In this document: in pieces, positions 1 to 34,006 of the stretch | Layout of the letters: every line of letters starts with the position of its first letter | How positions within the stretch are numbered: the first letter of the stretch is position 1 | Origin: Phycisphaerae bacterium | Lineage (GTDB): Bacteria; Planctomycetota; Phycisphaerae; JAAYCJ01 | Assembly: GCA_012729815.1 (NCBI GenBank) | Contig: JAAYCJ010000054.1 | Span: 1 to 34,006 of the forward strand | Reading direction: 5' to 3' | Length of the DNA: 34,006 nucleotides | Notes under the pieces: model-generated | The model's database searches: none | Seen by the model: only the letters and a program-made list of their open reading frames with translations | What the model was told of the DNA's origin: nothing | Program-made: the position numbers and the translations under genes

Positions 1-40
1 ATGATCGATTCAAATCCAGAACCGCCGCCGCTTGGCCCGA

Positions 41-46
41 TATAAT
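41..46 (+). promoter_or_regulatory. Possible -10 box upstream of the lipoprotein gene
   Basis: A perfect TATAAT hexamer stands 66 bases before the proposed GTG start of the first gene. No convincing -35 hexamer is visible 16 to 18 bases upstream, and the window begins only 40 bases before it, so this is a weak call. Confidence 0.25.
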
Positions 47-112
47 CTGGAGACGCCCCGAGCGGCGGAGCGGGTGATTGATGGGACTTCTGAAATCACA
101 GAGGCTGCCACC

Positions 113-715
113 GTGAATGCCATAGTCCTCAGACGCAGGCTCCTTTTTCCCGTACTGCTTCTGCTGGCGGGCTGTCAGGGCCCGCTGGCGACCTTCAACT
201 ACAAGCACGGCTTCGAAGGAGCGATCCTTCGGATGTATGAGGACCACGTGCTGGCCAACCTGGGCCGACGGGCCAACGGCCGGTTCATCATCCAGATGCA
301 GTTCGGCAATTTCGCCAGCAATGTCACCTACGGAACCAACATGAGTGGCGAACTGGATATCTTCGACACCAGCAACACCATCACCGGCAGCCCCAACACG
401 GTCGAGTTCAATCCCGGTTTCTGGACGATCAGCCCCAACGTCGGGTCGTCCCTCTCGGGCCATGCGGGATTCGTGGCCAACCCGGCTTCCAACCAGGACC
501 AGATCCTGGCCCTTTACGACGCCGAGGTCGAAAAGCCGCCCGAGACACGGCTGTTCTTCATCAGCCGCAACTCGCGCGACGCCTCTCGATGCTACCGGTC
601 GGTGAATCTGGGACACGGCGAATGGGCCTGCGTGCCCAAGGAGATGACCCGCCAGTTCGCCGACTTCGTCACCCGGGTCAGCTTCTACCGACCGGAGGAA
701 CCGCCGGCCCCGTAG
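113..715 (+). CDS. Small secreted lipoprotein of unknown function
   Basis: This encodes 200 residues from a GTG start. The frame is open further upstream from a TTG at 32, but the GTG is preferred because it puts a basic stretch (RRR at 7-9) directly before a hydrophobic segment and a lipobox L18-A19-G20-C21, as expected of a type II signal peptide. The mature protein would be lipid-anchored. It contains no domain I recognise. The middle is rich in Asn, Thr, Ser and Gly, suggesting beta structure, and there are two cysteines late in the chain (in ASRCYR and EWACVP). It ends in a proline-rich tail. The next gene is 146 bases downstream on the same strand, but nothing links their functions. Confidence 0.7.
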   Translation: MNAIVLRRRLLFPVLLLLAGCQGPLATFNYKHGFEGAILRMYEDHVLANLGRRANGRFIIQMQFGNFASNVTYGTNMSGELDIFDTSNTITGSPNTVEFNPGFWTISPNVGSSLSGHAGFVANPASNQDQILALYDAEVEKPPETRLFFISRNSRDASRCYRSVNLGHGEWACVPKEMTRQFADFVTRVSFYRPEEPPAP

Positions 716-861
716 GCAAGATTCCGTCAGCCGGCATCGCGGCACCCATAAGCTCCACGGACGCTATCCGCATTTTCCTGTTGTTCCACGCCATCGGTCG
801 GCATATCCTTTAGGTAGCCGCCGGGGAGCTACAAAGGGTCGATGAACCGCAGGGGTGTCCG

Positions 862-1728
862 ATGGGCCAGACCTACGTCGGGTTCGCCATATCCGACTGC
901 AATCCGCAGCAGCGCAATCTCTTGGAAGTACTTGAATTCCTTAATCCCGCCGACGGCGTCGAACTGCAGCCGGAGTTCGGCATCTGGGACGTTGACGCGG
1001 CCATGGATCTGCTGTGCCGCTGCCCCTTCCGCACCGTCCACGCCCCGTCCAACGGGATCGACATCTCGACTCCCACCGAACCCAAGGGCGAAGACGACAT
1101 CCGCAAGACGCTGGCCAGCATGGACTTCGCCCACCGCGTCGGCGCCGGCGCCTTTGTCATCCATCCGGTCAACGCCGAATACCCCCTGAACCTCGACGAG
1201 CGTCAGCACCGCCGGCGCGTCTTCCTGCACACGTTCCGCAACCAGATCGTCCCCCACTACCGCGACAGGGGCTATACGTTCGATCTGTGCCTGGAGAACA
1301 TCGAGTTCAGCAAGTACCCGGCCATGCTCGAGGAACTCATCGAACTCCAGGAGACCTGCAGCCAGTGGGCCCCGGTCAAGGTCGTCCTCGACGTCCCCCA
1401 CATCTGGAACACCCGCCGGATCGTCCAGGAGAACGAGGATCGGCGGCGGGCGATGTACCAGCCGTCGCTGGATGTCGGCCTGGTCGAGCAGGTGGCCGGT
1501 TTCATCGAGCAGTACCGCGACCGGATCGCGTTCTACCACCTGGCCAACTTCGGCGTCGATCCGGTTCGCACCCACGACCCGATCACCCCTACCAAGATCC
1601 ATCCCGAACTCAAGGAGATCCTCCCGCTCCTGAGCGACAAGTCCATCATTCTGGAGGTCTACACCGGACCGAGGGACAAGCTCAAGGAGTCGGAACGAAC
1701 GGTCAGATCGTTCGTCGGATCGCCATGA
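862..1728 (+). CDS. Metal-binding TIM-barrel protein, sugar isomerase / endonuclease IV fold
   Basis: This encodes 288 residues and starts at an ATG with AGGGG 7 bases upstream. The sequence has the pattern of the xylose-isomerase-like TIM barrels (AP endonuclease family 2). Candidate metal ligands sit at the ends of successive strands: H60 (in TVHAPS), H101 (VIHPVN), E145 (CLENIE), D177 and H180 (LDVPH), H226 (FYHLAN), H238-D239 (THDP) and E265 (LEVY). This resembles the three-zinc site of endonuclease IV, but the same fold includes sugar-phosphate isomerases and epimerases, and sequence alone does not separate them. The stop overlaps the start of the next gene (ATGA), so the two are translated together. 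Because that neighbour looks like a primase-type polymerase, a role in nucleic acid repair is a reasonable inference; a sugar isomerase remains the main alternative. Confidence 0.75.
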   Translation: MGQTYVGFAISDCNPQQRNLLEVLEFLNPADGVELQPEFGIWDVDAAMDLLCRCPFRTVHAPSNGIDISTPTEPKGEDDIRKTLASMDFAHRVGAGAFVIHPVNAEYPLNLDERQHRRRVFLHTFRNQIVPHYRDRGYTFDLCLENIEFSKYPAMLEELIELQETCSQWAPVKVVLDVPHIWNTRRIVQENEDRRRAMYQPSLDVGLVEQVAGFIEQYRDRIAFYHLANFGVDPVRTHDPITPTKIHPELKEILPLLSDKSIILEVYTGPRDKLKESERTVRSFVGSP

Positions 1729-3029
1729 ACCGCGAATACTATCAACACCCAGCCATCGCCGATCGCATCAGGGAATACGCCCACGACGCCGTGTTCATCA
1801 GCACGGGCGAGCCGAGCCTCGGCTATGAGCACCGTTGTCGCGGACCCGGCCGCGTTGCCGAGGCCCTCGCCAGCGGCGACGGGATCTACCGCAGCATTCT
1901 CGACTACAGCCGCGTGATCTTCGCCATTGACCTGGAGTACGGCAACAGGACATTCCCCGGCGAGATCTTCCACGAGCCGCTGACGACGTTCCAGAAGATC
2001 GAACCGACCCGCCTGGCCATCCGCGACGTCCTTAGCCGCTACGGCGTGGCGTATCTGGAGCTGATGACCGGCCAGGGCTATCACTTCGTCGCGGCCATCG
2101 AGCGGTCATCGTCGTCCTATCAGGCGCTGCTGCGGGCGGCCGGGCGTCTCGCCGTTCTGCCCGCGACCGCCGCGGCCAGGCTGATCGGGACCGTCGAGAA
2201 CGGCGACTCGGCGCCCGTGGTCCGCGACGCGAGCGTGTTTCTGATGCTCGGCCATCTGGCCGATTACATTTTCGACCGCATCCGCCTGCGCACCGAGTTG
2301 CTGCTGCGCACCTCCGACGTCTACGATCGCGACCAGATCATCATCTTCGACTCGACGCTCTACGGGTATCTGATCACCCAGCGGTCCACCCGCTGCGTGT
2401 TTTCGCTCCACCGCAAACCGCTGATCTTCCCGATCTATGAGTACCGCGGTCCGCCGCTGGTGGCCATCCCGACCGCCGGGCTCGATCTGCGGCAGTGCCT
2501 GGAAATTCGGGCCGACGACCGCGGCCACTATCAGCTCGCCGCGGAGTTGGCCGCCCGCACCACCACGGCGATCCCATCGGCTGATTTCACGCGTCTGCTC
2601 GGCGGTTATCTGACTTCCGGCGCCTATCGCCGGCATCGCCGGCTCGCCGAGCAGCTCCAAGACGCCACCGTCGAGAACGCGGAACGCGCCGCCGCGCTCG
2701 ATCTGATCCGGCGCGACGATCCCGAGATCACGGATCCGGAACGTTTCTGGGGCCCGCTGGCGGCGCCCGACTGGGCTTCGCTCTACCGCGACGGTCTCTC
2801 GGAACAGTCCGCCGCCGCCCTCGGCCGGCCCAACGATCTGCTGCTGAAGCCGACCCATCTGCGGCATCTGATCCGCGAACTGACCGATCACGGCTGCTCG
2901 GCGCCGCAGATTATCGCGGTGATCGCTGAGAAGTACCGCAGCGACTACAACTGGCAGGACGACCTGTCCAACAACGACCCGTACCTGCGGGCGGAGTACT
3001 GGCTTCGAACCCTCTCGCAGCAGTTCTGA
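1725..3029 (+). CDS. Probable archaeo-eukaryotic primase (AEP)-like protein
   Basis: This encodes 434 residues. The frame is open back to 1014, but that stretch lies antisense-frame inside the TIM-barrel gene; the ATG at 1725 is chosen because it forms an ATGA overlap with that gene's stop. Three motifs occur in the order and spacing of the AEP polymerase core. Motif I is an acidic pair after a hydrophobic strand (FAIDLEY, D69 and E71). Motif II is TGQGYHF with H120. Motif III is IIIFDS with D209, followed by R220, R223 and K231, as in the D...R.R...K pattern of PrimPol enzymes. Residues about 375-430 form a separate helical C-terminal segment ending in conserved-looking aromatic and acidic positions (YNWQDDL, DPYLRAEYW). 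No helicase or zinc-binding motif is seen. I know similar uncharacterised proteins from this phylum. The polymerase call is inference from motifs. Confidence 0.55.
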   Translation: MNREYYQHPAIADRIREYAHDAVFISTGEPSLGYEHRCRGPGRVAEALASGDGIYRSILDYSRVIFAIDLEYGNRTFPGEIFHEPLTTFQKIEPTRLAIRDVLSRYGVAYLELMTGQGYHFVAAIERSSSSYQALLRAAGRLAVLPATAAARLIGTVENGDSAPVVRDASVFLMLGHLADYIFDRIRLRTELLLRTSDVYDRDQIIIFDSTLYGYLITQRSTRCVFSLHRKPLIFPIYEYRGPPLVAIPTAGLDLRQCLEIRADDRGHYQLAAELAARTTTAIPSADFTRLLGGYLTSGAYRRHRRLAEQLQDATVENAERAAALDLIRRDDPEITDPERFWGPLAAPDWASLYRDGLSEQSAAALGRPNDLLLKPTHLRHLIRELTDHGCSAPQIIAVIAEKYRSDYNWQDDLSNNDPYLRAEYWLRTLSQQF

Positions 3030-3115
3030 TCCCGCACAGGGAACCGCGACCGTTACGACCTGCCTTTCGCACAGAGCCCGGATGACCGGAGCCCGCGGGA
3101 GCGACTCTGCGGCGG

Positions 3116-6028
3116 TTACCAGAATATCCACCAGTAGATCGCGGTGAGTCCCTGGCCCCAGCGGGTGGACGGCACCAGCGGCGTCGCCTCCTGAGCATAG
3201 CCCCACGCCTGGATGTGTTGGCCGATCAAGCTTCCGCCGGTAAAGTCGGGAGCGAAACACAGGGCGCTGTAGACGCTGGCGTTCGGGTTGCCCAGGCCGC
3301 CGCACAGACCGTTCCAGTCCGTGGAGAAGAATCGCTGCACGTAGGTCTGGAAGTCATCGGCATCGCCGCCCACCATCGGGACGGGGACATCCCAGCCCAG
3401 ACAGACCTGATCGAGTTCCAGTTGGCTCGCGCTCGAGTACATCCCAAGGGCCATCGCCATGTCGTCGGACGCTCCGACCTCACAGGTATCAAGGAACGCA
3501 ATCTTGAACCGCCCGGAATCCATGAGCCCCAAAGAGCCGATCGACAGCTGCGAGTCCTGCTCGAAGACCGGCGAGAGATCCTCGTACCACGCGGGCACGG
3601 AGCTAAAGTCGCGCCTCAGGTAAGAGAATACCTCTCCGCCGTCGTACAGTTCCATCGTGGAACGGAATCCGCTTGCGGTCGGCGCGCCGCCGGCACGACC
3701 CATGCCGTAGAGGAAGTGCACATCGGGCGGATCGACGAGCCAGTGGGCCAGGTTGTCCCACGTGCAGGACCGCCCGGCCAGGACGGCGTAGTCCAGGCTC
3801 TCGTTCGTGCAGGCGTCGATGACCTGGACGATCCTGTCCCATGCCAGATGGTTGCGCCGGCTTGAGGGCAGGAAGATCAGCGCGTCGGCGGTGGATGTGC
3901 TCGCGTCGTTCGGATCGACCCACTGTCCAAGGGTGTGCGCGCAGAGGACGCGGCTGGCGCCCGCATCCTCCTCGACCACGCACTGGTTGATCTGATCGAC
4001 CAGCGCGGTGTCCGGGATCGAAACGCACAGCGAGCCGCCGGTGGTCAGCGTCACGGTCCACTGGACAGTGCCGGCGGTGTCGAAGACGCTGACGGTCAGG
4101 TCCTCGCTTCCTCCGTACATCGCGGCGAGCGGATGGTCCCGCCCGGCGATGAAGTTGTCGCTGGTGGTCAGCAGGTGCAGGTCGTTGTCGAACCAGACAG
4201 GAAGGGTCGCGGACAGCGTGACGACCGAGTTTGGATCCACGCCCACGAGCTTGAGCGCGTGAGAGCCGTTCGCTTCGGTTGACGTCTCGACCTCCAGCGA
4301 CGGACTTCCATAGGACGGATGGACCTTTCCGATGAACCGTCCGTCAAGGAAGACCTGCACATAGGCCTCTCCGGAGGTGTCGCCCGACGTTGAGGCAAGG
4401 CACCAGCCCGAAAGGTCGTTGGGATCGCCGTCGACCGTCGCGGCGATGGTCGGCCGCGTGAGGCCGGACTGGCCGTACTGGGTCGCCAGAATGCCAAGGT
4501 CACCGACGCCGACCTCGCCGTCGCGGTCGATGTCGGCCTCCAGGTAGTTGTATCCCGGCGAGGTGGTCTGGCCGTACTGCGTAGCCAGAATGCCCAGGTC
4601 GCCCACGCCGACCTGGCCGTCGCGGTTAATGTCCGCTTCAAGGTAGGTGGCGGTCCCGACATTGGCGAGGTCGAAGTTGGAGTAGTGGAATCCGATATCG
4701 ATCGTTCCGGTGTCCGGCTCGCGATCGGCCGACGTGGCCGAGCCGGTCAGCTGCGGTTCGGCGAGCCCGATCGTGCCCCACCCGGTATCGACCAGCGGCG
4801 AGTAGCGATCCAGGTAATATCCCTCCAGCGGCCCGAGGCCCGGGTCGTAGGGGCTTTCGAAGACCTCCTGCGGATAGTCCTCCACGAAGCCGGGAATCAG
4901 AACAAAGTTGCTGTTCTGGGTGTTGGCGTAGTAGCCGGTGCATACCACGATGGGAATCACGTAGCCGTCCAGGAGATCAATGCCGCACATGGTCCGCGAG
5001 ATCAGATTGCTGGTCATCTCCACCGTTCCGGCCTCCTGCGGATCGAGTGCGCCGAAGATGAGGATTCCATCCCACTCCGCCAGGTCGATCGTATTGTGGC
5101 GGATGGCCATCCTCGCATCGGGCGATGCGGGGCCGCTGAAGGAGTTCATATCGACAAAGATACCGGCGGCGGCGGAGTCGATGATCTGGTTGTTCAGCAC
5201 GTCGGTCACGTCGGCCCCGGTCTGCCAGATGCCGATGTAGGAGTGGTAGATGAAGTTGTCGTGCAGCGGCTCGTCGAGGTGGATATCCTCCGTGCCCAGG
5301 CCGACGTAGGCGAACTCGACCACGCAGAAGCAGACCTCGCAGGCCACCGAAGCCGTCGATTCGATCAGGACGGCGCAATAGTAGTCGCCCCAGGCCGGCG
5401 TTGCGGCGTCGGAGGTGAATACGATGGGATTACCCGGGGTCCCGCGGGCCACGATCGTCCCGCCGCTGTTGACCTTCAGGCGATAGCCCGAACCAAACGT
5501 CACCACGGTTCCCGGCTCGATCACCAGCAGGGCCTGGACGTTGACGTTGGCGGTCACGTGGTAGGTATTGCCGGCGGTCCAGATCGCGTTGGTGGTGATA
5601 TCGGAGTTGATCTCGATCAGCCCACTGGTTGCGCCTCCGTCCAGCGTGCCCAAGAGGGTCATAGACGGCGACTCGACAGCGGCCTGCGACTCGGCGGCCA
5701 GCGCATTCCGTTGGGCCAGGAACCGCAGGTAATCCTCGGGAGTTGCGGCAGGCATCGGCCGATCCGAAGCGGCTGGACAGGCAACCGGCAACCGCTCGCG
5801 CGACACCAGCGCCGGATCGATCCGCGGGACGCTCGTGGATGGGGCCGGCATCTGGGACGTCAACTCCCCACCCGACATCTCAGTCAAAAACGCATCGAGC
5901 TGCTCAACACTCACCTGATTGAAGTCAACCGCCGTTTCGACGCCGACGGCCGGCCAGCCGCACAACCCCGCTACCAGCGCCACCCACAGCCACGCACGCA
6001 CAGCTACGGACCGTCCTGACGTTCTCAT
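3116..6028 (-). CDS. Secreted beta-helix protein with dockerin-like repeats and a degenerate caspase-like region
   Basis: This encodes 970 residues. The ATG at 6028 is preferred over earlier in-frame starts because GGAGG lies 5 bases before it and it opens directly onto a signal peptide (basic MRTSGRS, then a hydrophobic stretch to about residue 28). Residues about 110-440 are rich in Asn, Gly and Val with repeated turns (DVLNNQII, AIRHNTIDL, EMTSNLIS), typical of a right-handed parallel beta-helix. Residues about 463-518 hold two near-identical dockerin-like calcium repeats, each reading D-x-(N/D)-R-D-G followed by VGVGDLGILATQYGQ. Residues about 650-920 resemble a caspase-like (clan CD) fold: strand YGMGRAG at 774-780 and strand IAFLDTC ending at C849. 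The usual G-H-G is G-M-G here (M776), so proteolysis is doubtful. The protein is probably extracellular or surface-bound. Confidence 0.75.
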   Translation of the reverse strand: MRTSGRSVAVRAWLWVALVAGLCGWPAVGVETAVDFNQVSVEQLDAFLTEMSGGELTSQMPAPSTSVPRIDPALVSRERLPVACPAASDRPMPAATPEDYLRFLAQRNALAAESQAAVESPSMTLLGTLDGGATSGLIEINSDITTNAIWTAGNTYHVTANVNVQALLVIEPGTVVTFGSGYRLKVNSGGTIVARGTPGNPIVFTSDAATPAWGDYYCAVLIESTASVACEVCFCVVEFAYVGLGTEDIHLDEPLHDNFIYHSYIGIWQTGADVTDVLNNQIIDSAAAGIFVDMNSFSGPASPDARMAIRHNTIDLAEWDGILIFGALDPQEAGTVEMTSNLISRTMCGIDLLDGYVIPIVVCTGYYANTQNSNFVLIPGFVEDYPQEVFESPYDPGLGPLEGYYLDRYSPLVDTGWGTIGLAEPQLTGSATSADREPDTGTIDIGFHYSNFDLANVGTATYLEADINRDGQVGVGDLGILATQYGQTTSPGYNYLEADIDRDGEVGVGDLGILATQYGQSGLTRPTIAATVDGDPNDLSGWCLASTSGDTSGEAYVQVFLDGRFIGKVHPSYGSPSLEVETSTEANGSHALKLVGVDPNSVVTLSATLPVWFDNDLHLLTTSDNFIAGRDHPLAAMYGGSEDLTVSVFDTAGTVQWTVTLTTGGSLCVSIPDTALVDQINQCVVEEDAGASRVLCAHTLGQWVDPNDASTSTADALIFLPSSRRNHLAWDRIVQVIDACTNESLDYAVLAGRSCTWDNLAHWLVDPPDVHFLYGMGRAGGAPTASGFRSTMELYDGGEVFSYLRRDFSSVPAWYEDLSPVFEQDSQLSIGSLGLMDSGRFKIAFLDTCEVGASDDMAMALGMYSSASQLELDQVCLGWDVPVPMVGGDADDFQTYVQRFFSTDWNGLCGGLGNPNASVYSALCFAPDFTGGSLIGQHIQAWGYAQEATPLVPSTRWGQGLTAIYWWIFW

Positions 6029-6397
6029 GGTTGCCTCCATCCTCGATTGACATCGTGAATCCGAATTCACATTCGACCAAACGGCGCCTGCGAGTGGAAA
6101 CATCCCGAGGCACAAGAAGCGCGGAACAAGACTCTCCGCGATCAAACACTTTCGCCTAAGACCTGCCAGCGAGAATTGTCATGCCGCCATCGGCGGTACT
6201 GCTGCCTGGGCCTCCCATCTGCGTGTTGCCCGAGGATAGGTCCGCAAAGTCAATTTACCAATGTTCAGATGGACTGTCAATGGTGTTCGCGGGAACGCTT
6301 CTGCAGACCCGGTGGCCCGACCCCGTCGGATGGGGAAGCCAAGGAGCGCCCGGATTCGCCGGATATGGACGTAACGTCGCGACGCCGATCTCGCGGC
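6029..6397. other. 369-base gap holding the leader of the beta-helix gene
   Basis: The stretch holds no gene I can support. On the minus strand a promoter at 6252-6280 would give the beta-helix gene an untranslated leader of about 215 bases. In that leader, near 6182-6200, a short inverted repeat (CCGCC, five-base loop, GGCGG) could form a hairpin. I do not recognise a riboswitch. Short frames inside have no ribosome site or known domain. Confidence 0.4.
6252..6280 (-). promoter_or_regulatory. Sigma-70-type promoter for the beta-helix gene
   Basis: Read on the minus strand, a perfect -35 box TTGACA (6275-6280) is followed after 17 bases by a -10 box TAAATT (6252-6257). It points towards the gene starting at 6028. 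Transcription would begin near 6245. Confidence 0.45.
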
Positions 6398-7783
6398 CTA
6401 GACCAGCGTGCTCCTGGTCGGATCGGGGATTCTCATCAGCAACCCGGTCAGTTCCGTGACCTCCAGGTTCGCCAGGTTGTCGACCACGTCGATGATGTCC
6501 TGCCGCAGCGGGGCCTCGACGTAGCGGGTGGCCAGGCGCTCGAATTTCGTCACCGCGTCGCTCCACGACATCGGCCGGGTGTAGAACCCGTCGTAGTCGC
6601 GCTTCTCCTTCTCGACCACCCGCCGGTCGGTCAGATAGACCCGCACGCGGCACGGCATCTCCTCCGGAAAGCGCCAACTGAATTCATCCAGCGGGCGGAC
6701 TTCCACCTTCCGCAGCAGTTCCTGGACGTCCTCGCGGCTGATCCGCTCGTGTGTGTACTGCTGCGGCAGCACGTGGCCGTCCAGCAGCGCCGCCGCAATG
6801 ACGTAGGGCAGGCTGCGATCCGCCTGCTCCTTGGTGTGCACCTCGTGGCGAGGGCCTTCCTCGCCGCCGCCGATCAGGTTGTAGGCGATCTCGAAGATGT
6901 CGATCTCCACCCGCTCGACGTCGTCGGCGGCGAATCCCTGCTCGGCCTGCAACTCGATCACCGCCTCGACCGCCGACTGGGCGTGGATGTCGGCATCATG
7001 CTTCTTGAGACACACGTGATTGATCCGTTCCAGATCCTCGACCTGCCAGTCGATCACGAAGTGACCGGCGATCGTGTCGATAAAACCCCCGCGACCCTCG
7101 AAGACGTCCAGCGGACCGGTGACCCCCTTGGCCGCCAGAAGCACCGCGTCCGTCGCCGCCAGCGCCATGTGCGGATAGGCCAGCCCGCGCCACTGCGACA
7201 ACTCGCCGCTCCGCGTGATTCGCAGACCGTTCAGCGACGCGCCGCAGATCGCCAGCGAGTTCGCCGTCCGTTCCGCGTCCAGCCCCAGCGCCTTGGCCGC
7301 GCCCGCCGCCACCGCGTACGCCCCTTGCGTCGTGTGGTCGAAACCCTTCTGTCGCACCGGAGCCAGCTCGCTCAGCCGGCAATGCACCTGGTAGGCCACC
7401 GCCAGGGCCGTCAGGAAATCCCGGCCCGAGCACTCGGCAAACTCCGACGCCGCCAGCACCGCCGAGACGTTGTCGCTCGGATGGCACGTCTCGCCCGCGG
7501 CCAGAAAGCTGTCATTGTAGTCGAGGTACCGCACCAGCGCCCCGTTGTACAGTGCCGCCCGTTCCGGCGAGACCGCCCCACCGCCGATCAGGCTGCACGA
7601 TCCACCCAACCCGAACTCCTCGATCTGGTGGCGAACCATTCGCACCGGCTCGCCCTCCAGCGCCCCGATCGCGCAGCCGAGGGCATCGAGCACACAGATG
7701 CGAAGCTGATCTCGCGCCGCCTTCGAAAGGTCGGTGAACGATGAGCGAACGACGAACTCGGCAAGTTCCCGGGCCTTGGTCAT
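6398..7783 (-). CDS. MmgE/PrpD family dehydratase
   Basis: This encodes 461 residues, the usual length for the family, starting at an ATG with AGGGGG 8 bases before it. Members include 2-methylcitrate dehydratase (PrpD), cis-aconitate decarboxylase and iminodisuccinate epimerase: cytoplasmic enzymes that dehydrate, decarboxylate or epimerise polycarboxylates. Family hallmarks are present: an N-terminal helical domain with the DALGCAIGALEGEP segment near residues 33-46, AALYNGALVRYLDYND near 77-92, a HPSDN loop at about 101-105 and the DHTTQGAYAVAAGAAKALG helix near 149-167. No methylcitrate synthase or lyase gene is nearby, so the PrpD role cannot be assigned and the substrate is unknown. The gene stands alone on this strand, 369 bases upstream of the beta-helix gene start. 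Confidence 0.85.
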   Translation of the reverse strand: MTKARELAEFVVRSSFTDLSKAARDQLRICVLDALGCAIGALEGEPVRMVRHQIEEFGLGGSCSLIGGGAVSPERAALYNGALVRYLDYNDSFLAAGETCHPSDNVSAVLAASEFAECSGRDFLTALAVAYQVHCRLSELAPVRQKGFDHTTQGAYAVAAGAAKALGLDAERTANSLAICGASLNGLRITRSGELSQWRGLAYPHMALAATDAVLLAAKGVTGPLDVFEGRGGFIDTIAGHFVIDWQVEDLERINHVCLKKHDADIHAQSAVEAVIELQAEQGFAADDVERVEIDIFEIAYNLIGGGEEGPRHEVHTKEQADRSLPYVIAAALLDGHVLPQQYTHERISREDVQELLRKVEVRPLDEFSWRFPEEMPCRVRVYLTDRRVVEKEKRDYDGFYTRPMSWSDAVTKFERLATRYVEAPLRQDIIDVVDNLANLEVTELTGLLMRIPDPTRSTLV

Positions 7784-7913
7784 GGCCGTGTCCCCCTGTC
7801 TGATCGCGAATAATGTTTCGCAGCGGCCGACGCCTCCACGGCGACGTCCGCCACCCCCAAAGCGGTATGCTATTATAACTCGTCGCCGGCCGCCCGTCCA
7901 GAACCAGCCGATT

Positions 7914-8561
7914 TCAGGCCCCGGCGGAGGCGAAAAAGCCCGGAAGCAGGCGATAGATCAACAGATTGGAGATCACCTCGCCCACGATAATCGCCGGGAC
8001 GAAAATGCCTAACGCCTTGCCTCCGCTGAGGTTGCACGATACGGCAAACCCGTTGTACATCAACGCCACCATCCAGATCACCATCAGCAAGACGACCACA
8101 ATCGCGAGCACCGCCTGGACAGAGACAATCTCCATGAGGAATTCCGGGTCCGCCACATGGCCCATCAACTCGAGCGAAAACCGCTGATACCCCGGCAGCA
8201 GCACCGCCAGGGCCGCGATCGCCATCGGCCAGCGGGCCAGCGCCTGCGTTCCCAACAGGTCCAGCGCCCTGAAGCGGGTGGACGAGACCAGCCGTCCGCC
8301 GGCCCACAGCAGCACGACCATCACGATCCAGTTGATCAACCCATCGGCCACCGCCAGACCGAACGGCGGCTCGCCCTGCGTGTGGAAGTCGAGCACGCCG
8401 TCAAAACGCGCCCGTCCGAAATACGCCACCAACCCCGCCGCTGCGATCGCCGCCAGCCCCAAACTCAGAGCCGGACCGCCCGCGATGTACCGGAACGGAT
8501 TGAACAGCCACGTCCAGATCGATCTGGCTTCGCGCACTGTCGTTGCGTCCTGCTCTGCCAT
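7914..8561 (-). CDS. Yip1-like multi-pass membrane protein
   Basis: This encodes 215 residues. An ATG at 8567 is also in frame, but GGAGG sits 7 bases before the ATG at 8561 and almost touches the upstream one, so 8561 is chosen. The protein starts with a soluble tail containing WTWLFNPFRYIAGGPAL, followed by about five hydrophobic segments. This layout is that of Yip1-domain and related integral membrane proteins often found with DUF2089 regulators. The start lies 2 bases after the stop of the DUF2089 gene, so the two are co-transcribed. Its role is unknown; the context suggests a membrane component controlled by that regulator. Confidence 0.65.
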   Translation of the reverse strand: MAEQDATTVREARSIWTWLFNPFRYIAGGPALSLGLAAIAAAGLVAYFGRARFDGVLDFHTQGEPPFGLAVADGLINWIVMVVLLWAGGRLVSSTRFRALDLLGTQALARWPMAIAALAVLLPGYQRFSLELMGHVADPEFLMEIVSVQAVLAIVVVLLMVIWMVALMYNGFAVSCNLSGGKALGIFVPAIIVGEVISNLLIYRLLPGFFASAGA

Positions 8562-8563
8562 GA

Positions 8564-8857
8564 TCATTCCTCCTTCGTCTCAACGCCTTCCAGCCGCTGC
8601 ACTTCCCGCATCAGCGCATCAAGGCGATTGCGCACCGTCGGGTACGATACGCCGTAGACCCGAGCCAGGTCCTTGAGGTTGCCGCCGCACTTGATGAAGT
8701 TCACCACCAGGGCCTGCTCTTCGCTGCGCAGCCGACAGAGCACGGGCAACCCAAACTCCCCTTCCACGCTGGTGCCGCATTCCGGACACACCAGGCGCGT
8801 CACCCGCAGCCCAGCCCGGCAACTCGGACACTCGATCGGAAGCAATCGTTCATCCAT
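8564..8857 (-). CDS. DUF2089-type zinc-ribbon and helix-turn-helix regulator
   Basis: This encodes 97 residues. The ATG at 8857 is chosen over an earlier one at 8893 because AAGGAG stands 7 bases upstream. The N-terminus has two Cys-x2-Cys knuckles (CPSC and CPEC, residues about 9-27), a zinc ribbon. The C-terminal half has a helix-turn-helix of the form NLKDLARVYGVSYPTVRNRL (about 62-81), with the SYPTVRNRLD recognition helix typical of DUF2089. Such proteins are small probable transcription regulators found beside membrane-protein genes. The first 8 bases overlap the end of the CPBP protease gene, and the stop is 2 bases before the Yip1-like gene, so the three form one operon. Confidence 0.8.
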   Translation of the reverse strand: MDERLLPIECPSCRAGLRVTRLVCPECGTSVEGEFGLPVLCRLRSEEQALVVNFIKCGGNLKDLARVYGVSYPTVRNRLDALMREVQRLEGVETKEE

Positions 8858-9824
8858 TGGCTTGCTCCTTGATCGCAGGGATATGCCTGCCACACACTAA
8901 CGGCTCTTCCGCCGCAATATCGCCGCAGAACCCGTGGGCCATCCACCTTTCATGCCAGACCCGCGCTCCGCCGAAACCGAGCAGAACCAGGTTCAGACCG
9001 CACAGGACCAGCATTCCCGCAAGTCCCATCACTCCAGTCTCAAGCGAATCGCCGCCTCGGAGAACGGCGGCGGGAGCCATGGCGGTTCCGTTGAGCACCC
9101 CATGCATGATCGCGGCTGAGACAACTGAGTTGGAGCGAATGCGCACGTACGCGATCAACGGAGCGAAGAGCACCGTCCAGAGGACCATCATAAATATCCC
9201 AGCGACGGGATGCCCGGGATAGTTGTGCCCGTGAATGATGAACGGTATGTGCCACAAACCCCAGATGATCCCGATGACCAGCGACGAACCCCAAAAACCC
9301 AGCCGGCCCGTTTCGCGAAGCAAAAACCCGCGCCAGCCCAGTTCCTCGCCGAAACCGGCGATGCCGTTGACGGTCAGGCCGGCCACGGTGCCGCTGATCA
9401 AGATCAGGATGAACGGATGCAGCGGCAGTTCGGTGGCGGAGCGGCGCAACTCCGCCAGCTGCGTTTCCGAAAGGCTTGGGCCGAAGAGCAAAAGAGCATT
9501 CGATTGCATCGGATCGGACGTCAGCGAAACGGCTGGGAAGAGGTAACTGACCGCCGTCGATCCCACCGCAAGAAAAGCGGGCAGCAGCGCCGCGACGAGA
9601 AACCACCGGTTGGGCCGAAACGAGATGCCCAAGGGCCTGATGAGCTCTTCGCGAAACAGGAACCTCTGCGTGACGACGGCTGAGATCGCCGGGGTGAACA
9701 TGAAAAAGACGGCCACAGCGAACCAACGACCCGAATACGGCACCATGCCCGAGGAGAACGCGCAGAAGGCGACCGGCCAACTCAGAAGAAAAGTGAGGAT
9801 CAGAAACACAATGGACTTTGGCAT
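8850..9824 (-). CDS. CPBP family intramembrane glutamic protease
   Basis: This encodes 324 residues with many hydrophobic helices. An ATG 6 bases earlier (9830) is possible, but GGAG is 7 bases from the ATG at 9824. The CPBP (CAAX protease and bacteriocin-processing) signature is clear: the EE pair with following R in GEELGWRGFLLRE (E160, E161, R165), then the His-containing helices WGLWHIPFIIHG and MHGVLNG. Family members are membrane proteases; some process prenylated proteins or give bacteriocin immunity, but most bacterial ones have no known substrate. It is the first gene of an operon with the DUF2089 regulator and the Yip1-like protein. The C-terminal tail after the last membrane helix is about 35 residues. 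Confidence 0.85.
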   Translation of the reverse strand: MPKSIVFLILTFLLSWPVAFCAFSSGMVPYSGRWFAVAVFFMFTPAISAVVTQRFLFREELIRPLGISFRPNRWFLVAALLPAFLAVGSTAVSYLFPAVSLTSDPMQSNALLLFGPSLSETQLAELRRSATELPLHPFILILISGTVAGLTVNGIAGFGEELGWRGFLLRETGRLGFWGSSLVIGIIWGLWHIPFIIHGHNYPGHPVAGIFMMVLWTVLFAPLIAYVRIRSNSVVSAAIMHGVLNGTAMAPAAVLRGGDSLETGVMGLAGMLVLCGLNLVLLGFGGARVWHERWMAHGFCGDIAAEEPLVCGRHIPAIKEQANG

Positions 9825-9844
9825 CTTCATTCTCCATAACGTCC

Positions 9845-9874
9845 ATCACTACATTCCGTATATTAAATCACTAC
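9845..9874. repeat. Pair of 8-base direct repeats upstream of the CPBP operon
   Basis: ATCACTAC occurs at 9845-9852 and again at 9867-9874, a period of 22 bases, or about two helical turns. They lie in an AT-rich stretch 20-50 bases before the CPBP start, where a regulator of that operon could bind. The pattern is short and may be chance. Confidence 0.3.
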
Positions 9875-9990
9875 TTAATAGAACGAAATACGTGCTTTAT
9901 TTTTTCAATTTTCCCTGGCGATGGTTCCTGGCCGTACGCCCTGCCGCGGTACGAGCTTTCAGGCAAAACCCTTGGATGGGCAGAAAGGTG

Positions 9991-10019
9991 TTGACTCCCG
10001 AGCATATTGACTCTATCTT
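9991..10019 (+). promoter_or_regulatory. Promoter of the membrane protein / winged-helix operon
   Basis: A -35 box TTGACT (9991-9996) and a -10 box TATCTT (10014-10019) are separated by 17 bases. The -10 box directly abuts a perfect palindrome at 10020-10033. The first gene starts at 10058, giving a leader of about 30 bases. Confidence 0.55.
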
Positions 10020-10033
10020 GCAGAGTACTCTGC
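10020..10033. promoter_or_regulatory. Palindromic operator, probably for the operon's own winged-helix regulator
   Basis: GCAGAGTACTCTGC is a perfect 14-base palindrome lying immediately after the -10 box, covering the expected transcription start. A repressor bound here would block initiation. The second gene of the operon encodes a winged-helix DNA-binding protein, the obvious candidate for autoregulation. The palindrome is seen directly; the partner is inferred. Confidence 0.55.
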
Positions 10034-10057
10034 TATATTGTTATTGGAGGACTGAGC

Positions 10058-10612
10058 ATGGAAGTCTTGAAGGATGCTGCGGCGAGCGCTCTTTCAGAAA
10101 TCGATCAAACGACGGTTCGGATGCGAAAGGCGGTCGCGGCCCGCAGCGGAAGCAGCGTTCTGATCCTCTGGGGAGTGATCTGGATAGTCGGGTTCCTGGT
10201 GCCGTACTTTGCGCCACAGCACATGGGTTGGATATGGCTGGGGTTGGACGTGATCGGTATCGCCGGGACGGTGCTGGCCTTTCGGCTTGAGGAACCGACC
10301 CGCAGCGCATCCGACTGGCGGTTCTCTCTGTTCTGGCTGTTGCTGTTTGTCTACGGCGGCGTCTGGATTGCGATCCTTCAGCCGCAGAGTCCGTATCAGG
10401 TCACCGCTTTCATCGTCACGCTGATCATGTTCGCGTACGTGGTGTTGGGGTTGTTCTGGGAGCGGTTCATGCTGTGGCTGGGACTGGCAGTGACGGCGCT
10501 GACCCTGGTGGGTTTCTACGGTCTTGAGTTCTGGTTCTGGGCGTGGATGTCGGTCTTGGGCGGCGGGGCGCTGGCGGGAACGGGGCTCTATCTGCGTCTG
10601 CGATGGAGATGA
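10058..10612 (+). CDS. Four- to five-helix membrane protein of unknown function
   Basis: This encodes 184 residues. The ATG at 10058 has GGAGG 7 bases before it; an upstream in-frame start would run through the promoter and operator. A soluble N-terminal segment of about 30 residues is followed by hydrophobic segments near 32-50, 58-74, 88-105, 112-135 and 140-175, many containing Trp. I recognise no catalytic motif. It overlaps or abuts the following winged-helix regulator gene, and similar membrane-protein plus HTH pairs are common, with the regulator controlling the membrane gene. It could be a sensor or accessory protein; no firmer function can be given. Confidence 0.7.
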   Translation: MEVLKDAAASALSEIDQTTVRMRKAVAARSGSSVLILWGVIWIVGFLVPYFAPQHMGWIWLGLDVIGIAGTVLAFRLEEPTRSASDWRFSLFWLLLFVYGGVWIAILQPQSPYQVTAFIVTLIMFAYVVLGLFWERFMLWLGLAVTALTLVGFYGLEFWFWAWMSVLGGGALAGTGLYLRLRWR

Positions 10613-10614
10613 GC

Positions 10615-10929
10615 ATGGGCGAGTTGGACGAGTTGCTCTGTCAGCCGACGCGGCTGCGGATCATGGCGGCCCTGATGGCGCTGCGGCCGGATGAGAAGGT
10701 CGATTTTGGCTGCCTGCGGACGACGCTCGACCTGACCGACGGCAATCTGGGCGCCCATCTGCAGAAGATCGAGGAGGCCGGCTATATTCGGGTCGAGAAG
10801 ACCTTCGTCGGCCGCAAGCCGCGCACGTATCTGGCCGTCACCGACAAAGGCCGCGCCGCATTCGGCGATCACGTCGCCGCCCTTCGCCGAATCGCCGAAT
10901 CAGCCGCTGGAGATCATCCCCATGAATGA
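10615..10929 (+). CDS. Winged-helix transcriptional regulator (HTH_34 / ArsR-MarR-like)
   Basis: This encodes 104 residues from ATG 10615, which has GGAG 6 bases upstream. An ATG at 10609 would give an ATGA overlap with the preceding gene and remains possible. The sequence follows the small winged-helix family often paired with membrane proteins: PTRLRIMAAL as the first helix, then a helix-turn-helix with LDLTDGNLGAHLQKIEEAG, a wing around VEKTFVGRKPRTY, and a final helix starting VTDKGRAAF. It binds DNA as a dimer in known relatives. The likely target is the palindrome at 10020-10033. Its last 8 bases overlap the following membrane-protein gene, so the three genes form one operon. Confidence 0.85.
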   Translation: MGELDELLCQPTRLRIMAALMALRPDEKVDFGCLRTTLDLTDGNLGAHLQKIEEAGYIRVEKTFVGRKPRTYLAVTDKGRAAFGDHVAALRRIAESAAGDHPHE

Positions 10930-11827
10930 AACCCGTACCGCCAGAGTGCAACATCTGCTCGACCGAATCACCCGTAAGTGGTGGCTGGTCCTGCTGTTTA
11001 TATTGCTGCAGTTTCTTCCGCCGGTCACCGCCAAGCCGTTTGAACCGGACCAGTACAATCAGGTCATCCGCCAGATCCTCAGCCACGGCGTGATCTACGC
11101 CCACTCGGAGGTCTACCCGGTCCTGAAGGTCCTGGCCGTCGTCATGCTGATCGCTCTTCTAGTGCTGCGGAATCGTTTCGGTCGGTTTTTTGCCCTTTAC
11201 GCCGCCGGCTGCTATGTGTTCTTTGCCTTCGGCCAGAGCTTCGCGCACACGCGAGATTACGGGTTTGGCGTCTTGCTGAGCAATCTGGTCATGTTCCTGC
11301 TGGTGGCTGCGGTCTGGACGTGGGAAGCTATCGCCCGAAGGAACGATTTCAGCTTTGCCCCACAGCCGTGGTACCGGTACTGGCACGTCCCGCTGGCGGT
11401 TCTGGCGTTCTGGTACCCCCTGAGTTTCCGCACCGGCGGGCCCGATTTCGGGTTCGAGGCTTTTCTTGGCGGACCGGCGGCGGTGGCGTTCTGCCTGATG
11501 ACGCCGGTGTTTCTGAGCTTGCTGCTGCTGAACGTTCCGCGGGTCAACGCCGCTGTAATACGTATTACCGCCCTGGCGGGGACGATCATCGGTTTCTGGA
11601 ACGCGATCGGCGTCTTCGATCCGCACACCAACCGCTGGAACCTGTTGCTGCACGTGCCGCTGATGGTCATTTCCGTTTACGCTCTGGTGGTCTCGCTCCG
11701 GTTACGAGTGAACCAGAAGGACGAAGCAGAGGCAGTGTGCGGTGTGCAGTCTACGCAGGCGGGGTGTCGGGCGAGTTGGCCTGCGGGCGAAGGTCCTGGA
11801 AGGCGAAGCAGTTTTCGCGGCCGTTGA
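10922..11827 (+). CDS. Multi-pass membrane protein of unknown function
   Basis: This encodes 301 residues. The ATG overlaps the regulator gene by 8 bases and has GGAG 9 bases before it. About seven hydrophobic segments are visible (for example LVLLFILLQFLPP near 22, VLAVVMLIALLVL near 70, LLSNLVMFLLVAAVW near 118), with the first looking like an N-terminal anchor. No known motif is seen. The last 30 or so residues are rich in Gly, Ser and Arg, and their 77 bases overlap the convergent bactofilin-like gene on the other strand, so this tail may be under little constraint. It is the third gene of the autoregulated operon and may act with the first membrane protein. Confidence 0.7.
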   Translation: MNETRTARVQHLLDRITRKWWLVLLFILLQFLPPVTAKPFEPDQYNQVIRQILSHGVIYAHSEVYPVLKVLAVVMLIALLVLRNRFGRFFALYAAGCYVFFAFGQSFAHTRDYGFGVLLSNLVMFLLVAAVWTWEAIARRNDFSFAPQPWYRYWHVPLAVLAFWYPLSFRTGGPDFGFEAFLGGPAAVAFCLMTPVFLSLLLLNVPRVNAAVIRITALAGTIIGFWNAIGVFDPHTNRWNLLLHVPLMVISVYALVVSLRLRVNQKDEAEAVCGVQSTQAGCRASWPAGEGPGRRSSFRGR

Positions 11828-12428
11828 TTTCGCCCTGAACCTGGCCCTCGATTTCCACGGTGTGGGCGCGGCGGATGGTCAAATCGCCGGTGAGGACCGC
11901 GCCTTCGGCGATCGCAAGATGGTGGCCGAAGAACGTCACGCGCCCGTCGATCGGCCCGGAGAGGAGGGCGACGTGGGCTTCGACGTCGATGTCGGCCATC
12001 GCGCCCGCTTCAATCTCGAGAGTATGGCATCGGAAACGGGTGGGGCCCTCAATCGGTTTGTCCATGTTGATCACATGGCCGCTGATCTCCTGGAACCCGT
12101 CGCCCGGTTTCCCAGACGACCGCGAGCGGGCCGGCTCAATGACGATCTTCTTGCCGTTCTTTACAATCTCGATCCGGCCTCTGCCGCCGACACCATCCGC
12201 ACCGACGAGTTTGTCCAAGTCGTCCAGGTTGCTCGGAATGACCGTTCCAAAAAAGGCGCTCACGAACGACACCAGACCTCCCACCAGGATGGCGGTGCAG
12301 ATGATGATGGTCTGAGCCACGGCTGGGAGGTTGTGGCCCAGCCCCAGGACCATGAACGGCAGCCAGAAGGCGATAAAAAGCCCGACCACCGTACCCGCCA
12401 CCGACCCGGCTTTTCCGAACTTGATCAT
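11751..12428 (-). CDS. Membrane-anchored bactofilin-like protein
   Basis: This encodes 225 residues. The ATG at 12428 is chosen because GGGAG precedes it and it overlaps the sigma factor stop by 4 bases. Two hydrophobic segments at residues about 9-32 and 38-62 are followed by a soluble part. Residues about 125-205 have the short-period beta repeats of bactofilins: alternating hydrophobic residues with G-x-I/L turns (LEIEAGAMADIDV, AIAEGAVLTGDLTI, VEIEGQVQGEI). Bactofilins form polymers that shape the cell or place surface structures. The tail overlaps the convergent membrane-protein gene by 77 bases. Because it is coupled to an ECF sigma gene it may take the place of an anti-sigma factor, although no anti-sigma motif is seen. 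Confidence 0.65.
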   Translation of the reverse strand: MIKFGKAGSVAGTVVGLFIAFWLPFMVLGLGHNLPAVAQTIIICTAILVGGLVSFVSAFFGTVIPSNLDDLDKLVGADGVGGRGRIEIVKNGKKIVIEPARSRSSGKPGDGFQEISGHVINMDKPIEGPTRFRCHTLEIEAGAMADIDVEAHVALLSGPIDGRVTFFGHHLAIAEGAVLTGDLTIRRAHTVEIEGQVQGEINGRENCFAFQDLRPQANSPDTPPA

Positions 12429-12955
12429 GGTTCTTCTCCCGATTTGTCTTGTTTGGTCAACAATTTGCGGAGCGTGGCCAAGGCGTAGCGGCAACGGCCG
12501 GCGGCGGTGTTGGTCGAGATCGCCAGCACCTCGCCGATCTGCCGAAAGCTCAGGCCCACGTAGTATTTCATCCGGATCACCGCCTGCTGGGCGGTCGGCA
12601 GGTCGGCCAGGGCCGCTTCCAGCGTCAGCGGGTCGATCGTCCGGCCCGCATCGCCGTCGTCGGACGGGGCGGCCGGTTCGAACAGATCGCCCAGCGAGAC
12701 GGCGGCGCGCCGCCGGGCCCGGCGCTTCAGGGCGTTGTTCTGGACCGCGCGGAAGACGTAGGCGTTCAGCCGCTCGGCCGGCACGCGGTCGAGCCGCAAC
12801 CAGACCTCAGCCAAGGTCTCCTGGACCACGTCGTCGGCTTCGTCGGCGTCGCGGACGATCCGTCCAGCGGCACGCACCATCGCATCCCGCCGGTCCGCCG
12901 CCAGCGTCCGAAATGCCGCCTCACGTTGCCCATCCGAATCCGCCTTCATCGCCAT
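12425..12955 (-). CDS. ECF-type RNA polymerase sigma factor
   Basis: This encodes 176 residues, normal for the ECF group. Region 2 is seen in the DADEADDVVQETLAEVWLRL helix (about 36-55) and the following AYVFRAVQNNALKRRARR. Region 4 is a helix-turn-helix from LPTAQQAVIRMKYYVGLSFRQIGEVLAIS to TAAGRCRYALATLRKLL (about 117-165). It would direct RNA polymerase to a small set of promoters, probably including its own. A second ATG two codons in (12949) could be the start; neither has a strong ribosome site. Its end overlaps the bactofilin-like gene by 4 bases, so the two are coupled. Confidence 0.9.
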   Translation of the reverse strand: MAMKADSDGQREAAFRTLAADRRDAMVRAAGRIVRDADEADDVVQETLAEVWLRLDRVPAERLNAYVFRAVQNNALKRRARRRAAVSLGDLFEPAAPSDDGDAGRTIDPLTLEAALADLPTAQQAVIRMKYYVGLSFRQIGEVLAISTNTAAGRCRYALATLRKLLTKQDKSGEEP

Positions 12956-13056
12956 CCATCATAGCTGTCTACCACTAAAGAACCAGACACCGGGCTTTTT
13001 GTATGGGAAAAATGGAAGTACAATGCGCCCAAGGGGTTTTTGCAGGTGAGGCGCCG

Positions 13057-13917
13057 ATGCCGGATGCGTTCGCCGGACAGTCCGAATTGCGTTTGGGCGG
13101 CAGGATCGCCGCCGTGGCCGAGGTGCTGGCGGTGTATGTGCCGTTGATGGCGGTGTGGCGGATCGCCGAGCGGTCGGCGGTGGCGGAGATGGACCAGCGG
13201 GTCTTTTTTCACCCGATCGGGTTGACCGTTTTGGCCCTGATCGTATTGCCGCTATTTATTGTCGGGATTGCCGGGCGGTCCATCGGCGCGTACGGCTTGT
13301 GCTTCGCCCAACCGATCCGGCAGATCGGGGCCGGGCTGATCGCCTTCGCGATTCTCCTGCCGTTTTTCCTGATGGTTCCGGTCATCGGGCACATTGGTTT
13401 CGCCCGCAAAGAGGCCACCGGGGCTGCGATTCTGCTGGTGGTGTTCGCCGTGGCTCTGGTCGTGATGGGCCTGGCCGCGCGCAAGCTGCCGGCTGCGCTG
13501 TGCGAGAGGACGCCAGGAAGGGGGATCGCAGCGTTTTTGCTGATTCTCGCGGTTGGTTTGGTTGCCGCCGGCGTTCCTCATCCGCTGCAGCGGCAGACAA
13601 CCGCCGTTGTCTATGGCCTATTGGCGGTCGGGTTTGGCGAGGAGATCTTCTTTCGCGGCTACGTTCAGTCGCGGCTCAACCAAGCCTTCGGCCGGCGGTT
13701 TCGCCGATGGAGCGTTTCGTGGGGATGGGGTCTGGTGCTGACGTCGCTGCTCTTCGCCGCCGCCCACGCGGTCAATCCGCACGGGGGCATCTGGTGGAGC
13801 ATGTGGATTTTTCCGGTCGGCTTGATCTTCGGCCTGATCCGTGAGAAAACCGGCTCGATCATCCCCTCCGCCCTCGCCCACGGCCTGCCCGTGACCATCG
13901 GGCTGCTGACTCTCTGA
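13057..13917 (+). CDS. CPBP family intramembrane glutamic protease
   Basis: This encodes 286 residues with about eight membrane helices. The ATG at 13057 is preferred over one at 13003 because a G-rich site (GGTGAGG) lies 5 bases upstream and the earlier one has none. CPBP signature: GFGEEIFFRGYVQSRL with E195, E196 and R200, then LLFAAAHAVN with its His, and the final SALAHGLP helix. The intervening WWSMWIFPVGLIFGLI helix is typical of the group. It is the second CPBP protein in the window and differs clearly from the one at 8850. It is transcribed away from the sigma factor gene with a gap of about 100 bases. Confidence 0.85.
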   Translation: MPDAFAGQSELRLGGRIAAVAEVLAVYVPLMAVWRIAERSAVAEMDQRVFFHPIGLTVLALIVLPLFIVGIAGRSIGAYGLCFAQPIRQIGAGLIAFAILLPFFLMVPVIGHIGFARKEATGAAILLVVFAVALVVMGLAARKLPAALCERTPGRGIAAFLLILAVGLVAAGVPHPLQRQTTAVVYGLLAVGFGEEIFFRGYVQSRLNQAFGRRFRRWSVSWGWGLVLTSLLFAAAHAVNPHGGIWWSMWIFPVGLIFGLIREKTGSIIPSALAHGLPVTIGLLTL

Positions 13918-13990
13918 CACCTACTCTCAAGGCCGGGCCTGAAGCGGCTCCAGCAATCACGCGGCGTTGGCAAAAACTACGACCCCGATC

Positions 13991-14299
13991 CTATCGCACG
14001 GCATAAAAGACCTCGGCAGAATCAAGAATCTCGCGCCGTCGGATCGGGCTGCGGCTGCGTTCGATCGCGCGGCGGCTGACCAGCTCGACCTTGCGTCCCA
14101 GCGGCTCCTCCAACTCCATTCTCACGTGATCGAGCAGACTCCAGTCGGCTTCGGGAAGGAACGACACCGGCACATCCACGTCACTGTCCGCGTCAAAGTC
14201 GTCGCGGAGCACGGAGCCGAAAAGGGCGAGCTCCCCGACCTTCCACCGATCGCAGAACCGATCGAGTTCTTCCGTCCTGTACAAGCTCGCGCGTCCCAT
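13991..14299 (-). CDS. MNT-type nucleotidyltransferase (MntA-like), without a visible HEPN partner
   Basis: This encodes 102 residues. The minimal nucleotidyltransferase signature is present: G28-S29 in LFGSVL, then ten residues later D40-x-D42 in SDVDVPV, and an acidic third position at E72 in KVELVS. Such proteins are usually the antitoxin half of HEPN-MNT pairs and AMPylate the HEPN ribonuclease. Here no HEPN gene is seen on either side: the CPBP protease gene lies 73 bases past its stop, and the rRNA terminator lies upstream. It may be a solitary copy or a remnant of a pair. No good ribosome site is seen before the ATG; a palindromic TATAAT-containing sequence about 45 bases upstream could serve as -10 box. 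Confidence 0.75.
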   Translation of the reverse strand: MGRASLYRTEELDRFCDRWKVGELALFGSVLRDDFDADSDVDVPVSFLPEADWSLLDHVRMELEEPLGRKVELVSRRAIERSRSPIRRREILDSAEVFYAVR

Positions 14300-14374
14300 C
14301 CATACACCCGGAACTATCCGCCACCCCAGGAGCTATTTATTGATTATAATCACCGCGGCACCGGCGCGACCAAC

Positions 14375-14411
14375 AAAAAACCCCGCACCGGATTCCCGGT
14401 ACGGGGTTTTT
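14375..14411 (-). terminator. Terminator of the tRNA-23S-5S rRNA unit
   Basis: An 11-base stem (14381-14391 with 14396-14406, one C-A mismatch) has a four-base loop and is flanked by six A on the left and five T on the right. On the minus strand it stands about 13 bases after the 5S gene and ends in a U tract. It would also work in the plus direction. Confidence 0.85.
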
Positions 14412-14423
14412 GTTAATTAACGT

Positions 14424-14535
14424 CGGCCATCACCTACTTTCGCCCGGGCTTAAATCCCGGACTATCATCGGCCGTGAGGGCTTAACGACTGGGTTCGGAA
14501 TGGGACCAGGTGTTTCCCCACACGCATGGTGACCG
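14424..14535 (-). rRNA. rrf: 5S ribosomal RNA
   Basis: The minus strand reads as a complete 5S rRNA of about 112 bases. It has the invariant CCCATTCCGAAC loop, the CACCTGGTCCC arm before it, the GGGCGAAAGTAGGTGATGG 3' half, and 5' and 3' ends that pair (CGGTCACCAT with GGTGATGGCCG). The ends are good to a few bases. It follows 23S with a spacer of about 120 bases and is followed directly by the terminator at 14375-14411. Confidence 0.92.
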
Positions 14536-14590
14536 ACAAACTCGGGTCATCCGTCCGGAGGGTTCCGGACGGCTGGTTTGCCGAAAGATA

Positions 14591-14605
14591 TTGAACAGGT
14601 CTAGG
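14591..14605 (-). repeat. 3' arm of the outer 23S processing stem
   Basis: In the 23S-5S spacer, these 15 bases are complementary to 17753-17767 upstream of 23S, with one G-U pair. Together with the inner stem they close the 23S domain for RNase III-type processing. The pairing is seen directly; the processing role is known from other rRNA operons. Confidence 0.6.
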
Positions 14606-14641
14606 GGTCAAGCGCCACGGTTAAGCGCGTCCTTGGCATAG

Positions 14642-14655
14642 TCAGCCAAGGATAG

Positions 14656-14666
<11 letters not shown>
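14642..14666 (-). repeat. 3' arm of the inner 23S processing stem
   Basis: This 25-base stretch covers the 3' end of 23S and is the inverse of 17628-17652 at its 5' end with a single mismatch. It forms the base of the 23S domain and the expected site of RNase III-type cleavage. Confidence 0.7.
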
Positions 14667-17627
<2,961 letters not shown>

Positions 17628-17636
<9 letters not shown>

Positions 17637-17652
17637 CTCTATCTTTGGCTGA
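17628..17652 (-). repeat. 5' arm of the inner 23S processing stem
   Basis: This pairs with 14642-14666 over 25 bases with one mismatch, bringing the two ends of 23S together. Confidence 0.7.
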
Positions 17653-17752
17653 CAGAGTGATCGTTCGCTCTCATTCGCGCCTTCTCGGAAACTCCGATTA
17701 GTCCAACCGGGATCGGTTGGTCGGAGCCGACATTGTGTGGTGCTCAGACACG

Positions 17753-17767
17753 CCTAGACCTATTCAA
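17753..17767 (-). repeat. 5' arm of the outer 23S processing stem
   Basis: This 15-base arm pairs with 14591-14605 beyond the inner stem. It directly follows the boxA-like element in the transcript. Confidence 0.6.
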
Positions 17768-17779
17768 TTGTCAAAGAAC
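17766..17779 (-). promoter_or_regulatory. boxA-like antitermination element before 23S
   Basis: The minus strand reads GTTCTTTGACAATT, close to the boxA sequence bound by NusB/S10 in rRNA leaders. A 12-of-14 match is found in the tRNA leader at 18314-18327. The similarity is seen; the antitermination role is inferred. Confidence 0.45.
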
Positions 17780-17880
17780 CTACAACCGCTGTGTCTATTC
17801 GGATCGCCGCGGAAGCCCGCGGCTGCGGATGTCAAACTTTTCAATCGCCTCTTGACTGCCTATTTTTGTCGAGGCTTTCA

Positions 17881-17908
17881 AGTATATCATGGTCAATTTG
17901 CTTGTCAA
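17881..17908 (-). promoter_or_regulatory. Internal promoter for 23S-5S
   Basis: On the minus strand a perfect -35 box TTGACA (17903-17908) and a -10 box TATACT (17881-17886) are 16 bases apart, inside the spacer between tRNA-Ala and 23S. Transcription would start near 17874, about 95 bases before the boxA-like element, as in a normal rRNA leader. Confidence 0.6.
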
Positions 17909-18003
17909 CGCTTATTCGAAAAAATTTCGTTATTTTTTCAACTTCTGCATTGTCAAGCACTTACGTCGTTCGAGGTCATTTCCGTCCTGTTTTCGTATCG
18001 GAC

Positions 18004-18076
18004 TGGAGACGACCGGGATCGAACCGGCAACCTCCGGCTTGCAAAGCCGGCGCTCTCCCAGTTGAGCTACGTCCCC
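18004..18076 (-). tRNA. tRNA-Ala (anticodon TGC)
   Basis: The minus strand folds as a 73-base tRNA: acceptor GGGGACG pairs with CGTCTCC, discriminator A, D arm AGCTCAACTGGGAGAGC, anticodon loop CTTTGCAAG with anticodon TGC, and T loop GGTTCGATCC. No 3' CCA is encoded. It follows tRNA-Ile by 96 bases and precedes 23S, the usual place in an rRNA operon. Confidence 0.95.
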
Positions 18077-18172
18077 GGCAGCTACCCGTCGGCAGCCGGC
18101 GAGGCCGGCGCGGGCGGTTTTGCCCGGTAAACCGCGGTTCCGGGGGGTCCGGAAGGCCGGGTTCGGCCTCAA

Positions 18173-18246
18173 TGGGGCCGGGTGGATTCGAACCACCGAC
18201 CTCGTCCTTATCAGGGACGCGCTCTAACCAGCTGAGCTACGACCCC
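18173..18246 (-). tRNA. tRNA-Ile (anticodon GAT)
   Basis: The minus strand folds as a 74-base tRNA: acceptor GGGGTCG pairs with CGGCCCC (one G-U-type pair), D arm AGCTCAGCTGGTTAGAGC, anticodon loop CTGATAA with anticodon GAT, and T loop GGTTCGAATCC. No 3' CCA is encoded. It is normally found between 16S and tRNA-Ala, but here nothing resembling the 16S 3' end precedes it. Confidence 0.95.
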
Positions 18247-18313
18247 GGATGCCGTATTCGTCCTTTTTCGGCTTGTCCGCACAAGCCGCTTGAGGTTGTT
18301 CTGCAGGTTCTTG

Positions 18314-18327
18314 AGTTGTCAAACAAC
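18314..18327 (-). promoter_or_regulatory. boxA-like element in the tRNA-rRNA leader
   Basis: The minus strand reads GTTGTTTGACAACT, a 12-of-14 match to the element upstream of 23S. It lies between the leader hairpin (18337-18364) and tRNA-Ile, so any antitermination complex would form after that hairpin. Confidence 0.35.
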
Positions 18328-18336
18328 GCGGGAAAC

Positions 18337-18364
18337 AAAAAAGCCACCGGCTGGTGCTGGTGGC
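18337..18364 (-). terminator. Terminator-like hairpin in the leader ahead of tRNA-Ile
   Basis: On the minus strand GCCACC (18359-18364) and GGTGGC (18343-18348) form a 6-base stem with a ten-base loop, followed at once by six T (18337-18342). It stands between the promoter at 18473-18500 and tRNA-Ile, so it would stop transcription before the tRNAs unless bypassed. An upstream segment (18389-18395) is perfectly complementary to its 5' side and could form an alternative structure. The short stem leaves efficiency uncertain. Confidence 0.5.
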
Positions 18365-18395
18365 GTGGGCGATACCGCCTTCTAGCTACCACCAG
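18357..18395 (-). promoter_or_regulatory. Possible antiterminator stem competing with the leader hairpin
   Basis: On the minus strand CTGGTGG (18389-18395) pairs perfectly with CCACCAG (18357-18363), the latter including most of the 5' side of the terminator stem. Between them lies a small hairpin, GGCG-GTAT-CGCC. The two long pairings exclude each other, as in an attenuator. This is read by eye only. Confidence 0.4.
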
Positions 18396-18472
18396 TCTAG
18401 TAAAATTCCAGCAACTTAACTGTCATTCAGTTTCCCTTGTGTTGCGCCGATAGCCAACCGGCGCAATATGTC

Positions 18473-18500
18473 ATCATAGTCACGAAAAACCGGCTGTCAA
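18473..18500 (-). promoter_or_regulatory. Promoter of the tRNA-Ile / tRNA-Ala / 23S / 5S unit
   Basis: On the minus strand a perfect -35 box TTGACA (18495-18500) and a -10 box TATGAT (18473-18478) are 16 bases apart. Transcription would start near 18466, some 220 bases before tRNA-Ile. The promoter directly follows the 3' end of the secretin-domain gene, which leaves no room for a 16S gene. Confidence 0.65.
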
Positions 18501-18545
18501 CACTCAAATCCGGCCGATCCAGCTTTTTTTCCGCATGGTGCGGGA

Positions 18546-19772
18546 TCAGCGGGCGGCCTGGTCGGCCTGATCGCCGACCAGATCGATCCGCAGGACGGCT
18601 ACCGTCGCCCGCTGCTTGTCCGCGGGAGCGAAAGCGGGGGTCGACGAGGAGATCCCAGCCAGGACCACGTATTCGCCGATCGGCGCGGCAACCGCCGTGG
18701 ACAGTTGGAAGACCTGATTCTGCCCTACCGGCCCGCCTGGGCCGCCACCGCTACGGGGCATACCCGGCATGGCGGACACGCCGGTCATCTGCGGCTGCGA
18801 GATTGAGGCGTGCAGATTGACACGAGCGGTTTTGAGGTCTTCTTCGAGCGTGGCTCTGCCGCCCACCTCGATCATCAAGGAGTCCGACAAGGGCGTCACA
18901 AGCGTTCCTTGGGCCGCAAACTCCTCGCCCTGTTCGGTTCGGACGATCACCGGCGTCAACAACCTCGGCGCGGCAAAGCCGTTGGCGGCCAACGCCTTGG
19001 CGACGGGAACCAGGCCATCCGGCAGCGGCGGGTGGTTCTCGGGCAGCGCGCCCCGTACGCCGATGACCAGGACGCCGTTCTCATCCACGACGTAGCGCGC
19101 CTCCGGGCTGAGTGACTCCAGCAAGGCTTTGAGGACCACCTTGAGGCTGGCGTTTTTGATTCCGGTCAGGTACTGGAAATTTACTTCCGAGTCCGGGACG
19201 ACTCCCTCGGCTTCGAGGTTCTGCCACTGGACGAGGACATTGAGGCCTTGGCCCGCGAACCATTCAAAGGCTTTGCCGATCGAGCCCGGCAACTCGGTCG
19301 CCTCGGGCAGCGTCTGGCCGGTCAGTCGGACCCATGTATGGGCGATCGCCGCGTCGTCGGACCCACCGGCTGAGGAAACATCGCACTCGAGAAAGAAGAC
19401 ATTGGCCTGCAGGGGCTTGTGTTTTGGCGGAGCGATATCGAGTTGATCGATCATGGATTTGATTCGCTCCTGTTGCTCAGGCGTACCGACCACAACGATA
19501 CGATTGTTGAGCTCATCGAGTCCGACGGCGGCGCCGAAATTGCCGGCGACCGCCAGCATATGCGCGATCTCACGGACCGGGCGATACTTTATCCCGTAGA
19601 ATTTGGCGGAGGCGTCCGGCGGCGGTGGTTGATCGGCGACCGGGGCCGGGCCATATCCTCCGGGTGGCGATCCGAACGGCGTCTGACTGCGGCCGGGTGT
19701 CGCCAGGGCCGCGAAAAGGACAGCGGCCAGCACGGACAGGGCAGCGACTTTCGTTCGCCGAGTGCTGTTCAT
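18546..19772 (-). CDS. Secreted protein with a secretin-type N domain
   Basis: This encodes 408 residues, with AAGGAG 7 bases before the ATG. A signal peptide is evident (MNSTRRTK, then a hydrophobic stretch to about residue 28). After a Pro/Gly-rich linker, residues about 55-115 match the small N domain of type II/III secretins: FYGIKYRPVREIAHML, NRIVVVGTPEQQERI and MIDQLDI. A second repeat of the same kind may lie near 205-245. The last 130 residues are beta-rich and end in EYVVLAGISSST and VAVLRIDLV, recalling part of a secretin core, but the protein is too short to be a complete secretin. It is the third gene of an operon with an ECF sigma factor and an anti-sigma factor, which suggests an envelope role under their control. 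Confidence 0.65.
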   Translation of the reverse strand: MNSTRRTKVAALSVLAAVLFAALATPGRSQTPFGSPPGGYGPAPVADQPPPPDASAKFYGIKYRPVREIAHMLAVAGNFGAAVGLDELNNRIVVVGTPEQQERIKSMIDQLDIAPPKHKPLQANVFFLECDVSSAGGSDDAAIAHTWVRLTGQTLPEATELPGSIGKAFEWFAGQGLNVLVQWQNLEAEGVVPDSEVNFQYLTGIKNASLKVVLKALLESLSPEARYVVDENGVLVIGVRGALPENHPPLPDGLVPVAKALAANGFAAPRLLTPVIVRTEQGEEFAAQGTLVTPLSDSLMIEVGGRATLEEDLKTARVNLHASISQPQMTGVSAMPGMPRSGGGPGGPVGQNQVFQLSTAVAAPIGEYVVLAGISSSTPAFAPADKQRATVAVLRIDLVGDQADQAAR

Positions 19773-19802
19773 AGCGGTACTCCTTGTAATGGTTGAACCA
19801 CG

Positions 19803-20294
19803 TTATTGCATTTGCGTTTGGGCCAAGGACGAGGACGCGGGCTGTACGGTCGGATAGAGGACAAACAGATGAACTCCAGGTTGTTCGGTCGGCGTTTCGA
19901 CGACCAGGGTTCTTTGGCGCGAGTTGCCTTGCAGTTGGACCCGCACCCGCGGAGTGGTCGCTCGCTGGTCAGCCGTTGAAGCGACATCCTGGACCGCTGG
20001 CGACGGCTCGGAAACGAACCGCGTTTTCGCGACGTAGGCGGATGCGCCGATGACCACGAGCAACACCGCAGCCACGCGGATCAGCGGCCACAGGATCGAG
20101 CGCGGACGTCGAACGGGCGGCGTCTCGCTGACCTCGCGCAGATAATCGAGCGCGCCCATCAACTGCTCCATCTGTCGGCGATAGCGCCGGCACTCCGGGC
20201 AGTCGGCCAGATGGCCATCGAGCTGCGCTTCGCAGCCGTCGGCGAGGCCGTCGATCCAATCATTGAGGCGTTGTCGGACTTCTCGGCAGTCCAT
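19803..20294 (-). CDS. Membrane-bound anti-sigma factor with a zinc-finger domain
   Basis: This encodes 163 residues, with GGAGG 7 bases before the ATG. The N-terminal domain has the zinc-binding anti-sigma pattern, C3 with H28-x3-C32-x2-C35 (HLADCPEC). One membrane helix follows at about residues 71-88 (IRVAAVLLVVIGASAYV), then a region of about 70 residues outside the membrane. Proteins like this hold an ECF sigma factor at the membrane and release it on an envelope signal. The gene starts 15 bases after the stop of the ECF sigma gene, which is therefore its expected partner. Confidence 0.85.
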   Translation of the reverse strand: MDCREVRQRLNDWIDGLADGCEAQLDGHLADCPECRRYRRQMEQLMGALDYLREVSETPPVRRPRSILWPLIRVAAVLLVVIGASAYVAKTRFVSEPSPAVQDVASTADQRATTPRVRVQLQGNSRQRTLVVETPTEQPGVHLFVLYPTVQPASSSLAQTQMQ

Positions 20295-20309
20295 GTTCGG
20301 ACCTCCGCG

Positions 20310-20873
20310 TCAATCGGTTCGTTCCCATTCGGGATGGCGTGTAACGATCATCTCTCGCAGCGCCTCGCGGGCCAGACTTGCGTGAACCCGCGCGGTGCTT
20401 TCGGAGACGCCCATGATCCCGGCGATGTCGCGGTACGGCATGGCCTGCAGATGGCGAAGGACCAGGGCCGTCCGCTGCTGTTCCGGGAGCTCGGCGATCA
20501 GGTCTTTGAGCAGTTCGGCCAGTTCTCTGCGGCTGATCTCGCCAGCGGTCCGGTCGGCCGGTTGGGCCGACGAGGCCAGACGATCCGGATCGATCCGCGG
20601 CCGGCGCCGGAGTTCGTGACATCGGTTGACCAGAATTCGCGTCACCCACGGCCACCATTTCTCCAGGCTCCTGATCTGTTCACGTTTGCCCTCGGCTACG
20701 GCCAGGGCGTCCTGGACCGCGTCTTCGGCGTCGTGCCAGTTCCACAGGAAGCGGTAGGCCAGCCGGACAAGCCGCACGCGCCACCGGGCCACGTCCTGGG
20801 CGGCCGGTCGGTCCTCATGTTGAGCCCGCACGGGCGGGGCGGTCGGCGTCGTTTTTCCGGCACGGTTGACCAC
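20310..20873 (-). CDS. ECF-type RNA polymerase sigma factor
   Basis: This encodes 187 residues from GTG 20873, preferred because GAGG lies 7 bases upstream; a TTG at 20876 is also possible. Region 2 is seen as LAYRFLWNWHDAEDAVQDAL and WWPWVTRILVNRCHELRRR (about 39-90), and region 4 as LPEQQRTALVLRHLQAMPYRDIAGIMGVS with ESTARVHASLAREALR (about 128-173). The Trp-rich end of region 2 is unusual. It is the first gene of an operon with the anti-sigma factor and the secretin-domain protein. It would control this operon and other promoters that cannot be named from this sequence. Confidence 0.9.
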   Translation of the reverse strand: MVNRAGKTTPTAPPVRAQHEDRPAAQDVARWRVRLVRLAYRFLWNWHDAEDAVQDALAVAEGKREQIRSLEKWWPWVTRILVNRCHELRRRPRIDPDRLASSAQPADRTAGEISRRELAELLKDLIAELPEQQRTALVLRHLQAMPYRDIAGIMGVSESTARVHASLAREALREMIVTRHPEWERTD

Positions 20874-21091
20874 CAACGTTCCTCATTCCGCAACAGAAGA
20901 TGCACGGACCGCGGGATTCGTTTAGCCGAAAATGTCCGGATGCCAAGCCGGCTGGGGCCGGTAGGGTTTGCTGCAATGCCGCCGTGGACCATTCTACGTC
21001 TTGGGGCGGGCGATCGCAAGCGGTAAGTCCGCCTGACAGCGGCGGTTAGGATGAGGGCCGTCGGGCGGGCGAGATGGCAGCCGCCGGTCCG

Positions 21092-22900
21092 CTATTTGCG
21101 GATGTGGGCGGGCGGGCGGACCATGTCCAGGGCGTGCTGGGCGTGGTAGATGCGCTCGAGCTCGCGGAAGGCCGCCTCGCAGCGGTCGGAGACGCGGAAC
21201 TCGCAGCGGGCCAGTTCGGCGTCGATTAAGGCTCGCAAGTAGAGCACGCGCCATCGCCACGACTGCCGCACCGGATCGGGAAGCTGAGCGTCGGTCTCAG
21301 CGATCAGCCGCCAGGCCTCATCCGCGCCGGCGATGCTGGTCATGACGATGCGGGTCACGCCATCCGCGTCGTGTCGCCGGCGTTCGATGTTCTTTTCGAG
21401 AATGGCGATCGCCCGACTGACCGGATCGACGGCTGCGGGTGAGAAGTTGAAGGCGATGTACTCCCTGACGGTTTCGTGGGCGGGACGGTCCGGGTCCCAG
21501 TAGAGTTGGGCACAGATGGCTTTGTTGATGTCTTCGTAGATCCCCTCTGAATAGGGAAAGCCGCCGGAGAGTTTGTCCTTCGTCACATCCCAGAGCGACT
21601 GCAGGTAAGCCGGAGCGGGGTTGGCTCCGTACCCGCCCCACGGCTCGTGGAGATACATGCTGATTTCGGGGAAGTTGATCATCGGCAGGCCGCCGGGCGA
21701 ACCGTGGGCGAGAGGATACGGCGGGAACTTCCCACCGTAGTTATCGGCCAGGATGTAATCGATCCAGTCCGGGCGCTGGCGGTTGAATTCGGCTGTGATG
21801 CCTTCCCACTCGCCGATTCCCCAGCGGTCGAAGTACCAGGTGGAGAGGATGACCTTTCCGTCGGGAAAGAACCGGCGGTAGAGGCGGGCGATTGGCTCGC
21901 CCGCTTTGAGGAATCCGTTCGCTCCCCAGACCTTGCATTGTTCGCAGGTGCATCCGCCGCTGTCGTAGGGCCAGAGCATGTAGTAGTCGAGGCCGGTCTC
22001 CTGGAAGACGCGGAGCTTCTCTTCGTTCCATTTCAGGAGCAGGTCCATCGCGCCGGGTTTGTTGGGGCACAGTTCCGGGCCGAGGTTGTAGATGCGTGGG
22101 CCGTGGTCGGCGTAGTAGCCGTTATGATTGACCGTGCCGCTGTCGGCCCGCAGGTCGGCTGGGCTGGTGGCATAGGCTTCGTTGACCGGCGTGCCCATGG
22201 CCGTCGCGAGCCCCAGGTCTTTGGCCGTCTGAAACAGGGCCCGCAGCCGCGTCAGCATCGCCTGGGCTTTGGGGTCATCGATGCTGTCGAAATGGTGCAT
22301 GTCGAACCAGACCAGGAGCACGTTGACGCCCCAGAGCGAGAGGTCCTCGACGTACTGCCTGACCTCCTCGATCGGGGCCTCGTGATAGTAGTTGTGGAAG
22401 TGGGTGGCGAAATAGATGCCTCGCACGGTTTTTTGGGGGACGGAGGCGCCGCGCCACGGACTGAGAACGAGTCCATCTTCACGGTAGCCGCAGGTGCGCA
22501 GGAACTTGCCGACGCCGTAGAGCAGGCCGAGGCGGTCGTTGCCGGCGATGCGGATGGTTCGCAAGCCGCGGTCGGAGATCCGGAATCCCTGGCGTCCGAT
22601 GCCCGGTTCGATGGCCAGTTCGACGGTGATCGGCGCTTCGCCGGAGGTCACGGCGACGGCCGGACAGCGCCGGCCAAGCTGCCGCGTGAACACCGCGGCG
22701 ACGTTTTCCGCGGGCTCGTTTCGATCCGGCAACAGGACGAGGCGCACGGCTTTTATCGTCTCGAAAGGCCCGGAAGACGTGAGAGAAGGATTGGTGGCGT
22801 CCACCGCTGTGCTCCCTTCCGGTGCATTGGCGGAGCAGGCCGGCGGACCCAGACCGCACAGAACACCGATCGCCAAGAGAACCCAACTTGCGTTGTTCAT
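21092..22900 (-). CDS. Secreted glycoside hydrolase-like protein (GH20/GH67-type layout)
   Basis: This encodes 602 residues from ATG 22900; a TTG at 22936 is open but has no proper ribosome site. The signal peptide runs to about residue 25 and has a Cys at 22, so the protein may be secreted or lipid-linked. Residues about 35-140 resemble the zincin-like N domain found before GH20, GH67 and GH84 catalytic barrels (VFTRQLGRRCP, DRLGLLYGVGKFLRTCGY). The following part begins VRGIYFATHFHNYYHEAP and has barrel-like strands (WGVNVLLVWFDMHHF, DYYMLWPYDSGGC, VILSTWYFDRWG). A CTCEQC cysteine cluster lies near 318-323. The specific substrate is not clear and catalytic acids cannot be named safely. Together with the next gene upstream it suggests degradation of a complex glycan. 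Confidence 0.6.
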   Translation of the reverse strand: MNNASWVLLAIGVLCGLGPPACSANAPEGSTAVDATNPSLTSSGPFETIKAVRLVLLPDRNEPAENVAAVFTRQLGRRCPAVAVTSGEAPITVELAIEPGIGRQGFRISDRGLRTIRIAGNDRLGLLYGVGKFLRTCGYREDGLVLSPWRGASVPQKTVRGIYFATHFHNYYHEAPIEEVRQYVEDLSLWGVNVLLVWFDMHHFDSIDDPKAQAMLTRLRALFQTAKDLGLATAMGTPVNEAYATSPADLRADSGTVNHNGYYADHGPRIYNLGPELCPNKPGAMDLLLKWNEEKLRVFQETGLDYYMLWPYDSGGCTCEQCKVWGANGFLKAGEPIARLYRRFFPDGKVILSTWYFDRWGIGEWEGITAEFNRQRPDWIDYILADNYGGKFPPYPLAHGSPGGLPMINFPEISMYLHEPWGGYGANPAPAYLQSLWDVTKDKLSGGFPYSEGIYEDINKAICAQLYWDPDRPAHETVREYIAFNFSPAAVDPVSRAIAILEKNIERRRHDADGVTRIVMTSIAGADEAWRLIAETDAQLPDPVRQSWRWRVLYLRALIDAELARCEFRVSDRCEAAFRELERIYHAQHALDMVRPPAHIRK

Positions 22901-22995
22901 GCCGGTTCTCTTACCCTGCCGATCCTCCTGAGTCAACCTCCTCCATCATCTTGCGTTCCGGCATCCTCGACTCGACTCGCCTTGACGGATCGCTC

Positions 22996-25900
22996 CTACG
23001 GCAGCAATCGGACGGTGTAGCCGGTGACCGGCTGGCCTTCCTTGTCCAGGAGCCGGAGAAACAGCTCGTGGCCGCCGATGTCGTTGTGGATTTTGACCAG
23101 CAGGCGATGCTGGCCCTTGCTCAGTTGGACGGGGTATTGCTCCTGGTCGCGTTCGGCTTGGCGGAAGGCGACGTTCTCGGCGACCAGGTTCTCGTCGATC
23201 CAGAGCCGGTAGCCGTCGTCGCTGCCGATCGAGAGGGTCACATCCATGTCCTGCGGCACCACGATATAGGCGGCAGCGTATCCGATGCACTGCTCGACGA
23301 TGCTGCCCTGTTCGACGAGAAGCGGGCTGGTGAAGTGCTTGGTCAGGTCGACGCGGGCGTCGTCGGCGTGCAGCGGCTGCCAAGCCACCCGCACGTCGAC
23401 CGGGTTCCACTTGGGTTCCGGCACCGATGGGAAGAACGCGAAGTGTTCCTGGTCGACGCGCGGCTGAATGACCGGCTCACCGCGGCCGTGGCCGTAAATC
23501 CAGCAGACGTCGAGGAAATCGCTGTCCCAGTTGGCCGGCGTCTTGTCGATCGCCCATCGCAGGCCGGGCGAGGGGAACGGGCCGCAGACCAGCCAGTCGC
23601 GGATGAAACCCTGCTCGTCCGGCGTGAAGTCCTTCGACCAGATCTCCTGCATCTCGGTGATCGGCGGCGTGAGGCGCGGCACGTGGAACGCTGAGAACTC
23701 GGTGACCTTGGCGCCGCGGTCGTTGTCGCAGGCGATGATCATACGAAGTTGCCGGGTCTTGACCTCGGTGATCGTGTAGTCCTCGAGGGGCAGGCCGGGG
23801 CTTCGCCAGTCGGGCGTGCCGCTGCACGGCCGCCACTTGGCCCCGTCGAACCACTCGGCTTTGTAGCGGTCGGGCAGGGCGTCGGTGGGCCAGGCGCAGA
23901 TCAGGCGGTTGATCGTCTGCGGTTGCGGCCAGCGGTATTCGATCCAGTGTTCGCCCTTGGCCGGTGCCGAGGCCCAGGCTGCGCCGTCGGTCTTGCCGTC
24001 GCGAACGGCATCGAGGGTGGCCCCTTCGGCCGTCGAGTCGGCGGCGAGCTCGGCTTGGTCTTTGTAGTCCGTCGCGGTCAAGCGGGTCTGAACCTTGTCC
24101 GGGGCGAGCACGTCGTCCTGCTCGACTCGCACGCTCAGGCTGGCCAGATAAGCGTCGATCGCCTCGCGCGTTCCCGTCAGCAGCAGCGGCGAGGAGCCGA
24201 TCTGGAGTTGGCCCTCGGTCGTCAGCGGGTTGCAGAACAGATCCATCAGTTGGATGCTTTGGTCCTTCGGCGGCTGGATGAAGCGGCTCTCGCCGAGTTT
24301 CAGACGGATCGCCCAGACGCCCGCGATCGTCCGATCGCCCTTCTTGAACCGCAGCCCCCACAGACCCTCCGGCAACTCCGGCCGACCGTCCGGCGATGCG
24401 CCGGTCAGCAGGCGGTTGACCTGGGCCATCGCCACCGCGGCCGGCAGCGGCGTCTCCTCCCAGTCCGTCAGCGCCCACGAATTGCCGTACGCCGTCCCGC
24501 TGTGATAGTAATTCCAGCGGATGTTGTAGTGCAGATGCAGCATCAGGTAGCGGGCCGCCATGGCTGTGCCGAGTTGATATGAGACGGGCGTCCGCTTGAC
24601 GAATCCCTTGCCGCTCCAGAGGCCGTAGGGCATCGTGCCGCCGATGTAGAAGCTTTCCATCGGGCACAGGCCGGACTCGGTATCCCAGAGCATCTTGCCC
24701 GCCCCGCCGTGCTCGTCGAGGATCGTCCGCAGGCCCTGGACGTACTCGTCGAACCGCAGGTCCATATCAAGCGGATGGGTTCCGCCGCCGCCGAAGTACA
24801 GGTGCGCGCTGATCACGTCGAGCGGTTTGCAGAAGCCGGCTTTGGCCATTTTCTCCCACCACTTGAGGCCGGGCGGAATCTCTTCCGGCGGGCCGCCGGC
24901 CAGGATGGTGGCGTTCGGATCGGCCTCGCGGATGACCTTCGCCGTCTCGGCGACCCGCTTGACGTGCCTGGCGACGAACTCATCGGTCGGCTGATCGTAC
25001 GGCTCGTTGTAGATTTCGTAGGCCTTGATCCGGCCGCGATAGTGCTCAGCCACTGCGCGGACGTAGGCCAACCACAATTGATCGTAATCGTCGCGACCGA
25101 TTGCCCAGTCCGGGGCTCGCTCCAGGACGACCAGTTCGGCCAGCGGCGCATCGAGCGGCTCATAGTCGAACTGGAACGGCCCGTTCTCCTCCGGCTGGAC
25201 CGTACGCCAGAAGAGCTCGCCGCCGCCGATGTCCCACTTGCGGTTCCACTTGGCGCCCATCCAGCGGAGCAGCGGCAGGTTGCCGTGTCCGCCCACCAGG
25301 TCGTTGACCGGCGGTTCCAGCGGCGACGCCACGCGGCTGACCATACGCTGATAGTCCCGCTGCGCGCCGTCCGGCATGGTCACCAGGAATCGCAGCAGGT
25401 ACGGGCCGAACCTGGCCGGCACGGGGATGACTTCCATCCTCTGCCGCGGGGCATCGCCTCCCAGCGGAAAGGTGAAATCGTACTGGCCGACCTGCTCGTG
25501 TTCGTAATCCAAAATGATGCAGTGGACTTTGGCCTCGCCGTTGATGCCTTCCGACGCGCCGCCTCTCACGCGAATCTCGACCGGCATCTCCGGTGTCACC
25601 CAGATCGGATGGAGGTGCTTTTCGGGCCAGTCCAGCAGCAGCGTTGACCACTTCTCCACCGCCAGTCCCGCCGTCGGCTTGTATTGCTCCGGAAGCGGCT
25701 CGCCCGCCGGTACGATGGTGAACCAGTCGATCATCGCGGCGGCATCGCCCCATAGGTCGAAGCAATCCGTCGCACAGGTCGTGCCGAACCGGAAGGGCCC
25801 GATCACAGCCGGACCGGACGGATTGGCGTAGGCCACCGGGAATACCGCGTCGGCCACCGCCACATCGAACCGCACGCGCTCGCCGGCACTTTCGTGGTGC

Positions 25901-26133
25901 GTCGCCCGCAGGTAAAAATCATAGTCGTTACCCGGCAGCGACTCGCCCTCGCCAAAGACCACCCGGGCCAGGTCCTGCGGATTGAGACCCAGGCTCTGAA
26001 AGCCGTTGGGAAACATGTAACGCGGCGTCAGCGTGCACCGGACATCGCAGTTGATCGGATTGGCGACTTGCGCATGCACCAGACCACCCAAAGACAGCGC
26101 AGCGAGAACAACCGCGAGTGAGCATTTTCGCAT
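22996..26133 (-). CDS. Large secreted glycoside hydrolase, clan GH-A type
   Basis: This encodes 1,045 residues, with AAAGGAG 8 bases before the ATG and a signal peptide ending near A21. After a beta-rich N-terminal region, residues about 280-580 form a (beta/alpha)8 barrel of the GH-A clan: the acid/base is probably E377 in AYEIYNEPYD, and the nucleophile E486 in MLWDTESG. The 109-residue gap fits the clan, and the layout recalls GH39 or GH5 relatives. Residues about 690-830 resemble an F5/8-type (discoidin) carbohydrate-binding domain (EHWIEYRWPQPQTINRLICAWP). Residues about 845-1045 resemble another beta-sandwich (RDWLVCGPFPSPG; IGSDDGYRLWIDENLVAEN, PA14-like). It probably acts outside the cytoplasm on a polysaccharide; the substrate is not known. 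Confidence 0.75.
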   Translation of the reverse strand: MRKCSLAVVLAALSLGGLVHAQVANPINCDVRCTLTPRYMFPNGFQSLGLNPQDLARVVFGEGESLPGNDYDFYLRATHHESAGERVRFDVAVADAVFPVAYANPSGPAVIGPFRFGTTCATDCFDLWGDAAAMIDWFTIVPAGEPLPEQYKPTAGLAVEKWSTLLLDWPEKHLHPIWVTPEMPVEIRVRGGASEGINGEAKVHCIILDYEHEQVGQYDFTFPLGGDAPRQRMEVIPVPARFGPYLLRFLVTMPDGAQRDYQRMVSRVASPLEPPVNDLVGGHGNLPLLRWMGAKWNRKWDIGGGELFWRTVQPEENGPFQFDYEPLDAPLAELVVLERAPDWAIGRDDYDQLWLAYVRAVAEHYRGRIKAYEIYNEPYDQPTDEFVARHVKRVAETAKVIREADPNATILAGGPPEEIPPGLKWWEKMAKAGFCKPLDVISAHLYFGGGGTHPLDMDLRFDEYVQGLRTILDEHGGAGKMLWDTESGLCPMESFYIGGTMPYGLWSGKGFVKRTPVSYQLGTAMAARYLMLHLHYNIRWNYYHSGTAYGNSWALTDWEETPLPAAVAMAQVNRLLTGASPDGRPELPEGLWGLRFKKGDRTIAGVWAIRLKLGESRFIQPPKDQSIQLMDLFCNPLTTEGQLQIGSSPLLLTGTREAIDAYLASLSVRVEQDDVLAPDKVQTRLTATDYKDQAELAADSTAEGATLDAVRDGKTDGAAWASAPAKGEHWIEYRWPQPQTINRLICAWPTDALPDRYKAEWFDGAKWRPCSGTPDWRSPGLPLEDYTITEVKTRQLRMIIACDNDRGAKVTEFSAFHVPRLTPPITEMQEIWSKDFTPDEQGFIRDWLVCGPFPSPGLRWAIDKTPANWDSDFLDVCWIYGHGRGEPVIQPRVDQEHFAFFPSVPEPKWNPVDVRVAWQPLHADDARVDLTKHFTSPLLVEQGSIVEQCIGYAAAYIVVPQDMDVTLSIGSDDGYRLWIDENLVAENVAFRQAERDQEQYPVQLSKGQHRLLVKIHNDIGGHELFLRLLDKEGQPVTGYTVRLLP

Positions 26134-26177
26134 CGTGGAGACTCCTTTGGCGAATGAAGACGAACAGATCGAGACCG

Positions 26178-26351
26178 CTATTCTTTTCTCGAGTAGTAGA
26201 TCAAGTCGGACATCACTTCCGCATCGGTCAGGGCTCGGGCGTGCCCGTCAGGAAACGCTCCGTTCGCAAAGGCGCGAGGCGGCTGGCCTGTGGCGTAAAC
26301 GGCGCCGGCACTGATTCCCGGGCCGGCGTGACGGAACACGATCGGGTTGCC
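26178..26351 (-). pseudogene. Cut-off C-terminus of the prepilin-like gene, after an in-frame amber codon
   Basis: Directly beyond the TAG stop of the prepilin-like gene the same frame stays open for another 57 codons before the next TAG at 26178. It encodes a typical family tail: an RH motif (VFRHAGPG) followed by FPDGHARALTDAEV, the FxDGH motif found at the C-terminus of planctomycetal FTLIE/DGH proteins. This shows that the gene was once, or is in other strains, about 251 residues long. The amber codon may be a mutation, a sequence error or a read-through site. Confidence 0.65.
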
Positions 26352-26933
26352 CTAAGTGTATCGTGGCGGAAAGACCACGCCGTGGCCAATGCATTCCGAC
26401 CAGCCCAGCGTGCCCGAGGGATAGAGAATCTCATCGACGCGCCACCAGGGGAAGTAGGGCGAGGACGGCGGTCCTCCGGGGGAATAGACATGGCCGCCCA
26501 AGAGCGTATTCCAGCCATAGGGCATCCACGTCCCGCCACCTACCTCGCAGATGGCCTGCGGCTCGCTGGGACAGGCGTACGGCGGAAGATTGTGCGGTTC
26601 CCCATATGGGCACGTCCACTGGTCACGGAACACGTCCATACCACCGTTGCCGATGTAAGACTCGACGCGATCGATGGGAGGAGCGCCGTTGTAGTTGTAG
26701 CCGGCGTAGTGCCCGACATCGGCGGCGTAGAACATCTGGGCCGTCATGAGCTGCTTGAGGTTGCTCTGGCAGATCGCGACGCGGGCGCTCTCCCTCGCTG
26801 CGCTCAGCGCGGGCAGCAGGATCGCCACCAGCACCGCGATGATCGCGACCACCACGAGCAACTCGATCAGCGTGAACGCCGCCGATCGCTGGCGGATCAC
26901 CGGGTATGGACAACGTGGCCTTATGGTTGTCAT
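26352..26933 (-). CDS. Prepilin-like protein with type IV pilin N-terminus, truncated
   Basis: This encodes 193 residues. The ATG at 26933 is chosen because GGAG lies 8 bases upstream and it overlaps the LacI-type gene stop by 4 bases; a longer frame runs into that gene. The N-terminus has the type IV prepilin signature [10 protein letters not shown] at about 20-29 (Ala rather than Gly before the Phe), a hydrophobic helix, and a helix with [19 protein letters not shown]. This is the DUF1559-like, FTLIE/DGH family that is abundant in planctomycetes. The expected C-terminal RH...DGH part is cut off by a TAG at 26352-26354; the missing piece is still coded in frame downstream. It is co-transcribed with the LacI-type repressor. 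Confidence 0.75.
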
Positions 26934-27973
26934 CTCTTTGACTCCAAGTTTCCGTCTTGAGGAACGGTTGTATCCGTTGTGATCAGCCGACCGGGAATTG
27001 GCGTCGCATGGTCCGGCGGCAGGCCGCCCGCCATCAGCTCCGAGAGGATGTCCACCGCCCGTTTCGCCATGAGGATTTCGGGGATCTCCATCATCGGCGT
27101 GAGAAAGGAGCTGCGGTACTGCACCTCCCAAGGCGAGGCGAAATAGGTCAAGGCCACGTCGTCGGGCATCCGCGCGCCTTCATGGGCCAGAACGTGCAAT
27201 GCCCCGTCGTACACCGTCCGGTTGTAGCAGATCGCAGCCGTCGGACGCGGGATCCGCACCAAGACGGTTCGGGCGATCCCGGGATAGGTCCACTTCGACC
27301 GAGCCAGATGCAACGCCGACGTGTCGAGGTCCGCCTCGGTCAACTCATCCAGCACTCCCCGGTACCGGTCGCGTGCGGCGTAGTGATCGGCGACAAAGCC
27401 GATATACCCGATGCGCCGGTGGCCTTGTTCGATCACGTATCGCGTCAGCATGCGTGCCGTGCCGTACTCATCGGCGTTGACGCACACCACGCCCCGTTTC
27501 GGCTCGCGGTTCACCCACACCACCGGCGAGCCCATCTCAGCCAGGCGCTCGTCCACGTGGTCCGGCACCAGACCCGTCGCGTCGATGCCGATGATCCCGT
27601 CCACGGCCAGTTCCGAGAACAACTGGGGCGGCTCGAGGAATTCCTTGGTGCGCACGTCGATGTGGAACGGCTCGAAGACGGCTGAGTACCCCCGGTCGGC
27701 CAGTTCGTCGGTCGCCCCGTCCAGATAGCCCGTATACGTCGAGTGGCTCGTTCCCTTGCCGCCGTAGCGCATGACCACGCACGCCACGCGGCCGAACCGC
27801 CCGCGCCGCATCGCCCGGGCGGCGGAGTGCGGATGGTAGTTGCACCGCTGGGCCGCCTGCATGACCCGGTCGCGGGTCCGCGAGGTCACCAGCGGACTGC
27901 GGCTGAACACGCGCGAGACAGTCGCCGTGCTCACGCCCGCCATTTCCGCCACTTCTCGGAGGTTCTTGGCCAT
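26930..27973 (-). CDS. LacI family transcriptional repressor
   Basis: This encodes 347 residues from ATG 27973, chosen because the LacI-type headpiece starts straight after it; an upstream start at 28006 would add 11 residues with no known role. Residues about 4-24 form the helix-turn-helix [20 protein letters not shown], followed by the hinge helix with [11 protein letters not shown]. The rest is a periplasmic-binding-type sugar sensor domain ([28 protein letters not shown]). It would bind a sugar or related ligand. A perfect 16-base palindrome 45 bases upstream overlaps its -35 box, so it probably represses itself. It lies between the glycoside hydrolase genes and the divergent metallophosphoesterase and propeller genes, which may be in its regulon. 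Confidence 0.9.
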
Positions 27974-28004
27974 CGTCCCACGTGCTCCCTGGTGCAACAG
28001 TTGC

Positions 28005-28033
28005 ATGCTATCCGAAATTGTAAACGTTTACAA
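28005..28033 (-). promoter_or_regulatory. Promoter of the LacI-type repressor gene, overlapped by its operator
   Basis: On the minus strand a -35 box TTGTAA (28028-28033) and a -10 box TAGCAT (28005-28010) lie 17 bases apart. The -35 box is the right half of the palindrome at 28018-28033. A bound repressor would block this promoter. Confidence 0.5.
28018..28033. promoter_or_regulatory. LacI-type operator, perfect palindrome
   Basis: TTGTAAACGTTTACAA is a perfect 16-base palindrome with the central CG typical of LacI/CcpA-family operators. It lies between the repressor gene and the divergent metallophosphoesterase gene, over the leftward -35 box and 8 bases before the rightward -35 box. Confidence 0.75.
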
Positions 28034-28041
28034 GAGAAATC

Positions 28042-28071
28042 TTGCCACCGTGTTTCTCAAGGCGTTATACT
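28042..28071 (+). promoter_or_regulatory. Promoter of the metallophosphoesterase / propeller operon
   Basis: TTGCCA (28042-28047) and TATACT (28066-28071) are 18 bases apart. The operator lies 8 bases upstream, so the same repressor could also affect this unit. The proposed start codon follows about 50 bases after the expected transcription start. Confidence 0.5.
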
Positions 28072-28128
28072 GGGCAAACGTGCCGGTCGGCGATCCGGCC
28101 CGGCGACGCCCAGAGAAGGCGGCATCCG

Positions 28129-28959
28129 TTGCAACCCGCTGAGCAACCGATACTTACGCTCATCCAGTTCTCCGACGCCCACGTCGGCAACCCCGCCAAC
28201 CTCCCCCGTCACGACCGCCTGGCCGCCGCGGTAGAGCTGGCCAACGCCCGCAAACCCGCGTTCGTAATTGATACCGGCGATGTGGCGAGTCATCCGGTTT
28301 ATGGCGCGCAGGCGGAGTATCTGGCGGAGTTTGATGGGTATCTGGAGCATGTGGCCCGGCTTGCCCCGCCGCTGTATGTCGTGCCGGGCAATCACGATAT
28401 CGGTTATCCCGAGCCGGCGGCGCCGCGGGCGGATGGGACGCCGTGGGGGGAGTATCGGGAACTGGTTGCGGCGTACCGGCTGCGATTTGCCGTGATGGAT
28501 CAGTCGTTTGTACACAGCGGGTTTCGTTTTATTCTGGTCAACAACAATCCGCGGACGTCCAAAGGACCGGGGCACATCTCGGCTGAGCAGTTTGAGTGGA
28601 TCGAGCGGGAGTTGGCTTGCGGTCAGACGACGTTTGTCTTCTGTCACGTTGAGGTGCTGCACGAGGGCGTCGGCGAGCCTTGGGGGCCGTCGTCCGAGCG
28701 GCTGAGCGCCCTGTGCCGGCGACACGGCGTGCCGGCGGTCGCGTACGGGCATCGGCACGAGATGCATTTGACGCCGCTTGACGGCACGCTGTATGTCATG
28801 TGTCCGGACCTGAAGGTCCCCGGCCACCAGGCGATCCTCGAGTATCGCCTGTTTGCCGGTCACTTCGACCTTTGGTCGTTCGATGTTCTTTCCGGCCAGG
28901 GCGAACGTCTGGGCCGATTTGATTTTGCTCGGGAGAACCACTCTGATGGTAAAGCTTGA
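28129..28959 (+). CDS. Calcineurin-type metallophosphoesterase
   Basis: This encodes 276 residues from TTG 28129. An earlier TTG at 28042 lies in the promoter; 28129 has a GAAGG-like site and starts just before the first catalytic strand. Family motifs in order: D16-x-H18 in FSDAHVG, D51 in TGDV, GNHD at 87-90, a later CHVE, and GHRHEMH, which together bind two metal ions. It hydrolyses phosphate mono- or diesters in known relatives; the substrate here is not known. No signal peptide is seen, so it is probably cytoplasmic. The last 14 bases overlap the start of the propeller gene, so both are co-translated, and both probably answer to the LacI-type repressor. Confidence 0.8.
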   Translation: MQPAEQPILTLIQFSDAHVGNPANLPRHDRLAAAVELANARKPAFVIDTGDVASHPVYGAQAEYLAEFDGYLEHVARLAPPLYVVPGNHDIGYPEPAAPRADGTPWGEYRELVAAYRLRFAVMDQSFVHSGFRFILVNNNPRTSKGPGHISAEQFEWIERELACGQTTFVFCHVEVLHEGVGEPWGPSSERLSALCRRHGVPAVAYGHRHEMHLTPLDGTLYVMCPDLKVPGHQAILEYRLFAGHFDLWSFDVLSGQGERLGRFDFARENHSDGKA

Positions 28960-29944
28960 CTGGGTCCGCAAGATTTATGATGACAGCATGCACTGCGCAT
29001 TTACCGACATGGTTCGGTGGAACGGCTGGTATTACGTGGCCTTTCGCCGGGCTTTCGCCCACGGCATGGTGCCATTCGGCGACGTGTTCGTGATCCGCAG
29101 CCGCGACCTGGGGCAGTGGGACGTCTGCGGGATGCTGACCACCGGCTTTGACGATCGGGATCCGGCGTTTGTCGCCGACGACGACCGGCTTTGGGTTTAC
29201 TTCTACTCGCGTTTCGCGGAGACCGCGTTGGTCGACGGCCGCCTTCACCGCATAGAAGGCGGGGCGCAGCGGTCGCAGACGTACGTTTCGTGCACGAGCG
29301 ACGGCGTGTCATGGCACGTGCCGGTTCCGGTGTACAAGCCGGACGTGTGGCTGTGGCACCCGCAGCGGTTCGATGACGGCTTCTACTGCGCCGCCTACGA
29401 GACCAAGGCCGATCGTGCCGCCCGCGAGCTGATGCTGTTGCGGTCCGACGACGCGGTGGACTGGCGCAAGGTCTCGACCATCCAGGAGAACAACGGCGGC
29501 GAGTCGTTTATCGTTCGCGACGAGGACGGGCGCTTTATGGTGGTCAACCGTGGCGCCCTCAACGAGGCCCGGACGGATTTTCTCCATGCCGATCCGCCGT
29601 ATGTCGCATGGTCCGGCTGGCGGGTCGCGCACGGCATGCAGAGTCCGAACGTGGTTCGCGTGGCGGGCCGGCTCATCGCGGCAGGTCGGCGATCGATCGT
29701 CGATCCGCCCGACTGGTGCAAGGCGGTCACGTCGATTTTCGAGATCGATCCGGAGAAACAGACCACGCAGCGGCTGCTCGATCTGCCATCCGGCGGCGAT
29801 ACATCCTACTGCGGCATGGTGGTCGAGAACGATGGTTCGATCCTGCTCAGCTACTACTCGCAGCACGAGTACATCAGTCGGCCGGATTTCCGTCACGGCC
29901 AGCGGCCCGCGTCGATCTACCTGGCAAAGCTGAGCGTTGGGTGA
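28946..29944 (+). CDS. Beta-propeller protein, sialidase / GH32-43-like
   Basis: This encodes 332 residues. The ATG at 28946 is chosen because it has GGGAG about 10 bases upstream and overlaps the phosphoesterase gene by 14 bases; the longer frame from 28853 lies inside that gene. It has repeated blade-like strands: MVRWNGWYYVAFRRA, GDVFVIRSRDLGQWD, QTYVSCTSDGVSWH, ELMLLRSDDAVDWRK, SFIVRDEDGRFMVV. This is the pattern of a five- or six-bladed propeller of sialidases (BNR-type repeats) and GH43-like enzymes. No signal peptide is seen, so it would be cytoplasmic, acting on small glycans or sugar phosphates. Partnership with a metallophosphoesterase suggests a joint pathway. A non-catalytic propeller is also possible. 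Confidence 0.65.
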   Translation: MVKLDWVRKIYDDSMHCAFTDMVRWNGWYYVAFRRAFAHGMVPFGDVFVIRSRDLGQWDVCGMLTTGFDDRDPAFVADDDRLWVYFYSRFAETALVDGRLHRIEGGAQRSQTYVSCTSDGVSWHVPVPVYKPDVWLWHPQRFDDGFYCAAYETKADRAARELMLLRSDDAVDWRKVSTIQENNGGESFIVRDEDGRFMVVNRGALNEARTDFLHADPPYVAWSGWRVAHGMQSPNVVRVAGRLIAAGRRSIVDPPDWCKAVTSIFEIDPEKQTTQRLLDLPSGGDTSYCGMVVENDGSILLSYYSQHEYISRPDFRHGQRPASIYLAKLSVG

Positions 29945-29990
29945 TGGCCGTCTGAGGGGTGTGACGTCGGTTCAACTTGCCTTTGGGACA

Positions 29991-30058
29991 GCACGGAGCA
30001 CGCGGAACACGCGGAGAGGGCAAGGAGTCAGACTTCAGTAGTCAGAAGTCAGAATCAA
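29991..30058. repeat. Degenerate short repeats between genes
   Basis: The gap contains two loose tandem units: copies of GCACGGAGCAC / GGAACACGCGG, followed by AGTCAGA-type copies around 30027-30053. Similar degenerate repeats are scattered in intergenic DNA of Planctomycetota and Verrucomicrobia, from what I know. No gene or promoter is seen here. Confidence 0.35.
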
Positions 30059-30206
30059 GAAAGACCCCGCCGAGGGCGGCGGAGCTGATGGAGGGCAGCC
30101 GCCGGCCTTTCGCACCGCACACGGATTCCTCTTGCCCGCCCGCCGCCAGTGCGTACACTGAATGCTTCGGCAGATTCACCGCCACGCGTATGCACGGAGA
30201 AACGCC

Positions 30207-31244
30207 TTGGAATTCATTGACTACATCATTCCCTTCGAGCGGATCGCTGCGATGTCCACCGGTCCGCAGGTTCTGCTGATCCTGGTGATCATCGGGGCCA
30301 GCCTGGCCGTCCTGACCAAGGGGGCTGATTGGCTGGTGGACGGGGCGGCCCAACTGGCCTACCGGCTTGGCATTTCCAAGATCATCGTCGGGGCCACGGT
30401 CGTCTCGCTGGGGACGACCACTCCGGAGACGGCGGTTTCCGTCCTGGCCGCTTTGCGCGGCGAGATCGGGATTGCGCTGGGCAATGCGGTCGGTTCGGTC
30501 ATCTGCGACACCGGGTTGATCTTCGGCCTCGGCTGCCTGCTCACCCGGCTGCCGCTCGATCGCTTCATTCTCAACCGCCACGGCTGGCTCCAGTTCGGCT
30601 CCGGGCTGCTGCTGGTCTTCCTGGTGGTGATCTCGACCGCCGTCTACGGTGCGCCGGTGATCACCCGGCCGATGGGGGTCATGCTGCTGTGCCTGTTGGC
30701 TGGGTACATGTTCATCTCGATCCGGTGGGCCCGCAACCATCCCAATCCCACCGGGGATATCCCCGCCGTCACCCACAGCGTGACCGCCTGCATGATGATG
30801 ATCATCGTCGGCGTGTTCATGGTCGTCTTCAGCGCCCAGGCGCTGATCCGGTCGGTCGCGCTTCTGTGCAATCTGCTGGGCATTCCCGAAGCCGTGGTCG
30901 CAGCCACGGTGGTGGCGTTCGGCACTTCGCTGCCCGAACTGGTCACCGCCCTGACCAGCATCCGCAAAGGGCATCCGGAGATCATGATCGGCAACATCGT
31001 CGGCGCCGATATTCTCAACGTCCTCTTCGTCACCGGGGCGTCGGCGGCGGCCGTCGCACTGCCCGTGCCGGCGGAGGTGCTGCGGATTCACCTGCCCACG
31101 ATGATCCTGATCCTCCTGCTGTTCCGAATCTTCATCTACACGAGCCGAGACCACTTCCGCCGATGGTACGGCATCCCCCTGCTCGCGATCTACGCCGCGT
31201 TCATCATCGTGTCCTACTTCGCCCGCGGCATCGTGGGGCTATAG
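30207..31244 (+). CDS. Sodium/calcium exchanger-type membrane protein (CaCA family)
   Basis: This encodes 345 residues from TTG 30207, which has GGAG 7 bases before it; an internal ATG at 30252 has no ribosome site. The protein has about ten membrane helices arranged as two similar halves. Each half carries the alpha-repeat of the family: GATVVSLGTTTPETAVSVLAAL with GNAVGSVICDTG, and AATVVAFGTSLPELVTALTS with GNIVGADILNVL. The Glu in TPE / LPE and the Asn in GN are the ion-binding positions in known relatives. It would exchange Ca2+ for Na+ or H+ across the inner membrane. The first half has TTTPE where most have TSLPE. It stands alone on this strand and has no obvious partner. Confidence 0.85.
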   Translation: MEFIDYIIPFERIAAMSTGPQVLLILVIIGASLAVLTKGADWLVDGAAQLAYRLGISKIIVGATVVSLGTTTPETAVSVLAALRGEIGIALGNAVGSVICDTGLIFGLGCLLTRLPLDRFILNRHGWLQFGSGLLLVFLVVISTAVYGAPVITRPMGVMLLCLLAGYMFISIRWARNHPNPTGDIPAVTHSVTACMMMIIVGVFMVVFSAQALIRSVALLCNLLGIPEAVVAATVVAFGTSLPELVTALTSIRKGHPEIMIGNIVGADILNVLFVTGASAAAVALPVPAEVLRIHLPTMILILLLFRIFIYTSRDHFRRWYGIPLLAIYAAFIIVSYFARGIVGL

Positions 31245-31319
31245 CCGTCCCGTCAGGCAGGCGTCAGCGGTCCGCCCGCCGACCTGTGCGGTCGCGTCAC
31301 CGGCACACCGGCGCGGCGG

Positions 31320-32834
31320 TTACTCCAAGGACCAGGTCTGGCCCCAGTTGTCGAGCAGACGTTGGAAGTCCGGGAACCCGATCATGCCGTCCCGATTGTA
31401 GTCGAGCAGGAAATCGTACCGTCCGTCTCCGGTGTAGATGGTGGCGCTCCACGCGTCATACATCAGCTGGAAATCGCTGTAGCCGACGATCCCGTCGTAG
31501 TCGAAATCGGCGTAGATCGGCGGAGCGTCCAGGTCGCACTGGCCGCCGTTCCAATCGACGGTGATCGCCGCCCGCTCGTCCTGCGTTCCGAAGTGGCCGA
31601 CCGTCCAGCAGGAGTACGAGTCGATCAGCACGATGTCCTGGGTGATCCCGGTGATTTCCATCCGGTCCGGCGAAATCTCGACAAACCGCACCGTCACCGG
31701 CAGGAACTCCAGGACGTGACCGGAGGCGTCCTTGGTCCTCAGGAAGACCGTTCCTTTGGTGTTCAGAGCGGGATCGGCGGGCAGCGCCCGCGGCAGTCGC
31801 CAGGTGATCCTGGCCACGTAAGGCGTCGTCAGCATGATCGACCCTTCGTCCACGTACTCCGGATCCACCCAGCCGGTTGCCGGATCCAATCCGTTTGGAT
31901 CGTAGAAGATCGGCAACAGGTATACCCCGCCCGGCGGGACTTCCTCGAATGTCCCGTTCGGGTCGATCCGGCCCCAGGAGAAGTAGACGATGGCGTTGGG
32001 ATCGTAGTAGTTCGGGTCCGCCTCCGGATAGTCCATCGGCGCCGGCTCCACTTCCGGCTCAGCCGGCGGATCGTCAGCGGTCCTCGAATCGAGGTGGATG
32101 ATCAGCGGAGCCAGTTCTCCAGACGGCGCTGCGCCGCCCTCGCCGCCATCCGACGGGGCCGATCCGCCGCCGGGATAGACGATCCCCGGATCGGGGCTGT
32201 AGTACTGGAAGCAGTTCTCCATCGTGTTCCAGAACAGGATTTCCGAACCGGGATAGGCGTCGAGGAAGAACGCCTTGAGGTAGAAGCAGGCGCTGGGCTG
32301 ACCCAGAGGCACGCTGATCTTGATGTCGACGTACGTATAGGTGTAGTCGGCCGGCCATTCCTTGCCGGGCAGACCGTTGGGGTCGCCCAGTCCGACCACG
32401 ACGTAAGCCAGCCCATTGGCATCGCTTGGCGTGATGTCCACGTAGCCCAGGCTTTCCCAGCGGTCGAAGGGCCCTCCGGCGACGGGCGTTCCGCCGCCCG
32501 AGAAGGTATCCCAGTGCCCTATCACTTCCGCCCTCAGCCCGATCCCATCTTTGAAGTACGGCCCCCCGTGTGTGTCGAGCATCTGGACGGCGTACCGGAA
32601 CTCGCCTCGGCGCATGGTTCCTCTGCCGTCGTGATTCTCGGTGTATGACCACTGGTCGAGCATCCAATTCTGCCACCAGGGATAGTTGGGATCGTAGCCG
32701 CCGCACGCGACTACAGAGATGTCGAAGACGAATTTCGCCTCGGCGACGTTCGCCTGCTGGCACCCGTCGATCACCAGCAGGGGCATCAGAACGATCAGGA
32801 CAAGAATCACCTTCTTGGTCGTTCCAGTCGTCAT
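31320..32834 (-). CDS. Secreted lipoprotein with two dockerin-like EF-hand repeats
   Basis: This encodes 504 residues, with GGGGG 6 bases before the ATG. An N-terminal hydrophobic stretch ends in C25, with an unusual Asp at -2 (IDGC), so lipid attachment is likely but not certain. The long middle part is Gly-, Pro-, Asp- and Tyr-rich with a low-complexity GGGSAPSDGGEGGAAPSG stretch near 225-242, and has no known catalytic motif. The C-terminus, about 445-500, has two calcium-binding loops: DFDYDGIVGYSDFQ and LDYNRDGMIGFPDFQ, of the dockerin / EF-hand type. Such repeats are common in surface proteins of Phycisphaerae; their partner is not known in this group. It may anchor or bind at the cell surface. 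Confidence 0.75.
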   Translation of the reverse strand: MTTGTTKKVILVLIVLMPLLVIDGCQQANVAEAKFVFDISVVACGGYDPNYPWWQNWMLDQWSYTENHDGRGTMRRGEFRYAVQMLDTHGGPYFKDGIGLRAEVIGHWDTFSGGGTPVAGGPFDRWESLGYVDITPSDANGLAYVVVGLGDPNGLPGKEWPADYTYTYVDIKISVPLGQPSACFYLKAFFLDAYPGSEILFWNTMENCFQYYSPDPGIVYPGGGSAPSDGGEGGAAPSGELAPLIIHLDSRTADDPPAEPEVEPAPMDYPEADPNYYDPNAIVYFSWGRIDPNGTFEEVPPGGVYLLPIFYDPNGLDPATGWVDPEYVDEGSIMLTTPYVARITWRLPRALPADPALNTKGTVFLRTKDASGHVLEFLPVTVRFVEISPDRMEITGITQDIVLIDSYSCWTVGHFGTQDERAAITVDWNGGQCDLDAPPIYADFDYDGIVGYSDFQLMYDAWSATIYTGDGRYDFLLDYNRDGMIGFPDFQRLLDNWGQTWSLE

Positions 32835-32914
32835 GGCAGGCCCCCTTTTGCGGAATGGAACGGATGTGGATTGGAACCCGTACGACCCGCTGTCCCGTCC
32901 CGCCTATGGTCCGT

Positions 32915-33730
32915 TCATGGCCGTTCCTCCTCCAGAGATCTCGCGTCGCGCCCGTCCCCTCTCGCGGGCGTGAAGCGGAGTCCTCCGTGCATCGGCCGGT
33001 AGACCAGGTTCCTCTGCGGGTGCCGCGTCACCAGGTCCCTCGCCAGCCGGTCCAGGACCTCGGGATCAGACACGTCCGCGCCCTCTTCAAAAGGAACAAA
33101 CGGCACAAACCAGTCCGTACAGCCGGAAAAGCTCAGGTCGTGCGGATCGAACGATTCGAGCGTGATCCTGTTCAGGGGCCGGCGAAGGATCTCCGACCCG
33201 TCGGCGGCACAGAAGGTGGTGATGTCCATCGGGATGTAGTAGTCGCCCGGTTCGGCGTGCCGTGCCAGCAGCATGGCCAGTTTCCTGAACCACCGCGGTC
33301 CACCGGCGACCCGGCCCGCCGCAGCAAAGCGATAGGGCCCGTACCGCGGCCAGCATTCCTCGACGTCCTCGACGGCTGGGTCCATCCAGATCGGCCGCAC
33401 GAGCATGCCCTCCTCCTGGCCCACCGGTCGCGGTTCCTCCCATGTGTTCCACACTTCCAGCACTTCCTCGGTCAGCGGCGCCACCCGCTCCCATGTGAAG
33501 CCCAGCCGCAGAACTCCCCGCCCGCCGGTGACCGCCTTGAGCCGTCGATCGATCTCCTCGATCGATGTGCCCGGCTCCTTCAAAGCCGCCACGAGGGCCG
33601 CCGCCCGGACGTGGTCTTCTTCCGTCAGCTCGATCGGACCGCGCGGCAGCCCCAGGAAGGCCACCACAGACGCTGCAGCCAGCAGGAGAAAGGCCGCTGA
33701 CCAATAGACCGCGGCATTTCTGATCTTCAT
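32915..33730 (-). CDS. Membrane-anchored protein of unknown function
   Basis: This encodes 271 residues. The ATG at 33730 is chosen because AGGA lies 8 bases upstream and it puts the hydrophobic segment (WSAAFLLLAAASVVAFLGL, about 9-27) at the N-terminus as a signal anchor. The rest is soluble and rich in Pro, Arg and Glu. It has several Cys and Trp residues (VEECWPRYGPYRF; SFSGCTDWF) but no motif that I recognise. It lies 80 bases upstream of the dockerin-like lipoprotein gene on the same strand and may share its transcript. Both appear to be envelope proteins; a joint role is a guess. Confidence 0.6.
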   Translation of the reverse strand: MKIRNAAVYWSAAFLLLAAASVVAFLGLPRGPIELTEEDHVRAAALVAALKEPGTSIEEIDRRLKAVTGGRGVLRLGFTWERVAPLTEEVLEVWNTWEEPRPVGQEEGMLVRPIWMDPAVEDVEECWPRYGPYRFAAAGRVAGGPRWFRKLAMLLARHAEPGDYYIPMDITTFCAADGSEILRRPLNRITLESFDPHDLSFSGCTDWFVPFVPFEEGADVSDPEVLDRLARDLVTRHPQRNLVYRPMHGGLRFTPARGDGRDARSLEEERP

Positions 33731-34006
33731 GATCATCGTCCTGACCATCCGTTGACACCGTTTCCTCACCCAGGACCGCGCGATGCGAGCGCATCGCCTC
33801 CGGACCATCCGTGGAAGAACTTGAGGCGTCCGACCCTGGACGCTCCTGGCGCCGACGGCCGGGCTTTGCCGGTCCCGAAAGCACCTGCCCGAGAACGGCG
33901 GGAGAATGGCGCCATGCTCAGGCCCGGTCCGGCGACCGATCAGACTGGATTGACAAAGGCCGAGAACACGTCCCAGGAGAATCTCACGGCGCCGGCCAAT
34001 GGAACG
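33731..34006. other. End of the window, no gene seen
   Basis: No frame here has a ribosome site or known domain. A short inverted repeat (ACGGCCGGG...CCGGTCCCG region near 33854-33878) could form a hairpin. The stretch may hold the promoter of the gene at 32915-33730, but no clear -35/-10 pair is seen. Confidence 0.3.

Follow-up and report, generated by a model that had tools for sequence, protein, structure and literature searches.

The window analysed here is a 34,006-nucleotide stretch of DNA from a Phycisphaerae bacterium, and two neighbouring genes near its start are the subject of this work. The first gene (862–1728, +) encodes P0001, a TIM-barrel protein of 288 aa in the AP_endonuc_2 (endonuclease IV, Endo IV) superfamily. 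The second gene (1725–3029, +) encodes P0002, a predicted AEP-superfamily protein of 434 aa. As seen in the sequence and in the junction table, the stop codon of P0001 and the start codon of P0002 lie in an ATGA overlap (1725–1728, +), which is likely to couple their translation. A first-pass annotation had described two ORFs joined in this way, and both are present. It had also reported no ligase or Ku gene nearby; we recognised neither of these, nor a glycosylase gene, next to the pair.

The ORF immediately upstream of the pair has no Pfam match, and the next genes downstream are beta-helix-like and MmgE/PrpD. At 3119–6034 (−) the window encodes a protein that looks secreted. Its beta-helix match is weak and falls just short of the Pfam cutoff, and it carries a DINRDGQVGVGDLGILATQYGQ dockerin-like repeat in two tandem copies. 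Another gene, at 22999–26133 (−), encodes a 1045-aa protein with weak matches to a cellulase family, F5/F8 and PA14.

Elsewhere, the same genome encodes a canonical Nfo (G000:C27, 254 bits), a LigD-type polymerase (G000:C179, TIGR02778 match) and Ku. Since the cell has its own set of these enzymes, the P0001/P0002 pair is an additional system. P0002 was considered as the NHEJ polymerase of the cell and rejected, as the LigD polymerase is another gene.

Fold and family of P0002

P0002 matched nothing beyond chance in Pfam, NCBIfam, PHROG or PADLOC. NCBIfam gave no match of any kind at E-values up to 10, LigD_pol (TIGR02778) included. We compared P0002 with its relatives in a 39-row alignment (A1), in which family members are 23–31% identical to P0002. 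None of the 39 members belongs to a confident Pfam or NCBIfam family, which bears out the first-pass view of the family as uncharacterised, and no description of the family or of the gene pair was found in the open-access literature searched. P0002 belongs to a new AEP family that is absent from these libraries and this literature.

The AEP motif set (DxD/E, an sxH-type motif, a third Asp and basic residues) is present in the family. In alignment A1, motif I of P0002 is D69-x-E71, motif II is G118-Y-H120 and motif III is D209, with R220/R223/K231 as the basic set. The first-pass numbering (D69-L-E71, TGQGYH to H120, FDS with D209, then R220, R223 and K231) was correct. D69, Y72, T115, G118, Y119, H120, D209, R220, R223, F226, S227 and K231 are invariant in the 39 rows, and E71 is kept in at least 90%. 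A 46-row version of the alignment gave the same picture.

Sequence searches of the PDB with P0002 and with alignments A1 and A3 returned chance matches only. The structure of P0002 was predicted by AlphaFold2 with the 39-row alignment as input (pLDDT 83.5, pTM 0.87). The model has an RRM-like catalytic core, and its best PDB matches in Foldseek were all AEPs, with a probability of 1.00. The five top matches were M. smegmatis Prim-PolC (E 8.3e-5 to 1.7e-4; TM 0.51–0.53 by target length). LigD polymerase domains followed (9e-4), and then, more weakly, RepB', CAPP and archaeal and human PriS. D69 and E71 lie within strand 63–74, H120 lies within strand 118–126 and D209 ends strand 204–209, as expected for an AEP core. 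The first-pass claim of an AEP fold, for which structure prediction had been suggested as the check, therefore agrees with the model: the core was found, with the motif residues within its strands or at their ends. P0002 is almost certainly an AEP, because its predicted structure matches Prim-PolC, the LigD polymerase domain and CAPP.

We also aligned the P0002 profile with the genome's own LigD polymerase by hhalign. Motifs I and II were in register, with weak statistics (one-template E 0.015, probability 2.9). GQGYH was paired with GSKGMH; the pairing of DLE with DLD is our own reading of residues next to that block, outside the alignment proper.

Among solved structures, those of Prim-PolC, the LigC-associated Prim-Pol of Mycobacterium smegmatis (PDB 5op0, 6sa0, 6sa1), come closest to the P0002 model, at about 12% identity in the structural alignment. 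The helical C-terminal region of P0002 is longer than that of Prim-PolC, no ligase gene was recognised next to P0002, and the protein has no ligD_pol match. The LigD polymerase domain (2fao, 2iru, 2r9l) and CAPP (7p9j, 7nqd) have the AEP fold in common with P0002. Unlike them, P0002 shows no link to Ku, ligase or CRISPR genes in this analysis.

In most relatives of P0002 the C-terminus is a helical domain in which four Cys are conserved. One is near position 361, and the other three form C-x8-C-x4-C in NC.S..EKG.C...CG. The C-terminal domain of P0002 itself is helical and lacks this four-Cys tail, and in several Phycisphaerae relatives the Cys positions are partly lost, as in a decaying motif. 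A metal or Fe-S site is likely in the relatives that bear the tail. One example of the tail behind an AEP core is at L025:6886–7395, where an Fe-S or Zn site is possible.

A relation of PriCT domains to the PriL Fe-S domain has been described (PMC5862659). Most P0002 relatives likewise have a helical four-Cys C-terminal domain behind the AEP core. Its Cys spacing recalls the PriL Fe-S domain, and homology to PriL is unproven. DNA_primase_lrg (PF04104) matched weakly in two family members, with a best E of 0.02. Folded separately, the C-terminal domain gave a confident model (pLDDT 90), yet it had no PDB match, which lends no support to a PriL-like Fe-S fold. The absence of a structural match sets the domain apart from PriL and PriCT, and the window protein lacks the tail as well.

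A scan of one genome per species found 33 loci with full or near-full-length relatives of P0002, at 23–29% identity. They come from Hydrogenedentes, Elusimicrobia, Auribacterota, Lindowbacteria, Chloroflexi, Schekmanbacteria, Dependentiae and other lineages. Within Phycisphaerae the family is carried by 5 of 347 genomes, that is, the window's own genome and four further loci. P0002 forms a very long branch in the tree, for which firm placement was not obtained, and its function may therefore have drifted. The family looks cellular, since searches of viral contigs, phages and plasmids gave no relatives. Together with the lack of any viral fold match below 1e-3, this led us to reject a viral or plasmid origin. 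A defence system was rejected as well, given that PADLOC had no match.

The barrel protein P0001 and its putative metal site

P0001 passes the Pfam model AP_endonuc_2 (PF01261) with 38.9 bits against a cutoff of 31.1 (E 1.1e-9). In an alignment of 14 AEP-adjacent barrels, H60, H101, E145, D177, H180, H226 and E265 are invariant. From this alignment and a comparison with E. coli Nfo, these residues and H238-D239 are the putative metal ligands of P0001. The barrels keep seven of the nine metal ligand positions of Nfo, where the equivalent of Nfo H69 was assigned by motif since the aligner slipped there. The Nfo ligands are given in the numbering of that enzyme. At Nfo D229-x-H231, most adjacent barrels have D-x-H and P0001 has H238-D239. 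A THDP motif is common to P0001 and its relative at L025. Judged from these residues, the ligand set of the barrel is Endo IV/CbiR-like. The Pfam match and the invariant putative ligands support the first-pass description of a barrel with a His/Asp/Glu metal site.

P0001 had no match to TIGR00587 (Nfo). Its sole NCBIfam match was the CbiR model NF041277, at 33.3 bits and far below the cutoff of 105. This was also the one model that matched P0001 and all 14 adjacent barrels (best E 1.8e-18), and CbiR, a cobamide phosphodiesterase, is thus the nearest named model. When the barrel profile was compared with the PDB, MJ1311 was the best match (PDB 3wqo, E 4e-39; the record used gives it no name beyond "uncharacterised protein"), followed by IolI and epimerases and then by endonuclease IV (about 1e-14). 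In the tree, P0001 grouped with the L025 barrel (99/97) on a branch separate from Nfo, whereas the genome's Nfo grouped with E. coli Nfo (100/100). The tree did not show all adjacent barrels as a single clade.

These results uphold "Endo IV-fold" in the first-pass description of P0001 and speak against "endonuclease IV". By sequence, the class of P0001 is nearer to MJ1311, sugar epimerases and CbiR. We rejected P0001 as the endonuclease IV of the cell: it shares the PF01261 superfamily with Nfo, but it has no TIGR00587 match and stands apart from Nfo in the tree, and the real Nfo is encoded elsewhere.

CbiR cleaves a cofactor (PMC7733943), so the Endo IV superfamily includes substrates other than DNA and sugars. 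The CbiR homologues in the defining paper were chosen by their cobamide-gene neighbours (PMC7733943), whereas the adjacent barrels here were picked by their AEP neighbour. In the displayed alignment, IolI has no equivalents of H60 and H101. Because both residues are retained in the barrels, we favour a phosphoesterase-type site, and the barrel is probably a phosphoesterase rather than a sugar isomerase.

Gene neighbourhoods of the AEP family

The first-pass annotation proposed checking across genomes whether the two genes stay adjacent. Of 37 testable loci, 15 have a PF01261 barrel beside the AEP gene and on the same strand, and these 15 come from several phyla. The 37 loci are the window, the scanned loci and the Phycisphaerae loci; L034, which ends at the gene, was left out, and L002 and L003, both distant and partial matches, did not enter the count. 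Several of the 37 have a contig end close by on one side. Ten of the 33 scanned loci have an adjacent barrel. It is downstream of the AEP gene in L014, L015, L016, L017, L019, L022, L030, L032 and L033, and upstream in L025, as in the window. All four other Phycisphaerae carriers (L050–L053) have the barrel immediately downstream of the AEP gene. L014, L016 and L019 are near-copies, which leaves about 13 of the 15 adjacencies independent.

We examined 13 pair junctions. All are same-strand and range from a 59-bp overlap to a 137-bp gap, and seven of them overlap or sit within 10 bp. Both gene orders occur, barrel–AEP in the window and L025 and AEP–barrel elsewhere, so the adjacency persists across rearrangement. 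By chance, about 0.5 of the 37 loci would have an adjacent barrel (rough binomial P of 1e-16 or lower). This estimate takes the 31 PF01261 genes of the window's genome, with 4,700 genes assumed, as the density for all genomes and ignores relatedness. The gene pair is thus conserved well above that expectation, in support of the first-pass annotation, and the two genes are very probably linked in function.

An adjacent barrel is absent at the other 22 loci. In several genomes that lack the adjacency, a gene elsewhere still matches the barrel profile strongly, with E of 1e-63 to 1e-75 in the Elusimicrobia set. Ten of the 22 loci have a tandem AEP paralogue instead (L009, L010, L011, L012, L018, L020, L023, L026, L029 and L031), mostly in Auribacterota/PVC-type genomes; one example is L029:5986–7392 and 7398–8816. 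The tandem paralogues are possibly a two-subunit primase. In the Elusimicrobia loci L005, L007, L008, L024 and L027, which have no barrel beside the AEP gene, the tail-bearing AEP is flanked, in conserved order, by a short conserved protein on one side and a lipoprotein-like gene on the other. At L006:8476–8922, about 1.4 kb downstream of an AEP family member, we found an HhH-GPD base-excision glycosylase-like protein (Pfam E 9e-7).

Elusimicrobia also carry a second, tail-less form of the AEP, with E of about 1e-70 to the family profile. Together with its upstream region it is found at L061:2158–4343, L062:3097–5300, L063:5008–7394 and L064:3854–5146. At all four Elusimicrobia loci with enough upstream sequence, genes for a PHP-domain protein and PIN-PhoH lie upstream of the tail-less AEP. 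The PHP and AEP genes share an ATGA overlap in L061 and L062. A Clp-like ATPase is also next to the tail-less AEP. Besides the Endo IV-superfamily barrel, the AEP family thus has PHP as a second coupled fold of the metal-phosphoesterase kind, and this fits an end-cleaning or proofreading partner.

Possible roles of the pair

AEP polymerases outside replication have been recognised via their gene partners, which are Ku and LigD, LigC, and CRISPR genes. Prim-PolC fills gaps of 1–3 nt left by BER enzymes in excision repair, using ribonucleotides; of the end-processing nucleases in the reconstitution, Endo IV performed best (PMC5663958). By analogy with Prim-PolC and Endo IV, the two genes may encode a DNA end-processing and gap-filling module with a joint incise/trim-and-fill role, a reading to which we give slightly less than an even chance. 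P0001, as a metal-dependent phosphoesterase, would incise or trim the DNA where it is damaged or blocked, and so produce a 3'-OH. P0002 would next insert one or a few nucleotides into the short gap, and a housekeeping ligase would close the nick. On the same analogy we infer the substrate, the reaction order, the nucleotide preference, the physical interaction and the repair role of the pair. It counts against a repair module that the barrel profile prefers MJ1311 and epimerases in the PDB, and CbiR in NCBIfam, over Endo IV. So do the 22 loci with no barrel next to the AEP gene, the H238-D239 of P0001 in place of D229-x-H231, the long branch of P0002 and the lack of a recognised ligase, glycosylase or Ku gene next to the window pair.

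The barrel could instead be a 3'-5' exonuclease or primer-trimming subunit that edits the AEP product, and the pair would then be a proofreading polymerase, not a base-excision module. This reading draws its main support from Elusimicrobia: both partner folds, barrel and PHP, are known for metal-dependent phosphoester cleavage, and the tail-less Elusimicrobia AEP lies directly downstream of the PHP phosphoesterase, with the overlap noted above. Published work on M. tuberculosis DnaE1 describes proofreading by a trinuclear zinc PHP exonuclease (PMC5636811), to which such a pair would be analogous. However, the precedent nearest to this AEP fold is gap filling after excision (PMC5663958), and we consider proofreading somewhat unlikely for P0001/P0002. 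A priming or fork-restart enzyme is a less probable reading still. Its C-terminal domain would be PriL/PriCT-like, and the barrel would be an accessory acting on stalled-fork ends. The four-Cys helical domain of the relatives, the PF04104 matches in two members and the reported relation between PriCT and PriL (PMC5862659) would fit this, but the C-terminal domain model matches nothing in the PDB, the Cys positions are lost in the window protein and in several Phycisphaerae relatives, and the loci inspected had no recognisable helicase gene beside them.

It is improbable that the barrel acts on a small molecule, as a CbiR-like cofactor phosphodiesterase or a sugar epimerase, with the AEP either separate or making a small nucleotide product. 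NF041277 matches every adjacent barrel, and MJ1311 and epimerases are nearest in the PDB; but P0001 reaches only 33 bits against the CbiR cutoff of 105, the barrels keep the H60 and H101 that IolI lacks, and a metabolic enzyme is not expected repeatedly beside a polymerase-fold protein. Chance adjacency of two unrelated genes is very improbable indeed. The genome has 31 PF01261 matches and 22 of the 37 loci have no adjacent barrel, yet 15 adjacencies were observed against about 0.5 expected, on the same strand, with overlaps, in several phyla and in both orders.

More generally, we tentatively suggest that the AEP family and a phosphoesterase of either fold, Endo IV-superfamily barrel or PHP, form a dedicated excision-resynthesis or proofreading module, separate from LigD/Ku NHEJ and from the canonical Nfo of the same cell. 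P0002 stands for a further AEP family, which neither Pfam nor NCBIfam names and which in uncultured bacterial phyla repeatedly has a nuclease-type partner. The pair recurs in several bacterial phyla that are unrelated to one another, which points to a DNA-repair-like partnership not studied so far. If the incise/trim-and-fill role is true, the pair would be a compact two-protein repair module.
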